DNA of 64,000 nt from positions 124,001 through 188,000 of the forward strand of contig JAOASC010000026.1 in NCBI GenBank assembly GCA_025210295.1, given 5' to 3'. Below are positions 1 to 64,000 of this stretch, piece by piece (the first letter of the stretch is position 1; each line of letters begins with the position of its first letter). The notes beneath the pieces are model-generated. The model did not search any database. It had not been told where the DNA came from and saw only the letters and a list, made by a program, of their open reading frames with translations. Origin of the DNA: Flavobacteriales bacterium (GTDB lineage Bacteria; Bacteroidota; Bacteroidia; Flavobacteriales_D; Parvicellaceae). The position numbers were made by a program, and so were the translations under genes.

Positions 1-1
1 G

Positions 2-2029
2 TTTTATCCACAATTGATTGAAAGCTTATTTTTAGGAACGAACTACAACATAACAGCAGAGTCGAAAGAAACGATTCATGTGCCAGTTAACTTGAGTATT
101 CCTCAGCAAAATATTATTAAGTCTGCCTATCAGAATAATATCACACTTGCAGTTGGGCCTCCAGGAACAGGGAAGTCATTTACGATAGCAAGCATAGCTG
201 TTGATGCAATAGCGAATGGAAAATCGGTGTTAATAGCCTCAAAAAACGATCAAGCTCTTAAAGTCATTGCCGAAAAACTGGAAAAGGACTTCTTTGCTAA
301 AGAGAATATCATTTCTGGTGGGGAGAAATATTTTGTAAGAAAACTGTTGAATAAGTTTAAAGATATCTTGAATGGCGTAGCTGATGATAGTTATTATGAT
401 TCTTTAAGAAAGGAGGTTAAAGCACAACACAAGTCATTAAGAAAAATCAATGCTGCAATACATAGGTTAGAAGAGAAGATAAAGGAAAAGTCTAATGATG
501 AATTGGAAGTAACAGAGCTACTATTATCGGAAGATAACTGGTCAAAAAAGATCAAATTGTTTTTTAAAAGTAGAACAATCAAAAACCTTGAAGAGTTAGA
601 AAGAGATATCAGTACCTTAGCTCATCAAATAGAGTTAAGAAAAGAATGGATGAAACATTTGTTGCTTTGTATTGCTAACTTAAGAGTTGCGGAAGCGATA
701 AGAGATACTCAGACCAGAGAAGTTTTCAAAAAAATGGTTAAAGTAATTGAGTCGGATTCAGGTTTAGAAAAGGAGTCATTATTTTATTCTTTAGATTTTA
801 AAAAGGTCTTAAAAGCTTTTCCTATTTGGTTGGTCAACTTAAAAGAGCTTAATCAATACTTGCCACTTCAGGATGGAATTTTTGATTTAGTGGTTATGGA
901 TGAAGCGACGCAATGTGATATTGCCAGTTCCATTCCATTGTTGTTTCGAGGAAAAAGAGCAGTTATTGTAGGAGATCCTAAACAGTTGCGACACGTTTCT
1001 TTTCTTGCATACGACACTCAACAAGAGTTAGCAATAAAATACGGTGTAGAAAAGTTTAATTCGAAATTATTAGATTACCGAAACGCTAGTATTTTAGATG
1101 TAGTAATGGAAACAATTACAGCTCAAAATCAGGTTCATTACCTCGATGAACATTATCGAAGTATGCCAGATATAGTCGAGTTTAGTAATGAGGAGTTTTA
1201 TAATAACTCGTTAAACATTATGACTTTCAAATCAAAAAATGATTTAGAAGAAAATATCGAAATTCAGTATTGTAGTGGAGAGCGAAAAAATAACGGAGTT
1301 AATCAGGGAGAAATAGATGCTATTTTTAACAAAATAAAACATAACCTTTCTCTAAAAGAAGAACGTTATAGTGTGGGAATTATCTCTCCATTTGCCAATC
1401 AAGTCAAAGCAATACAAAAGCAAGTTAGTACAGCCTTTAAGGTAGAAGAATTGAACAAAATAGATTTGTTAGTTGGAACGCCCTATCATTTCCAAGGAGA
1501 AGAAAGAGATGAAGTACATCTATCATTTACTGTAGATGAGTATACAGCAGGCAATGTTTATACTTATTTAAATAAGGAAGATGTTTTTAATGTAGCGATA
1601 ACTCGTGCAAGAAAACGGCAATATATTTACCTTTCAATCGATACCATACCCCATGATTCTTATCATTTATTGCATCGGTATATTCGTTCAATTAAAAACG
1701 AAGAATTAGCTAATTTCAAGACCACCAATACATTGGATTATTTCTTGAATGAAGTCAAAGATTGGTTAAAGGAATTGGAAGTAACTGTATTTGTCGCTAG
1801 AGAGCTTGCTGGGGTAACGATCGATCTTCTGGTAGAAAGGGGGGATCAGTTATACGCCATAGATTTAGTAGGTTATCCAGGAGTCTATCAAGCAACATTT
1901 CCTATTGAAAAATACAAAACCTTATACCGAATGGGGGTAGAAGTAGTTGTTGTACCTTTTAGTTTTTGGTATCGTAAAAATGAAGCATGTAAAACATTTT
2001 TGATAGACAAATTCAAGTTGAACAGATAA
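2..2029 (+). CDS. Superfamily 1 DNA/RNA helicase with C-terminal nuclease-like domain (5' partial)
   Basis: The reading frame is open to the left edge, so the gene starts outside the window; the TTG at 14 is only the first possible start inside it. The visible part carries a complete SF1 helicase core of the AAA_11/AAA_12 (Dna2/Upf1-like) kind: Walker A GPPGTGKS near residue 53, the Walker B variant MDEATQ, GDPKQL, a YRSMP motif, a GTPYHFQGEE motif and motif VI VAITRARKR. A coiled-coil-like insert lies between Walker A and Walker B. The last 100 residues (TIDLLVERGDQLYAIDLVG and what follows) look like a PD-(D/E)XK-fold domain of the kind fused to such helicases (REase_MTES_1575-like), but the usual ExK position reads D-L, so cleavage activity is doubtful. 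Inference: a nucleic-acid remodelling or defence/repair helicase. Helicase is secure; the nuclease fold is a judgement from pattern. Confidence 0.85.
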   Translation, partial: FYPQLIESLFLGTNYNITAESKETIHVPVNLSIPQQNIIKSAYQNNITLAVGPPGTGKSFTIASIAVDAIANGKSVLIASKNDQALKVIAEKLEKDFFAKENIISGGEKYFVRKLLNKFKDILNGVADDSYYDSLRKEVKAQHKSLRKINAAIHRLEEKIKEKSNDELEVTELLLSEDNWSKKIKLFFKSRTIKNLEELERDISTLAHQIELRKEWMKHLLLCIANLRVAEAIRDTQTREVFKKMVKVIESDSGLEKESLFYSLDFKKVLKAFPIWLVNLKELNQYLPLQDGIFDLVVMDEATQCDIASSIPLLFRGKRAVIVGDPKQLRHVSFLAYDTQQELAIKYGVEKFNSKLLDYRNASILDVVMETITAQNQVHYLDEHYRSMPDIVEFSNEEFYNNSLNIMTFKSKNDLEENIEIQYCSGERKNNGVNQGEIDAIFNKIKHNLSLKEERYSVGIISPFANQVKAIQKQVSTAFKVEELNKIDLLVGTPYHFQGEERDEVHLSFTVDEYTAGNVYTYLNKEDVFNVAITRARKRQYIYLSIDTIPHDSYHLLHRYIRSIKNEELANFKTTNTLDYFLNEVKDWLKELEVTVFVARELAGVTIDLLVERGDQLYAIDLVGYPGVYQATFPIEKYKTLYRMGVEVVVVPFSFWYRKNEACKTFLIDKFKLNR

Positions 2030-2071
2030 AGCTTGTTATTTAGAATGATTAAAAATACCGTTTTTGTGGTA

Positions 2072-2102
2072 TTGTAGAGTTTCTTTTCGAGAACTACTTT
2101 TG
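2072..2102 (+). promoter_or_regulatory. Bacteroidota-type promoter of the imelysin operon
   Basis: TTG at 2072-2074, a 20-base spacer, then TACTTTTG at 2095-2102, fitting the -33 TTG / -7 TAnnTTTG consensus of the Bacteroidota primary sigma factor. It sits 32 bases ahead of the imelysin ATG. Confidence 0.6.
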
Positions 2103-2134
2103 CCGTCAATTTAAAATCAATCTAAATAACAATT

Positions 2135-3403
2135 ATGAATACAAAAACATTAACATTACTAGCAATAAGTTCGGCTGTAGCGTTTGGAAGTTGTAAGAAA
2201 AAAGGATGTACGGATGAAACCGCAACTAACTATAGTGAAGAAGCAAAGAAAGATGATGGTTCATGTGAATACTCAATTTTAGTTCAGAATAAAGAATTAA
2301 TTAGTCAAGTTAAAGCGAATTATGCAAATATTGTTTATCAATCCTATTTGGATGCTTACAATAAAGCGGGAGATTTAAAAACAGCAATTATTGCATTTGT
2401 AGATAACCCATCTCAAAATGGTTTAGATAATGCGAAGCAAGCATGGTTAGATGCACGAGAACCTTATGGACAAACAGAAGTTTATCGTTTTGCTAATGGA
2501 CCTATTGATGCTGAAGATGGTCCAGAGGGATTATTAAATGCTTGGCCATTAGATGAGGGATATGTTGATTATATTGCAGGAAACGCAACGTCTGGAATTA
2601 TTAATGATGTAGCAGGATATCCAACATTAAGCGCAAGTGTTTTAGAAGCTGCAAATGAGGCTGGAGCTGCAGAAAATGTATCAATAGGATACCATGCTAT
2701 TGAATTTTTATTGTGGGGACAGGATGATGCCAATACAGCATTGCAAACTGCAGGTCAAAGACCTTATACTGATTATGTTACTGGAGGTGCAGGTACAGCT
2801 TCTAATCAAGATAGAAGAGGACAATATTTAAAAATTTGTGCAACTTTATTAGTCGATCATTTAGAATTAATGGTAAATGATTGGAACCCAAATGGAGGAA
2901 GTAATTATTACTCAACTTTTATGGGATTATCAGATGCTAAAGTTGTGACCAACATTATTACAGGTATGGCAACTTTAAGTAAGTCAGAATTAGCAGGAGA
3001 AAGAGTTTTTGTTGCTTTACAAAATCAAAATCAAGAAGATGAGCATTCTTGTTTTGCCGATAATACTCACCGAGATATTATTACCAATGCTGATGGAATT
3101 AGAAACGTTTATACAGGTAGCTATACTAAAGTTGATGGTTCTGTTGTTTCTGGAAAAGGAATAAAAGATTTAATTACAGCAGTTAATACTTCAATTGCAG
3201 GAGAATTAAATACTTTATTTTCAGATGTCAATAGTGCAGTGAATGCTATTCCCGTTCCTTTTGATCATGGTTTAACTCAGGAAAGTGTAGGTGGAACTGG
3301 GCCAATTATGACAAGTGTCACAAAATTACAAGCACAAGGAGATAAACTTGTTGAAGCAGGAGCTGCAATTGGTATTTCAATTAGTACTGCATTACCTGAA
3401 TAG
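2135..3403 (+). CDS. Imelysin-family lipoprotein (peptidase M75-like, IrpA-type)
   Basis: A 422-residue exported lipoprotein. The signal peptide ends in a lipobox with Cys20 (AFGSC), so the protein should be anchored in the envelope. Directly after it lies the short CTDETATNY...DDGSCEY cysteine/acidic motif common at the N-terminus of Bacteroidota surface proteins. The imelysin signature GxHxxE is present as GYHAIE (Gly185, His187, Glu190). Imelysins were once called insulin-cleaving proteases, but structural work suggests a metal- or iron-uptake role rather than proteolysis. It is the first gene of a four-gene run with a methyltransferase, a di-heme oxidoreductase and a second imelysin, a known type of partnership apart from the methyltransferase. 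A terminator-like hairpin follows it, so downstream genes may be read through at a lower level. Confidence 0.9.
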   Translation: MNTKTLTLLAISSAVAFGSCKKKGCTDETATNYSEEAKKDDGSCEYSILVQNKELISQVKANYANIVYQSYLDAYNKAGDLKTAIIAFVDNPSQNGLDNAKQAWLDAREPYGQTEVYRFANGPIDAEDGPEGLLNAWPLDEGYVDYIAGNATSGIINDVAGYPTLSASVLEAANEAGAAENVSIGYHAIEFLLWGQDDANTALQTAGQRPYTDYVTGGAGTASNQDRRGQYLKICATLLVDHLELMVNDWNPNGGSNYYSTFMGLSDAKVVTNIITGMATLSKSELAGERVFVALQNQNQEDEHSCFADNTHRDIITNADGIRNVYTGSYTKVDGSVVSGKGIKDLITAVNTSIAGELNTLFSDVNSAVNAIPVPFDHGLTQESVGGTGPIMTSVTKLQAQGDKLVEAGAAIGISISTALPE

Positions 3404-3437
3404 AAGACGCTATATAACGCTGGTTTTTATAAAGTAA

Positions 3438-3469
3438 ACAAAAGAGGTTTAATAAAAAACCTCTTTTGT
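3438..3469 (+). terminator. Terminator-like hairpin after the first imelysin gene
   Basis: Inverted repeat of about 12 bases (acaaaagaggtt / aacctcttttgt) around an A-rich loop, ending in T-rich sequence. It lies between the imelysin gene and the methyltransferase gene, so it may attenuate rather than fully separate the two. Confidence 0.6.
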
Positions 3470-3492
3470 TGTTTGAATAAAAAAACGACATC

Positions 3493-4194
3493 ATGGATCA
3501 TCAAAAAAAGATAGAACTAACATCAATCAATATCTTAGAGTTGGAAAAGCAACTAAGCTGTCCATCGGGAGAAAGCGGTGTTGCAGTCTCTAAGGTTATG
3601 AACGAGACCAATTTTAATATGTCACTTGATTCTATAAAACAATTAGAATTAGGTCACGATGACTTTATTCTAGAAATAGGTCATGGAAATTGTGGACATT
3701 TGCCTAAAGTGTTTGAGTTGGGAGGGAATAACATCTCTTATTTTGGGATAGAAATTTCTGAAACAATGAAATTAGAAGCTGAAAAGCTTAATCGAATAAG
3801 TAGAGCAAATCAAAGGGCATCTTTTTATCTTTATGATGGGAATAGAATACCTTTTTCTGAAGACTCATTTGATAAAGTGATGACCGTAAATACAATATAC
3901 TTTTGGAAAAAACCAATTGATTTTTTATTAGAAATAGGAAGAGTAGTGCGACCTAATGGAATTTTTGCTTTGACTTTTGTAGAAGAACAATCAATGAAGA
4001 GCTTGCCATTTGTTAGGGAACGCTTTAATCTATTTAGTAAAAGTAAATTAAGATTGCTTATTAGTAAAACTGAATGGAAGTTGATAACGTTTGTTGATCA
4101 ATATGAGAGGGTGAAAAGTAAAACAGGAGAGTGGGTCGATAGACATTTTATTGTGGCAAAATTAAGCAATCAAAAAAAGGAGTTGGAGTCATGA
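3493..4194 (+). CDS. Class I SAM-dependent methyltransferase
   Basis: A 233-residue cytoplasmic protein without a signal peptide. It shows the Rossmann methyltransferase order: motif I LEIGHGNCGHLP (about residue 57), an acidic residue at the end of strand 2 (GIEIS), DGNRIPFSEDSFDKV as motif III/IV and the Methyltransf_11-type LLEIGRVVRPNG segment. The substrate cannot be read from the sequence. Its stop overlaps the start of the di-heme oxidoreductase gene by four bases (ATGA), so the two are translationally coupled. A cytoplasmic methyltransferase embedded in a set of exported imelysin and cytochrome-like proteins is unusual. It might modify a cofactor or small molecule linked to the module, but that is inference. 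Confidence 0.85.
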   Translation: MDHQKKIELTSINILELEKQLSCPSGESGVAVSKVMNETNFNMSLDSIKQLELGHDDFILEIGHGNCGHLPKVFELGGNNISYFGIEISETMKLEAEKLNRISRANQRASFYLYDGNRIPFSEDSFDKVMTVNTIYFWKKPIDFLLEIGRVVRPNGIFALTFVEEQSMKSLPFVRERFNLFSKSKLRLLISKTEWKLITFVDQYERVKSKTGEWVDRHFIVAKLSNQKKELES

Positions 4195-5585
4195 AATATG
4201 TGTATTTAGTTGTAGTAATTTTTCTTTTTTCTTGTAAGAAAGATCAGGCTAAAGATCCAAATATTGCTGATTACGAACCTGGAGAAGAGCTCCCGGGAGG
4301 TGATCAAACCGGAGGAAACCATTCAGAAAACGCTTTTAGTTTTGCAATACCAGGTTTATTCGGAGGAGATGAATTAAATTTTTTTGTTGGAGATTCATTT
4401 TTTAATCAAAATTGGGTTTCTGCTCCTGCTTCAACAACTGCTAGAGATGGTCTAGGACCAACTTTTAATTCAAGGTCTTGTTCTGGATGTCACCCAAAAG
4501 ATGGTAGAGGTCGGCCACCAGAATACCAAGGAGAAAAATCTGTAGGTTTACTATTGAGGTTGAGTAAATCTGGTATTGGAAATCATGGTGAGCCTTTAGG
4601 TACGGATAACTACGGGACACAGTTAAATGATATTGGTATATACGGAATTAGTGAGGAGGGAGAAATCCAGATAATTTATAATGAAATACAAGGAAACTAT
4701 GACGATGGAGAGGCTTATTCTTTGAGAGCTCCTACCTATTCGATTGTTAATACAAATTATGGCCCACTTCCAGCTGACTTAATGATCTCACCAAGAGTGG
4801 GGCAACAAATGATCGGGCTAGGGTTATTGGAAGCTATTACAGATCACGATCTTTTAAGTCATGTTGATGAAGAAGACTCAGATCAAGATGGAATTTCAGG
4901 TAAAGTAAATTATGTGTGGAATGTAGAAACTAATACAACAACATTAGGCCGTTTTGGGTGGAAAGCTAATGAACCAACGCTAAAACAACAAACTGCAGGA
5001 GCATTTTTAGGTGATATAGGAATAACCACTTCTCTTTTTCCTTTTAACAATTGTCCGAGTACTCAGGTCGATTGTGGACAACAACCGAATGGAGGAACGC
5101 CTGAATTGGAAGATGAAGATTTAGATTTTACGACTTTGTATGTCAGTACATTGGCTGTTCCAAGTCGATTAAGAGCTAAAGAAGAAAAAGTGTTAAGAGG
5201 TAAAAAGATCTTTAATGAAATAGGTTGTGTTAAATGCCATGTAGCAAGTTATCGGACAGGTAATCATCCAACATTTACGGCTTTATCACATCAAAAAATA
5301 TGGCCATATACAGATTTGCTTTTACATGATATGGGAGAAGGTTTAGCCGATAATCGTCCAGATTTTTTAGCTGACGGAAACGAATGGCGTACACCTCCAT
5401 TATGGGGAATTGGATTATTTCAAACAGTCAATAAACACACGTATTATTTGCATGACGGACGAGCAAGAAATCTTTCCGAAGCAATCTTATGGCATGGAGG
5501 AGAAGGAGAACAAGCCAAAAACAAGTTTAAAGCACTCAATAAAGAGGAACGAACATATTTATTAGAATTTTTAAATTCATTATAA
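4191..5585 (+). CDS. Di-heme oxidoreductase-like lipoprotein (DHOR/DUF1111, 'thiol oxidoreductase' family)
   Basis: A 464-residue lipoprotein (lipobox FLFSC, Cys14) with two covalent haem-binding CxxCH motifs: CSGCH at residues 97-101 and CVKCH at residues 346-350. This matches the DUF1111 family, distant relatives of di-haem cytochrome c peroxidases; the first site is followed by the conserved KDGRGRPP stretch. The C-terminal part has the family's WRTPPLWGIG and YYLHDGRARNL segments. It starts on the ATGA overlap with the methyltransferase and ends two bases before the second imelysin gene, so the three are co-translated. DUF1111 proteins commonly sit between imelysin genes; a redox step in metal (iron or copper) handling is the usual suggestion and is unproven. 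Confidence 0.9.
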   Translation: MKYVYLVVVIFLFSCKKDQAKDPNIADYEPGEELPGGDQTGGNHSENAFSFAIPGLFGGDELNFFVGDSFFNQNWVSAPASTTARDGLGPTFNSRSCSGCHPKDGRGRPPEYQGEKSVGLLLRLSKSGIGNHGEPLGTDNYGTQLNDIGIYGISEEGEIQIIYNEIQGNYDDGEAYSLRAPTYSIVNTNYGPLPADLMISPRVGQQMIGLGLLEAITDHDLLSHVDEEDSDQDGISGKVNYVWNVETNTTTLGRFGWKANEPTLKQQTAGAFLGDIGITTSLFPFNNCPSTQVDCGQQPNGGTPELEDEDLDFTTLYVSTLAVPSRLRAKEEKVLRGKKIFNEIGCVKCHVASYRTGNHPTFTALSHQKIWPYTDLLLHDMGEGLADNRPDFLADGNEWRTPPLWGIGLFQTVNKHTYYLHDGRARNLSEAILWHGGEGEQAKNKFKALNKEERTYLLEFLNSL

Positions 5586-5587
5586 CA

Positions 5588-6649
5588 ATGACTAAATACA
5601 ATATATTGTTGATAACAATCTTACTTGTCTTTGCGACATGTAAAAGAAAAGAAACAATCAAAGAAAATACATTTGATAAAGAGATGATGTTGAGAGGAAT
5701 AGCCGATAATTATATTCTTCAACGTATAAAAGCCTTTGATCAGGTTGCTGTTGAATTGGAAGAGGCTGTTGCCCTTTTTGTAGATTCTGTTACACTCAAT
5801 CATTTAGAGGTTGTAAAACATCAATGGAAAGTAACCAATAGAATTTATAAAGAATGTAGAATTTACAATATTGGAGCCATTAAGGAAACGTATGCGCACC
5901 TACGTATAGAGACTCGCCCCGCAAATTCAAGTTTTATAGAAAATAATATTGCCGATTCCTTGGCTGTAATTGATGATACTTATTTTGAAACAATTGGTTT
6001 CTCTTCAAAAGGATTGGGAGGAATTGAATATTTACTTTTCCATGATACCCCCCAAAATGTAATGAATGAGTTTCAGGAGGAACGAAGAAAAGCGTATTTA
6101 AAAGGGGCGGTAGATGATGTCACCAAAAACATGTCCATGATCTCCAATACCTGGAGAGATAGCTATTATCAACAGTTTTGTACAGCGGTTACTCCAGGTT
6201 TAGAATCTTCAGTTAATCTTATCGTCAATAAACTGGTTGAGGTTACTGAAAAGATTTATCAAGAAAAATTAGGAAAACCTCTGGGTAAAAAAGATGGAAT
6301 TGTTGATGCTAATAGAACTGAAGCCCCTTTAAGCAGACAATCTGTCCACTTTATTCAACACGAATTAACAGCTATTGAACATACCTTTAAAAATGGGCTA
6401 TACGATTATTTAGATGCAATGAAGTTGACCAAAAATAACGAGAAACTATCTAAGGTGATTCAATTACAAATTCAAAAAATTCAAACAACGATAGGGAAAA
6501 TAGACAGTATTGAAGAAGATATCAGCAATCAAACAGGTAAATCAGAGGTGCTATATGATGAATTCAAAACGTTGTTAGTTTTATTAAAAGTAGATGTGAT
6601 TAGTGGCTTGAATATTATCTTTATGATTAATGATAATGATGGAGATTAA
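5588..6649 (+). CDS. Second imelysin-family lipoprotein
   Basis: A 353-residue lipoprotein (lipobox FATC, Cys18) related to the imelysin at 2135. The signature region reads GLGGIEYLLF (Gly142 to Glu147): the Gly and Glu of GxHxxE are kept, but the histidine position is glycine (Gly144). Many second copies in imelysin/DUF1111 operons have this histidine-free form, which suggests the paired copies do not bind the ligand in the same way. It lies two bases after the di-heme oxidoreductase and ends the operon. No clear terminator follows before the secA promoter. Confidence 0.85.
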   Translation: MTKYNILLITILLVFATCKRKETIKENTFDKEMMLRGIADNYILQRIKAFDQVAVELEEAVALFVDSVTLNHLEVVKHQWKVTNRIYKECRIYNIGAIKETYAHLRIETRPANSSFIENNIADSLAVIDDTYFETIGFSSKGLGGIEYLLFHDTPQNVMNEFQEERRKAYLKGAVDDVTKNMSMISNTWRDSYYQQFCTAVTPGLESSVNLIVNKLVEVTEKIYQEKLGKPLGKKDGIVDANRTEAPLSRQSVHFIQHELTAIEHTFKNGLYDYLDAMKLTKNNEKLSKVIQLQIQKIQTTIGKIDSIEEDISNQTGKSEVLYDEFKTLLVLLKVDVISGLNIIFMINDNDGD

Positions 6650-6755
6650 GCCTTTCAATTCTTAAGAAAAGCCTTTTTGTCATGTTTTTTGTTTTGGTAT
6701 GAATTATGAATAGCTAAAAATCCATAAAAAGTACATAAATAACCGACAAATCCTT

Positions 6756-6763
6756 TACTTTTG
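6756..6763 (+). promoter_or_regulatory. Probable -7 element of the secA promoter
   Basis: TACTTTTG, an exact match to TAnnTTTG, 23 bases before the secA ATG. No good -33 TTG is visible, so only the -7 half is claimed. Confidence 0.5.
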
Positions 6764-6786
6764 TCAGTTCAAAATAAAAATAAGCA

Positions 6787-9700
6787 ATGATAAGCGGATT
6801 ATTAAAAAAGATATTTGGGGACAAATCCCAAAAAGATATAAAAGCTTTACAACCTTATGTTGATCAAATTAATGAAGTATTTCAACAATTAAAAGGGATT
6901 TCTGATGATGAACTAAGAGCAAAAACCATCGCGTTTAAAACCAAAATTTCAGAATATACAGCACAGACCCAAACTCAGATAAAGGAGTTAAAAGAACAAG
7001 CAAAAAGCCATACAATTTCGATTCACGATAAAGAGGGACTTTTCAATAAGATAGAAGAGTTAGAGAAAGAAGATGATGAATTGTTAGAAGAAGTGCTGTT
7101 GGAAATTTTACCTGAAGCATTTGCAGTTGTAAAAGAAACATCTAGACGTTTAGCAGAGAATAAAAAGTTAGTTGTTACGGCTAACGAAAACGATAAGAAG
7201 ATAGCTGCCAACAACGACTATGTAGAAATTGAGGGAGATAAAGCGATTTGGCATAATGAATGGGATGCTGCTGGAACCCAGGTTGTTTGGAATATGGTAC
7301 ACTATGATGTCCAGTTAATGGGAGGTAGTGCGTTACACCAAGGTAAAATTGCAGAGATGCAAACTGGAGAAGGGAAAACATTGGTTTCTACTTTACCCGT
7401 TTATTTAAATGCATTAGCAGGTAAAGGTGTCCACGTTGTTACGGTAAATGATTACTTAGCACGTCGTGATGCACAATGGATGGGGCCTTTATATGAGTTT
7501 CATGGAATGCGCGTTGATTGTATTGATAATCATCAACCACACTCTGAAGGAAGAATAAATGCCTATAAAGCAGATATTACGTTTGGAACCAACAATGAGT
7601 TTGGATTCGACTATTTAAGAGATAACATGGTGAGCTCACCAGAAGAAATCGTTCAACAAAAGCATCATTTTGCAATTATCGATGAGGTCGATTCTGTATT
7701 AGTTGATGATGCCAGAACACCTTTAATTATTTCTGGACCAACAGCAAGAGGTGGACAACAAGAGTTTGTTGAGTTAAAACCACAAATTGAACGTTTAGTT
7801 ACTGCACAACGTAAATTAATAACATCATTATTAAGTGAAGCAAAAACGAAGTTGACGAAAGCTGAAAAATCTCAAGATAAAAAAGAGATTAAAGCATTGC
7901 AGGAAGAAGGTGGATTAGCATTATTACGTTCGTATAGAGGATTGCCTAAAAATAAACCTTTAATTAAGTATTTAAGTGAGCCTGGTATCAAAGTTCAGTT
8001 GCAAAAAGTAGAAAACTTCTACATGCAAGATAATAACAAAGAAATGCCAAAAGCAGATGAGGTATTATACTTTGTAATTGATGAAAAAAGTAATACAATT
8101 GATCTGACTGAAAAAGGGATCGATTTAATTTCAGGAAAAGATAACCCTAATTTTTATGTACTACCTGATATCGGAGAGCAAACGGTTGAAATCGAAAACT
8201 CTGAAAAATCTGATGAAGAAAAATTAGCCGCTAAAGATGCTATGATGAGAGACTACACTGTAAAAGCAGAGCGTATTCACTCGATGAATCAGTTGTTAAA
8301 GGCTTATACACTTTTCGAAAAAGAGGTAGAATATATTGTTCAAGAAAACAAGGTGAAATTAGTCGATGAGCAAACAGGTCGTGTAATGGACGGTCGTCGT
8401 TATTCTGATGGATTACACCAAGCGATTGAAGCTAAAGAAAATGTAAAAGTTGAAGCAGCATCACAAACCTATGCTACTATTACATTACAGAATTTCTTCA
8501 GAATGTACCACAAATTAGCGGGGATGACTGGTACAGCCGAAACTGAAGCATCTGAGTTATGGGATATTTATAAATTAGATGTTGTAGTTGTACCTACCAA
8601 TAAGCCAATTGCAAGAAAAGATAAAGAAGATTTAGTTTATAAAACCGCTCGTGAAAAATACAATGGAATTATAGCAGAAGTTGAACGTCTAAGAAATTCA
8701 GGGAGACCAGTTTTAGTTGGTACTACTACAGTAGAAATTTCTGAATTATTAAGTAAGATGTTGAACATGCGTAAGATTCCACATCAAGTATTGAATGCAA
8801 AATTACACCAAAGTGAAGCTGAAGTAGTTGCTAAAGCAGGGCAACCAGGTACTGTAACTATTGCCACCAATATGGCAGGTCGTGGTACAGATATTAAGCT
8901 AGGAGAGGGAGTAAAAGAAGCAGGTGGTTTAGCAATTATTGGTACAGAACGTCACGATTCACGTCGTGTTGATAGACAGTTAAGAGGTCGTGCTGGTCGT
9001 CAGGGAGATCCAGGTTCTTCTCAGTTCTTTGTTTCTTTGGAGGATAACCTAATGCGTATGTTTGGTTCTGAAAGAATAGCCAAAATGATGGATAGAATGG
9101 GGCATAAAGAAGGGGAAGTTATTCAAGCTGGAATGATTACTAAATCTATCGAAAGAGCGCAAAAGAAAGTAGAAGAGAATAACTTTGGAATTCGTAAGCG
9201 TTTATTGGAGTTTGATGATGTTATGAACGCGCAAAGAACTGCCATTTATTCTAGAAGAAAAAATGCTTTATTTGGAGATAAATTAGACTTAGATTTAGAT
9301 AACATCTTTGATGAATTAGCAGAGCAATTAGTTAAAGAATACAAAAAGTCGAATGATTTTGAAGCGTTTAACTTGGGCGTGATTACTACTTTTGGAATGG
9401 AAGTGCCTGTAGAAGAAAACGAAGCAATGTCAATGGATTTTAACGCATTAACAGATGCTGTTTACCACAAAGCTGTTGAAACATATCAAAGAAAAGTAAA
9501 AACTAACCTTGCGAAGATTGAGCCAGTAGTTAAAAAAGTGTTTGAAGAGCAAGGGGAGAACTTTGAAACAATTCAAGTGCCGTTTACTGATGGTAAGAAG
9601 ATGATTAACTTAACAACGGCATTGAAAGAAGCAAATGATACAGATGGAGTAAGTGTTGTTAAAACATTAGAAAAACGTATCACTTTAGCATTGATAGATG

Positions 9701-10179
9701 ATGAGTGGAAAGAGCATTTAAGAGAAATGGATGACTTAAAACAATCTGTTTATCATGCTCAATACGAGCAAAAAGATCCATTGTTGATCTATAAATTAGA
9801 GGGATATGATTTGTTTATAAACATGATGAATGGATTGAATAAAGAGATCGTTTCTTTCTTAATCAAAGCAGAAATTCCAGTACAAGGAAATGCTCCTGTA
9901 CAAACGCCTAAAGCAAATTTACAACCAGCTCCGACCCCTGATTTAAGTCAAGTTAGAACTAACAAAGAAGATGTTGGTGAAGCTACTGAGCAAAATAGAC
10001 AAGCTGCTCAAAATAGTGGAGGGCAAAGACCAAAACCACAACCAGTTGTTTCAACAAAGAAATATGGTCGAAATGACCGTGTTAAAGTCTTAAATTTAAG
10101 AAGTGGAGAAACACAAGAGATGAAGTTTAAACAAGCAGAAGCGCTAATCACTTCAGGATCTTGGCAATTGGTTGATTAA
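6787..10179 (+). CDS. secA: Preprotein translocase ATPase SecA
   Basis: The motor ATPase that drives unfolded preproteins through SecYEG at the inner membrane. At 1130 residues it is longer than the E. coli protein (901). Visible landmarks are Walker A MQTGEGKT at about residue 191, DEVDSVLVDDARTPLIISG at about residue 299, TGTAETE, TIATNMAGRGTDIKLG and the RQLRGRAGRQGDPG arginine-finger region. The extra length comes from inserts in the N-terminal part (charged coiled-coil around residues 60-130) and between the DEAD region and the preprotein domain (about residues 340-450), as seen in other Bacteroidota. The C-terminal zinc-binding cysteine motif is missing; the end is a Pro/Gln linker plus a KKYGRNDRVKVLN tail. 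It is followed by a strong terminator and has its own promoter element, so it is probably transcribed alone. Confidence 0.98.
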   Translation: MISGLLKKIFGDKSQKDIKALQPYVDQINEVFQQLKGISDDELRAKTIAFKTKISEYTAQTQTQIKELKEQAKSHTISIHDKEGLFNKIEELEKEDDELLEEVLLEILPEAFAVVKETSRRLAENKKLVVTANENDKKIAANNDYVEIEGDKAIWHNEWDAAGTQVVWNMVHYDVQLMGGSALHQGKIAEMQTGEGKTLVSTLPVYLNALAGKGVHVVTVNDYLARRDAQWMGPLYEFHGMRVDCIDNHQPHSEGRINAYKADITFGTNNEFGFDYLRDNMVSSPEEIVQQKHHFAIIDEVDSVLVDDARTPLIISGPTARGGQQEFVELKPQIERLVTAQRKLITSLLSEAKTKLTKAEKSQDKKEIKALQEEGGLALLRSYRGLPKNKPLIKYLSEPGIKVQLQKVENFYMQDNNKEMPKADEVLYFVIDEKSNTIDLTEKGIDLISGKDNPNFYVLPDIGEQTVEIENSEKSDEEKLAAKDAMMRDYTVKAERIHSMNQLLKAYTLFEKEVEYIVQENKVKLVDEQTGRVMDGRRYSDGLHQAIEAKENVKVEAASQTYATITLQNFFRMYHKLAGMTGTAETEASELWDIYKLDVVVVPTNKPIARKDKEDLVYKTAREKYNGIIAEVERLRNSGRPVLVGTTTVEISELLSKMLNMRKIPHQVLNAKLHQSEAEVVAKAGQPGTVTIATNMAGRGTDIKLGEGVKEAGGLAIIGTERHDSRRVDRQLRGRAGRQGDPGSSQFFVSLEDNLMRMFGSERIAKMMDRMGHKEGEVIQAGMITKSIERAQKKVEENNFGIRKRLLEFDDVMNAQRTAIYSRRKNALFGDKLDLDLDNIFDELAEQLVKEYKKSNDFEAFNLGVITTFGMEVPVEENEAMSMDFNALTDAVYHKAVETYQRKVKTNLAKIEPVVKKVFEEQGENFETIQVPFTDGKKMINLTTALKEANDTDGVSVVKTLEKRITLALIDDEWKEHLREMDDLKQSVYHAQYEQKDPLLIYKLEGYDLFINMMNGLNKEIVSFLIKAEIPVQGNAPVQTPKANLQPAPTPDLSQVRTNKEDVGEATEQNRQAAQNSGGQRPKPQPVVSTKKYGRNDRVKVLNLRSGETQEMKFKQAEALITSGSWQLVD

Positions 10180-10200
10180 AGACGTCGATAATTAGATAAA

Positions 10201-10232
10201 AAAGCTCTTGTTTTAAAGCAAGAGCTTTTTTT
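10201..10232 (+). terminator. Rho-independent terminator of secA
   Basis: Perfect 10-base stem aaagctcttg / caagagcttt with an 8-base loop, followed by a T run. Confidence 0.85.
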
Positions 10233-10247
10233 ATAAATAAACCATCA

Positions 10248-10907
10248 ATGGCTAAAAAATATACTCAAAAATACCTTGTAGAAACTGGTGATAACTCAAA
10301 TTATGTAGCGATTACTTGGATGGCTGGATTGTATGATTTTAAGATTTATCATAATGAGACATTAGTTTCAAGTGTCGCTAGTTTTAAAGAATTGGCAAAA
10401 GGTGTGGAATTGTTTTCCCCTGAGTTAGGTAACTTGTATATCAAAGTATTACAAAAACCTTTGGGGTTTGAAGTTAAGTTAGGAGATAGGTATTTGGAAG
10501 GTTCTAGAATTATAGCAGAAGAAAAATTAAGAGCGATATCATCCATCTTTTATGTTGTTGGAGGGCTTACCTTATTGACAAGTTTTAGGATTCATTTTTC
10601 TGAAAATATACTATTGTCTATTGTCAACTCTCTCCCTACGTTTGTCGCCATATTTTATTTATTTGCTGGTTGGAAGATCAGAAAAGGATTTATTTGGCCT
10701 TATATAGTAGGAGGTGTATTGTTTATTGCCTTTACTGTATTAATGATATTAGCTTTAGGTTGGCCTGGAATTCCATCACATGTTTTACGAATTCTGTTTT
10801 CGGGATTAATATTAAGTCATGTAAAATATATTATTACACTATATAAACACAGAATAGCTGTTAAGGAAATGAATCCCCTTTCTTCAGCTGATATTTTAGA
10901 CAATTAA
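10248..10907 (+). CDS. Membrane protein of unknown function
   Basis: I do not recognise a family. The 219-residue product has a soluble N-terminal half (about 95 residues, with YVAITWMAGLYDFKIYHNE and a KELAKGVEL stretch) followed by three or four hydrophobic segments between about residues 100 and 195 and a short cytoplasmic-looking tail ending SSADILDN. The start at 10248 is the only reasonable ATG and lies just after the secA terminator. A shortened, frame-disrupted relative follows directly downstream, with a matching N-terminus and the same LYK...DILD tail, so this is one half of a tandem gene pair. Function unknown. Confidence 0.75.
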   Translation: MAKKYTQKYLVETGDNSNYVAITWMAGLYDFKIYHNETLVSSVASFKELAKGVELFSPELGNLYIKVLQKPLGFEVKLGDRYLEGSRIIAEEKLRAISSIFYVVGGLTLLTSFRIHFSENILLSIVNSLPTFVAIFYLFAGWKIRKGFIWPYIVGGVLFIAFTVLMILALGWPGIPSHVLRILFSGLILSHVKYIITLYKHRIAVKEMNPLSSADILDN

Positions 10908-10991
10908 TATGCTCTAGCTAAAGCGCAATAAAAAACAAATTGATATAAAATGGAATAAGTTTTCTGGTGAATATGATTTTTAGAAAAGAAA

Positions 10992-11449
10992 ATGAACAAG
11001 ATTAAAACATATAGACAGGAGTTTTTCTTTTCCAAATCGAAACAGAATTATATCGTATTAAAATGGGAAAATGGATTTAAGAATTTCAACGTTTTTTTAT
11101 AATCACAATTTAATTCAAGAAATAGATGGATTTGAGCATCTAAAAAAGGGGTGAATATTGATGCTAATGATATCAGTTCGTTTTATAAAAAAAGGTTATT
11201 TACTTTTATTTATGATAGATATTTTAATAATAAGCTCAGGCATTTTATATTTGTTTTTCAAAGTTTTTGGATTTTCCTGAGGCAAAATCGTACGAAAATG
11301 TTGTATTAGGCATTGTTTTATATAGTATTGGTATTTTTATGTTGATTTTCATGTTTGGAAATATTAAAGCAATGCTGTCTCTCTATAAAAACAAGGTAGC
11401 ATGGAATAGTTTAGAAACAAAGAGCAGTGATATATTGGATGATTTTTAA
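10992..11449 (+). pseudogene. Frame-disrupted, shortened paralogue of the membrane protein at 10248
   Basis: Reading from ATG 10992 gives a sequence alignable to the upstream protein (QNYIVLKWENGFKNFNVF against SNYVAITWMAGLYDFKIY), but the frame stops at 11102. Dropping one T from the T7 run at 11092-11098 restores FYNHNLIQEIDGFEHLKKG, matching the KELAKGVEL region. A second indel at the A6G4 run 11142-11151 restores VNIDANDISSFY, and a third near the T5 run at 11264-11268 joins the C-terminal frame, which ends LYKNKVAWNSLETKSSDILDDF, like the LYKHRIAV...SSADILDN tail upstream. Even with all three repaired the product would be only about 152 residues against 219, so most of the membrane part is missing. 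It is either a decaying tandem duplicate or a real short gene with homopolymer sequencing errors. The isolated 60-codon frame from 11267 is its tail and not a separate gene. Confidence 0.75.
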
Positions 11450-11463
11450 ATTGTAAAAGGGGT

Positions 11464-13284
11464 ATGAGTAGACAGGTGTGCTTGTTTTTTATTATGTTTT
11501 CGATAGTTTCAATTTATGGTTTTGGAGCTAATCGTATAGCCTTTGAAAATGGAGTAAACGAACTTTCTCCAATGGATACCTTAATCCAATTAAAGAATCA
11601 TTATAAGAAGAAAAAGAGCTTAGAAAAGGAGAACGAGATTAATCGAATTATAGCTAAAAAGTATTTTATTGAAGGCGATTACATCAATTCAAATAAGTAT
11701 TATGAACCTTCAATTCAATATTACAGAGCCTCACAGGACACCATAAATATTATTCGAGTACTTAGAGGAATAGCAGGGAATAATATAAAATTATCAAAAG
11801 AAGAAGGTGTTGTAACCAAATACTTGAACGAAGCTAAACTGTTAGCAATAGAAAGTAATCAGGTTAGAGAAGCTACAGCTATTGATATCACTTTAGCAGC
11901 ATATTATAGCGAAAGGAGTAAATTTATTGAAGCATTTAAGCTTTTCGATAAATCAAAGGAAGTAGTAGTAGAGCACAATTATTCTAAGTTAGAGTATACG
12001 ATAGCGTTTAATCTTGGTAATTTATATGCAAATATTGAGGAATATGATAAAGCAATAATACATTATAAGGACGGCTTTCAAATTGCATTAGAGCTTCAAA
12101 ATGAAGCGGTGCAAGTCTTTTTTCAGGAAGCTCTGGCTTCAGTATATCAAAACAAAGCGGATTACCAGAAGGCACTGGAATATTATAGAGTAGCATTAGA
12201 TTATAATTTGGAAGTTAATAATATCAACCATACCATCTATTGTTATTTGGTGATGTCGGAGTGTTATAATAAATTAAACGATTTTAAAAATGCTGACTAT
12301 TACTTGGGTGAAGCAGAGACAATTATTTCAAAAACTCAAGCAGGATATTTGTTGGCGTATTTTAATCAGCTTAGTGGGAATAAAGCATCGAAAAATAAGA
12401 ATTATCGTATTGCTCTAGAGTTATACCATATTGCGTACGACCAATATTTGCAAATAGGAAATAAAGAAAGTCAAAAAGAATTATCTAAATCAATAAGCCT
12501 TTGTTATGAGCAACTTGGAGCCTTTGAACAAAGCTTAGAGTTTATGAAAATCCACAAGAAGCTAGAAAGTGAACTTTCTACCGATTTAATTGCAATGAAA
12601 ATCAAATTGTATGAATCCAATGTAGCAATAGAAACTTTAAGTAATGAAAAAAGAATAGAAGAGCTAGAAAATAAAAACTATGTTTTAATTCTTTGGGGAG
12701 GTGGCATTTTAGTTATAAGTGTTCTCCTGATAGCAATTGTTGGTTTTATCAAATATTATAAGAGTAATAAAATTAATATTGAGCAGAAAAAAAATGAGTT
12801 AACTAAAGCCAATGATGATAAGAGAAAAATTTATGATGATTACTTAAAGAAAGAAAAAGACAACAGTGAATTATCAAGCGAATTAAACTTAAAGTCTAGT
12901 AAACTTCAGGAGTTATTTTTCAAGTTAAAAGAAAAGAATGTTTTGTTAGATGATGTCATACTCAAACTTGATGCAGATAAAAATACGGTACTGACAAAGA
13001 AATTAACCAAAGCTAAATTTACAAAAGAAGAACTTGCGATAATAAATGAGGAACTAACCTTGTTGAACAAATCTTTTCATAAAAATCTATTAAAGGATTA
13101 CCCTAATTTAACAATGAAAGATTTAAAGCTGGCCACATTATTGAAAATTGATTTAACTTCAAAAGAGATTGCAGATATTTTATATATATCGAGCTCAAGT
13201 GTAGATGTTTCTAGATCTAGGTTGAGAAAGAAAATGGATTTGCAAAGAACAGAAAATCTAAAAGATATATTAAATAAGTATTAA
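11464..13284 (+). CDS. TPR-repeat regulator with transmembrane helix and C-terminal LuxR-like HTH
   Basis: A 606-residue protein with an N-terminal signal/anchor segment, about six tetratricopeptide repeats (roughly residues 70-380, for example ATAIDITLAAYYSERSKFIE and EALASVYQNKADYQKALEYY), one transmembrane helix at about residues 403-425 (LILWGGGILVISVLLIAIV), a coiled coil (about 430-520) and a DNA-binding helix-turn-helix at the end (LTSKEIADILYISSSSVDVSRSRLRKKM). This layout is typical of Bacteroidota membrane-tethered regulators, in which periplasmic TPRs sense a signal and the cytoplasmic HTH acts on DNA. No kinase or receiver domain is seen. The start at 11464 is preceded closely by an A/G-rich stretch. 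The target is unknown; the secreted FG-GAP gene 140 bases downstream is a possible one. Confidence 0.85.
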   Translation: MSRQVCLFFIMFSIVSIYGFGANRIAFENGVNELSPMDTLIQLKNHYKKKKSLEKENEINRIIAKKYFIEGDYINSNKYYEPSIQYYRASQDTINIIRVLRGIAGNNIKLSKEEGVVTKYLNEAKLLAIESNQVREATAIDITLAAYYSERSKFIEAFKLFDKSKEVVVEHNYSKLEYTIAFNLGNLYANIEEYDKAIIHYKDGFQIALELQNEAVQVFFQEALASVYQNKADYQKALEYYRVALDYNLEVNNINHTIYCYLVMSECYNKLNDFKNADYYLGEAETIISKTQAGYLLAYFNQLSGNKASKNKNYRIALELYHIAYDQYLQIGNKESQKELSKSISLCYEQLGAFEQSLEFMKIHKKLESELSTDLIAMKIKLYESNVAIETLSNEKRIEELENKNYVLILWGGGILVISVLLIAIVGFIKYYKSNKINIEQKKNELTKANDDKRKIYDDYLKKEKDNSELSSELNLKSSKLQELFFKLKEKNVLLDDVILKLDADKNTVLTKKLTKAKFTKEELAIINEELTLLNKSFHKNLLKDYPNLTMKDLKLATLLKIDLTSKEIADILYISSSSVDVSRSRLRKKMDLQRTENLKDILNKY

Positions 13285-13423
13285 GTAAAAATAGTTGATA
13301 ATCAATTTGTTCCAGTGTGTTGTATAGATTTTATTAAGATTTGTTTAGAATTGGATAAGTATATTCATCGTTAGGATTAGCTAATATTCAGGCATTTTTG
13401 TAGAGTATATAAAAATGACAATT

Positions 13424-15478
13424 ATGAAAAATAGTTACTTCAGTTTATTCCTTATAGGATTTACTTTTTTTAGTCAGACTAAAATAAAAGCACAGCCATT
13501 TACCCCAGAAAAAATTATATCAACAACTATAATGAATCACCCAGAGACCGTTTTTGCTTTTGATGCAGATAGTGATGGTGATGTAGATGTTGTTTCTGCT
13601 GGAAAAACAGATGAAAAGTTATTTTGGTATGAAAATTTAGGAAATGGAATTTTCTCTAATGAAACATTAATAGATAATAATGTTGGAGATGTTGTAGATC
13701 TTTATGCTTCTGATATAGACGGAGATAGTGATTTAGATGTATTTGCTGTAGCTTATGATTCTGATCAAATCATGTGGTTTGAGAATTTGGGAGGAGGCAA
13801 TTTTTCTACAAAAAATGTAATTCCTAATGGGCAATATGCTTATGGGCCAGCCTCAATTAGAGTAGCAGATATAGATGGAGATGGATTGAAAGATGTAGTT
13901 GTTGCTTCAGCACGCTTGAATGATAGAATAATATGGTATAAAAACGCAGGAAGTAATAACTTCACCTATACTGCATCACAAATTGTAGCACAGGGTTCTG
14001 TTATTACAGAGACTTATTCAATAGAGCTACTGGATGTAGACAATGATGGTGATAAAGATATTGTGTCAGCTTCTTATGGTGACAATCAAATTGCTTGGCA
14101 TGAAAATACAGGAAACGGAAGTTTTGCTGCTTTAAGTATTATTAGTTCTAATGCTGATGGTGCTAGGAGAGTTTTTATTCAAGATATAGATGGAGATGGA
14201 GATAAAGATATTGTGTCAGCTTCAATTTTAGACGATAAAATTGCATGGTATGAAAATCAGGGGGCTGGAAACTTCTCTAGTGAAAATGTTATCGCTACAA
14301 CTGTCAATGGTGCTACAGATGTGTATGCCGTAGACCTTGATGGCGATGGTGATAATGATGTAATAGCTAGTGGAGCAAATGGATGGGAAGTAAGCTGGTT
14401 TGAAAACATAGGGAGTGGTTCTTTTTCTTCAAAAAATATTTTAAATTCTAATGCAAGTTATGTTTTTTCTGTTTTTGCAGCAGATTTAAATAATGATGGA
14501 GCTGTAGATGTACTTTCTGCTTCTCCTAATGATGATAAAGTAGCATGGTATAAAAACTTAAGGCTGTGCGCAACAACTTATGATTCGATATCAAGTGTCA
14601 TTTGTCAAGGAGACTCATATATTTTTGAAGGTCAGGCCTTAAGTATTTCAGGTGTATATTACGATACTTTAATAAATCTTGAGGGGTGTGATAGTGTGCG
14701 AATTTTAGATTTAACTGTAGAACCAATGCTTACGCCAACTATGACGATTTCATCTTCGTCTGGAACAGAGTTTTGTGATGGGAATGCTTTCTCATTTTCA
14801 GCCAATATTGGGAGTGCCCCAGTAAATTATACATTGCAATGGAAAAAAGATGGAACAAATATAGTAGGGGAGAATGCTTTAGTCTACTCCGGTAATGTTA
14901 ATGCAGCTTTTGATGATGTTCAAATTTCCTGTTTGTTAACGACACCTGATCAGTGCGTTTCAGTAAATTCATTAGAAAGCACAGCGATAACGCTCAATGT
15001 TAGCGATGCCCCTGTTGTTAATATCACCTTTGATGGGACTGTTCTTTCTACAGGAGCCGGATATGATAGTTATCAATGGTACATAGATAACGTTGCTATT
15101 ACAGGTGCTGTGTCTAATCTATATACTCCAACTCAAAATGGAGAATATGAAGTGCATGTAATCAATGAGAATTGTGAAGGAGTAGATGCTTATAGTTTAA
15201 TTTCTATGGAGGTAGAAAATAGCCAACTAATAAAAGGAAAATTAAGAGTTTATCCTACATTATTGAGTCCTGGGGATGTGTTAACAATAGAGCGTAAAGA
15301 AAATATAGAAGGGACTTTATTGATAACTGGTATAGATGGAAAAGTTGTGAAAGAAATAGGAATTAATCAAGATAAAACGAAGCTCACTTTACCGAGTTTA
15401 AGTTCTGGTGTATTTATTTTGGTTTTTAACTCAGGTGATAAAGTCTATTATAAACAAAAGTTGATTGTTTTAGATTAG
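13424..15478 (+). CDS. Secreted FG-GAP/VCBS repeat protein with T9SS type A sorting domain
   Basis: A surface or secreted protein, 684 residues from the ATG at 13424; an in-frame ATG at 13415 would add three residues ahead of the signal peptide MKNSYFSLFLIGFTFFSQT. Residues of about 40-385 hold seven FG-GAP/VCBS-type repeats, each with a calcium-binding-like DxDGDGDxD loop and an IAWYEN segment. Next comes one GCDS module (CQGDSYIFEGQ...GCDSVRILDLTV) that is also found five times in the RCC1 protein at 45990, then Ig-like sequence, and finally an 80-residue type A T9SS C-terminal domain (RVYPTLLSPGD to KQKLIVLD). The repeats probably form a beta-propeller used for binding. No catalytic domain is visible. 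Confidence 0.88.
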   Translation: MKNSYFSLFLIGFTFFSQTKIKAQPFTPEKIISTTIMNHPETVFAFDADSDGDVDVVSAGKTDEKLFWYENLGNGIFSNETLIDNNVGDVVDLYASDIDGDSDLDVFAVAYDSDQIMWFENLGGGNFSTKNVIPNGQYAYGPASIRVADIDGDGLKDVVVASARLNDRIIWYKNAGSNNFTYTASQIVAQGSVITETYSIELLDVDNDGDKDIVSASYGDNQIAWHENTGNGSFAALSIISSNADGARRVFIQDIDGDGDKDIVSASILDDKIAWYENQGAGNFSSENVIATTVNGATDVYAVDLDGDGDNDVIASGANGWEVSWFENIGSGSFSSKNILNSNASYVFSVFAADLNNDGAVDVLSASPNDDKVAWYKNLRLCATTYDSISSVICQGDSYIFEGQALSISGVYYDTLINLEGCDSVRILDLTVEPMLTPTMTISSSSGTEFCDGNAFSFSANIGSAPVNYTLQWKKDGTNIVGENALVYSGNVNAAFDDVQISCLLTTPDQCVSVNSLESTAITLNVSDAPVVNITFDGTVLSTGAGYDSYQWYIDNVAITGAVSNLYTPTQNGEYEVHVINENCEGVDAYSLISMEVENSQLIKGKLRVYPTLLSPGDVLTIERKENIEGTLLITGIDGKVVKEIGINQDKTKLTLPSLSSGVFILVFNSGDKVYYKQKLIVLD

Positions 15479-15500
15479 TTAGTATGATAATCGAAAATAA

Positions 15501-15534
15501 AAAAGCCGATGTAATTCAATCACATCGGCTTTTT
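15501..15534. terminator. Bidirectional terminator between the FG-GAP gene and icd
   Basis: Perfect 12-base stem aaaagccgatgt / acatcggctttt with A and T runs on the two sides, placed between converging genes, so it can serve both strands. Confidence 0.85.
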
Positions 15535-15554
15535 AGTTTAAACTTGGTATCTAA

Positions 15555-17780
<2,226 letters not shown>

Positions 17781-17973
17781 TTATTTAAATTATATTTTAA
17801 CGATTAATATTGTGGTGCTAATGTACGGAATTTAGTGAGTTTTATCAAGGAGAAAAGAGAGGAAAATAAGATAAAACCAGAGAAAATATTGGAACAGAAT
17901 TATTCAATACTTTTTTAACAATGTTTATGAAAATTGTGAATATGATTTTTCTAGCAAATCAATTTTTTAGCAG

Positions 17974-17981
17974 TACTTTTG
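17974..17981 (+). promoter_or_regulatory. Probable -7 element of the ahpC promoter
   Basis: TACTTTTG matches TAnnTTTG and lies 44 bases before the ahpC ATG in the icd/ahpC divergent gap. No convincing -33 TTG and no clear OxyR-type dyad were seen. Confidence 0.5.
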
Positions 17982-18025
17982 TTTACTAAAATAAATTATT
18001 AATAATCATAAAAACAAAAAATAAA

Positions 18026-18655
18026 ATGGGAGTTTTAGTAGGAAAAAAAGCACCAGATTTTTCAGCACAAGCAGTAATCAATGGTAACGATATCGTTGAG
18101 AATTTTACTTTAGAACAGTTTAAAGGGAAATATGTCGTATTATTCTTTTACCCAAAAGATTTTACATTTGTTTGCCCAACAGAGTTGTTTGCTTTTCAAG
18201 AAAAATTAGAAGACTTTAAAAAGAAAAATGTTGAAGTAGTAGCTGTTTCTACAGATACAGAACAGTCTCACTGGGGATGGTTACAGTTAGCTAAAAACAA
18301 AGGAGGTATCGAAGGTGTAACTTATCCTTTAGTTGCTGATACAAACAAAACAATCTCTATGAACTATGATGTTTTAGCTGGAGACTTTGCTTGGAATGAA
18401 GAAGGAGAGATGATCGCAGAAGGAGAGTTGATTGCTTATAGAGGTTTATTCTTAATTGATAAAGAAGGAATCGTTAGACATCAGTTAGTTAATGATTTAC
18501 CATTGGGAAGAAATGTTGATGAAGCATTAAGAATGGTAGATGCATTACAATTTGTTGAAGAAAATGGTGAAGCATGCCCTGCAAACTGGAATGAAGGGAA
18601 AGATGGATTAACAACAACTCACGAAGGTGTTGCTGACTATTTAGCTTCTCACTAA
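18026..18655 (+). CDS. ahpC: Typical 2-Cys peroxiredoxin (AhpC/Prx1 family)
   Basis: Cytoplasmic thiol peroxidase that reduces hydrogen peroxide and organic hydroperoxides. The 209-residue sequence has the peroxidatic Cys50 in FTFVCPTE and the resolving Cys184 in EACPANW, the spacing of typical 2-Cys Prx1-type enzymes. A C-terminal segment follows the resolving cysteine, as in the full-length family. No AhpF reductase gene is adjacent, so the electron donor is presumably thioredoxin or a distant gene. It has its own promoter element and a terminator. Confidence 0.95.
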   Translation: MGVLVGKKAPDFSAQAVINGNDIVENFTLEQFKGKYVVLFFYPKDFTFVCPTELFAFQEKLEDFKKKNVEVVAVSTDTEQSHWGWLQLAKNKGGIEGVTYPLVADTNKTISMNYDVLAGDFAWNEEGEMIAEGELIAYRGLFLIDKEGIVRHQLVNDLPLGRNVDEALRMVDALQFVEENGEACPANWNEGKDGLTTTHEGVADYLASH

Positions 18656-18675
18656 GATTAGATAAATCTAGGTAT

Positions 18676-18712
18676 TAAAAAAGGCTTATTTCATTTGAAA
18701 TAAGCCTTTTTC
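18676..18712. terminator. Terminator between ahpC and gapA
   Basis: Hairpin aaaaaggcttatttc / gaaataagccttttt with a 4-base loop, flanked by A and T runs, between converging genes. Probably bidirectional. Confidence 0.85.
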
Positions 18713-18732
18713 TTTGGTGTTATATTTAAAGT

Positions 18733-19728
18733 TTATCCTACTAGGTTAATTAAATCTGCTAAACGGTTGGAATACCCTGTTTCATTATCATACCATCCAA
18801 CAACTTTCACAAGTCTACCATTAACTTCAGTCAACAGTCCATCAATGATACAAGAATGAGGATTACCAATAATATCAGAAGATACTATTGGATCTTCAGT
18901 GTACTCTAAAATACCTTTTAAATTGGTTTCAGAAGCTTTTTTAAACACTGCGTTGATAGCTTCTTTAGTCGTAGGTTGTTTCACTAAAAAAGTAATGTCA
19001 GTCAATGAACCATCAGGAGTAGGAACACGGACAGCTGAACCGTTGATTTTACCCTCTAAATGTGGTAAAATTTTAGTAACAGCTATTGCAGCACCAGTAG
19101 TAGTCGGGATAATTGATTCGGCAGCAGCTCTAGCTCTTCTATAGTCTCTATGTGGTGCATCCAAAATTCTTTGATCGCCAGTATAGGAGTGAATGGTGGT
19201 TAAATAGCTACTTTCAATACCACATAAATCATCAATAATCTTAACCATTGGCGCAGCACAATTGGTAGTACATGATGCATTACTAATAACTTCTTCATTG
19301 CCATTTAAAATGGCTTCGTTAATTCCAATAACAACAGATGGTACATCCCCACTTTTTGCAGGAGCAGAGATGATTACTTTTTTTGCACCTGCAGTAATAT
19401 GCTTACTTGCTGATTCTTTAGTCCTAAAAATACCTGTACATTCAACAACAATATCAATTCCTAGTTCTTTCCATGGTAAGTGCTCAGGATTCTTTTCATT
19501 AAAAACTTGAATTTCTTTATTGTCGATAGATAAGGAGTGCTCAGTGTAACTAATCTCTCCTGGAAATTGTCTATGGATAGAATCATATTGAAGCAAATGT
19601 GATAGCATTTTAGAATCTGCTAAATCGTTAACAGCAACAAGTTCTATATTGTTATGCTTTGTGATCGCTCTGGTAAGAACACGACCGATTCTTCCAAAAC
19701 CATTGATGGCTATTTTTACTTTATTCAT
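18733..19728 (-). CDS. gapA: Glyceraldehyde-3-phosphate dehydrogenase, type I
   Basis: Glycolytic/gluconeogenic enzyme converting glyceraldehyde 3-phosphate to 1,3-bisphosphoglycerate. It is 331 residues, the normal length. The Rossmann GFGRIGR is at residues 10-16, the catalytic Cys153 sits in SNASCTTNCAAP, and Asp35 in AVNDLAD at the end of strand 2 indicates preference for NAD over NADP. It is a single-gene unit with terminators on both sides (18676 downstream, 19777 upstream). Genomes of this phylum often have more than one gap gene, so the symbol marks the family rather than a proven orthologue. Confidence 0.95.
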   Translation of the reverse strand: MNKVKIAINGFGRIGRVLTRAITKHNNIELVAVNDLADSKMLSHLLQYDSIHRQFPGEISYTEHSLSIDNKEIQVFNEKNPEHLPWKELGIDIVVECTGIFRTKESASKHITAGAKKVIISAPAKSGDVPSVVIGINEAILNGNEEVISNASCTTNCAAPMVKIIDDLCGIESSYLTTIHSYTGDQRILDAPHRDYRRARAAAESIIPTTTGAAIAVTKILPHLEGKINGSAVRVPTPDGSLTDITFLVKQPTTKEAINAVFKKASETNLKGILEYTEDPIVSSDIIGNPHSCIIDGLLTEVNGRLVKVVGWYDNETGYSNRLADLINLVG

Positions 19729-19765
19729 TATATTTATTCAGTTTTATAGTTCGATTTGTTCTAAA

Positions 19766-19773
19766 CAAAAATA
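19766..19773 (-). promoter_or_regulatory. Possible -7 element of the gapA promoter
   Basis: Read on the minus strand this is TATTTTTG (TAnnTTTG), 38 bases before the gapA start and just after the terminator of the next unit. Confidence 0.4.
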
Positions 19774-19776
19774 CAT

Positions 19777-19813
19777 AAAAAAAGCCTTAGTAAATTTACT
19801 AAGGCTTTTTTTT
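19777..19813 (-). terminator. Terminator of the VPS10-like gene
   Basis: Stem aaagccttagtaaa / tttactaaggcttt with almost no loop, flanked by A and T runs. It lies downstream of the gene starting at 22808 and upstream of gapA, both on the minus strand. Confidence 0.8.
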
Positions 19814-19835
19814 AGGTTTATCTTAATTTAAGAAT

Positions 19836-22808
19836 TTAATACTTAATAAACTTAGTTACTTCAGAAGCATGTGCTGTTTCGAAAGTAACAATATAGGTAC
19901 CAGAAGGATAATCCTGAACATTAAAAGGAATTACATGCATGCCAGCAGATAAGTTCTTTCTATTAATGTTTTTAATAATTTTTCCTTGCAAGTCGTAGAT
20001 GTTAATGTTTACTTCTGAAGCATTGTTGATTTCAAAACCAATTTTACCTTCAGTACTCATTGGGTTTGGATAAACAGTAATGTTATTTAACTCTTTAACA
20101 TCTTCTTCAACAATAGACTCTTCAGTGCTTAAAACAGTCTCAGATTTCCAAATACCTCTACCATGTGTTCCTAAATATACAGCGTATGGGTTAGAAACAC
20201 CATCTGCTAATGATCTCCATTGTTGACGAACATCAAATACAGGAACTAAACCAATTTCGTTGTTAATAGGAGTCCAGTTTGTCGAGCTACCACTAATGTT
20301 TTCTGTGGCAAAAGCTCCATATTCAGTACCAACAATTACCGTTTCATTTGTAGAAGCATTGGCTATAATTTCAACTCCGAAAACTGGTGCATTTGGTAAA
20401 CCATTTGATCCATTACCGTCAATAGCTGTCCAAGTTGGAGAAGCAGATGTAGCGTTAGTAGAGTAATAAACATGATTTGATCCTGTACCTCCTCTAACAA
20501 TAATTACTTTGTCTGGATTGTCTTTATCTACAGAAATATCAGTAACAATACCAGCTCCACCAGCATTAATCGTTTCAACAGTAAGCTTATAACTTGCACT
20601 ATCTTTATATGAATAATCAGCTTGTTCAAAAGAGTAAGCACTATCTAATCCCATAACTCTGTATACAGTCCCTCCAAATGTTCCAATCCATAAACAGTTA
20701 CCGTCTTTAGAGAACTCGAAAGAATGTGCTTGATTACCTACTGGATTTACTTGCCACCATTCAGTTGATACACCATAACGAGTCATGTCTCTTGTTAAGT
20801 AAATACCTTGCTCTGTATGTGTTACAAATAATGATTGTACATAGTCTGGTACCATGATCGTGTCTCTAGCTATACCATTCTCCAATAAAGTATCTCCAGC
20901 ATATAAGGTATCAAAAGTAGCTGTTACAGTATCACTAGTAATAAAAGTAGTGTCATAATCTACAAAGATATCTTGATTAACAGTATACTCTAAAGGTAGT
21001 TGGAATGATTCACTAGCATAAGAAACTGTAGATCCTGATAAAACAGTTTCTCTAGCAATATACATAATAGAATCTTGCGTATCTAAGTCATTTGGATCTT
21101 CAAATAATCTTAATGGTGTGTAGAAAGTACCAACTCCACCACTTGGGTCTCCTGGTGTTCCTGCTGTAATACCAGTCATATCAATACTTGAACCAGTTCC
21201 TACACCCTCAAATCTTCTAATTCCACTATTGTAAATAGAAGCAAAAAATGCATCTTTATTCAAATATGAAATCTCACACTCAAATCCATCTCCTCCATTA
21301 ACTTCAGTATGCTCTAACCAGCTGAAAAAAGCAGTGTGATTGTTGTATTGAGTTCCATTATCTTGTGCTCCACCAATTACAGCTCCATCAGGACCGTATC
21401 CCATAGCATAGAATTGAGTTACATTATAACCTCTGTTAGCATCGTAAAATGCACTTAAAGTACTATCTCTTGAGATTTGAACTCCTCCATCATTACCAAT
21501 GATTAATTGACCCTTAGAGTTCCAAGTTAATCGATGGTTGTCTGCATGTACATAGTTAGGGTTACCTTTAGGGTATGCCCAGTTACTTAATGTCTCCCAT
21601 GTTCCAGAAGCTGGAGAAGAGTTAGGGTTTTTAACCCATCTGTATAAATTTAATCCTCCTAATACACATTGATCAGGAAAACCTTTTACGGCGTCAATAA
21701 CTAAGTTATATCCTCCTTGTGTTGCAGTTGGGTCCCAACTTACACCACCACTTCCAGTCGTATATTGTTGAGCGATTCTAGTCCAATTAACACCATTATC
21801 TTCAGATAACCAAACACCACCTATACGACCATTTGATAAAGATCGAGCGACATAACAATTCCAATTTCCATTGGCGTTTTTCTCATAAGAAACGGCTGTT
21901 TCATTTCTAGATGAACTTCCTGATATTTGACCAGCACCATTTCCTGTCACTTTGTTGAATGAGTTTCCTCCATCTTGTGAAGACCAAACTGTACTTGCTG
22001 AAGCAATAGTAACTACAGATCCATCAGGAGATATTTTAACATCTTGAGTTGATGTTGAATTTCCTAGTGATGTCGCTGTTATAGCAATTAAAGATCCTTT
22101 ATCGACCATTTTCTTTGCTCCAAATGATGTTCCAGTGATATAAACAACATCGTTTTGAGAATAATCAGCTGTTACTTTTGTTAAATCTTTATTTGAAGTT
22201 CCATCGACTTGAGTAAACGAAGCTCCATTATCAGTTGAATACCAAAGTCCATCACCTCTTTGACTCCCTGAGTTTTCATAGGTTAAATCTCCTTCAAATG
22301 CAGCACCTCCAGTAGCGACATAAATAGTTCCATTATTCGTAATAGCTGTTGAAGAAATGGATAATAACTCAGTTGCATCATCCCATCCTTGCATTCTGCT
22401 CCAACTGTTTCCTCCATTAGTACTTTCATAAAGCCCTCCTGTTACAGCACCAGCAATGATATGAGTGTCATCATTAGGATAAACAGAAATTGCTCTTGTA
22501 CGTCCTCCTACATTATCAGGACCCTCGTCTATGAATGTAAAAGCAGTAGTTTTAGCATTGTACATGTTCTTCACATGCAACAAAGCAGCTTCATAATCCG
22601 CTTTTTCTATTTGCCCGGTGTGAACATTTTTTCTTAAGTTATTGTAGTACTCTGCCGCTAGAGCCCATTTTTGACTATCTTTTTTATGTAAAGACAATGA
22701 TTTAGGAGTATAATTACTCTCTATTTTCTCTTGTGATGGGAAGATAAACGAGCCAACTGCTATTGCAGAAATCGCTAATGTTCCTAGTATAATGTTAGTG
22801 TTTCTCAT
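19836..22808 (-). CDS. Secreted VPS10/sortilin-like beta-propeller protein with T9SS type A sorting domain
   Basis: A large exported protein, 990 residues from the ATG at 22808; a start at 22841 would add 11 residues before the signal segment RNTNIILGTLAISAIAVGSF. A -7-like element (minus strand TAAGTTTG, 22846-22853) would place transcription start close to 22841, favouring the shorter form. Residues of about 90-860 carry BNR/sortilin-type propeller repeats (GGLYESTNGGNSWSRM, GLWYSTDNGASFTQV, VWLSEDNGVNWTRI, GTHGRGIWKSE). The C-terminal 80 residues are a type A T9SS domain (VYPNPMSTEGKIGFEI to VTKFIKY). Such proteins are extracellular binding propellers or exo-acting glycosidase relatives. 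No catalytic residues could be assigned, so binding is the safer call. Confidence 0.85.
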   Translation of the reverse strand: MRNTNIILGTLAISAIAVGSFIFPSQEKIESNYTPKSLSLHKKDSQKWALAAEYYNNLRKNVHTGQIEKADYEAALLHVKNMYNAKTTAFTFIDEGPDNVGGRTRAISVYPNDDTHIIAGAVTGGLYESTNGGNSWSRMQGWDDATELLSISSTAITNNGTIYVATGGAAFEGDLTYENSGSQRGDGLWYSTDNGASFTQVDGTSNKDLTKVTADYSQNDVVYITGTSFGAKKMVDKGSLIAITATSLGNSTSTQDVKISPDGSVVTIASASTVWSSQDGGNSFNKVTGNGAGQISGSSSRNETAVSYEKNANGNWNCYVARSLSNGRIGGVWLSEDNGVNWTRIAQQYTTGSGGVSWDPTATQGGYNLVIDAVKGFPDQCVLGGLNLYRWVKNPNSSPASGTWETLSNWAYPKGNPNYVHADNHRLTWNSKGQLIIGNDGGVQISRDSTLSAFYDANRGYNVTQFYAMGYGPDGAVIGGAQDNGTQYNNHTAFFSWLEHTEVNGGDGFECEISYLNKDAFFASIYNSGIRRFEGVGTGSSIDMTGITAGTPGDPSGGVGTFYTPLRLFEDPNDLDTQDSIMYIARETVLSGSTVSYASESFQLPLEYTVNQDIFVDYDTTFITSDTVTATFDTLYAGDTLLENGIARDTIMVPDYVQSLFVTHTEQGIYLTRDMTRYGVSTEWWQVNPVGNQAHSFEFSKDGNCLWIGTFGGTVYRVMGLDSAYSFEQADYSYKDSASYKLTVETINAGGAGIVTDISVDKDNPDKVIIVRGGTGSNHVYYSTNATSASPTWTAIDGNGSNGLPNAPVFGVEIIANASTNETVIVGTEYGAFATENISGSSTNWTPINNEIGLVPVFDVRQQWRSLADGVSNPYAVYLGTHGRGIWKSETVLSTEESIVEEDVKELNNITVYPNPMSTEGKIGFEINNASEVNINIYDLQGKIIKNINRKNLSAGMHVIPFNVQDYPSGTYIVTFETAHASEVTKFIKY

Positions 22809-22945
22809 ATTCTTCAGATGATTAGAATCTAATATATTCAATTTCCAAACTTACGAAATATCTTAATCAAATTTAACGAATAGTTTAACTTTTTTTAACC
22901 TAAATTACTTAAACGGTCGTTTTGAATGTAGAAAAGGAAATAATC

Positions 22946-23815
22946 TTAAAGATCAAAAATATGCTTTTCAGCATGGTATGATGATCGAACTAGTGGAGCG
23001 CTTTCCACAAAACGATACCCCATCTTTAAACCTAATTCTTTGTATTCCTGAAATTTTTCTGGAGTTACAAAATCTGCAACAGGCAAGTGTTTAGGGGTGG
23101 GTTGTAAGTATTGACCTAATGTTAAAATATCTACTCTAACACTTCTTAAATCTTCCATTGTTTCGATAACTTCTTCTTCAGATTCCCCTAATCCAAGCAT
23201 TACCCCTGATTTGGTACGCATTCCTCCTTGTTTTAAACGTCTTAAGACTTCAAGGCTTCTATTGTACTTCGCTTGAATTCGAACTTCTTTGGTAAGGCGT
23301 CTTACTGTTTCTAAATTGTGAGATACAATTTCTGGAGCAACATCAATTATTCTTTGTAAGTTCTCCCATTTCCCCCCAAAATCAGGAATTAAAGTTTCAA
23401 GAGTAGTTCCTGGTGATTGTTTCCTAATTTCTTTTACTGTGTCTACCCATATAAGCGAACCTCCATCTTCTAAATCATCTCGGTCAACAGAAGTAATTAC
23501 AGCATGTTTAACCCCCATAACTTTTACAGAGTTTGCAACTTTAGCAGGTTCCAATAAATCAGCAGGTAAAGGTTTTCCCGTTTTAACAGCACAGAAACCA
23601 CAAGAACGTGTACAGATATTACCTAAGATCATAAAGGTCGCAGTTCCTTCCCCCCAACATTCTCCCATGTTAGGACAACTACCACTTTCACATATTGTAT
23701 GTAATTTGTGTTCAGAAACTAAACCTCTAACTTTTTTGTATTTCTCCCCAGTTGGAAGTTTTACTCTAAGCCACTTTGGTTTTTTTGTTCTTATAGGTGA
23801 GTTTTCTACTGTCAT
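22946..23815 (-). CDS. lipA: Lipoyl synthase
   Basis: Radical-SAM enzyme that inserts two sulphur atoms into octanoyl groups on lipoyl domains (pyruvate and 2-oxoglutarate dehydrogenases, glycine cleavage). The sacrificial auxiliary cluster ligands are Cys42, Cys47 and Cys53 (C-x4-C-x5-C), the radical-SAM cluster ligands Cys68, Cys72 and Cys75 (CTRSCGFC), and the C-terminal RSSYHA serine motif is intact. At 289 residues the length is normal. It starts one base before the stop of the 247-residue envelope gene upstream, so the two probably share a transcript. No lipB or lplA is beside it. Confidence 0.97.
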
Positions 23816-23816
23816 A

Positions 23817-24560
23817 TCACAATGTTTTCTTTCCGAATTGCAAATTTAAGAAAACAGTGGGATAAAGGAAATTATTTTTGACTTGACTCATTAAAGGCAG
23901 TCGTTTATAAAAGGCATCTAACCCTATTCCTAGTTCTAAGCTCTTAACCTTTTCTCGGTCATTAGCATATTCAAATATAAAACTAGTTTTAAGGTTAGCA
24001 CCTGGCGTAACAGTTAGCTCAGATAGACCAGTTAAATTGGATGAGCGTCCAGAGATATTATTGATATGATGTAATTCAGGATCATACCTTTCTGTTGATA
24101 CTCCTACACTTTGATTGCCGTTAACTTTTAAAATTTCTAGGTAAACCGGCTTCAATAACCCTAAGGTTACTCCATAACTAATATTGTGCGCAACTTCTAT
24201 TCCTTGTTTTCTTAACTTTTGATAAATAACTTTTTTTCGACCTCTGTTTAAACGAAGTACATTTAGGGTGTTGAGTTTTCCATAATAATACCCCTTAGCA
24301 CGGTCATCATTGGTAGATGTTCTTTTGAATTCTTTTCCATGCTTCATTGAAGTAAATTCAATGGTGAAAGTCTTCTTCGTTTTAAATGTATTGAATTTAG
24401 AATAGGTAAAAGTTCCTCCCCAACCACTTGTATGTAGTTGAACACCTCCATAATAGGCCTTTCTCAGACTAGCCTTGTTGATTTGACCAGCTGGTAATTG
24501 TCCATAAGAATGATGAACAATCAAGAATAGAAGAGCTAATATGTATAGAGTGTACTTCAA
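23817..24560 (-). CDS. Exported protein of unknown function, outer-membrane barrel-like
   Basis: No family recognised. The 247-residue product begins with a clear signal peptide ([19 protein letters not shown], then QLPAG) and continues with alternating polar/hydrophobic strands rich in Tyr, Gly and Thr ([38 protein letters not shown]) that end [15 protein letters not shown], the aromatic-ending style of a small outer-membrane beta-barrel. The start is TTG at 24560, directly preceded by an in-frame stop, and no ATG is near enough to keep the signal peptide. It abuts lipA at the 3' end. Function unknown. Confidence 0.75.
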
Positions 24561-24636
24561 TTAAATCAAAAATGGTCTAGTAAAAATACGATAATAAATC
24601 TAACTTATTGTGATTTAGTCGTATGAAATATACAAA

Positions 24637-24671
24637 AAAAGAGCGATCCTTAAATTAAGAATCGCTCTTTT
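24637..24671 (-). terminator. Terminator of the sdhCAB operon
   Basis: Hairpin aaaagagcgatccttaa / ttaagaatcgctctttt (one bulge) with A and T runs, just past the sdhB stop. Confidence 0.85.
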
Positions 24672-24693
24672 AACGTTTATAATCTGTTGTTGA

Positions 24694-25464
24694 TTAGTCG
24701 TTTTTTGTTAGAGAAGCTTTTAAATATTCTCTATTCATAATCGCAATGTTTTCTAGAGATATTCCTTTTGGACACTCTACTTCACAAGCTCCAGTGTTTG
24801 TACAGTTACCAAACCCTTCTAAATCCATTTGATTTACCATATTTAAGACACGCTCTTTTCTTTCAACCTGTCCTTGAGGTAATAAAGAGAACTGAGCTAC
24901 CTTAGCTGATACAAACAACATCGCAGAAGCATTTTTACACGTAGCAACACAAGCACCACAACCAATACAGGTCGCTGCATCCATTGCCTTATCTGCATCT
25001 TGTTTCTTAATTGGAATAGCATTGGCATCTTGCGTATTACCAGAAGTATTTACAGAGATAAAACCTCCCGATTGTTGAATTCTTTCAAAAGAACTTCTAT
25101 CTACAATTAAATCCTTAACAACAGGAAAAGCTTTTGCTCTCCATGGTTCAATTGTAATTGTTTCACCATCTTTAAATTTACGCATGTGCAATTGACAGGT
25201 AGTGATCGCTCTATCTGGTCCATGAGCTTCACCATTAATATATAATGAACACATCCCGCAAATACCTTCTCTACAGTCGTGGTCAAAAGCTACAGGTTCC
25301 TCTCCTTTGTTGACTAAATCTTCATTTAAAACATCTAGCATTTCAAGGAATGATGAATCTGGTGAAATATTCTTTACAGGATAATTTACCATTTGACCTT
25401 TATCTTTGGCATTCTTTTGACGCCAAATCTTAAGTGTTAAGTCCATGTCTTTTTTTTCTGACAT
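24694..25464 (-). CDS. sdhB: Succinate dehydrogenase / fumarate reductase iron-sulphur subunit
   Basis: Electron-transfer subunit of complex II between the flavin subunit and the membrane quinone site. It is 256 residues. The [2Fe-2S] ligands are Cys64, Cys69, Cys72 and Cys90; the [4Fe-4S] and [3Fe-4S] ligands come from [11 protein letters not shown] (Cys166, 169, 172, 176) and [11 protein letters not shown] (Cys221, 227, 231). It is the last gene of sdhC-sdhA-sdhB, 30 bases after sdhA, and is followed by a terminator. The three-gene layout with one cytochrome b subunit is the B-type complex usual in Bacteroidota. Direction (succinate oxidation or fumarate reduction) cannot be told from sequence. 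Confidence 0.96.
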
Positions 25465-25494
25465 AATATAAATGTTTTTTTAACCTGTTAAGGT

Positions 25495-27510
25495 TTATTT
25501 ATAACTTCTTTGTTTTAACTCGATATCTTTAAATTCTAATTCCTCTTTATGAAGTTTAGCTTCACTTGGTACCCCAGTGTATTCCCAAGCTGCTACATAT
25601 TTAAAGTTAACATCGTCTCTCTTTGCTTCTCCTTTTTGCTCTCCATCCAGCTCAACAGATTCTTCTCTAAAGTGTCCTCCACAAGATTCGCTTCTTTGTA
25701 AAGCATCCATAGCAAATAACTCTCCTAATTCTAAGAAATCAGCAACTCTTCCAGCTTTTTCTAATTCTGGGTTTAGAGAATCAGCAGAACCAGGAACTCT
25801 TAAGTCTTTCCAGAATTCTTCTCGAATTGCTTTAATTTTTTCGATAGCTTCTTTTAGACCAGCTTCATTTCTTGCCATACCAGCATTGTTCCACATGACT
25901 TCCCCTAATTTTTTGTGGAAGTGATCAACAGACTTAGTTCCCTTGATATTCATTAGTTTCTCAATACGGTCTGTTACAGCTTTTTCAGCTTCATCAAATT
26001 CTTTAGAATCTGTTGGGATTGCCCCTGTTCTAATTTCATCAGCTAAGTAGTCTCCAATAGTGTATGGAAGAACAAAATATCCATCAGCTAAACCTTGCAT
26101 CAATGCAGAGGCCCCTAAACGGTTAGCTCCATGATCAGAGAAATTCGCTTCTCCAATAGCGTAACATCCAGGAACAGTTGTCATTAAGTTGTAATCTACC
26201 CAAATTCCTCCCATTGTATAGTGTACAGCAGGATAAATCATCATTGGTGTTTTGTATGGATTTTCATCAACAATCTTCTCATACATTTGGAAAAGGTTTC
26301 CGTATTTAGCTTCAACTACCTCTTCACCTAGTTCAATAATCTTAGCGTCAGATGGATTGTGAATTCCTAGTACGTGTGCTTTTTCTGTCCCATATCTGAT
26401 AATTGCTGATTTAAAGTCTAAGTAAACTGCTTCGCCTGTTGCATTCACTCCATAACCAGCATCACATCTTTCTTTTGCAGCTCTAGATGCAACATCCCTT
26501 GGAACTAAGTTACCAAAAGCAGGATATCTTCTTTCTAAGTAATAATCCCTATCTTCTTCCTTAATTTGTGTTGGCTTTAACTTTCCAGCCCTGATTGCCT
26601 CAACATCTTTCATGTGTTTTGGAACCCAAATTCGTCCATCATTTCTTAACGACTCAGACATCAAAGTCAATTTAGATTGGTGGTCTCCACTTCTAGGAAT
26701 ACATGTTGGGTGTATTTGTGTATAACATGGATTAGCAAAGAAAGCTCCTTTTTTATGAATTTTCCAAGCAGCACTTGCATTCGACCCCATGGCATTAGTT
26801 GATAAGAAAAATACATTTCCATATCCTCCACTTGCAATAACAACTGCATGAGCAGAATGTCTTTCAATTTTTCCTGTTACTAAATCCCTTGCAATAATTC
26901 CTCTAGCTTTACCATCAACTACAACCAAATCAAGCATCTCATGACGATTATACATCTTGATTTTACCTTTACCAATTTGGCGGTTCATAGCAGAGTAAGC
27001 TCCTAATAATAATTGTTGCCCCGTTTGTCCTTTAGCGTAAAAAGTTCTAGAAACTAATACCCCTCCAAATGAACGGTTATCTAAAAGACCTCCGTATTCT
27101 CTTGCAAAAGGAACTCCTTGAGCAACACATTGATCAATAATGTTTCCTGAAACCTCTGCTAAACGGTATACGTTAGCTTCTCTCGAACGATAATCTCCTC
27201 CTTTTACCGTATCGTAAAATAAACGGTAATTAGAATCACCATCATTTTGATAGTTTTTTGCGGCGTTAATACCTCCTTGAGCAGCGATAGAGTGTGCTCT
27301 TCTCGGAGAATCTTGATAAGCAAAGGCTTTTACATTATAGCCCATTTCAGCTAATGAAGCTGCAGCAGAACCACCTGCCAAACCTGTACCAACAACAATA
27401 ACATCAATTAATCGTTTGTTGGCTGGGTTAACCAAGTTTATATTATTTTTATGATTTGTCCATTTGTCTTTAATAGGACCTTCTGGAACTTTTGAATCTA
27501 ATATCGACAT
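25495..27510 (-). CDS. sdhA: Succinate dehydrogenase / fumarate reductase flavoprotein subunit
   Basis: Catalytic FAD subunit of complex II, 671 residues. The N-terminal dinucleotide site is [12 protein letters not shown] (from residue 39), followed by the covalent FAD-attachment histidine region [14 protein letters not shown] (His73). The capping and substrate region includes [10 protein letters not shown] and the C-terminal active-site stretch [21 protein letters not shown] with [11 protein letters not shown]. It lies 12 bases after sdhC and 30 bases before sdhB, so it is co-transcribed. Length and residues fit the Bacteroidota/epsilon-type B enzyme rather than the E. coli form of about 590 residues. 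Confidence 0.97.
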
Positions 27511-27522
27511 ATCTTGTTGTTA

Positions 27523-28179
27523 TTAATGTGATTGAGTTAAATAGTGGTAAACAGCAATGAAAATATATGATGCAGGAACAATAATTGCATATAAATTCCC
27601 TAGCTTTTTAAGAATAGGTGTGTACTTGTTGTGATTAAAACCTACCGATTGAAACGAAGATTGAAATCCATGCATTAAGTGCAACGATAAGAATATAAAA
27701 GATAAAATGTATACAATTAAATGCATCGTATCTCCCAATGAATGGTGTAACTCTTCCCAATATCTTGTTGGATCTTCAGGTGAACCAGCTATATACTTGT
27801 AATTCATCTCATGTGCCCAAAAATCAGACATGTGTCCGATTAAGAAAAGCATAATCATTACCCCCGTAATAATCATGTTTCTAGAAACCCATGATGAGTT
27901 TGCTGCCGCATTGTTTTGCGCATATTTGATGTTTCTAGCCTTGTTGTTTTTAGCTTCCAAAATCATTCCCATTAGTAAGTGGAAAATAACACCAAAAATT
28001 AAAACTGGTTGTAGCAAAAATTGTACAATAGGGTTGTATCCCATGAAGTGAGAAACCTCATTGAATAGGTCGGGGCTAAATACCGACAGCATGTTAATCA
28101 TTAAATGCTGTAGTAAAAAGAACATCAGGAAAAAACCTGATAGTGCCATTAAAATTTTTCTTGATACTGAACTTTTCAT
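27523..28179 (-). CDS. sdhC: Succinate dehydrogenase cytochrome b subunit, di-haem B-type
   Basis: Membrane anchor and quinone-reactive subunit, 218 residues with five hydrophobic helices (MALSGFFLMFFLLQHLMINM, LLQPVLIFGVIFHLLMGMIL, MIITGVMIMLFLIGHMSDFW, LIVYILSFIFLSLHLMHGF, LYAIIVPASYIFIAVYHYL). Histidines in the first four helices (LQH, FH, GH, LH) are the expected axial ligands of two haem b groups, as in the Wolinella/Bacillus-type single-subunit anchors. First gene of the operon, with a -7 element 59 bases upstream. Confidence 0.95.
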   Translation of the reverse strand: MKSSVSRKILMALSGFFLMFFLLQHLMINMLSVFSPDLFNEVSHFMGYNPIVQFLLQPVLIFGVIFHLLMGMILEAKNNKARNIKYAQNNAAANSSWVSRNMIITGVMIMLFLIGHMSDFWAHEMNYKYIAGSPEDPTRYWEELHHSLGDTMHLIVYILSFIFLSLHLMHGFQSSFQSVGFNHNKYTPILKKLGNLYAIIVPASYIFIAVYHYLTQSH

Positions 28180-28237
28180 TTTTTATTTATTCTTTATTGT
28201 TTAGATAATTTTATATTTCCTTTTTTAAAAAGTCAGA

Positions 28238-28245
28238 CAAATGTA
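28238..28245 (-). promoter_or_regulatory. Probable -7 element of the sdhCAB promoter
   Basis: Minus-strand TACATTTG matches TAnnTTTG, giving a leader of about 50 bases before sdhC. No convincing -33 element. Confidence 0.5.
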
Positions 28246-28350
28246 ATATTTGTTGCTAAATTTGATGGTGATTTCTATCAGGAATCTATAGATGAAATTA
28301 TTATTTAAATCCATTACAAATAAGAAAAGTTGTTTTTTTTAAGAAAAATA

Positions 28351-28380
28351 TTGTGAAGATAAAATTTAGTGTTATATTTG
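28351..28380 (+). promoter_or_regulatory. Promoter of tRNA-Leu
   Basis: TTG at 28351-28353, a 19-base spacer, then TATATTTG at 28373-28380: a full -33/-7 Bacteroidota promoter. Expected transcription start near 28388, about 30 bases before the mature tRNA. Confidence 0.7.
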
Positions 28381-28416
28381 CACTCCAAATTTAGGCAAGA
28401 GTGCTTATGTTTTGTA

Positions 28417-28498
28417 GCGGATATGGCGGAATTGGTAGACGCGCTAGACTTAGGATCTAGTGCCGCAAGGCGTGTGAGTTCGACTCTCTCTATCCGCA
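28417..28498 (+). tRNA. tRNA-Leu (anticodon TAG)
   Basis: Cloverleaf of 82 bases: acceptor stem gcggata / tatccgc, D-arm with ggcggaattggtagac, anticodon stem ctaga / tctag around the loop cttagga (anticodon TAG), a long class II variable arm (tgccgcaaggcgt) and the T-loop gttcgactc. Discriminator base A at 28498, then CA in the genome. It is a single-gene unit with its own promoter and terminator. Confidence 0.96.
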
Positions 28499-28507
28499 CA
28501 AGGTAAG

Positions 28508-28542
28508 ATGGTATAAGCGGCAAACTTATACCATTTTTTTTT
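28508..28542 (+). terminator. Terminator of tRNA-Leu
   Basis: Perfect 10-base stem atggtataag / cttataccat, 7-base loop, then a T9-10 run. Strong rho-independent terminator. Confidence 0.85.
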
Positions 28543-28584
28543 AGTAGGTAAATCCATAAATTAAATTTTTAATTGAAACCAGAA

Positions 28585-29940
28585 ATGGAAATTGTAAGAG
28601 AAAATATTGATGAATTAAATGCTGTTTTGACAGTTAAAATAGCAAAAGAAGATTACAACGAGTCTTACGAAAAGGCTTTAAAGAATGTAAGAAAGCAAGT
28701 ACAAATGCCAGGTTTTAGACCAGGTCAGGTTCCAGCTTCTGTCGTTAAGAAAAAATATGGAGTTTCTATTTTGGGAGAAGAATTAGATAAAGTATTAAAT
28801 AAAGCTTTATTTGATTATATTAAAGATAATGAACTTGATGTATTAGGACAGCCTTTGCCACAAGCAAATGATTCTCAAGAAATCGATTGGAAAAACCCAG
28901 GTGATTTTGAATTTTCTTATGAAATTGGTCTAGCGCCAAGTTTTGAAGTGAAATTAACGAAAAAAGAAAAGCATACCTATAATAAAGTAAAGGTTGATGA
29001 TGAATTAATCGATAAGCAAATTAACGACTTTGCGAAGAGATATGGAAAATTGGTTTCTGTTGATAAAAGTGAAGATAAGGATATGTTAATGGCTTCTTTC
29101 AAAGAACTAGATGAGAATGATAAAGTTCTTGAAGACGGATTTACACATTCTTCAACAGTGTCTATTGAGTTTACTGAAGATAAAAAAGCGAAGAAAAAAT
29201 TAATTGGCTTAAAAGTAGGGGATGTATTAACCATCGATCCTAAAACAATTTCAAGAGGTGATGCTGATTTAGCAGCAATGTTGAATATCTCTAAAGAGGC
29301 TGCTGAGAAATTTGATAAAAATGTTGAATTAACGGTAACTGAGGTAAAAAGATTGGAGCCTGCTAATGTTGATCAAGAGCTGATTAATAAAATATATGGA
29401 GAAGGTACTGTAGATGGTGTTGAAGCTTTTAAAGCTAAAATCCAAGAAGAAATGTCTTCTATGTTTAACAACGATAGTGATCGTTTATTCAAAAGAGATT
29501 TTGCGAATAAAACAATCAAAAAATTAGATTTATCATTGCCTAATGGTTTTCTTAAAAAATGGATTGGAGCTTCGAATAAAGAAGTTACTCCAGAACAAAT
29601 TGATGCTGAATACGATCAATATGCTGAGTCATTAAAATGGCAGTTAATTGAAAACAAAATCATAAAAGAGAATGATTTACAAGTTTCTAACGATGAGGCT
29701 GTAGCGTATACAAAAGAGTTGTTAGGAAATCAATATGCTCAATATGGAATGATGATTCCAGAAGAGAAAGAGTTTAATAAAATGGTAATGACTGTTTTAG
29801 GTAACGAAGAAGAAGGAAAGAAAATCTACGACGCACTTTATGATAAAAAAGTATTGACTTATTTAAAAGGAGCTGTGAAAGTAGAAGAAAAAGAATTAAG
29901 TTATGATGATTTTGTTAAGGTCGCAAGTGCTGAAGCATAA
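28585..29940 (+). CDS. tig: Trigger factor chaperone
   Basis: Ribosome-bound chaperone that meets nascent chains. The start is taken as ATG 28585 (MEIVRENIDELNA, 451 residues); the TTG 12 bases upstream adds only LKPE-type residues not found in the family. The ribosome-docking signature GFRPGQVP is at about residues 43-50. The middle domain, in the FKBP-like PPIase position (about 150-230), is poorly conserved here, and the C-terminal arm domain follows (about 240-430). Bacteroidota trigger factors share this divergent middle domain. Monocistronic, with a terminator downstream; clpP/clpX are not adjacent, unlike in many other phyla. Confidence 0.93.
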   Translation: MEIVRENIDELNAVLTVKIAKEDYNESYEKALKNVRKQVQMPGFRPGQVPASVVKKKYGVSILGEELDKVLNKALFDYIKDNELDVLGQPLPQANDSQEIDWKNPGDFEFSYEIGLAPSFEVKLTKKEKHTYNKVKVDDELIDKQINDFAKRYGKLVSVDKSEDKDMLMASFKELDENDKVLEDGFTHSSTVSIEFTEDKKAKKKLIGLKVGDVLTIDPKTISRGDADLAAMLNISKEAAEKFDKNVELTVTEVKRLEPANVDQELINKIYGEGTVDGVEAFKAKIQEEMSSMFNNDSDRLFKRDFANKTIKKLDLSLPNGFLKKWIGASNKEVTPEQIDAEYDQYAESLKWQLIENKIIKENDLQVSNDEAVAYTKELLGNQYAQYGMMIPEEKEFNKMVMTVLGNEEEGKKIYDALYDKKVLTYLKGAVKVEEKELSYDDFVKVASAEA

Positions 29941-29961
29941 TTCATGATTGAATAAAGTTTT

Positions 29962-30001
29962 AAAAGATCAATATTATTTATTTAATATTGATCTTTTTTT
30001 A
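29962..30001 (+). terminator. Terminator of tig
   Basis: Stem aaagatcaatatta / taatattgatcttt with a 6-base loop and a T7 tail. Confidence 0.85.
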
Positions 30002-30021
30002 TTTATAAAAACTAGACAAAT

Positions 30022-31065
30022 ATGTTTAACGAAGACAAAGAAATACAGAAAATAGATGAATTAGGTGAGTTTGGTCTAATTGATCACATTACAAAAAACG
30101 TAAAGATTCGTAATGCATCAACAAAATTGGGGATAGGAGATGATGCTGCGATAGTTAATATGGCTGATAGTGATCTAGTTATTACAACTGATATGTTGGT
30201 AGAAGGCGTGCATTTTGATATGGTTTATACACCACTGAAGCACCTAGGCTATAAAGCAGTTGTTGTAAACGTTAGTGATATCTATGCGATGAATGCTCAA
30301 CCTAGGCAAATTACAGTTTCATTAGCTATTTCAAGTAAGTATAGTGTTGGTGCCGTTGAAGAAATATATGACGGGATAAGGTTAGCTGCTGAAAGATATG
30401 GTGTTGATGTAATTGGAGGTGATACGACTTCTAGTTTGTCTGGTTTGGTTATAAGTATAACTGCTGTTGGAGAAGTAGCAAAAGGACAAGCGGTAACAAG
30501 AGCAGGGGCCAAAGAAAATGACTTAGTAGTCTTATCTGGAGATGTAGGAGGTGCTTATATAGGGCTTACCTTATTGCAACAAGAAAAAGAAGTTTGGAAA
30601 GTGAACCCAAATTCTCAACCTGACTTTACAGGAAAGGATTATGTACTAGAAAGACAGTTGAAGCCAGAAGCTAGAAAAGATATAGTAGCCTTATTAAAAC
30701 AATTAGGTGTTGTTCCCACTAGTATGATAGATGTCTCAGATGGGGTGTCTTCAGAAGTAATGCATTTATGTAAACATTCAGCTGTGGGTTGTAATATTTA
30801 TGAAGAAAAATTACCAATAGATCCTACAACCTACCAAAGTGCTAGAGACTTTAATTTAGATCCTACTATGTGTGCGCTAAATGGAGGAGAAGATTATGAA
30901 TTGTTGTTTACAATTTCTCAAGATGATTTTGATAAAATAAAAGGAAATCCAAATTTAACAGTGATTGGACATATTACTACTAAAGAAAGTGGCTTAAACT
31001 TAATAACGAGTGGAGGCTCAGTGACTCCATTGAAAGCTCAAGGATGGGATGGGTTAAAAAAATAA
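30022..31065 (+). CDS. thiL: Thiamine-monophosphate kinase
   Basis: Phosphorylates thiamine monophosphate to the active coenzyme thiamine diphosphate. The 347-residue sequence matches the ThiL family of the PurM/SelD fold: GIGDDAAIV near residue 38, the TTDMLVEGVHFD metal-binding segment, an IGGDTTSS stretch, SMIDVSDGVSSEV and the C-terminal LNGGEDYELLFT motif. It stands alone, without other thi genes or a TPP riboswitch nearby. A terminator shared with the converging gene follows. Confidence 0.95.
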   Translation: MFNEDKEIQKIDELGEFGLIDHITKNVKIRNASTKLGIGDDAAIVNMADSDLVITTDMLVEGVHFDMVYTPLKHLGYKAVVVNVSDIYAMNAQPRQITVSLAISSKYSVGAVEEIYDGIRLAAERYGVDVIGGDTTSSLSGLVISITAVGEVAKGQAVTRAGAKENDLVVLSGDVGGAYIGLTLLQQEKEVWKVNPNSQPDFTGKDYVLERQLKPEARKDIVALLKQLGVVPTSMIDVSDGVSSEVMHLCKHSAVGCNIYEEKLPIDPTTYQSARDFNLDPTMCALNGGEDYELLFTISQDDFDKIKGNPNLTVIGHITTKESGLNLITSGGSVTPLKAQGWDGLKK

Positions 31066-31068
31066 ATT

Positions 31069-31095
31069 AAAGGTGAGCATTAGCTCACCTTTTTA
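31069..31095. terminator. Bidirectional terminator between thiL and the 655-residue T9SS gene
   Basis: Stem aaaggtgagc / gctcaccttt with an atta loop. The stop codon of the minus-strand gene lies within this hairpin. Confidence 0.8.
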
Positions 31096-33052
31096 GTAAA
31101 AATACACCTGATTTATTGATGGGTGAATCACTATAATCAATAGCTTTTATAATGTAATAGTATTCTCCTTCTGCTAGTTCAATCCCAGATTGGCTCTTTC
31201 CATCCCATCCCTCTAGGGAATCTGTCCATGTGTAAATAAATTTCCCCCAACGATTAAGTATTGAACACTCAAACGATTTAATTCCTTTTGCATTAAATTT
31301 AAAGATGTCGTTTTGTCCGTCTCCATTTGGAGTAAAGATATTGGGGAACATGAGTTCACTATAGTCAATATAAATAAAAATGCTATCGTGAGCTATACAA
31401 CCATTTTCATCAGTAAGAGTAACGATAGAAGTGAATGCACCTCCAGTAGAAAATGAATGAGTAAAATTAGAGTCTGTGCTAATGGTATTGTCGCCTAAAT
31501 CCCATACAACGGTTCCTGGTTCGCCTTGCCATGAAAAATCAATTTGATAAGGAGCTATACCATAAATACTGTCGATTGAAGTAGAAGAGCTTAAGATGTC
31601 AACAGCTGTCGTAAAGTTTTCATCAATAAAAACAACATCGCTCGAAGAGCAACCATTGTTAGTGTTTGTAATAGTTAGTGTGTAGGTTCCTCCTGAGTTA
31701 ATAAGGGGTGAAAGGGTAGTAGCATCGCCTAATATATTCCCATCAATGGTCGTCCATTGATATACGAAAGGAGAACCAGAAGCTCCTGTACTTAATAAGT
31801 TTATTTCTGGAGTATTACAAGTTACTATGGAGTCTGGACCTGCAAACACATTTGGGGAAATAGTATCCATTACAAGTTTTGAAGAGTCAATTGTTTCGCA
31901 TCCATTGGTGCCTGTTACTGTAACGATATAGTCGCCAGCGGGGCTAGTGTGATTAACCATAATACTTGAAGAATTAATAATCCCTGATGGGGTGTCCCAT
32001 GAATAGGTGTTTCCACCTGTAGCATTAAAAGATCCTGTGTCAATGATACAGTTGAGTATAATATCGTTGATAGGAGGAACAAAAGGAGGTGTTTTATCAA
32101 CAAATATTGTCAGAGTATCTGTATTCGTACAACCATTAGAGCCTGTTATGGTTAGGGTATAGTTAGTTGTTGAATCGGGGTTGGCTATTGGGTTTGAACT
32201 ATTGGGTGTAGATAAACCTGTGTGGGGACTCCATGAATAGGAACCGTTTCCAATGCCGTTTAATATTTGTGTTGGAGTTGTACAGGATGTTGTTAAATCA
32301 TTTCCTGCATATACATTAGGAAGAGAATCATCAACTGTGATGGTAACTTGGTCGGTGAATACACATCCGAAATTGTTGGTTTCAGTTAGCGTGTAGGTTG
32401 TGCTCGTATCTGGATTGGCGTGTGGGTTGGAAATGCTTGGATTGGATAATCCTAAGGTTGGAGCCCAACTGTAGTTGCTATTAGGGCTAGGTGGAGCTCC
32501 AATAGTTGCTCCATTGGGGTTTGAAATACAGTTTTTAGTAAATGGTGCCCCTGCGTTTGCTGGTTGGATAATACAACAATTAGTAGTGGCATTTCCCCCT
32601 ATATTTGTAAAAGTAATGTTTCCTGGATTGTTTGAATAGTTGGTGATTAATAAGATGTACCATTCCCCAGGTTGTGCACCATTAATATCACAATGTTCAA
32701 TGGGAGCAGTAGAATAGCTGCAATCTTGTACGGTTCCAGATGGGAAAGCTCCGTTGCCTCCACAAGCTGAAGTCGCATCCGCAAAGGGACCCCAGCATAT
32801 AAAATCAACATCATTACTTCCTTGTTGTATTTGAATCGTTAAATTACCTCCATTAGCAATTTGCATGTGATACCATGTAGGGTTTGGACTTGTGTTTAAA
32901 CAGCCGACTTGCCCTAAATTAGGTACACCTGTTATACTAGGAAAAGTATAAGTTGTTCCGGTACAGAAAGGGAGAGAGTTGTTGCAGTTATCGCCCTGAG
33001 GTTTAATGTAAAAATACATTAAGAAAAAGAGAATTGAAAATAGGAATTTCAT
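31085..33052 (-). CDS. Secreted repeat protein with type B T9SS sorting domain (gliding-motility-associated C-terminus)
   Basis: A 655-residue exported protein (signal KFLFSILFFLMYFYI). After the signal, residues 20-165 form a cysteine-rich domain (CNNSLPFCTGTTYTFP, WYHMQIANGGNLTIQIQ, GEWYILLITNYSNN) often found at the front of Bacteroidota surface proteins. Next come Ig/PKD-like repeats of about 80-85 residues (NYSWAPTLGLSNPSISNP, SYSWSPHTGLSTPNSSNP), a PKD segment (VVWDLGDNTISTDSNFTHSF) and the type B C-terminal domain that opens MFPNIFTPNGDGQNDIF. The rear 450-500 residues are paralogous to the 1016-residue neighbour, but the front domains differ. Likely adhesin or structural surface protein; no enzyme domain seen. 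Confidence 0.87.
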   Translation of the reverse strand: MKFLFSILFFLMYFYIKPQGDNCNNSLPFCTGTTYTFPSITGVPNLGQVGCLNTSPNPTWYHMQIANGGNLTIQIQQGSNDVDFICWGPFADATSACGGNGAFPSGTVQDCSYSTAPIEHCDINGAQPGEWYILLITNYSNNPGNITFTNIGGNATTNCCIIQPANAGAPFTKNCISNPNGATIGAPPSPNSNYSWAPTLGLSNPSISNPHANPDTSTTYTLTETNNFGCVFTDQVTITVDDSLPNVYAGNDLTTSCTTPTQILNGIGNGSYSWSPHTGLSTPNSSNPIANPDSTTNYTLTITGSNGCTNTDTLTIFVDKTPPFVPPINDIILNCIIDTGSFNATGGNTYSWDTPSGIINSSSIMVNHTSPAGDYIVTVTGTNGCETIDSSKLVMDTISPNVFAGPDSIVTCNTPEINLLSTGASGSPFVYQWTTIDGNILGDATTLSPLINSGGTYTLTITNTNNGCSSSDVVFIDENFTTAVDILSSSTSIDSIYGIAPYQIDFSWQGEPGTVVWDLGDNTISTDSNFTHSFSTGGAFTSIVTLTDENGCIAHDSIFIYIDYSELMFPNIFTPNGDGQNDIFKFNAKGIKSFECSILNRWGKFIYTWTDSLEGWDGKSQSGIELAEGEYYYIIKAIDYSDSPINKSGVFLLKR

Positions 33053-33566
33053 AGTGTGTAATAGTGGAGTAGATTAATAAAATAGTTGTATGTATTGCTT
33101 TTTTATAGTGAATTGGTATAAAAAAATAGGGAGGGTAAGGAGTGTATATTTTACTTAATGTTTGGAGATGAATCCATTTAAAATATAGGTGTTGTCTATA
33201 CCGTTTTATAGAAAACAAGAGGTTAAGTAAAATAAGTTAAGAGAAATATAAATGTAGTCGTTTTTCATGGGGTACCGTTTTTGTTATCGCCGACAAATTA
33301 TTCAAAACGGATCTGATAACAAAATTGAAAAAGAACAAAAAACGGGTAAAATAAGGTTTCAAAAAGCCTGATAATTCTGTTAAATAGAATAAGATTTTTG
33401 TAGTTATTTCTATTAATGAGAGTTAATAGAAGTTAAAATTAAAATATATAAGCCACATTCTTTCTGTATTACTATCAAAAGATAAACGATTAGGCTGTTA
33501 GATATAATTGCTAACTAACTTATTGGGGGATCATAAAACAAAAAAGAGGCCTAGGCCTCTTTTTAT
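33053..33566. other. Gene-free stretch of about 510 bases between two surface-protein genes
   Basis: AT-rich sequence upstream of the 655-residue gene. No credible ORF, tRNA or clear -7 element. It contains a 10-base inverted repeat TTTTGTTATC (33279-33288) / GATAACAAAA (33315-33324) with a 26-base spacer, and ends with the terminator of the neighbouring gene region (33541-33564). The long leader may hold regulatory sequence. Confidence 0.5.
33541..33564 (-). terminator. Terminator of the 1016-residue T9SS gene
   Basis: A 24-base perfect palindrome, aaaaagaggcct / aggcctcttttt, just past the stop of the minus-strand gene. Confidence 0.75.
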
Positions 33567-36500
33567 TTATTTCATTAGCATTATTGTTCCTGTTTGTTCT
33601 ATGGACTGATCATCTCGATCTATGGCTTTTAAAATGTAGAAGTATTGACCTGCTGGTAATTCTTTCCCTGCAAAACTTCTTCCATCCCATCCTCCAACTG
33701 GAGCATCCCAACTGTAAACAACTTGTCCCCATCTATTATAAATTGAGCATTCAAATGTTTTTATTCTTTCTCCACGGAAAGTAAAAATATCGTTTTGGCC
33801 ATCGCCATTCGGAGTGAAAACATTAGGGAAGATAATCTCTCTACCATCAATATCTACATAAACAGTATCGTAAGCAACACAGCCTTCAGTATCAGTTAAC
33901 ACAATGATAGCAGTATAATTTCCTCTTAAATCATAACTGTGTGTGATGCTTGAATCAGTACTGTAATTGTTATCTCCAAAATCCCAAGATACCGAACCTT
34001 CATCTCCAACCCATGAGAAATCAACAACATGAGGAGCGATACCAAAAATACTATCAATTTGAATTGAAGAAGCTAAAATCTCTACATTTGCAGTAATGTC
34101 TTCATCAATAAAGACTTGATCACTAGAAGAACAACCATTGTAATTGTTGGTAACTGTAAGTAAATAGGTGCCACCAGCATTAATTAAAGGAGTGGTAGTA
34201 GTAGCTGAGTTAACAATTGAGCCGTCAGTTGTTACCCACTGGTACGAAAAGTTCCCACTAGAAGACCCTATTCCTGAAAGGTTGATCTCGGGAATATTAC
34301 AAGTGATGATTGAATCAACTCCAGCATTTGCAACGGGATGTATAGTGTCTATTCCAATTACAACCGAATCTGTTTTCCAGCAATGATTTATCGTGTCAAG
34401 AACAGTTAATAAATAGGTTCCCTCCTGGTTAATCGTAGGAGTAGTTGTAGTGGTTCCTTGGGTAATATTTCCGTTAGTTGTATTCCAATTATAAGTATAG
34501 TCATTACCAGTTGAAGAATTATTTCCATTGAGGTCAATTACTAAAGCGGTACAGGTAAGTACACTGTCTAATCCTGCATGAGCTGTTGGAACTATAGTGT
34601 CTACATAAAGATTAGAAGAGTCGACTACTTCACATCCGTTTGCTGCGGTTACAGTTACAACATATGCTCCAGCTAAATTAGTGTAATCAACACTTAGACT
34701 TTGTGCGCTTCCTCCTCCAGTAGGTGTACTCCATGAATAGGTGTTACCACCAGAAGCACTAAATGTCCCACTGCTGGTATTACAGTCTAATGTAATATCG
34801 TTGATTGGAGGAACAATAGGGTAGTTTTGATCAACTGTAATCGTTACAGCATCACTATTGGTGCACCCATTTGCCCCTGTTGTCGTTAAGGTATAAGTTG
34901 TCGTCGTACTTGGACTAGCAACTGGAGTGGCAATTGTAGCATCTGAAAGTCCACTAATTGGTGACCATTGAAAAGAACCGGTCCCCGATCCATTTATTGT
35001 ATAAGTAGGTGTGGTGCAGGTTGTTGTGAAGTCTGTGCCTGCATCAACAGAAGGCAACCCTTTATCTACAGTAATCAAAATATCTTCTGTGTTTGTACAA
35101 CCATTTGCTCCTGTAACTGTTAATGTGTAATTTGTAGTCGAACTTGGATTGGCTACTGGGTTAGCAATATTCGCGTTAGATAGTCCACTACTTGGACTCC
35201 AAGAATAAGAACCAGAACCAGTTCCATTAAGTGTGTGTGTTGGAGTAATACAGTTCGTGGTAAAATCAGTTCCTGCGCCAACAGTAGGTATTCCTTTATC
35301 TACATTAATAACAACATCATCTGTGTTAACACATCCGTTTCCATCTGTTACTGTTAGGGTATAGGTGGTGTTGCTTGTTGGGTTGGCTACAGGATTAGCT
35401 ATACTTGCATTGGATAGACCAGAACTTGGGCTCCAAGAATAGTTACCACCTCCACTTCCACTAAGCGTGTGAGTAGGGTTGATACAATTTGTTGTAAAAT
35501 CAGCTCCAGCATTCGTGTTAGGTAGTGCATGAACAGTATAAGGAATTGTCGTAGATCCAACACAGTTATTGTTGGTCGTTACAGATAATTGAACATTATA
35601 TGTTCCAGCTGTACTATAAGTATGCGTAGGGTTTTGTTGCGTGGATGTATTTCCATCTCCAAAGTTCCATTGCCAAGCTGTCACAAATTCTTGCCCTGCG
35701 GAGGAGGAGGCATCAACAAATGAGGTGGACTGATTTTCACATACGCTAGCCGCTGTAAAAGTTGAAGTAGGAGGGGCTAAGGTTAAGTCAACAGTAGTGA
35801 AGACGCAGTATTGAACACCTCCGACAGTATAGTAAGATGTAGCTGTAACAGTTTCAGTTCCTGGGTTGTTAAAGGTTAAGTGAGCAGTCCAGTTGTTTCC
35901 TGTTAAATTCGCTGTTAGTGGAGTTTCAACGAAATTCCCAGAAATAACAACGGAATCAGTTGATGAGCCTGATACTGTACCATTTAAGTTAAATGAACAA
36001 TTTTCAGATGCTCCAGATACATGTGAGGTAATGTTAACTCCTTGAGCAACAAATGGAGTGATGTTATCTACTAATACATAGCCTAAATGACCTCCATGAA
36101 CTCTAAAATAAACATGACTAAAGTTTTGCGTAGGTGTAAAAGTTACAGTGTATGTTTGCCAGTTTAAATGAGTAATAATTGGAGAGCTCCATAAGAGACT
36201 TGTTGTCGCACATAGCGAATTTCCTCCATATAAATGAATCCCACATCGACTGCTATTATTGATTCCTCCCTGATTGGCATTAGTTGCTGCTAAATCAATC
36301 GTAAAAGTATAGGTCACATTGGCTATCATATTGCCACTCAATTGTTGAGAAGCACCTTCTAACCAGCTTGATCCACCATTTACAAATCCAACATAAGAGT
36401 TCCCATTTGATGGAGGTAGCGTAACTCCCCAATGACCAGGTTGAGTGTCAGGCGTTACACCACAGGTATTCCATGGTGATGGTGTAACGTGCTTACTTGG

Positions 36501-36617
36501 GGTACCTTCAAAAGAAGGATTGACTACCTGCAATGGAACTTGCTGATTACATTGTGACCAATAGTTGTTTATTCCTAATAACAGAGGAAGTATGATTGTA
36601 AAGTAGAGTCTTTTCAT
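33567..36617 (-). CDS. Large secreted PKD/Ig-repeat protein with type B T9SS sorting domain
   Basis: A 1016-residue exported protein (signal ending NNYWSQ). Residues 25-195 look like a jelly-roll, carbohydrate-binding-like domain (VNPSFEGTPSKHVTPSPWNT, GNSYVGFVNGG, LVDNITPF). Then an Ig-like part and a PKD domain (AWQWNFGDGNTSTQQNPTHTY, about 315-330), followed by three near-identical tandem repeats of about 80 residues (DFTTNCxxPTHTL...YSWSPSSGLSN...YTLTVTxxNGC) and further diverged copies, and the type B domain IFPNVFTPNGDGQNDIF to the end. Cysteine pairs in each repeat could form disulphides. Probably a stalk-like adhesin, with the N-terminal domain presented at the tip. Paralogue of the 655-residue gene. 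Confidence 0.87.
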   Translation of the reverse strand: MKRLYFTIILPLLLGINNYWSQCNQQVPLQVVNPSFEGTPSKHVTPSPWNTCGVTPDTQPGHWGVTLPPSNGNSYVGFVNGGSSWLEGASQQLSGNMIANVTYTFTIDLAATNANQGGINNSSRCGIHLYGGNSLCATTSLLWSSPIITHLNWQTYTVTFTPTQNFSHVYFRVHGGHLGYVLVDNITPFVAQGVNITSHVSGASENCSFNLNGTVSGSSTDSVVISGNFVETPLTANLTGNNWTAHLTFNNPGTETVTATSYYTVGGVQYCVFTTVDLTLAPPTSTFTAASVCENQSTSFVDASSSAGQEFVTAWQWNFGDGNTSTQQNPTHTYSTAGTYNVQLSVTTNNNCVGSTTIPYTVHALPNTNAGADFTTNCINPTHTLSGSGGGNYSWSPSSGLSNASIANPVANPTSNTTYTLTVTDGNGCVNTDDVVINVDKGIPTVGAGTDFTTNCITPTHTLNGTGSGSYSWSPSSGLSNANIANPVANPSSTTNYTLTVTGANGCTNTEDILITVDKGLPSVDAGTDFTTTCTTPTYTINGSGTGSFQWSPISGLSDATIATPVASPSTTTTYTLTTTGANGCTNSDAVTITVDQNYPIVPPINDITLDCNTSSGTFSASGGNTYSWSTPTGGGSAQSLSVDYTNLAGAYVVTVTAANGCEVVDSSNLYVDTIVPTAHAGLDSVLTCTALVIDLNGNNSSTGNDYTYNWNTTNGNITQGTTTTTPTINQEGTYLLTVLDTINHCWKTDSVVIGIDTIHPVANAGVDSIITCNIPEINLSGIGSSSGNFSYQWVTTDGSIVNSATTTTPLINAGGTYLLTVTNNYNGCSSSDQVFIDEDITANVEILASSIQIDSIFGIAPHVVDFSWVGDEGSVSWDFGDNNYSTDSSITHSYDLRGNYTAIIVLTDTEGCVAYDTVYVDIDGREIIFPNVFTPNGDGQNDIFTFRGERIKTFECSIYNRWGQVVYSWDAPVGGWDGRSFAGKELPAGQYFYILKAIDRDDQSIEQTGTIMLMK
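34800..35530 (-). repeat. Tandem coding repeats (about 240 bases per unit) in the 1016-residue gene
   Basis: Three consecutive units begin near 35525, 35280 and 35040 on the minus strand. Each encodes ADFTTNC / TDFTTNC / TDFTTTC, then a YSWSP (or FQWSP) box and a YTLTVT...NGC box. Unit-to-unit similarity is high in protein and visible in DNA, so copy number may vary between strains. Confidence 0.75.
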
Positions 36618-36698
36618 TGGGATAAAAATTTGTAAGGAACCCTCAATTTATTGAAAAGAATCAAGTTTAACAAAAAAATAACAACAAAAAAGATGAAA

Positions 36699-36740
36699 TA
36701 ATACATTATATAGACAAATATAATGTATTACGTGATACAT
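36699..36740 (-). promoter_or_regulatory. Operator-like inverted repeats over a -7 promoter element
   Basis: A 12-base perfect inverted repeat (TAATACATTATA 36699-36710, TATAATGTATTA 36719-36730) encloses minus-strand TATATTTG (36715-36722), a perfect -7 box for the 1016-residue gene. Its right arm overlaps a second near-palindrome, ATGTATTACGTGATACAT (36723-36740). Half-sites ATACAT/ATGTAT thus occur three times around the promoter. It could be a repressor or activator site. The alternative reading is a weak AT-rich terminator of the upstream small lipoprotein gene. Confidence 0.55.
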
Positions 36741-36750
36741 AAAATAGCCG

Positions 36751-37194
36751 TTAACTAGAGTGATCACTGATTATCACCCACTTATGGTTTATTTTTTTCC
36801 AAATTAATGAGTAGTACCCCTCTAAATTTTTTAGCTCCTCAGAACGCTTTAGGTGCCACTTTCCAACAACATAAATGTACTTGTTGGAGAGCTGTTGAAT
36901 GGTTAGGTTTTTAAAAGTTAATATTCCCATTTCCTCTTGGTTGGTGTATGTTTTTTTATAGTTGTTTAGTGTTGCGTCCCAACTATAATTAACTCCTGAT
37001 TTTCCAATAAACATTAATGAATCTGATTCCCAGTAGTGTTGCATAAATCCTTCTAGGTCACCTTTGTTCCAACAATTTTCTTGTTCTTGCATGTATGTTC
37101 GAATAAGTACAATGTTTTTGTTGCTGCTGTTTTTTAGGTTAGAACAACTCACCAAGAAAGTTAGTATTATAAATAGAATGAATAGGTGTTTCAT
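36751..37194 (-). CDS. SnoaL/DUF4440-like lipoprotein
   Basis: A 147-residue lipoprotein (lipobox FLVSC, Cys17) with an NTF2-like alpha+beta barrel pattern: IRTYMQEQENCWNKGDLEGFMQHYWESDSLMFIG, then alternating strands ending GYYSLIWKKINHKWVIISDHSS. DUF4440/SnoaL domains bind small ligands or act as a scaffold; catalytic residues cannot be assigned. It lies between the rpsT unit and the large T9SS gene on the same strand. Its envelope location is inferred from the lipobox. Confidence 0.75.
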   Translation of the reverse strand: MKHLFILFIILTFLVSCSNLKNSSNKNIVLIRTYMQEQENCWNKGDLEGFMQHYWESDSLMFIGKSGVNYSWDATLNNYKKTYTNQEEMGILTFKNLTIQQLSNKYIYVVGKWHLKRSEELKNLEGYYSLIWKKINHKWVIISDHSS

Positions 37195-37207
37195 GATTTT
37201 TGGATAT

Positions 37208-37237
37208 AAAAAAAGCCTTTAGTTCAACTAAAGGCTT
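37208..37237 (-). terminator. Terminator of rpsT copy 1
   Basis: Stem aagcctttag / ctaaaggctt with a 5-base loop; on the minus strand it is followed by a T run. The matching terminator of copy 2 is at 37812-37840. Confidence 0.85.
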
Positions 37238-37259
37238 CTCAAATTCTTATCAAATGCTA

Positions 37260-37517
37260 TTAAGCAGCTAAAGCATTAACTTTCTTTGTTAATTTAGACT
37301 TTAAATTAGCAGCTTTTTTCTTATGAATAATATTTCTTTTAGCTAATTTATCCAACATACTACTTACTTTTGGTAGTAAATCAGAAGCTTCTTTCGCATC
37401 AGTAGATGCTCTTAACGCTTTAATAGCATTACGAGTTGTTTTGTGATAATACTTATTTCTAAGTCTTTTCTTCTCGTTTGATCTAATTCTTTTTAATGCT
37501 GACTTATGATTTGCCAT
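37260..37517 (-). CDS. rpsT: 30S ribosomal protein S20, copy 1
   Basis: Primary 16S rRNA-binding protein of the small subunit. The 85-residue, lysine-rich sequence (MANHKSALKRIRSNEKKRLR start) is of normal length and intact. It differs from copy 2 (37863-38120) by one residue, Ala in STDAKEA against Ser in STDSKEA, while the DNA differs at about 14 of 258 positions, most of them silent. It sits 32 bases after a tRNA-Glu gene, with a perfect promoter ahead and a terminator behind, so it is probably made from a tRNA-mRNA dicistronic transcript. Confidence 0.97.
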   Translation of the reverse strand: MANHKSALKRIRSNEKKRLRNKYYHKTTRNAIKALRASTDAKEASDLLPKVSSMLDKLAKRNIIHKKKAANLKSKLTKKVNALAA

Positions 37518-37549
37518 TTTATAGTATTCTAATTATTAAGTTTATTGTG

Positions 37550-37621
37550 TAGCCCGTAGGGGAATCGAACCCCTGTTTCCAGGATGAAAACCTGGCGTCC
37601 TAACCCCTAGACGAACGGGCC
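37550..37621 (-). tRNA. tRNA-Glu (anticodon TTC), copy 1
   Basis: 72-base cloverleaf on the minus strand: acceptor ggcccgt / acgggct, anticodon stem ccagg / cctgg around ttttcat (anticodon TTC), T-arm aggggttcgattcccct. No CCA is encoded. Identical in the visible sequence to copy 2. Confidence 0.97.
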
Positions 37622-37661
37622 AATAAGTTTAAGCAATTAACACTTTTTGTTAATGCGAGCG

Positions 37662-37692
37662 CAAATATATGAAGAGTTTTTGTTTTTACAAA
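37662..37692 (-). promoter_or_regulatory. Promoter of tRNA-Glu/rpsT unit 1
   Basis: On the minus strand TTTG (37689-37692), a 19-base spacer and TATATTTG (37662-37669): a textbook Bacteroidota promoter. Transcription should start about 33 bases before the tRNA. Confidence 0.75.
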
Positions 37693-37811
37693 CTTTTTTT
37701 CAAAAAAATGTATTAAATAATATAGAATTAAAGTAGTTATCCAATAGAGGGGCTAAGATTACACTATATAATAGGAGTCGCTTTTAATAAAAAAATGTTT
37801 TTTCTAGAAAC

Positions 37812-37840
37812 AAAAAAGCCTTTAGTTTAACTAAAGGCTT
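37812..37840 (-). terminator. Terminator of rpsT copy 2
   Basis: Stem aagcctttag / ctaaaggctt with a 5-base loop; a single base in the loop differs from the copy 1 terminator. T run follows on the minus strand. Confidence 0.85.
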
Positions 37841-37862
37841 CTCAAATTCTTATTAAGTGCTA

Positions 37863-38120
37863 TTAAGCGGCTAAAGCATTAACTTTCTTCGTTAATTTAG
37901 ACTTTAAATTAGCAGCTTTTTTCTTATGAATAATATTTCTTTTAGCTAATTTATCCAACATACTACTCACTTTCGGTAGTAAATCAGAAGCTTCTTTTGA
38001 ATCAGTTGAAGCTCTTAGAGCTTTGATAGCATTACGAGTTGTTTTATGATAATACTTATTTCTAAGTCTTTTCTTCTCGTTTGATCTAATTCTTTTTAAT
38101 GCGGACTTGTGATTTGCCAT
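37863..38120 (-). CDS. rpsT: 30S ribosomal protein S20, copy 2
   Basis: Second intact 85-residue S20 gene, identical to copy 1 except Ser in place of Ala in the STDxKEA segment. Silent differences spread along the gene with only one replacement imply that both copies have been under purifying selection since they diverged, so neither looks like a pseudogene or an assembly duplicate. It lies 31 bases after its own tRNA-Glu, but with a leader sequence unrelated to that of copy 1. Most bacteria carry a single rpsT. Confidence 0.97.
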   Translation of the reverse strand: MANHKSALKRIRSNEKKRLRNKYYHKTTRNAIKALRASTDSKEASDLLPKVSSMLDKLAKRNIIHKKKAANLKSKLTKKVNALAA

Positions 38121-38151
38121 TTTGTGAAAAAAAGTTTTGTGGAAATTTAAG

Positions 38152-38223
38152 TAGCCCGTAGGGGAATCGAACCCCTGTTTCCAGGATGAAAACCTGGCGT
38201 CCTAACCCCTAGACGAACGGGCC
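38152..38223 (-). tRNA. tRNA-Glu (anticodon TTC), copy 2
   Basis: Same 72-base cloverleaf as at 37550-37621, with anticodon loop ttttcat (TTC). Flanking bases differ from copy 1. Confidence 0.97.
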
Positions 38224-38262
38224 ATTAAGAATGCAATACTGCTTATTTCGTTATTGCGAGTG

Positions 38263-38294
38263 CAAATATAAACAAAGTTATTTTAATTCTGCAA
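38263..38294 (-). promoter_or_regulatory. Promoter of tRNA-Glu/rpsT unit 2
   Basis: Minus strand TTG (38292-38294), a 21-base spacer and TATATTTG (38263-38270). The -7 box matches unit 1, but the spacer is two bases longer, so strength may differ. Confidence 0.65.
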
Positions 38295-38308
38295 TTATTT
38301 TTTAAAAA

Positions 38309-39004
38309 TTATTCAATTTCTGTATTGTCTGCTGAAAATTTGAATCCTAATCGTTTGGCTGTCTTTAGTTTAAGACCGTCACTAATTTGTTTCATTTGAT
38401 GAACAGAGACTTCTTTTACTAAATCATAAGGAGGTACTAACAAGTCGAAGTCTAAAGTGTATAAGATAACAGACTGTACAATGGCTTTAATTTGATCTTT
38501 ATCTATTTTAGAATTAATTAAGTCATTATAAAGGAACCCTAACTGTCTTTTCCCTTCAACCATATAATGATTTTCTCGGTTAATAAATAAACGTGCTACA
38601 AGGTATCCGGCATCATTTACCCTATTATATTTGAAAGAATCGTTTAAGAAATTGTAAATATTAATCACACCAGTGTAACCTCTATTTTCATCAGCTTTTA
38701 AGTAACTGGTATTCCATAAACTATTCCCCTGATCAAATTTAAAAACATTAGTATGCATATTAAAGATTAGAATATCTCCAGCTATTCTTAGGTGAACCTC
38801 ATGTTCATCAACATCTCTATATTCAACAATAACTCTATCGTCAATAGCTTTAATTCGGTGGCTTAAATCATCTCCAACTTCTTTTAATACTTGCTTCAAT
38901 ACTCTAAAATTGAGTAGCGTATTATTAAACAAGTCTTGTTTTAGTATACTTTTTTCTTTTACAATTTTAAAGATTAAATCTTGACTGTCATTAGCATCCA
39001 TCAT
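38309..39004 (-). CDS. Conserved-looking cytoplasmic protein of unknown function
   Basis: I cannot name a family. The 231-residue product has no signal peptide or membrane segment. An acidic-start alpha-helical region (LIFKIVKEKSILKQDLFNNT) is followed by a beta-rich part (RVIVEYRDVDEHEVHLRIAG, ILIFNMHTNVFKF), a central GYTGVINIYNFLNDSFKYNR stretch and a helical tail ending KRLGFKFSADNTEIE. It could start one codon later (tandem ATGs). It stands alone upstream of the two rpsT units on the same strand. Composition fits the neighbourhood, so transfer is not suggested. Confidence 0.7.
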   Translation of the reverse strand: MMDANDSQDLIFKIVKEKSILKQDLFNNTLLNFRVLKQVLKEVGDDLSHRIKAIDDRVIVEYRDVDEHEVHLRIAGDILIFNMHTNVFKFDQGNSLWNTSYLKADENRGYTGVINIYNFLNDSFKYNRVNDAGYLVARLFINRENHYMVEGKRQLGFLYNDLINSKIDKDQIKAIVQSVILYTLDFDLLVPPYDLVKEVSVHQMKQISDGLKLKTAKRLGFKFSADNTEIE

Positions 39005-39140
39005 ACTTATTGTTGTTTATTGCGTTTATCCAAAATTAGAATCAAAAAAATGGATAATAGGTTTTGTTCTTAAAAATTTAAATACCAAAAGTATACCATT
39101 TATTAATATACGTCAAAAAATGAATGATATAATTATAGAC

Positions 39141-39175
39141 AAAAAATCCTAACCATGAATAGTCATAGTTAGGAT
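39141..39175 (-). terminator. Terminator of proS
   Basis: Stem atcctaac / gttaggat extended past one mismatch by atga / tcat around an atag loop; on the minus strand a T6 run follows. Confidence 0.8.
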
Positions 39176-39201
39176 CATGTCATTTAAAGAGAAAAAAGTA
39201 C

Positions 39202-40677
39202 TTAATAAGCTTTTGCAAATAATACTTTTTTAGCAGATTTCTTTCCTGTATAAATACAAGTCCCCTCTTCTTCTTTAGAATCATAAGGGATACATCTTAT
39301 TGTTGCTTTTGTTTCTTGTTTAATTTTTTCCTCTGTTTCAGCTGTCCCATCCCAGTGTGCTAGAATAAAGCCTCCTTTGTTGTTAAGAACCTCTTTGAAT
39401 TCATCAAAACTCTCTACAGTTGTAGTGTTGTCCATTCTGAATTTTTTTGCGCGTTCTAAAAGGTTAACTTGAATTTCATCCAATAGCGCTTTAATTTTAG
39501 GAGCTAGCCCCTCTTGATCGTATCCTGTTTTACTTAAGGTGTCTCTCCTTGCAACTTCAACAGTGCCATTCTCTAGATCTTTTGGTCCAATAGCAATTCT
39601 TACTGGAACACCTTTCATTTCATATTCTGCAAACTTCCATCCTGGTTTACGCTTTGTATCATCATCAAATTTAACAATGATGCCTTGTGCTTGAAGCTCA
39701 GTTTTAATTTTATTGGCAACTTCAGAAATTTGAGCAAGTTGTTCTTCGCCTTTATATATAGGTACTATTGCTACATGAATAGGAGCTAGTTTAGGTGGTA
39801 ATACTAAACCAAAATCATCACTATGTGTTAAAATTAAAGCCCCCATCAATCGAGTAGAAACACCCCATGAAGTAGCCCAAACATGCTCTTGTTTTCCATT
39901 GGCATCAGAAAATTTAACATCAAAAGCTTTAGCAAAATTTTGACCTAAAAAATGTGAGGTTCCTGCTTGCAAAGCTTTTCCATCCTGCATCAGCGCTTCA
40001 ATACAATAAGTTTCATTCGCACCAGCAAAACGTTCGCTTTCAGTTTTCCAACCCTTTACAACCGGCATTGCCATATACTGTTCAGCAAAATCAGCATATA
40101 CTTCAAGCATTTTTTCAGATTCAGCAATTGCTTCTTCTTTTGTCGCGTGAGCAGTATGCCCTTCTTGCCATAAGAACTCTGCTGTTCTTAAAAATAAACG
40201 TGTCCTCATTTCCCAACGTACAACATTGGCCCACTGGTTAATTAATAGTGGTAAATCTCTATAGGACTGAATCCAATTCTTAAAAGAATTCCAAATGATC
40301 GTTTCAGAAGTAGGGCGTACGATAAGTTCTTCTTCTAATTTAGCATCAGGATCGACTACAACACTTTTCCCATCTTCTCCTGTTTTAAGTCTGTAATGTG
40401 TAACTACAGCACATTCTTTTGCAAAGCCTTCAACATGTGCCGCCTCTTTGCTTAAATATGATTTAGGTATAAATAAAGGGAAATACGCATTTTGATGACC
40501 AGTTGCTTTAAATTGAGCATCTAAAATGGATTTCATGTTTTCCCATATTGCGTAACCATAAGGTTTAATGACCATGCTTCCTCTTACATCAGAATGCTCT
40601 GCAAGGTCTGCTTTTGTTACTAATTCATTGTACCAACCCGAAAAATCTTCGGCTCTTTTTGGTAAGCCTTTTGCCAT
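39202..40677 (-). CDS. proS: Prolyl-tRNA synthetase (class II, archaeal/eukaryal-like short type)
   Basis: Charges tRNA-Pro. The 491-residue length without the large editing insertion marks the ProS type 3 (archaeal/eukaryal-like) form rather than the E. coli type of about 570 residues. Class II motif 2 is seen in RPTSETIIW...[30 protein letters not shown], and motif 3 in the [24 protein letters not shown] region. The C-terminal part has the anticodon-binding VAIVPIYKG...GPKDLENG fold and the extra zinc-type tail with [23 protein letters not shown], where only one of the usual cysteines is kept. Single-gene unit with promoter element and terminator. Confidence 0.96.
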
Positions 40678-40719
40678 AATATTTTGGTATGATTATTGTT
40701 AATTATCTGTTAACGCTAA

Positions 40720-40727
40720 CAAAGTTA
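40720..40727 (-). promoter_or_regulatory. Probable -7 element of the proS promoter
   Basis: Minus-strand TAACTTTG (TAnnTTTG), 43 bases before the proS ATG. Confidence 0.45.
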
Positions 40728-40804
40728 AAAATTAAAAAGTTTTTAGGTTAAAATAGTCGTTAAAGTTTTATTATATTTATATACTTATCGTAATTTGTAC
40801 CATC

Positions 40805-42022
40805 ATGAAAGCAATTTATAGTTCCATTCCAGTATTCGTTTTGTTATTTACATCTTGTGCTTCATCCTTAAATTTAGCTTACGAGGATGATTTGTATGCT
40901 GATGAAGAAAATATATATATTGCCCAAATGAATGAAGAAAGTACCGAAGGTGCAGATGATTATTATGACCCGAATTATTCAGATGTTTATAAATCTGATT
41001 ATTTTTCAGAAGAAGAAAACGAGAGGTTTAGTGATGATGATCGTTATTTTGGGTCTCCCAATGCTGGATTTTACAATAATAGTTTTAACCCTTATTTTGG
41101 ATATGGATTTAATAATTCTTTTTATTCGAACAATGCTTGGGGTAATCCTTATAATTACAACTCCTTTGGCTATAACCCTTATTGTATAAGTTGTGGTGGA
41201 TTTGGTTATAATCCTTACTTTGGAAATTCCTACAATGCTTGGGGAACTCCATATAATAATTTTGGCTATGGTTATTACACTAACAACTTTGGTTATAATC
41301 CTTATTATGGAACTTATAATCCCTACTATGGTGGTTATTATGGAGGGAATAATAATAGTTTTGCAAACAATGATATGGTAAAACCGACTGGGGGGCATCG
41401 AGGTAGAGGTGTGAGTACTGGTTCTAGGCATGGTTCTTCTTATCGATTCTCTAATGGTTTGTCTAACCATGGGAATACTAGTAATACTACAAATAGTGGA
41501 AATGAAGGGTATACTCATGTAGTACCAACAGGGATGAAAGTTGTAGATAATGATGTCATCAGTGCAAAAGAACCTGTTAAAACGGAGTATAAACCTACCT
41601 ACAATCATTCAATTTCTTCCATTAACAATGCTCAACAAAGTTATAGTAGTAATACCTCTAAGCGAATCAGTAATGAAAGACCAACGGTTAGCTCAAGTTC
41701 GAACTCAGCTTGGAACAATGCTAGACAACCTGCGAGGGCTAGTTCAGGCTCTTCAAGGTATCAATCTGATTCGAGGAGAGCGCTATCTGCTTCTCCAAGT
41801 GGAGCAAAAGAAAGCTCGAGAGCTTCTTCTTCGTACAGAATGAATTCATCCTATAAAGGGAATTCGTCGAGAACGTATACCACTCCGTCAAGAAGTAATT
41901 CTAGTTATTCTGGTAGTAGTAGAAGTTCTTCTAGTTATTCCAGATCAAGTGGAAGTAGTAGATCTTCAAGTAGTGTTTCAAGAAGTTCAGGAAGCTCGTC
42001 TAGAGCAGGAGGAAGAAGATAG
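40805..42022 (+). CDS. Low-complexity lipoprotein rich in Asn/Tyr/Gly then Ser/Arg
   Basis: A 405-residue lipoprotein (lipobox FTSC, Cys19). After an acidic stretch (residues 25-80) there is a domain of about 110 residues made of repeated aromatic units (FGYNPYFG, FGYNPYYG, NPYYGGYYGG), then a middle linker (KEPVKTEYKPTYNHS), and a tail of about 110 residues made almost only of Ser, Arg, Gly and Tyr (SSYSRSSGSSRSSSS). No enzymatic domain. The aromatic/Asn repeats resemble self-assembling, amyloid-prone or adhesive sequences, and the tail is strongly basic; both readings are inference. It lies 24 bases upstream of a FadL-like porin gene on the same strand, so the two may be co-transcribed. Confidence 0.75.
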   Translation: MKAIYSSIPVFVLLFTSCASSLNLAYEDDLYADEENIYIAQMNEESTEGADDYYDPNYSDVYKSDYFSEEENERFSDDDRYFGSPNAGFYNNSFNPYFGYGFNNSFYSNNAWGNPYNYNSFGYNPYCISCGGFGYNPYFGNSYNAWGTPYNNFGYGYYTNNFGYNPYYGTYNPYYGGYYGGNNNSFANNDMVKPTGGHRGRGVSTGSRHGSSYRFSNGLSNHGNTSNTTNSGNEGYTHVVPTGMKVVDNDVISAKEPVKTEYKPTYNHSISSINNAQQSYSSNTSKRISNERPTVSSSSNSAWNNARQPARASSGSSRYQSDSRRALSASPSGAKESSRASSSYRMNSSYKGNSSRTYTTPSRSNSSYSGSSRSSSSYSRSSGSSRSSSSVSRSSGSSSRAGGRR

Positions 42023-42046
42023 GAGCTAAATCTAATCTATTTTATT

Positions 42047-43537
42047 ATGACAATGCAATTTAATTTTACATTGATAGGGCTGTTATGCTTTGTTTATACT
42101 TCTTTTCTAGCACAAAACGAAGAGGATGCACTCCGTTTTTCAACAACTGATGTACAAGGTACAGCTCGATATGCAAGTATGGGAGGTGCTTTTGGGGCGC
42201 TAGGAGCTGATATTTCAGTGTTGAGCGTCAATCCAGCAGGAATGGGGAGGTATAAAGCCGATGTACTAACAGGTACAGTCAACTTGGGGGTAGGGTACAC
42301 AGGAGCCACACTAAACGGAGAAGAAACATTGACTAATTCAGAAAACTTTGATTTGAATAACTTAGGAATTATAGGAGTATCCAATACTAGAGTAGATAAC
42401 CCAAGTCCATGGCGTAAAGTCCAATTTGGATTTGCCTATAACCGGTTAGCAGAGTTCAACGATAAATATGCTGTTAATGGTGTCAATGACGCTTCTTTTT
42501 CCTATGTCTTGGCTGATAGAGGGTATGGTCGAACACCAAATGAAATCTATGGATTTGATCAACATTACGCTGGGTTAGCTTATGAGAATTATTTAATTGA
42601 TCATGTTGTTGATTCTAGTCAACAATGGTATGTCACTCAAATGCATAATGATTATGGAGGGGGGATAACTCATGAGCACTATGTTGAAACAGTTGGTAGG
42701 ATAGGGGAAAGCGCATTTTCTATTGCAGGGAATTATTCAGATAAGTTGTATTTAGGGGCTACTGTTGGTGTAGATAAAATTCAATATAGTCGTACTAAGA
42801 CACATTTTGAAGCTTCTAATTCAGATTCACTAGCAATAGATAATTTTACATTTGTTGAAAATTTAACTACTCGTGGTAATGGAGTGAACCTTAAAGTTGG
42901 AGCAATCATACTTCCGCAATCATGGTTGAGGCTAGGGATAGCAATGCATACTCCAACCAATTATTACTATATGCGAGATACATGGAACTCTGAAATAATA
43001 ACAAATTTTAAAAATGGAGATCGTTTTTCGGAAGAATCTCTTTCCTCTAGTTATGTCTATAAAATGAGGACTCCTGGTAAACTCATGGGGAGTTTAGCAT
43101 TGGTCTCAAAAAAACTGGGGCTGTTGAGTGTAGATTGTGAGTATATTAATTATGGAAATGTATTGCTTAAAAATCATCAAGGGGCAGGAGATTCTTACGA
43201 TTTTAATTATGAGAATACTGTTTCTGAGCAGATTTATCAATCAGCCTTAAATATAAGAGTAGGAGGAGAGTATAAGATTACAAATTATTTAATGGCAAGA
43301 GCTGGATATGCAGTTAACGGCCAGCCATTTAAAAATGAGTACAAAGATCAAGCAACTCCCAAAATAAAGTATTCATTGGGGCTAGGGTTTAGAACGGAAC
43401 AGTTTTTTATAGATGCAGCTGTAGTGCATTCACAACAAAAGGAAAACTATTTCTTATATGATCCTATATTAATTGAAAATGCAGCTCCAACCAAAAAATG
43501 GACGAATGCATTAGTGACACTTGGTTTTAAAATTTAA
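42047..43537 (+). CDS. OmpP1/FadL/TodX-family outer-membrane protein
   Basis: A 496-residue exported beta-barrel with signal peptide ending FLAQ. The N-terminal plug-like segment TARYASMGGAFGALGADISVLSVNPAGMG is the hallmark of the FadL/OmpP1 group as found in Bacteroidota (often labelled hemin receptor or long-chain fatty acid transporter). The C-terminal half alternates hydrophobic and polar strands (KIKYSLGLGFRTEQFFIDAA) and ends in a Phe-Lys-Ile strand. Substrate unknown. It follows the low-complexity lipoprotein by 24 bases and precedes the peptidase gene, which has its own promoter element. Confidence 0.85.
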   Translation: MTMQFNFTLIGLLCFVYTSFLAQNEEDALRFSTTDVQGTARYASMGGAFGALGADISVLSVNPAGMGRYKADVLTGTVNLGVGYTGATLNGEETLTNSENFDLNNLGIIGVSNTRVDNPSPWRKVQFGFAYNRLAEFNDKYAVNGVNDASFSYVLADRGYGRTPNEIYGFDQHYAGLAYENYLIDHVVDSSQQWYVTQMHNDYGGGITHEHYVETVGRIGESAFSIAGNYSDKLYLGATVGVDKIQYSRTKTHFEASNSDSLAIDNFTFVENLTTRGNGVNLKVGAIILPQSWLRLGIAMHTPTNYYYMRDTWNSEIITNFKNGDRFSEESLSSSYVYKMRTPGKLMGSLALVSKKLGLLSVDCEYINYGNVLLKNHQGAGDSYDFNYENTVSEQIYQSALNIRVGGEYKITNYLMARAGYAVNGQPFKNEYKDQATPKIKYSLGLGFRTEQFFIDAAVVHSQQKENYFLYDPILIENAAPTKKWTNALVTLGFKI

Positions 43538-43545
43538 AAAAATGT

Positions 43546-43553
43546 TAGCTTTG
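43546..43553 (+). promoter_or_regulatory. Probable -7 element of the S9 peptidase gene
   Basis: TAGCTTTG matches TAnnTTTG. A transcript from here would start near 43560, which excludes the GTG at 43553 as a start and supports ATG 43580. Confidence 0.45.
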
Positions 43554-43579
43554 TGGTTCAAATCCATATATTCTTTAGT

Positions 43580-45700
43580 ATGAAATCAATTTTTATTACA
43601 CTATTTATCTCTATTTATTCTTTTGCAGTTATTGGGCAATTAAAAGAATTAACTTTAGAAGATGCTGTTTTAGGTTATTATAAAGGCTTGTATCCAGAGT
43701 CTTTAAGAAATTTGCAGTGGGTTAAAAATACAAGTAATTATGCTTATGTGACAGTTGATGGGCTGATTATAAAGTCGGCAAAAAATCAGAAAACGATACA
43801 AACCATCACTTTGGATGAGCTAAAAGTTAAAGTAGCAAGCTTAGAATATTTTCCATACATCGAATACATTAATGGTGAGCTATTGGTTTTTAGAACCCCT
43901 AAAGCTATTGTGTATTATGATTATAAGCGAAAAAATGCTGAAGAGGTTGCTTATCATGCAGAAGGAGAAAACTTAGATGTTGATTATGCTACTCGAAATA
44001 TTGCTTATACATTATCCAATAATCTTTCTGTTGTTACTGAGGGGAAAAATAAGGTAGTTACTGAGAATACAAATGGAAATATAGTTTCAGGTCAAGCAAT
44101 TCATCGTTTTGAGTTTGGGATTAGCAAAGGAACATTTTGGTCGCCTATGGGGAATCAATTGGCTTTTTCTCAAAAGGACGAAACCAATGTTGCGGATTAT
44201 CCTTTGTTAGATATCAATACGACTCCAGGACAACTAAAATCGATTAAGTATCCTATGGCAGGGCAAAAAAGTGAGCATGGTAAGATTGGGATTTATAATA
44301 CAGAAAATGGAAAAGTTACTTACTTGAAAACAGGAGCGCCTTTAGATCATTTCTTAACCAATACGACTTGGGGTCCAGAACAAAAATACGTCTATCTAGC
44401 TGAAGTTAATAGAGATCAAAATCACATGTGGTTGAACAAGTATGATGTGACTACAGGAGAAAAAGTGAAAACGTTATTTGAAGAACAAAATGATAAATGG
44501 GTAGAGCCTGAACATGGATTGTATTTCTTACCTAATAATCCTAAGGAGTTTTTGTGGTTAAGTGAAAGAGATGGTTTTATGAATATTTACCACTATTCAA
44601 CAGAAGGTGAATTATTAGGTCAAATTACTCGTGTTAAATGGGTAATTGATGAAATTTTAGGTTTTGATAATAAAGGAGAGCATGTCCTATTTGAAGGAAC
44701 TGGTGAAGATCCAAGAGAATTACATGCATTTAAAGTTAATTTGAAAACAAAAGCAATTGATCAGCTAACAAAAGAACCTGGAGTGCACCATGTTCAGTAT
44801 AATGCTAAGTTTGATTTAATGATTGATAGTTATAGTAGTCTTTCAACGCCTAAAAAAATAAATGTTATTCCTGTGAATAAAGGGAAAGAGCTAGCGTTGT
44901 TAACTGCCGATAATCCTCTGAAAGATTATAAATATGGAACAACTGAATTGGTAACTTTAACCTCTAAAAGTGGAGAAGATTTATATGGAAGGTTAATTAA
45001 ACCTCACGATTTTGATGCTAGTAAAAAATATCCGGTTTTAGTGTATGTTTATGGAGGGCCTCATGCACAGCTTGTTACAAATGATTGGCTTGGTGGAGCA
45101 AGTATGTGGATGTATTGGATGGCTGAACAAGGTTATGTAGTCTTTACTGTAGATGGAAGAGGTTCAAAACATAGAGGCTTCCAGTTTGAAAGTGGAATTC
45201 ACAGGCAACTAGGAACATTAGAGATTGAAGATCAATTAACAGGAGTAGAATATTTAAAAAGCTTATCTTATATAGACTCCAAAAGAATGGCTGTGCACGG
45301 TTGGAGCTTTGGAGGTTTTATGACAACTTCCTTAATGTTAAGAACTCCAGGTACATTCACAACAGGTGTAGCAGGTGGCCCTGTTATTGACTGGAAATGG
45401 TACGAAATTATGTATGGTGAAAGGTATATGGACCAACCACAACAAAATAAAGAGGGGTATGAAAAGGCTAGTTTATTGAACTATGTTAAAAACCTAGATG
45501 GTGATTTATTAATGATACATGGAACAGTCGATGATGTTGTTGTTATGCAGCATAATTTAGCCTTTGTTCAGCAATGTGTAAAAGAAGGTGTTCAAATAGA
45601 TTTTTTCCCTTACCCAATGCATCCACATAATGTAAGAGGTAAGGATAGAGTTCATTTAATGACTAAAGTCTTAAACTATATTTTAGAAAAGAATCAATAA
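43580..45700 (+). CDS. S9 family serine peptidase (dipeptidyl peptidase IV-like)
   Basis: A 706-residue exported peptidase starting at ATG 43580 with signal KSIFITLFISIYSFAVIGQ; a longer GTG start at 43553 overlaps a promoter element. The N-terminal half (to about residue 450) is the DPP IV-type beta-propeller. The catalytic alpha/beta-hydrolase follows, with the nucleophile Ser576 in GWSFGGF, Asp651 in HGTVDDVV and the likely His683 in MHPHNVRG. It removes N-terminal dipeptides, usually Xaa-Pro, from oligopeptides in the periplasm. The stop codon directly abuts that of the converging 82-residue gene with no spacer and no terminator hairpin. Confidence 0.93.
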   Translation: MKSIFITLFISIYSFAVIGQLKELTLEDAVLGYYKGLYPESLRNLQWVKNTSNYAYVTVDGLIIKSAKNQKTIQTITLDELKVKVASLEYFPYIEYINGELLVFRTPKAIVYYDYKRKNAEEVAYHAEGENLDVDYATRNIAYTLSNNLSVVTEGKNKVVTENTNGNIVSGQAIHRFEFGISKGTFWSPMGNQLAFSQKDETNVADYPLLDINTTPGQLKSIKYPMAGQKSEHGKIGIYNTENGKVTYLKTGAPLDHFLTNTTWGPEQKYVYLAEVNRDQNHMWLNKYDVTTGEKVKTLFEEQNDKWVEPEHGLYFLPNNPKEFLWLSERDGFMNIYHYSTEGELLGQITRVKWVIDEILGFDNKGEHVLFEGTGEDPRELHAFKVNLKTKAIDQLTKEPGVHHVQYNAKFDLMIDSYSSLSTPKKINVIPVNKGKELALLTADNPLKDYKYGTTELVTLTSKSGEDLYGRLIKPHDFDASKKYPVLVYVYGGPHAQLVTNDWLGGASMWMYWMAEQGYVVFTVDGRGSKHRGFQFESGIHRQLGTLEIEDQLTGVEYLKSLSYIDSKRMAVHGWSFGGFMTTSLMLRTPGTFTTGVAGGPVIDWKWYEIMYGERYMDQPQQNKEGYEKASLLNYVKNLDGDLLMIHGTVDDVVVMQHNLAFVQQCVKEGVQIDFFPYPMHPHNVRGKDRVHLMTKVLNYILEKNQ

Positions 45701-45949
45701 CTAATCATCTAATAGATCTGATTGTTTTAACTGGTCTTTTTTATATTCTTTTTGGATAGTTCTTACTCCAGAATAAGTTAACAATAAAGAAAAAATAAGC
45801 AGTAGTGTTACTTCTATTTTGATGTTCTGCTGTACATCGAATAATTTAGCGAGTCTGGCATCTTGCAAGAGGTAAATAGAGGTCGCTGTACTAGCAACTC
45901 CTATGAGTATAAAAAAATAGCCTACAAATAATTTAGCCTTAGTCATCAT
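45701..45949 (-). CDS. Small two-helix membrane protein of unknown function
   Basis: An 82-residue product with two hydrophobic segments (LFVGYFFILIGVASTATSIYL and IEVTLLLIFSLLLTYSGV) and charged ends. No family recognised. Two ATGs lie in tandem at 45949 and 45946. A perfect 11-base inverted repeat (45943-45973) covers them, so translation may depend on RNA folding. It follows the RCC1-repeat gene by 40 bases on the same strand and may be read from its transcript. The stop touches the converging peptidase gene. Confidence 0.6.
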   Translation of the reverse strand: MMTKAKLFVGYFFILIGVASTATSIYLLQDARLAKLFDVQQNIKIEVTLLLIFSLLLTYSGVRTIQKEYKKDQLKQSDLLDD

Positions 45950-45973
45950 AAGTATTCAACGGACTTATGATGA
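45943..45973 (-). promoter_or_regulatory. Inverted repeat over the start codon of the 82-residue gene
   Basis: TCATCATAAGT (45943-45953) and ACTTATGATGA (45963-45973) are perfect reverse complements with a 9-base loop. In the minus-strand RNA the ATGATG start pair is inside the stem. Not followed by a T run, so not a normal terminator. Confidence 0.6.
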
Positions 45974-45989
45974 TATAGTTTCAAGCTTT

Positions 45990-48900
45990 TTATCTTTTTA
46001 TTAGTTTTTGCGAGTGTGTATTCTTTTGCGTTGTAATTGAAATGGTGTAAATACCAGGTTTTAATGTTGCTTCAGGAATATAAATCTTTGACGTGTTATT
46101 CAGTTCACTTGAGTAGATTCGTTGGCCTGAAAGGTTGGTGATGTTCAAATATCCATGTTTAATATTCTGAAAACACTGAATAGTAAAGCTTTCAGATGTA
46201 GGATTCGGAAAAATCGAAAATAACACCGTAGAGGACTCATCAATGCTAACACTGTTGATAAGTTTGCAGTTAGAAGTATCAACACAATTATTTAAAGAGA
46301 TTTCAACAGCGTAGTTACCATTGCTATAAGGGGTATAAGTCGCAGCATTAGCACCGTTGATAATAGCGAAATTATCGTCACAATTTAACCATTGATAACT
46401 GGCGTTTGTTTCGTTAGCTGTTAAATGAATACCAGATTGCGTAACAGAGGTGTCAATTGTTTGTATGGTAAGATTGATAGTGATAATACTATCACACCCA
46501 ACATAATTCGTAATGGTGTCGGTATAGGTTCCAGAGTTCATTATTGTTCTTCCACTAGGACTGATATAACTGTGGCACTCTTCAGTAGTTAAGGTACTGT
46601 AAGACTGTTGTATATTTAGGTTTATAGTGATAATACTGTCGCAGCCTGCAGTGTTGGTAATGGTGTCATTGTAGGTTCCTGAAGACGTGAATAGTTGTCC
46701 ACTAGGACTAGTATAACTGTTACATTCATCAATATATAGCGTGTCAAACGATTGTAAAATAGTTAAGTTGATGGTAATGATGCTGTCGCAACCGAGGTGA
46801 TTGATAATAGTGTCTGTATAGACTCCAGAAGCAGTCCAATTAACTCCACTTGGACTGGTGTAGTTGTTGCATTCATCAATATCAATAGAAGAGAATGAGT
46901 TGTTAATGATCAAATTAATTGTAATAATGCTGTCGCATCCGTAGAGATTAGGGATAGTGTCAAAATAAGTTCCTGATTGAGAAAGGGGGATTCCACTAGG
47001 AGTAACATAGTTGGAGCAAACTACAGTGTCAACGGTACTGTATGATTCGTGATTAATAATGGTTAACATTACAATGCTATCACATCCAGTATTACTGGTC
47101 AGTGTATCCGTATATACGCCTGCTGTGGTTAGTGGACTACCATTAAATAAGATGGTGTCACCTGTGCAAATGTCTTCAATTGTAGTGCTGTAGCTAGGAG
47201 GGCAAAAATTACAATTGCTGATTTGATTAGGACTAGAGAAGACATAGCCTAATTGAGGAAAGTTAGATTGATAGGTGGTGGAATAACCACTTCCAAAAGT
47301 AAAGATATGATTGTTGGAATTAATTGCAATACTATTAATCGGTCCGCCGTTGATATCACTCCAGTTACTGTCGGATATTTTAGTTGGAATATAAGCTTTT
47401 GAAAGGAAAGCAGAGTATGAAGTGCTATCTCCCACTTGTCCTCCATTGTTTCTCCCCCAAGCCCATAAGGATCCATCAGTTTGTATTGCAAGAGAATGTT
47501 CATAACCAGCAGCAGCCTTAATCCATCGATGTAAGGTGTCTATTTGATAAGGTATGCCTTTACTAGTAGTTGTTCCATCACCAAGTTGGGCGTAGAGATT
47601 TCTTCCCCAAGTCCAAAGTGTACTATCATTCTTGATTCCTACAGAGTGCATTCCTCCTCCATGAATTGTTACCCATTTATCGGTTCCAACTTGCATAGGA
47701 ACTCTTAAATTTCCTCCTCTTCCAGCTTGTCCATGTTGATCACTCCCCCAAGACCATAACGTACTGTCAGCTTTTATTCCAAATGAGTGTTTAGCTCCAG
47801 CATTGATGTAAACCCAGTTGGAATCACTTCCGATTTGAATAGGAGTGTGACGAGTAGTTGTTGTCCCATCGCCTAGCTGACCATTATAATTATATCCCCA
47901 AGCCCAAAGTGTACCATCGTTTTTTAGAGCTAGGGCAAACTCAGAGCCTGCAGAAACCATATTCCAAGTTGAGTCTGTCCCAACTTGTGTTGGGGTTGTC
48001 TTTTTGAAAACAAATGAACCTAATCCCAATTGTCCTCTTCCATTTCTTCCCCAAGTCCATAAAGTGCCGTCTGTTTTTGTTGCAACAGAAAAGAAAAAAC
48101 CATTAGCAATAGAGTGCCAAGTTGTATCGTTGGAGATTTGTATCGGTAATACAGCATGCGTATAAGTGCTACCATTACCCAATTGTCCATCATTGTTTTG
48201 TCCCCATGCCCAAAGCGTTCCATCTTCTTTAATGGCTAGAGTATGACCACTTTGGTAGGCCATACTAGATGTAGCTTTCCTCCAATGCATAGATGTGTCA
48301 ACAGGTTGGGGAGTGTTTTTGTTTTTACCGTTACCAAATTGAGCATGATTGTTTCTACCCCATCCCCATAGTGAACGGTTAGTTTGTAGAGCTAAACTGT
48401 ACAGATTTCCAGCAATAACTTTTTCCCAATTGTTTGCAGTTCCAATTTGAACAGGTGCTGTTTTATTGGTGATTGAATTGTCGCCAAGTTGCCCAAAGTT
48501 ATTGACCCCGACAGCCCAAAGCGTGCCATTGTTTTTGACAAAAAGAGCGTGATTTAGATGACTGCAATCTAGACTTTTCCAATCAGAATCATTTCCAACT
48601 CTTATTGGTGTTCTGTTGGAGTTATTCCATGTCCATAAGCTCCCATCGCTCTTAATACCATAATCGGTATAATTTCCTTTCGATACTGCTTTCCATTGTC
48701 CATTATCAATAGCCTGTGTTCCTCCTGAATTGATAAGCCAAAGTGATCGATCAGCTTTGATTCCAAGGCTTCTTTCTTTACCAGAACTAATCGCTATCCA
48801 AGTTGTGTCTGTTTCAATTTGAGTAGGTGAAGTCGTTCTATTACGTCCCCATGACCACAATGAACCATTACTTTTTAGTGCAATCATAAAATCAGGACCA

Positions 48901-49265
48901 CAAGAAATTGCTGCCCAATCTCTATTCATATCTAATTGGGTAGGCGTCCAAAGGTTGGTTGTTGTCCCATTACCTATTTGTCCATAAGAATTGTCTCCCC
49001 ATGTCCATAAAGCTCCAGAGTCTGTAATCGCAGCATAATAAGCAGTTCCTGTTGATACTGCTTTCCATTTTTGAGAAGAGTCAACGAGGTTAGGATGATT
49101 TAAGGTTCGTTCGTAGGTATACCTACTGCCTCCCCAGCGCCATAAAGAACTGTCTGATTTTATGGCAAGTGTTTGGTCGTATTTCGAAGCGACTTCAAGC
49201 CAACATTGGGCATTTAGATAATAGGAAGAAGTAAAAAATAATAAGACAAATAGTAGGATTTTCAT
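45990..49265 (-). CDS. RCC1-repeat secreted protein with GCDS modules and T9SS type A sorting domain
   Basis: A 1091-residue exported protein (signal KILLFVLLFFTSSYYLNAQ). Residues of about 20-680 hold a dozen or so RCC1-type propeller repeats of about 50 residues (LWAWGQNNDGQLGNGST, LWTWGRNGRGQLGLGS, LWAWGYNYNGQLGDGTTTT). They are followed by five modules of about 60 residues with the pattern CNxYxSPSG...SGTYxDTI...GCDSIITINL (about 690-980), a short Ig-like segment and the type A T9SS domain (FSIFPNPTSESFTIQ to NTHSQKLIKR). One GCDS module also occurs in the FG-GAP protein at 13424. Likely a cell-surface binding protein with two stacked propellers; the ligand is unknown. Confidence 0.87.
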   Translation of the reverse strand: MKILLFVLLFFTSSYYLNAQCWLEVASKYDQTLAIKSDSSLWRWGGSRYTYERTLNHPNLVDSSQKWKAVSTGTAYYAAITDSGALWTWGDNSYGQIGNGTTTNLWTPTQLDMNRDWAAISCGPDFMIALKSNGSLWSWGRNRTTSPTQIETDTTWIAISSGKERSLGIKADRSLWLINSGGTQAIDNGQWKAVSKGNYTDYGIKSDGSLWTWNNSNRTPIRVGNDSDWKSLDCSHLNHALFVKNNGTLWAVGVNNFGQLGDNSITNKTAPVQIGTANNWEKVIAGNLYSLALQTNRSLWGWGRNNHAQFGNGKNKNTPQPVDTSMHWRKATSSMAYQSGHTLAIKEDGTLWAWGQNNDGQLGNGSTYTHAVLPIQISNDTTWHSIANGFFFSVATKTDGTLWTWGRNGRGQLGLGSFVFKKTTPTQVGTDSTWNMVSAGSEFALALKNDGTLWAWGYNYNGQLGDGTTTTRHTPIQIGSDSNWVYINAGAKHSFGIKADSTLWSWGSDQHGQAGRGGNLRVPMQVGTDKWVTIHGGGMHSVGIKNDSTLWTWGRNLYAQLGDGTTTSKGIPYQIDTLHRWIKAAAGYEHSLAIQTDGSLWAWGRNNGGQVGDSTSYSAFLSKAYIPTKISDSNWSDINGGPINSIAINSNNHIFTFGSGYSTTYQSNFPQLGYVFSSPNQISNCNFCPPSYSTTIEDICTGDTILFNGSPLTTAGVYTDTLTSNTGCDSIVMLTIINHESYSTVDTVVCSNYVTPSGIPLSQSGTYFDTIPNLYGCDSIITINLIINNSFSSIDIDECNNYTSPSGVNWTASGVYTDTIINHLGCDSIITINLTILQSFDTLYIDECNSYTSPSGQLFTSSGTYNDTITNTAGCDSIITINLNIQQSYSTLTTEECHSYISPSGRTIMNSGTYTDTITNYVGCDSIITINLTIQTIDTSVTQSGIHLTANETNASYQWLNCDDNFAIINGANAATYTPYSNGNYAVEISLNNCVDTSNCKLINSVSIDESSTVLFSIFPNPTSESFTIQCFQNIKHGYLNITNLSGQRIYSSELNNTSKIYIPEATLKPGIYTISITTQKNTHSQKLIKR

Positions 49266-49365
49266 GTCACAAAGTTAAATAAATACGAGTAAACAAATGA
49301 TGAATTTTAAAGTAGAATACATCTCAAAATTTATTAGGTTCATTTTTTATTACAAGAAGTTTCTT

Positions 49366-49373
49366 TATATTTG
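49366..49373 (+). promoter_or_regulatory. Probable -7 element of the C10 peptidase gene
   Basis: TATATTTG, a perfect -7 box, 34 bases before the ATG at 49408. Confidence 0.55.
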
Positions 49374-49407
49374 ATTCTTCAACCATTTTTTTAAGTAAAC
49401 AACGCCT

Positions 49408-51942
49408 ATGAAATCTATAATTTTAACGCTTATTTCATTTCTTATATCATGGTTTACATTTGCAGGAGATGTAACACTTAATCAAGCTTTAGCAGTAGCA
49501 AAAACACATTTTGCCCAAGAGAAAAGGATGAATTTAAGTACTGTGAATGTTCATTTAGCAACTCAAAAAAACTATATAGATGTTGCTGGAGTTCAGCATG
49601 TAGCTTATTATGTCTTAAATGTAAACCAAAATCAAGGGTTTGTAATCGTCTCAGGAGATGATAAAACAATTCCGGTTTTAGGATATGTGGATCAAGGAAG
49701 TTATGATGCGCAAAAACTACCTAATGGATTGAGAAAATTAATGTTTGCTTATGCAAGGGAAGTTAAAAATATAGCCCAAGATTATCATATTACCACAACA
49801 GCATCTATTCGTAGCCAATGGCAAGATTTAGCTAATGGAGTTATCGCTCAAAATAGAGCAAGTAGTGTTAGTCCATTGTTAACGACCGAATGGAGTCAAT
49901 CTTCTGGAGGATATAATTTATTTTGCCCTACAGGAACACCAACAGGTTGTGTTGCAACGGCTACAGCTCAAATTATGAAGTATCATAACCACCCTGCTCA
50001 AGGAAATGGTTCTCATTCATATAACCATACAGATTTTGGAACGCTTTCAGCTAATTTTGGAGCAACAACTTATGATTGGGCAAATATGCCTAATTCATTG
50101 TCTGGTTCACCAACGCAAACTGAAAAAGAAGCTATAGCAACATTGATGTACCATGTCGGGGTTTCTTTAGATATGAATTATAGTCCAGGAAGTAGTGGGG
50201 CATTTAGTCGTTTAGTTCCAGATGCTTTAAAAGATCACTTCTCTTACGATAATAGTGCACAATTTATTAAAAGAAGCTATTATTCATTAACGTCATGGAA
50301 GAATAAATTAAAAACAGAATTAGATGTCGCTAGACCAGTTTATCACAGTGGTTTTTGTGCTAATCCACAGGCAGGCCATGCTTTTGTAATTGATGGTTAC
50401 GATACCGACGATAAATTCCATGTGAATTGGGGATGGGGTGGATATGCTGATGGTTATTTTGAGATTAACAACTTAAACCCAGGGTCAACTTATACTTTTA
50501 ACGATACGCAAAGTGCAATTATTAAAATTAAACCATTGGCAAATAATGTTGATGTGAGAATGTTTGGTGATATTATTGTCGCTCCTACAACTATTCCATT
50601 TAATGCTCCATTTACAGTTACAGCAGATATTGCAAATTATGGAAATGTCACTTATAGCGGTTCTGTCAAAGCTTCTTTATTCGATTTAAATGATGCCTTT
50701 GTAGGAAATGTTGAATTGCTAACTAATGTCACAATCGCGTCGAATGACTATGCTTCTTTGACTTTCTCTTCAACAGGGATGAATGTCCCTCCAGGGAATT
50801 ACAAATTAGGAATTTATGTTCAAAATACAGCTAACAGTACTTGGATGTTGGCTTCACCAGACGGCTTTACCAATCCTTTAGGTGTTTCGATTAATGGAAC
50901 GAATCCGCAAGGATTATTATCTAATGGTAATATTTTGGTAAACCCAGATCCAATCGAAAAAGATCAGCCTTTTCAGATAGAGTTTGATATTTTAAACAAC
51001 AGTGCTTTAGATTTTAATGGAGAAATTTCAATCGACTTACATGAACTAAATGGAGATTGGGTTACAGAAGTTCAAGGTGGAACATATTCAATCTTGGCAA
51101 ATGCTTCAGAGCACATTGTATACAATCATACAGGTTTAGACAATGATCCAGGAAGTTATAAATTCGTTATTTGGCATAAACCAAATGGAGGGAGTTGGGA
51201 AATCATAGCCGATGGAAATTACCCCAATTCGATTACCGTTGATATTGTAGGGTTGAACTTTTCAGTTAATGTGCCAGATATGTACGAAAACAACAATTCA
51301 GAAGCTATGGCCTATGAAGTCCCAGTGTCGTGGACACAAGATGAATTTACATTTTTATCTTCTACTTCAAATATACATTCGGTAACTGAGGATAGTAACG
51401 ATTATTATAAGTTTGAATTAGAACCAGGATATGAGTATACTGTTTATACAAGAGTGCATGATAATTACAGTTCATTAACTGGAATGTATACGAATGATGT
51501 GGTGTTTAAAGTTTATAATGGAACTAATTGGTCTAATTTTTATGATGATGGTGAGATGGATACCATTACCATTACGAACAATACAGCCACAAGTAAGTAT
51601 CTATTAGTTGATGTTGTACCATTTTTCTACAATGACTTAGGGACATACGACTTAGAAGTAAGTGTACAAAGAGCAGGTTTTGTTTCCATTGTTGAAGAAA
51701 ATTCAGTTGAGGTAACGGTCTATCCCAACCCTGTTTCAGAAGTTTTAAACATAGCTCTAAATGGTAACGTTGTGAGTGAAGTTACTTTAACATCAGCAGA
51801 AGGAAAGGTTATTCGTAAAGAAAATACACTTCAAGGAGAGTCTATACAGATGAATTTATCTGATGTATCAGAAGGTATTTATTACGTTAATATATTTGAT
51901 GGAAATACAGTGCTAACAAAGCAAGTGAATGTTGTAAAGTAA
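49408..51942 (+). CDS. Secreted C10 family cysteine peptidase (streptopain-like) with T9SS type A sorting domain
   Basis: An 844-residue secreted protease precursor. Signal peptide (KSIILTLISFLISWFTFA), then an inhibitory propeptide of the Spi type (about residues 20-145), then the C10 catalytic domain: nucleophile Cys181 in PTGCVATATAQIMKYH, His324 in AGHAFVIDGYD, and the conserved NWGWGGYADGYF segment. Two or three Ig-like/CARDB-type domains (about 380-610) and a pre-peptidase-like domain (about 620-750) follow before the type A T9SS sorting domain (VYPNPVSEVLNIAL to TKQVNVVK). The propeptide should keep the enzyme inactive until export. Related to Porphyromonas and Bacteroides C10 proteases such as PrtT in layout. 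Confidence 0.92.
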   Translation: MKSIILTLISFLISWFTFAGDVTLNQALAVAKTHFAQEKRMNLSTVNVHLATQKNYIDVAGVQHVAYYVLNVNQNQGFVIVSGDDKTIPVLGYVDQGSYDAQKLPNGLRKLMFAYAREVKNIAQDYHITTTASIRSQWQDLANGVIAQNRASSVSPLLTTEWSQSSGGYNLFCPTGTPTGCVATATAQIMKYHNHPAQGNGSHSYNHTDFGTLSANFGATTYDWANMPNSLSGSPTQTEKEAIATLMYHVGVSLDMNYSPGSSGAFSRLVPDALKDHFSYDNSAQFIKRSYYSLTSWKNKLKTELDVARPVYHSGFCANPQAGHAFVIDGYDTDDKFHVNWGWGGYADGYFEINNLNPGSTYTFNDTQSAIIKIKPLANNVDVRMFGDIIVAPTTIPFNAPFTVTADIANYGNVTYSGSVKASLFDLNDAFVGNVELLTNVTIASNDYASLTFSSTGMNVPPGNYKLGIYVQNTANSTWMLASPDGFTNPLGVSINGTNPQGLLSNGNILVNPDPIEKDQPFQIEFDILNNSALDFNGEISIDLHELNGDWVTEVQGGTYSILANASEHIVYNHTGLDNDPGSYKFVIWHKPNGGSWEIIADGNYPNSITVDIVGLNFSVNVPDMYENNNSEAMAYEVPVSWTQDEFTFLSSTSNIHSVTEDSNDYYKFELEPGYEYTVYTRVHDNYSSLTGMYTNDVVFKVYNGTNWSNFYDDGEMDTITITNNTATSKYLLVDVVPFFYNDLGTYDLEVSVQRAGFVSIVEENSVEVTVYPNPVSEVLNIALNGNVVSEVTLTSAEGKVIRKENTLQGESIQMNLSDVSEGIYYVNIFDGNTVLTKQVNVVK

Positions 51943-51965
51943 ACAGAAAATAAAAGAGAAATAAA

Positions 51966-52002
51966 AAAAGGCTCGTACAAATAATTAATGTACGAGCCTT
52001 TT
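51966..52002. terminator. Terminator between the C10 peptidase and the SpoU gene
   Basis: Perfect 14-base stem aaaaggctcgtaca / tgtacgagcctttt with a 9-base loop, between converging genes; A and T runs allow use in both directions. Confidence 0.85.
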
Positions 52003-52020
52003 GCTTTTTAGGTATTTGTT

Positions 52021-52554
52021 TTATTTTTTTATCGCTTGATTGACTAAATGCCAGGCAACGACACCATAACTAATCGATACATTTAAAGAATGCTTAGTTC
52101 CAAATTGGGGGATTTCAATACAGCCATCTGCAGCATTAATGACTTGTTGTTCAACACCTTTGACCTCATTTCCAAAGACAAGAGCAATAGGTTCGTTATT
52201 GTAGTTAAAGTTTTCGAGAGAAATAGTGTTTTCAGCTTGTTCAATAGCGTAAACTTTATAGCCTTTTGTTTGTAATACATCAACAACTTCTATAGTGTTT
52301 TCATTGTAAAACCAATCAACAGAATCAGTAGCGCCCAAGGCTGTTTTTTGAATTTCACGATGTGGTGGAGTAGCGGTAATACCACATAGATATATTGCCT
52401 CAATATTAAAGGCATCAGAAGTTCTAAAGAATGAACCAACATTGTTTAAACTTCTAATATTGTCAAGAATGACCACAATAGGTGTTTTGTCTTGTTGTTT
52501 ATATTCGTCTACAGAAACACGATTTAATTCCGTAAGTTTTAATTTCCTGTTCAT
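52021..52554 (-). CDS. SpoU/TrmH-family RNA 2'-O-ribose methyltransferase
   Basis: A 177-residue knotted SPOUT methyltransferase acting on tRNA or rRNA with SAM. Motif 1 is NNVGSFFRTSDAF, motif 2 ALVFGNEVKGVEQQVI, and motif 3 IEIPQFGTKHSLNVSISYGVVAW. It is the short form without the extra N-terminal L30e-like substrate domain of RlmB or TsnR. Specific target cannot be decided from sequence. Divergent from mutS across an 84-base gap that carries the mutS promoter. Confidence 0.92.
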   Translation of the reverse strand: MNRKLKLTELNRVSVDEYKQQDKTPIVVILDNIRSLNNVGSFFRTSDAFNIEAIYLCGITATPPHREIQKTALGATDSVDWFYNENTIEVVDVLQTKGYKVYAIEQAENTISLENFNYNNEPIALVFGNEVKGVEQQVINAADGCIEIPQFGTKHSLNVSISYGVVAWHLVNQAIKK

Positions 52555-52606
52555 AACTAATACAAAGTGTTGTTTTTTTAGAAAAGCAAAGTTAGCAGTC
52601 TATCGT

Positions 52607-52614
52607 TATATTTG
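52607..52614 (+). promoter_or_regulatory. Probable -7 element of the mutS promoter
   Basis: TATATTTG, perfect -7 box. Transcription would begin near 52621, so the TTG at 52612 cannot be the start codon, and ATG 52639 is chosen for mutS. Confidence 0.55.
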
Positions 52615-52638
52615 CTAACTAAACGTTATATAAATTGT

Positions 52639-55275
52639 ATGGCAACTAAAACAGCTAAGAAATCAACAAGTAAATCAAAAAAGGTAACTCCTTTGATGCA
52701 ACAATACAATCAAATTAAGTCGAAGTATCCAGATGCTTTATTGTTGTTTCGTGTAGGGGATTTTTATGAGACTTTTGGTCAGGATGCTGTTGTGGCTTCT
52801 AAAATTTTGGGAATTGTTTTAACAGCTCGAAATAACGGAGGATCAAATTTAGAGTTAGCCGGCTTCCCTCACCATTCGCTTGAAACGTATTTACCTAAGC
52901 TAGTTAGAGCTGGTCAACGTGTAGCGATTTGTGATCAATTAGAAGATCCAAAACAAACCAAAAAAATAGTAAAACGTGGGGTTACTGAATTGGTAACTCC
53001 AGGAGTTGCGTTTAATGAACAAGTGCTCGAAAATAAGAAAAACAACTTTTTAGCGGCTGTACACTTCGATAAGAAGCAAGTAGGGGTAGCGTTTTTAGAT
53101 GTTTCAACTGGTGAGTTTCTGGTAGCAGAGGGTGAAGCGAGCTATATTGATAAGTTATTACAGGGGTTTAATCCAAGTGAAGTTTTATTTCAAAGGAATA
53201 ACGATAAAAGAATTATTGAAAATTTCGGTGATAAATTTTACACTTATAAATTGGAGGATTGGGTTTTTACAGATGATTATAGCCAAGAAACCTTGCTAAA
53301 ACATTTTGGAACAAATTCATTGAAAGGGTTTGGGGTAGAAAACCTAACGACCGCAATTGTCGCTGCTGGAGCTGCTTTACATTATTTAGCAGATACACAG
53401 CACAGTAAGGTAAGTCATATTACGAATATTTCTCGTCTGGATGAGGACAATTATGTATGGTTAGACCGTTTTACTATTCGTAATTTAGAGTTGGTTTATT
53501 CTCATAACGAAGGGGCTACAACACTAATCGATGTTTTGGATGCTACAATTTCTCCTATGGGAGGAAGAATGCTAAAACGATGGGTAGTGCTCCCTTTAAA
53601 AGATAAAAAAGCTATAGATAGCCGTCTGGACGTAGTGCAATATTTTACAGAGCATCACGATTTTGTAGAAGATATTACGACACACCTCAAACGAATAGGT
53701 GATTTGGAGCGTTTAATATCGAAAGTAGCAGCAGCAAGAATTTCACCTAGAGAAACAGTGCACCTTAAGTATTCATTGTTAGCATTAGAGCCAATTAAAA
53801 CGTTATGTGAGCAATCAAATAATAAAGCACTTCAAAAAATAGCAGAACAGATAAATGTCTGTCAACTCATTAGTGAAAAGATTGAAAAGGAATTACAAGA
53901 TGATGCTCCTGTGATTGTTTCAAAAGGAAATGTCATTAAAGATGGGGTCAATCAAGAGCTCGATAGTTTAAGAGCAATAGCCTACAAAGGCAAGGATTAT
54001 TTATTGCAAATGCAAGAGCGTTTGATGGAGGAAACAGGAATAGGTAAGCTTAAAATTGCTTTTAACAATGTCTTTGGGTATTATATTGAAGTACGTCATA
54101 CACATAAAGATAAAGTTCCTGAAAATTGGGTGAGAAAACAAACGTTAACTCAAGCGGAACGTTATATTACGGAAGAGTTAAAAGAGTATGAAACAAAAAT
54201 ATTAGGAGCTGAAGAAAAAATTTTAGCAATAGAATCTAAGTTGTTTGAAGACTTAGTTTTTGCCATAGCTGATTATATTCAGCCCATTCAATACAATGCA
54301 TCGTTAATCGCACGATTAGATTGTTTGTTGTCCTTTGGGAAAATTGCTTTAAAAAATAATTATACTCGACCAACAATCAATGATTCGAAAGCTTTGGATA
54401 TTAGAGAAGGTCGTCACCCTGTTATAGAACAAAATTTACCATTAGGAGAGTCTTATGTAAGCAATGATGTCTTTCTAGATGATCAGTCCCAACAAATCAT
54501 TATGATTACTGGTCCAAATATGAGTGGTAAATCAGCATTGTTGAGGCAAACTGCTTTGATTACATTGATGGCGCAAATGGGAAGTTTTGTTCCTGCAAAA
54601 AGTGCTGATATAGGTATTGTAGATAAAGTATTTACTCGGGTAGGAGCAAGTGATAATATTTCGAGTGGAGAATCTACATTTATGGTGGAGATGAATGAAA
54701 CAGCTAGTATTTTAAATAACTTTTCAGATAGAAGTTTAGTCCTACTCGATGAAATTGGTCGTGGGACAAGTACTTATGATGGTATTTCGATCGCCTGGGC
54801 AATAGCAGAGTTTATTCATCAAAACCCTAAAGCAAGAGCAAAAACCTTATTTGCAACCCATTATCATGAGCTAAATGATATGGAAAATGCATTTGATAGG
54901 ATTAAAAACTATAATGTTTCGGTAAAGGAAATTAATAAAAAAATAATTTTCTTGAGAAAGCTAGTCAGAGGAGGAAGTGAGCATAGTTTTGGTATACATG
55001 TGGCAAAGGTTGCTGGAATGCCTAAACAGGTTTTAGACAGGGCAAATCAAATTTTAAAGAAGTTAGAAAAATCTCATGGTGCTGAGGAAATGAGTAACAA
55101 GACTAAAGAATTAGCAGATGAAGCTGGAATGCAGTTGAGCTTTTTTAAACTCGATGACCCAATTTTAGAACAGGTAAAAGAAGAAATCATTAACATAGAT
55201 ATCAATACATTAACACCTGTTGAGGCGCTAATGAAACTGAATGAGATTAAGAAATTGGTTGGAGGGAAAGTATAA
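52639..55275 (+). CDS. mutS: DNA mismatch repair protein MutS
   Basis: Recognises base mismatches and small loops and recruits MutL. It is 878 residues from ATG 52639; a short lysine-rich leader (about 18 residues) precedes domain I. The mismatch-wedge motif is GDFYETFG (Phe-x-Glu). The connector, lever and clamp domains follow (about 130-560). The ATPase has Walker [14 protein letters not shown] at about residue 625, the [10 protein letters not shown] segment, Walker [15 protein letters not shown] and the FATHYHEL switch. The C-terminal part ends in the family's dimer region. Monocistronic; no mutL beside it and no clear terminator behind it. Confidence 0.97.
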
Positions 55276-55366
55276 GTGATTTGAGAATTAGATAATTAGC
55301 TGATTTGATGGTTGCTTGATCTTTATTTTGCGATATACTAAATAATTACTTAATTGAACATTAAGG

Positions 55367-55816
55367 TTAAACGTCTTCATAATTAGGAATCCCTTTTAAA
55401 TAAGCAAAACTATTTTTTATAAGGTCTATCTTCCCACAATATGTTTGTAGCCCATTGGTAAGGACAATGTATGGAGCTCCAATTTGAGCATTGTATCTTA
55501 AAGCTTGGTGGAAAGCCTCTTGGGTAATTTTTACAGATGGAGCTTTACATTCAATAATAGCAATGGGTCTAGCGTTATTATTGAATAGTACAGCATCAAA
55601 ACGTTGCTTCAAGCCATTTACGTTGACAAGTTTTTCAACAGCTATTAATGATTTTGGGTAGCCTTTTTCTTTCAAGACATACATTAATACATGTTGTCTT
55701 ACCCATTCTTCAGGGGTTAAAACCATCCATTTTTTTCGAAATTCATCAAAAATTAAGACTTTATCTTGTTGCCTTTTTATGGAAAAATCGTATTGAGGAA
55801 AGTTTAGTTCTTGCAT
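55367..55816 (-). CDS. Stand-alone HsdR-N-like PD-(D/E)XK nuclease-fold protein
   Basis: A 149-residue cytoplasmic protein matching the N-terminal nuclease domain of type I restriction R subunits (HSDR_N_2), without any helicase. The active-site set is intact: Asp74 in QRFDAVLF, Glu89 and Lys91 in IIECK, and the supporting QxxxY motif Gln104-Tyr108 (QALRY). No HsdM, HsdS or helicase gene is nearby, so it is not part of a restriction system here. Stand-alone members of this family are widespread in Bacteroidota. It is 8 bases from the SRPBCC gene upstream on the same strand and close to mutS and holA. Endonuclease or repair function is inference. Confidence 0.85.
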   Translation of the reverse strand: MQELNFPQYDFSIKRQQDKVLIFDEFRKKWMVLTPEEWVRQHVLMYVLKEKGYPKSLIAVEKLVNVNGLKQRFDAVLFNNNARPIAIIECKAPSVKITQEAFHQALRYNAQIGAPYIVLTNGLQTYCGKIDLIKNSFAYLKGIPNYEDV

Positions 55817-55824
55817 GTTTATCT

Positions 55825-56259
55825 CTATTCTTTCTCAACAAGTTCTTTAATTTGTTGAAGTATTTGCCCAAGGCTATTTTCTGTATGACATTTATTCTCT
55901 TCATTGGAGAATCCAATTTGCTTCCATGTAAATAGAACGCGATTATTGGTTTGTTTTTCAAGCTTATAGATTACTGCGCAATAGTTTTCTGGGGTGTCTG
56001 GTAAACCAGAAAAGCCAGACCAATAATTGTATCGGATATATTCATTTTCAATGACCTCTAAAACATTTCCTTTATCTTGATACTTTTGACCATTAAATTC
56101 TCCTTCAAAACGAATTGTACTTCCAACGTTCCAATCGGATGTTGTTTGTGTACCAAATAGATATTGTTCAATTTTTTGAGGGTTTATTAAAGCATCCCAA
56201 ACAGCTTCGGGAGCTGCTTCTATTTCAATACTTTTATTGACTTTTAATGACTGGTCCAT
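55825..56259 (-). CDS. SRPBCC/AHSA1-like (START-fold) domain protein
   Basis: A 144-residue cytoplasmic protein with the activator-of-Hsp90 homologue (AHSA1) pattern: VNKSIEIEAAPEAVWDALIN at the front, GSTIRFEGEFNGQKYQDKGNV and YIRYNYWSGFSGLPDTPENY in the middle, and a long C-terminal helix (LGQILQQIKELVEKE). The fold has a hydrophobic pocket that binds small lipophilic ligands; the ligand is unknown. It lies 8 bases upstream of the nuclease gene and is probably co-transcribed, though a functional link is uncertain. Confidence 0.85.
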   Translation of the reverse strand: MDQSLKVNKSIEIEAAPEAVWDALINPQKIEQYLFGTQTTSDWNVGSTIRFEGEFNGQKYQDKGNVLEVIENEYIRYNYWSGFSGLPDTPENYCAVIYKLEKQTNNRVLFTWKQIGFSNEENKCHTENSLGQILQQIKELVEKE

Positions 56260-56310
56260 GGTAAGAATTTTTTAGCATTTAAAATTAAACAAATATTTGA
56301 ATAGGAGGAT

Positions 56311-57507
56311 TTATTGGTCTTTAAACTTAAAGCCTTTTTCATTTGCAGATTTCTTAATTGCTTCCAGCATAGAGTTTTCTAAGGAGTTTTCTTTATTCGT
56401 TGTTTTTTGTTGTTTAGTTATAAATGCCTCTCTCTTTTTTCCGAGCTCTTGAATTTGTTTTTTGAAAATGTTTCTTTTTCTCAAATTACCCAATAAGAAA
56501 GCTTGTTGTTCTTCTAAACTCATCTTCTGCATGATTTCTGGAAGTTCATCTTTACTTAAAGTGTTAAGAATGGTGGAGTCTTCTTCCATTTTGTCAATAA
56601 GGTCCCAGTTGGTGTTTTTATACATTTTGGAAGTTTTTGAAATGGTACGCGCTACATTATTTTCCATGCTATAGGATGTCGCGTTTAAGTCTTGTCTTTT
56701 TTGTTTGTCAGAAAAGGTAACCCAATGTTTCCCATATCCAATATAGGTGCTGTTTAATGAGTCATTAAGCGAACTAATCTGTACATCAAATGGAGAAGCA
56801 ATATACGTGGTTGTTTGGTCCATATCAATATTAAGGTATTCTCCTCCTGTGATGCGAGCTCCGTCTTCCCATCCAGTTGTTTTTCCATCAAGGTAATCAC
56901 CACAGTAGATTGTATTGATGATTATATTTTTTTCTTTAGCATTCGCGCAAGCCTTTTCGAAGTTGATCGGACCTTGAGTAAAGGTTTCATTTCCCGCTAT
57001 AAAAATGGCATTTAATCCATCTTGTTTTTGTCCCCATTCTAATTGATTGATTGCTGACTGGATGACGTATCCACAATATTCACTTCCTCCATTTGTTTTT
57101 AGTTCAAATAATCTTTCAGAAATTTCATCTAAATCATTGGTTAATGGTGCGATTTGCCTAACGAATCCATCAGTCACGACTAAATGATCATTACCATATT
57201 CATATAAAGCAATTTTAATAGCAGCTTCCTCTCCTTCTTTATTAGCTTTTGTTAGTTGATTGATTATTTTCCAAAGCTGAGATTTTGCTTGTTCAATTAA
57301 GCCATCCATACTGTTGCTGGTGTCTAGCAATAATGCGATGTTAATAGTCTTAGAGCTTCCCGAAGTCACCGTTTCAGCAGTTTCGCTGGTGTCTTTTGGT
57401 ACTGTGCTAATGTTTTTATCGGTTGTATTTTTACATGCGGATAGAAGAAGAATGCCAGATAGAAAAAACAGGTTGATTATTTTCAATGTTTGATAGCTTT
57501 TTATCAT
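56311..57507 (-). CDS. von Willebrand factor A domain lipoprotein
   Basis: A 398-residue lipoprotein (lipobox LLSAC, Cys25). The vWA domain (about residues 54-245) has a complete MIDAS metal site opening DTSNS (Asp62-Ser66) and the following LIEQAKSQLWKIINQL helix; the later TNGGSEYCGY and AGNETF segments supply the other MIDAS positions. A C-terminal helical, lysine/glutamate-rich part follows (about 290-398, EEQQAFLLGNLRKRNIFKKQIQ). A metal-dependent protein-interaction function at the envelope is inferred. It is the first gene of a possible three-gene minus-strand group with the SRPBCC and nuclease genes (51-base gap). Confidence 0.85.
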   Translation of the reverse strand: MIKSYQTLKIINLFFLSGILLLSACKNTTDKNISTVPKDTSETAETVTSGSSKTINIALLLDTSNSMDGLIEQAKSQLWKIINQLTKANKEGEEAAIKIALYEYGNDHLVVTDGFVRQIAPLTNDLDEISERLFELKTNGGSEYCGYVIQSAINQLEWGQKQDGLNAIFIAGNETFTQGPINFEKACANAKEKNIIINTIYCGDYLDGKTTGWEDGARITGGEYLNIDMDQTTTYIASPFDVQISSLNDSLNSTYIGYGKHWVTFSDKQKRQDLNATSYSMENNVARTISKTSKMYKNTNWDLIDKMEEDSTILNTLSKDELPEIMQKMSLEEQQAFLLGNLRKRNIFKKQIQELGKKREAFITKQQKTTNKENSLENSMLEAIKKSANEKGFKFKDQ

Positions 57508-57672
57508 AAAGATACTTTTTTAGTCATATTAGAATTAATGAATGAAAATTACAATTCACTTTTGGTATCAGCAATAGGGATATATATAAAAAATCATAAA
57601 TAATTAAAGTATCATACTCGATTATGTAGTATTTTAGCGTGAAATTGACTAGCTACACAAAAACTTAAGAAT

Positions 57673-58446
57673 ATGAAAACAAAAGAAGAAATTGTAAATA
57701 ATTGGTTGCCAAGATATACAGGGGTAGAGTTAGAGGACTTTGGAAAAACAATTCTATTGACCAATTTTAATAATTATGTAGAATTATTTGCTCAAAAGTA
57801 TGGCGTTGAGATTGATGGTAAAAACAAGGCGATGCCAAGTGCAACAGCAGATGATATTACCATTATTAACTTTGGAATGGGTGCTGCAAATGCTGCAACA
57901 ATTATGGACTTGTTGGGAGCAATAAGACCTAAAGGTGTTTTATTTTTAGGGAAATGTGGAGGCTTAAAAAAGAAGAATAAAATAGGGGATATGATCTTAC
58001 CTATTGCCGCTATCAAAGGAGAAGGGGCTTCCAATAATTACTTTCCTGTTGAAGTACCAGCCTTACCAGCTTTTAATTTGCAAAGGGCTGTTTCACACGC
58101 TACTAGAGAGCACGATTTAGATTATTGGACAGGAACTGTTTATACAACAAGTAGAAGAGTTTGGGAGCACGATAATAAATTTAAGAAGTACTTGCGTAAA
58201 ATTAGAGCAATGGCTATCGATATGGAAACTTCAGCAATTTTTACAGGAGGTTTTGCCAATAAAATACCTGCAGGAGCTTTGTTGCTAGTTTCAGATCAAC
58301 CAATGGTTCCTGAAGGCGTAAAAACCGATAAAAGCGATAACAGTGTAACGGCTAATTTTGTTGAAAAACACATCCAAATTGGAATAGATGCGCTTAAAGA
58401 AATTATGAATAAAGGAGAGACAGTAAAGCATTTACGCTTTATGTAA
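57673..58446 (+). CDS. amn: AMP nucleosidase
   Basis: Cleaves AMP to adenine and ribose 5-phosphate, adjusting adenylate pools. The 257-residue sequence (NNWLPRYTGVELEDFGKTIL start, INFGMGAANAATIMDLLGA, LFLGKCGGLKKKNKIGD, MAIDMETSAIFTGGFANKIP, LLVSDQPMVPEGVKT) fits the short Bacteroidota amn group of the phosphorylase/nucleosidase fold, which lacks the extra N-terminal domain of the E. coli protein of about 480 residues. The METSA glutamate is the expected substrate-binding residue. It is followed after 20 bases by a membrane protein and then holA. Confidence 0.92.
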   Translation: MKTKEEIVNNWLPRYTGVELEDFGKTILLTNFNNYVELFAQKYGVEIDGKNKAMPSATADDITIINFGMGAANAATIMDLLGAIRPKGVLFLGKCGGLKKKNKIGDMILPIAAIKGEGASNNYFPVEVPALPAFNLQRAVSHATREHDLDYWTGTVYTTSRRVWEHDNKFKKYLRKIRAMAIDMETSAIFTGGFANKIPAGALLLVSDQPMVPEGVKTDKSDNSVTANFVEKHIQIGIDALKEIMNKGETVKHLRFM

Positions 58447-58466
58447 TTAACCCAAAATAAATTCAG

Positions 58467-58922
58467 ATGGTTGTGATCGTTATTAGGAATGTTCTAGCAG
58501 TTGTGCTAGGGTGGTTTATTGGCAGTGTCGTAAATATGGGACTTGTAAACCTAGGGCATCAAGTTTTTCCAATGGAAGGTGTTGATATGAATAATATGAC
58601 TGCCTTAGCTGAAATTATGCCTAGTTTAGGAGCTGAACATTTTATTTTTCCATTTTTAGCTCATGCCTTAGGAACTTTTGTGGGGGCTATAGTTGCTGCG
58701 CTGATAGCTGGGAGCAGAAAGAAAACGTTTGCGTTAGTTATTGGTGGATTATTTTTGATAGGAGGTATTGCTGTAAATATCATGCTTCCTGGTCCAATAT
58801 GGTTTGCAGCACTAGATGTTTTGTTAGCATATATTCCCATGGCATTATTAGGATGGATACTTGTTCATCGACTATTCGGCAATCAAAAAGAGGAAATCAT
58901 CTCTGAGCTTATTGATGATTAG
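58467..58922 (+). CDS. Four-helix membrane protein of unknown function
   Basis: A 151-residue integral membrane protein with about four hydrophobic segments (VRN-type N-terminal helix VLAVVLGWFIGSVVNMGLV, FIFPFLAHALGTFVGAIVAALIAG, FALVIGGLFLIGGIAVNIML and FAALDVLLAYIPMALLGWIL) and a short acidic tail. No family recognised with certainty. Gly-rich helices and the PFLAHALG motif are its clearest marks. It lies 20 bases after amn and 26 bases before holA, so the three probably form one transcript. Confidence 0.75.
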   Translation: MVVIVIRNVLAVVLGWFIGSVVNMGLVNLGHQVFPMEGVDMNNMTALAEIMPSLGAEHFIFPFLAHALGTFVGAIVAALIAGSRKKTFALVIGGLFLIGGIAVNIMLPGPIWFAALDVLLAYIPMALLGWILVHRLFGNQKEEIISELIDD

Positions 58923-58948
58923 TTACAATAAAATTGGGGAAATAACTT

Positions 58949-59953
58949 ATGACATACGAAGAGGTATTTAAAGAGTTAAAGCAAAAGGTTTATAAACCGA
59001 TTTACTTTTTACAAGGGGAAGAGTCTTATTTTATTGATAAGATATCAGATTATATTGCTCACCATGTTTTAGATGAATCTGAACGAGATTTTAATCAAAC
59101 GGTTGTCTATGGCCGAGATACAACTATCCAAGATATTGTAAACATGGCTAAGCGTTATCCGATGATGAGTGAATATCAAGTGGTAATTGTTAAGGAAGCA
59201 CAAGACCTTTCTCGTTCGGTTGAAAATTTAAGCGCTTATTTAGGGCAAATTATGCCATCTACAATTTTAGTGTTCAATTATAAGTATAAGAAGTTAGATG
59301 GACGAAAAGCATTAGGGAAGGAGTTAAAAAAGAAAGGTTACTTATTTACTTCAGATAAAGTAAAAGACTATAAATTACCAGACTGGATTATTAGCTATTG
59401 CAATTCAGAACATTTAGCAATTAACCCTAGAACAGCTCATATTTTAAGTGAGTATTTAGGGAATGATCTCAATAAGATTGCTAATACTCTGGAGAAGTTA
59501 AAAGTAGTAATGGATGGAGATACAGAAGTTACCGAAGAACTGATCCAAAAAAATGTAGGAATATCTAAAGAATACAACACTTTTGAATTGAATAATGCCT
59601 TAGGTGAAAAAGATGTTTATAAAGCGAATTTAATTGCCAATCATTTTGGTCAGAATCCTAAGAATTACCCACTTGTGGTAACCTTAGGTGTAATATATGG
59701 GTATTTTACTAAACTGATTAAATATCACCAATATGCTGGGCAAATTGATGATCGTGGATTAGCGCAGAAAATGGGAGTGCATCCATTTATTTTAAAAGAA
59801 TATCAAAAAGCTGCTCGTAATTATAGTATGAATAAGATTGCACGAATATTTGGTTATTTAAGACAGTATGATTTAGCATCAAAAGGGGTCGATAATGCCT
59901 CTACATCTGATGGGGAATTACTCAAGGAGTTAGTTTATAAAATTTTACATTAG
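58949..59953 (+). CDS. holA: DNA polymerase III delta subunit
   Basis: Clamp-loader subunit that opens the beta sliding clamp. The 334-residue sequence fits HolA: KPIYFLQGEESYFIDKISDY at the front (the degenerate nucleotide-binding region), YPMMSEYQVVIVKEAQDL, TILVFNYKYKKLDGRKALGK and a helical C-terminal collar domain (NNALGEKDVYKANLIANHF, KIARIFGYLRQYDLASKGVD). Last gene of amn-membrane protein-holA, followed by a strong terminator. Confidence 0.93.
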   Translation: MTYEEVFKELKQKVYKPIYFLQGEESYFIDKISDYIAHHVLDESERDFNQTVVYGRDTTIQDIVNMAKRYPMMSEYQVVIVKEAQDLSRSVENLSAYLGQIMPSTILVFNYKYKKLDGRKALGKELKKKGYLFTSDKVKDYKLPDWIISYCNSEHLAINPRTAHILSEYLGNDLNKIANTLEKLKVVMDGDTEVTEELIQKNVGISKEYNTFELNNALGEKDVYKANLIANHFGQNPKNYPLVVTLGVIYGYFTKLIKYHQYAGQIDDRGLAQKMGVHPFILKEYQKAARNYSMNKIARIFGYLRQYDLASKGVDNASTSDGELLKELVYKILH

Positions 59954-59958
59954 GATAT

Positions 59959-59996
59959 AAAAAAAGGAAGTAATTTTAAATTACTTCCTTTTTTAT
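59959..59996. terminator. Terminator of holA
   Basis: Near-perfect palindrome aaaaaaggaagtaattt / aaattacttcctttttt with flanking A and T runs, between converging genes. Probably bidirectional. Confidence 0.85.
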
Positions 59997-60018
59997 TTAA
60001 AGTCTAATTCTTTTAGAA

Positions 60019-60666
60019 TTACATTCCCATGCTCTTCTTGAATTCTTCCATAGTCATTTTAGAAAAACCTTCAGGAACTTCAAATTCTGAAGCTGCTACT
60101 TTTTCTTTAGAAACAGATTTCGCTGTAACAATCATCGTTAATCCTTGACTTAAAATAGTGTACTCTAAAGGAAAACCTTTTAACCCTTTAAGTTTATCAT
60201 TGGCAGCAGAAGGAATTTCTTCAGTATAATAAACATCCATTTCCATTTCTTCACCATTTTCATCTTCTAAAGTCATGATAGCATGCTTACATTTATGCCC
60301 TGCAATCTTCTTCGTTTTATCGTCGTATTTGAAGTTTGGCTGTACTTCCTCTTTTAATTCCTCTTCTGTTGGAGCAGGAAGATCAATGGCCATTTTTTGT
60401 CCCATCATATCCATTAATAAGATACTAGATTTTGCTTTGGTATCTGTAATAACAATTTGAGACCCCATCATCGTGTTTTGGATGACTTTAGTTTTACTTT
60501 TTCCAATTAACATACTCATTTCCGAAGGTAACATCGAACGTTGAGCTTCCATAGCTTCAGGTAATTCGTAATCTAATCCATAAACTACTTTTCCTTCAAA
60601 TTGAGCAAAAGTACTTCCTACAAAAATTGCTATAACTGATAATAGCGAAAACATTTTCTTTTTCAT
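60019..60666 (-). CDS. Exported DUF4412-like protein
   Basis: 215 residues from the ATG at 60666, which opens a clean signal peptide (KKKMFSLLSVIAIFVGSTFAQ); the start eight codons upstream is less likely. The mature part is beta-rich: GKVVYGLDY, VIQNTMMGSQIVITDTKAKS, SILLMDMMGQKMAI, IAGHKCKHAIMTLEDENGEE, YYTEEI and a final SEFEVPEGFSKMTMEEF. This is the pattern of DUF4412-type envelope proteins (LolA-like fold suggested for relatives). It is homologous to the lipoprotein encoded just upstream (60719-61414). Molecular role unknown. Confidence 0.78.
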   Translation of the reverse strand: MKKKMFSLLSVIAIFVGSTFAQFEGKVVYGLDYELPEAMEAQRSMLPSEMSMLIGKSKTKVIQNTMMGSQIVITDTKAKSSILLMDMMGQKMAIDLPAPTEEELKEEVQPNFKYDDKTKKIAGHKCKHAIMTLEDENGEEMEMDVYYTEEIPSAANDKLKGLKGFPLEYTILSQGLTMIVTAKSVSKEKVAASEFEVPEGFSKMTMEEFKKSMGM

Positions 60667-60718
60667 TGTGATAAATTTAGTGTGATTCATTAGAATCTTT
60701 AAGTAAATTAAGATTTTG

Positions 60719-61414
60719 TTATAAATTGTTGAATAACTCTTCTACTTCATACAACATTCGTTCCAAAGGTACTTTTTTATAATTAGCCGGAATATTAAAA
60801 GTACTGTCACTAACTATTGTATCCATTATTTCAGTAGCTCTAAATCGCATTAGAAGACCAAACTGATCGACCTCATAACCTAAAAGTACCCCATCTAATT
60901 CTCTGTATGGGTTACACCAGTTAGGAGCTTCAAGCCCAATTTCTTGAGTCTCATATACCTCTCCATCATATCCATCGTTTAGGTTGTCAAAAACCCCCAT
61001 GTGTTTGGTGCATAACATCCCTGCAATAGAATCAGTAGTATTTAACGGAATAATATCTGGAATACCATTCTTTTGAATCATTGTATCTGTTAAAGCTGCA
61101 TCTAGTTCTGCGTAATATTGCTTCTGACCTAAACGCATTGTCATAATTAAGATACTGTCTTTACAATTAGCTATCAATGAAGTGGCAAAAATAGATTTTT
61201 CAATGGTGTTTTTATACATCCCATCTTTAAACTCAAAGGTCATTTTTGAAGGTAACATCGTCTTCATAAAAGGATCCTTAAAATACGGATAGGTAACATC
61301 ATAATAAATAATACCCTTAGTTATTCTATTATCTTTTTCTTTACAGCCTGTAAAAACAAGAGTTGATAGAATAACTAACAATAGTGTATATGATATGTAA
61401 TGTTTAATGTTCAT
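60719..61414 (-). CDS. Lipoprotein paralogous to the DUF4412-like neighbour
   Basis: A 231-residue lipoprotein (lipobox VFTGC, Cys24). The same block order as the next gene is visible: GIIYYDVTYP, MLPSKMTFEF, NTIEKSIFATSLIANCKDSI, ILIMTMRLGQKQYYAEL, IAGMLCTKHMGVF, VYETQEIG, LLGYEVDQFGLLMRFRATEI and a final FNIPANYKKVPLERM. It therefore arose by tandem duplication, with one copy lipid-anchored and one soluble or signal-peptidase-I processed. 52 bases separate the two genes on the same strand. Function unknown. Confidence 0.75.
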   Translation of the reverse strand: MNIKHYISYTLLLVILSTLVFTGCKEKDNRITKGIIYYDVTYPYFKDPFMKTMLPSKMTFEFKDGMYKNTIEKSIFATSLIANCKDSILIMTMRLGQKQYYAELDAALTDTMIQKNGIPDIIPLNTTDSIAGMLCTKHMGVFDNLNDGYDGEVYETQEIGLEAPNWCNPYRELDGVLLGYEVDQFGLLMRFRATEIMDTIVSDSTFNIPANYKKVPLERMLYEVEELFNNL

Positions 61415-61547
61415 TGATTCAAAATATGAATACTAACCCACAAATATAAATTATTTTTTAAGATATAAAATACTTTTTTAGTATCTGATGATAATATTCA
61501 TTCAATCCATTGCGAAATAAGGAAAAATAAGGGTGTTGAACATGTTT

Positions 61548-61973
61548 TTATAGAAATAATCCCCTTTTTGACATTGGATAAATGTTAAATGTACCCATTC
61601 CCTTAGAGACTAATTCTCCAGTTTCTTGTTTGATAATTTTGGCCGTAGTTACAATTAAACTCTTTCCCTCAAATTCAATTTCTCCTGAGGCTAATAAGTA
61701 ATCGTTTTTAAAAATAGGCTTGAAATAGTTAATCTTAAATTCTACTGTGGAAACTAAATTGCCATTGTCATAAACCTTTGATAGTGCTGTAGTACCTAAA
61801 ATAGCATCCATCATAGCTGCTACAATAGCACCGTGACCAACTCTTGGCGAGCTTAAATGTTGTTCTTCAACATGAAGTTCGTAAGTAATAACACCTGGAG
61901 CTTTTACTGTTAGTTTTAACCCAAACTCTTTGTCAAAATTATTGTACTTTTCGTATAGCTCTTGTGCGGTCAT
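61548..61973 (-). CDS. Hotdog-fold thioesterase (PaaI-like)
   Basis: 141 residues from ATG 61973 (TAQELYEKYNNFDKEF). The TTG at 61994 would overlap the upstream glycosyltransferase by seven bases and is less likely. The hotdog signature is VGHGAIVAAMMDAILGTTAL (central helix) with the family's following STVEFKINYFKPIFKNDYLLASGEI strands. Probably hydrolyses acyl-CoA thioesters, but the acyl group is unknown. Directly follows the glycosyltransferase on the same strand with a 14-base gap. Confidence 0.85.
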   Translation of the reverse strand: MTAQELYEKYNNFDKEFGLKLTVKAPGVITYELHVEEQHLSSPRVGHGAIVAAMMDAILGTTALSKVYDNGNLVSTVEFKINYFKPIFKNDYLLASGEIEFEGKSLIVTTAKIIKQETGELVSKGMGTFNIYPMSKRGLFL

Positions 61974-61987
61974 ATCTACTATATTTT

Positions 61988-62977
61988 TTAACAAAAATAA
62001 TAATAATCGTTGGAATTGACCTCATTTAACTTTATTTGGCTTAAATCTTTCGATGAAGCTATTGTTACAATAAGTTGGCTGTTTTCTATGGTTTGTGCAC
62101 TGTTTTGTAAAATTTTACCATAAATATTATGACCAATTTTAGATTCGATTCCACAAAGCCAATGGAAATCAATATTAGAAGCAATTAATAGTTTCGCAAT
62201 TGTTTTTCCTTTTTTTCCTGCTCCTAACAAATACAGTGGGGAATTATGTTTGAGGTCCAGGTCGATAAAAGCTTGAACTTTTAATGATAAAAAACGGTTG
62301 TCTTTATAATGGTGATGCGTTCTTGAGGTTCGCGTTGTATAATCACGCCAATGATGGACTTGATTAGGGGTGCCTACAGGTTTAAGTTTTGCTTTATACA
62401 TCCTAAAAGCTAGTTCATAGTCTTCAGGATAAATGTTCGCGTTGAAAGCTCCAATTTGGTCAAATGTTGTTCTTAATAACATCCAACTGGGAGAAGGAAT
62501 GGGGCATTCTTTGTAAATCTCTGAAAAACTATTTTGCTGTTCTGCCAATTGGTTAATCCAGTTTTGATAATTCAAATAGCCATTCCCAATAGCTGTTCCA
62601 TCAGCTTTAAAATAATAAACTTTTCCAATGGCTACAGTGTTGGGACCATGAGTATCTATGGTGTCTTTTAGCTGCTGTATTTTTTCATTAGTACAGATGT
62701 CATCGGCATCCATTCTAGTAATGTATTGGCCTTGAGCTAATGCATAGCCAGTTTTTAATGCTTCAATTATGCCCTGTCCTGTATTGTTGATGTTTTTGAT
62801 TCTATGGTCGTTTTGAAGAGAGGCTTGTACTAGGTTAAAACTTTCGTCTTCAGAATGATCATTGACGGCAATTAATTCCCAATTTAAATAAGTTTGATTG
62901 ATTAAAGAATCAAGCGTTTCTTGCAAGAATTCTTCACAATTCTTATAGGGCATTATGATAGAAACTAAATCGGTCAT
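61988..62977 (-). CDS. Family 2 glycosyltransferase fused to a nucleotide-binding-like tail
   Basis: A 329-residue protein. Residues 1-235 are a GT-A fold family 2 glycosyltransferase: VSIIMPYKNCEEFLQETLDS, ELIAVNDHSEDES, and the metal-binding DxD in ITRMDADDI (about residue 94). The usual domain ends there, and residues of about 240-329 add a second module opening LYLLGAGKKGKTIAKLLIAS, a GxGxxG-like Rossmann start similar to the N-terminal part of PglD-type sugar acyltransferases. The final strand is YYYFC. Likely adds a sugar during surface polysaccharide or glycoprotein synthesis. No membrane segment is visible. Confidence 0.85.
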   Translation of the reverse strand: MTDLVSIIMPYKNCEEFLQETLDSLINQTYLNWELIAVNDHSEDESFNLVQASLQNDHRIKNINNTGQGIIEALKTGYALAQGQYITRMDADDICTNEKIQQLKDTIDTHGPNTVAIGKVYYFKADGTAIGNGYLNYQNWINQLAEQQNSFSEIYKECPIPSPSWMLLRTTFDQIGAFNANIYPEDYELAFRMYKAKLKPVGTPNQVHHWRDYTTRTSRTHHHYKDNRFLSLKVQAFIDLDLKHNSPLYLLGAGKKGKTIAKLLIASNIDFHWLCGIESKIGHNIYGKILQNSAQTIENSQLIVTIASSKDLSQIKLNEVNSNDYYYFC

Positions 62978-63074
62978 TGTATATTGTTAATTGCGAATAC
63001 GAAATTAATTATAAAATTGAATTGATGGCTTAGGTAATTTCTACTATCTTTAAAAACGAAGTTAATTGTAAATT

Positions 63075-63662
63075 ATGATATACGAATTTAATGGGTTTAA
63101 ACCCGTAATTCATGAAAGTGCATTCATTCATCCACAAGCCAATGTAACAGGGAATGTATTTATAGGAAAGGATGTATATATTGGACCTAATTGCGTGTTA
63201 AGAGGAGATTGGGGAAAAATTGTAATAGAAGACGGTTGTAATGTTCAGGAAAATTGCACGGTCCACATGTTTCCAGGTACCACTACAAGATTAAAGGCTG
63301 GTGCGCACATTGGACATGGAGCGATTATTCATGGGGGAACTATTGGGAAAAATTCATTGATTGGAATGAATGCTGTAGTCATGGATAATGTGGTCGTTGG
63401 TGATGAATCAATAGTAGGTGCACTTTGTTTTGTGCCTGCAAAAACCATCATTCCTAATCGTAAAATTGTAGTAGGAAATCCAGCAAAAGTTGTTAAGGAT
63501 GTCACTGATAAAATGTTGGAATGGAAGACTAAGGGTACAGCATTGTATCAACAATTACCCGAAGACTGTCGAAACACATTAAAAGAGTGTGAACCCTTAA
63601 GAGAGCCAGAACCTAATCGCCCTGATCAAGAAGTTTTATTTAAGATTTGGAAGGAGACTTGA
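63075..63662 (+). CDS. Gamma-carbonic-anhydrase-like hexapeptide-repeat protein (PaaY/YrdA family)
   Basis: A 195-residue left-handed beta-helix protein made of hexapeptide repeats (ANVTGNVFIGKDVYIGPNCV and NSLIGMNAVVMDNVVVGDES). Candidate zinc ligands are His64, His81 and His86 (the GHGAIIHG pattern), as in gamma-carbonic anhydrases and PaaY. The C-terminal tail (YQQLPEDCRNTLKECEPLRE) resembles PaaY of the phenylacetate pathway, which is a thioesterase; no other paa gene is visible here, though a PaaI-like thioesterase lies 1.1 kb away. Activity could be carbonic anhydrase or acyl-CoA hydrolysis. Confidence 0.88.
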   Translation: MIYEFNGFKPVIHESAFIHPQANVTGNVFIGKDVYIGPNCVLRGDWGKIVIEDGCNVQENCTVHMFPGTTTRLKAGAHIGHGAIIHGGTIGKNSLIGMNAVVMDNVVVGDESIVGALCFVPAKTIIPNRKIVVGNPAKVVKDVTDKMLEWKTKGTALYQQLPEDCRNTLKECEPLREPEPNRPDQEVLFKIWKET

Positions 63663-63713
63663 TCCATTGTTTATGGTTTGAATTAAGTGTGAAAGACGCT
63701 TTGTTAGCGTAGG

Positions 63714-64000
63714 TTAACAAACAACCACTTCCTTTTCTTTCATGTATAATAAGTTAAGGGTAGGAGAATAACCAAGCTCTTTCAATAGTTGTCCATATTC
63801 TCGAAGCTGCTTTTGATGACTTTTACGTTGTTGTCCTGTTTTATAATCGATAACTATGGCCTTTTTTTGGGAGGTTAGAATAATTTTGTCAGGTCGATAA
63901 GATTGCCCTGTTTCAGCTACAATAGCGGTTTCGTTGAGTACTTCTGCGTTAGGAATATTATACCATTGTTGTACTTGGGGTAATGCAAAACAAGCTTTAA
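63714..64000 (-). CDS. C-terminal RecB-type nuclease of a UvrD-like helicase (5' partial)
   Basis: The minus-strand frame from the right window edge to the TAA at 63714 encodes about 94 residues. The stretch reads TAIVAETGQSYRPDKIIL, then AIVIDYKTGQQ and QKQLREYGQLLKELGY. The Asp in RPDK, the Asp-Lys of IDYKTG and the QLREY motif are the RecB-family nuclease signature found at the end of AddA/UvrD-type helicase-nucleases. Translation continues to the edge, so the helicase part lies outside. Role in double-strand-break processing or defence is inference. Confidence 0.8.
   Translation of the reverse strand, partial: KACFALPQVQQWYNIPNAEVLNETAIVAETGQSYRPDKIILTSQKKAIVIDYKTGQQRKSHQKQLREYGQLLKELGYSPTLNLLYMKEKEVVVC

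Follow-up and report, generated by a model that had tools for sequence, protein, structure and literature searches.

The 64,000-nucleotide stretch of contig JAOASC010000026.1 analysed here (the window) carries on its reverse strand a genuine open reading frame which begins with ATG and encodes a stand-alone nuclease domain of 149 residues (Table 1). The genes around it encode a SpoU methylase, MutS, an AHSA1 protein, a VWA protein, an AMP nucleosidase of the PNP family (PNP_UDP_1), an unassigned membrane protein and HolA, and mutS is convergent with the nuclease gene. In the initial annotation the product was described as an orphan HsdR-N nuclease without a restriction partner, and this description holds: there are no restriction genes among the window neighbours, HSDR_N is the sole domain of the protein, and neither hsdM nor hsdS lies beside the gene in the window or in two annotated Bacteroidales loci.

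Table 1. Features of the nuclease locus, in window coordinates
Feature	Position	Strand	Evidence or remark
Streptopain-like C10 peptidase with Spi inhibitor propeptide and secretion-system sorting tail (Por_Secre_tail)	49408-51942
mutS	52639..55275	+	Adjacency found here and in L032 only; weak as context evidence
HSDR_N_2 nuclease (proposed mismatch repair incision nuclease)	55367..55816	-	Pfam, alignment, AlphaFold, Foldseek
Local insertion between the nuclease and AMP nucleosidase genes	55825..57507	-	Missing in the closest relative, L032
AHSA1 protein, part of the insertion	55825-56259	-	Gene neighbourhood
VWA protein, part of the insertion	56311-57507	-	Gene neighbourhood
AMP nucleosidase	57673..58446	+	Recurs between the nuclease gene and holA in Bacteroidia
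holA, DNA polymerase III delta subunit	58949..59953	+	Conserved divergent neighbour, 101/101 loci

The nuclease and its active site

The protein belongs to Pfam family PF13588 (HSDR_N_2) by its profile match, by its D...ExK and QxxxY residues and by its fold. The family profile covers residues 35-144 (3e-36, 124 bits against a curated cut-off of 25), the HSDR_N profile also matches (2.3e-8), and a profile search of the whole 4.2-Mb genome returned this gene as the one PF13588 match. Five PD-(D/E)XK residues had been named from the sequence (Asp74, Glu89, Lys91, Gln104 and Tyr108); their numbering is correct and all five are invariant in 149 of 149 aligned orthologues, so that the loss of active-site residues in homologues, which had been put forward as evidence against a housekeeping function, does not occur among them. 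E36, E37, R40, E61, N121 and G122 are likewise without variation in the same alignment, and the first three of these fall in a conserved helix motif of the family's own, P35-E36-E37-W38-V39-R40-Q41-H42.

An AlphaFold model built with 61 orthologues (pLDDT 92.8) places EEWVRQ in a helix at residues 35-50, D74 and E89/K91 in the beta sheet, and Q104 and Y108 in a helix at residues 99-112. The top Foldseek matches to the model are the nuclease domains of BsaXI and HsdR, and a comparison of the nuclease profile with the PDB returned BsaXI and the HsdR proteins of V. vulnificus and EcoR124I. Restriction models of NCBIfam and PADLOC cover the protein at domain-size parts only (NF046051, for instance, at 27 bits against 550), and in the annotated Bacteroidales records examined it bears the name "type I restriction enzyme HsdR N-terminal domain-containing protein". 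The closest relative, L032, stands at 91% identity, and with a dN/dS of approximately 0.04 in this comparison, where dS is saturated, the gene is under purifying selection.

An N-terminal LN[FL]P motif is packed confidently in the AlphaFold model and is degenerate in the smallest genomes. It resembles the motif of the Hda type, and as a clamp-binding peptide it is a weak lead. In families f21 and f23 (L122, L123, L124, L129, L130 and L138) the nuclease has a long form, in frames of approximately 300-390 residues, being prolonged at the C-terminus by about 150 residues that have no Pfam match; the complementarity described below extends to this form.

Complementarity with the MutL endonuclease

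A sample of 198 genomes across the phylum was searched both for HSDR_N and for the endonuclease motif of MutL, the latter by way of a DNA pattern encoding P[YF]xCPHGRP. The pattern was found in 92 of the 198 genomes and a reversed control pattern in none, and at all 30 pattern loci that were checked the gene was mutL with the motif in frame. The nuclease occurred without the motif in 102 genomes and the motif without the nuclease in 91, while one genome had both and four had neither (Fisher p = 2e-50, with phylogeny ignored). The single genome with both, G070, has a weak HSDR_N match inside a 759-residue frame which is not an orthologue. The genomes with neither are G009, G043, G152 and G172; in G009 (family f16, L254) the MutL metal site is degenerate and HSDR_N was not found, which would mean either that mismatch repair is in decay there or that it employs a different nuclease. 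Counted by family, 21 have the nuclease only, 13 have the motif only, and two (f22 and f32) show both states in different genera.

The relationship was also read at the level of residues in MutL proteins from 52 genomes, the metal site being defined as the D, H, E and E of DQHA(X)2E(X)4E, the C of ACxxAI, and the C and H of CPHGRP. All 32 CPHGRP genomes read, every one without the nuclease, have the complete site, and all 18 nuclease-bearing genomes read have it dismantled. The substitutions that destroy the site differ among lineages, and both groups have preserved the clamp-binding Q(x)LLFP region along with the rest of MutL. Within Bacteroidia, family f76 has a complete MutL endonuclease site and a holA region without the nuclease. 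Almost without exception the nuclease is present where the MutL site is missing and absent where it is intact, which is the pattern expected of a MutH-like role.

A proposed role in mismatch repair

Organisms without MutH depend on the endonuclease motif of MutL (PMC2965676, PMC9159922), and the lineages that have lost this motif would otherwise be left without an incision enzyme. Because the nuclease occurs in nearly all Bacteroidia, and almost exactly where the MutL site has been lost, it probably makes the first cut of mismatch repair. Reasoning from sequence comparisons, we consider it quite probable that the protein is the strand-incision endonuclease of mismatch repair where MutL has lost its own, with a role like that of MutH and no homology to it. 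It is also probable that Bacteroidota and allied lineages have repeatedly exchanged the MutL endonuclease for a separate HsdR-N PD-(D/E)XK nuclease and have retained MutL as a clamp-bound, non-catalytic activator.

In the mechanism that we propose, MutS would detect the mismatch, as expected from its family, and MutL would then be loaded and, by way of the Q(x)LLFP motif that it has conserved, would touch the replication clamp. MutL, non-catalytic after the loss of its metal site, would recruit or activate the HSDR_N nuclease, which may nick the new strand with its invariant residues D74, E89 and K91 together with Q104 and Y108, and the nick would lead to excision and resynthesis. The nicking activity, the interaction with MutL and the choice of strand are all predicted features of this scheme.

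The same step is filled by MutH in E. coli and by the C-terminal domain of MutL in most other bacteria. The proposed role, incision where MutL has no endonuclease site, is shared with MutH, which is a monomeric, restriction-endonuclease-like nicking enzyme (PMC2965676). In a comparison of profiles with hhalign, however, no homology between MutH and the nuclease was detectable (probability 0.05%), and membership of the MutH family was rejected on this basis; PF13588 sits on another branch of the PD-(D/E)XK superfamily, and there is here no known GATC/Dam logic. The MutL C-terminal endonuclease (DQHA(X)2E(X)4E, ACxxAI and CPHGRP) would perform the same step and is almost mutually exclusive with the nuclease; here a protein of its own would carry the activity, and all that MutL retains are the parts for ATPase, dimer formation and clamp binding. 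The nuclease domains of HsdR (EcoR124I, 2w00; V. vulnificus, 3h1t) and of BsaXI (8w0p) share the fold and the D...ExK and QxxxY residues, but the protein described here is without helicase, methylase and specificity parts and is a chromosomal core gene product with its own PEEWVRQ motif. It cannot be classed as a type I HsdR, as no SF2 helicase or translocase domain is fused to its 149 residues and the loci examined have no hsdM or hsdS partners. A further comparison is with non-canonical mismatch repair, another replacement of standard mismatch repair parts in prokaryotes (PMC5290159). This pathway, that of NucS/EndoMS, runs without MutS-MutL, whereas both MutS and MutL are kept here.

The textbook rule that bacteria without MutH have an endonuclease within MutL fails for the sampled Bacteroidia outside f76, and a gene so far annotated as a scrap of an HsdR N-terminus can be named as the likely substitute. 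If the proposal is true, MutH and the MutL endonuclease are joined by a further means of initiating MutS-MutL mismatch repair, and it bears on which enzyme incises in the mismatch repair of Bacteroidota and on how the new strand is chosen. Among open-access titles and abstracts there was no paper on the function of this protein, nor one on the loss of the MutL site in Bacteroidota.

Gene neighbourhood

The initial annotation had pointed to mutS beside the nuclease gene and to holA within 4 kb of it, and had suggested that synteny with either be compared across Bacteroidota. The adjacency to mutS is true of the window but is shared only with L032, and conserved mutS synteny was rejected; mutS or mutL lies near the nuclease gene in the window, L032 and L035 only, and the gene context does not point to mismatch repair. 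The link to mismatch repair, an idea which the unconserved mutS adjacency had prompted, is strongly supported by the independent result on MutL. Synteny with holA is conserved. In Bacteroidia the nuclease gene and holA are divergent in 101 of 101 loci that have both, and are mostly adjacent or separated by the AMP nucleosidase gene. The window departs from this order by the insertion listed in Table 1, and L032 has the plain order without the AHSA1 and VWA genes. In L032 a YefM/YoeB-like toxin-antitoxin pair (L032:10574-11106) is inserted between the nuclease gene and mutS.

This arrangement, which survives even in genomes of 345 kb and 490 kb, is what would be expected if the protein were a replication nuclease that works through HolA with the clamp loader, acting for instance on stalled forks or on Okazaki ends, with the divergent promoter serving co-regulation. 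We regard this as unlikely. No holA neighbour was seen outside the class, family f76 has holA without the nuclease, and genomes of 0.6 Mb in family f122 (g287) keep the nuclease although holA was not found in them with PF06144; in these, trxB abuts the nuclease gene exactly where the 345-kb relative has holA. The complementarity with the state of the MutL endonuclease would also be left unaccounted for. In the 345-kb genome the holA beside the intact nuclease gene is split into two overlapping short frames (L193:7333-8240), which suggests that it is frameshifted or decaying.

Shared ancestry or correlated evolution

Both traits cluster strongly by family, and the complementarity could be an artefact of shared ancestry if two unrelated traits had, by chance, made a few switches on the same deep branches. 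Changes were counted on a tree built from the N-terminal domains of MutL, from which the columns of the trait itself were excluded, and each trait requires about five. There are approximately four phylogenetically independent contrasts, about three of them in the opposite direction and none in the same, a number with which a sign test cannot reach 0.05. A model of correlated evolution was nevertheless preferred to independence (likelihood ratio 29.5, 4 df, p = 6e-6, on the MutL tree with 20 tips chosen as motif-bearing), families f22 and f32 contain switches, as does the base of the class, and the metal site was destroyed by different substitutions in different lineages. Chance coincidence is on these grounds a poor explanation, to which we give little credence, and the functional replacement of the MutL endonuclease by the nuclease remains preferred.

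Reduced genomes as natural deletions

Presence in reduced genomes had been proposed as an indication of a housekeeping function, and was found throughout. Family f122, with genomes of endosymbiont-like size, has the nuclease in 30 of 30 genomes, one of 345 kb and 29 of approximately 0.6 Mb, the latter presumably Blattabacterium from their appearance. The copies that were read have an intact active site, and dN/dS is approximately 0.1-0.3 in unsaturated pairs. The 345-kb genome (G562) has lost RecA and retains RuvC, MutS, MutL and the nuclease, and a single-sequence search of this one genome returned no MutH homologue. Three of the 0.6-Mb genomes (G642, G572 and G716) retain RecA, MutS and the nuclease; MutL was found in both of the two tested, and neither RuvC nor holA (PF06144) was detected in the three. 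RecA, RuvC and holA are thus each lost beside a retained nuclease, which depends on none of them and occurs with MutS-MutL.

These losses bear on the possibility that the protein is a recombination or Holliday-junction nuclease, as might be thought of a small PD-(D/E)XK endonuclease that is part of the core and is kept in reduced genomes. Such a role is very unlikely, since the nuclease persists in the 345-kb genome without RecA, co-occurs with RuvC in several genomes, and among the genomes tested follows the active site of MutL, not RuvC or RecA. The mismatch repair role fits the set of genes that these genomes have kept.

Distribution and inheritance

The nuclease was found in 375 of 395 Bacteroidia genomes and in 329 of the 339 that are near-complete (97%), nearly always as one copy; in the order searched around G134 it was present in 153 of 154 near-complete genomes. 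Family f76 is the only sampled family of the class consistently without it. In G545 (f93), an assembly of 30 contigs, holA and the nuclease are both missing and the MutL site is dismantled, and the double absence probably reflects a gap in the assembly at the holA locus. Protein distances of the nuclease track those of HolA (r = 0.89, a value that none of 500 Mantel permutations reached), and the resolution of the nuclease gene tree is too poor to separate transfer from parallel retention. The gene belongs to the core genome of Bacteroidia, as a single copy that is inherited vertically. The patchy distribution linked to mobile elements that would mark a mobile or defence gene, and that had been named as evidence against a housekeeping role, is not seen, and the view that the protein is a housekeeping nuclease of repair or replication, and not of restriction, is supported by its core distribution, vertical descent and invariant active site.

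An orphan restriction or defence nuclease left over from a type I system, as the HSDR_N_2 domain, the relationship to BsaXI and HsdR and the domain-level PADLOC matches might suggest, is most improbable and is largely refuted by this distribution, the gene being mostly single-copy and vertical with no restriction-modification neighbours, and kept under purifying selection in genomes the size of those of insect symbionts.

Copies on plasmids and phages are very few. The two full-length annotated plasmid matches (PLSDB; NZ_OY725779.1 and NZ_OY725929.1, from TSDC17.2-1.1 strains) contain holA, nqr or trmD, share the AMP nucleosidase-holA neighbourhood with chromosomal loci, and look like chromosome fragments filed as plasmids. 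An origin in a restriction system or mobile element was rejected on the distribution, on the vertical descent and on the chromosomal nature of these records.

Relatives on phage or viral contigs are few and distant, the exception being a record of 7.6 kb, without annotation, at 42% identity. Three viral contigs that were examined encode proteins of approximately 400-430 residues (L218:4878-6143, L219:4926-6209 and L222:4974-6176), which start with a related HSDR_N domain and keep the ECK and PEE motifs; it is possible that with these proteins phages interfere with, or make use of, host repair.
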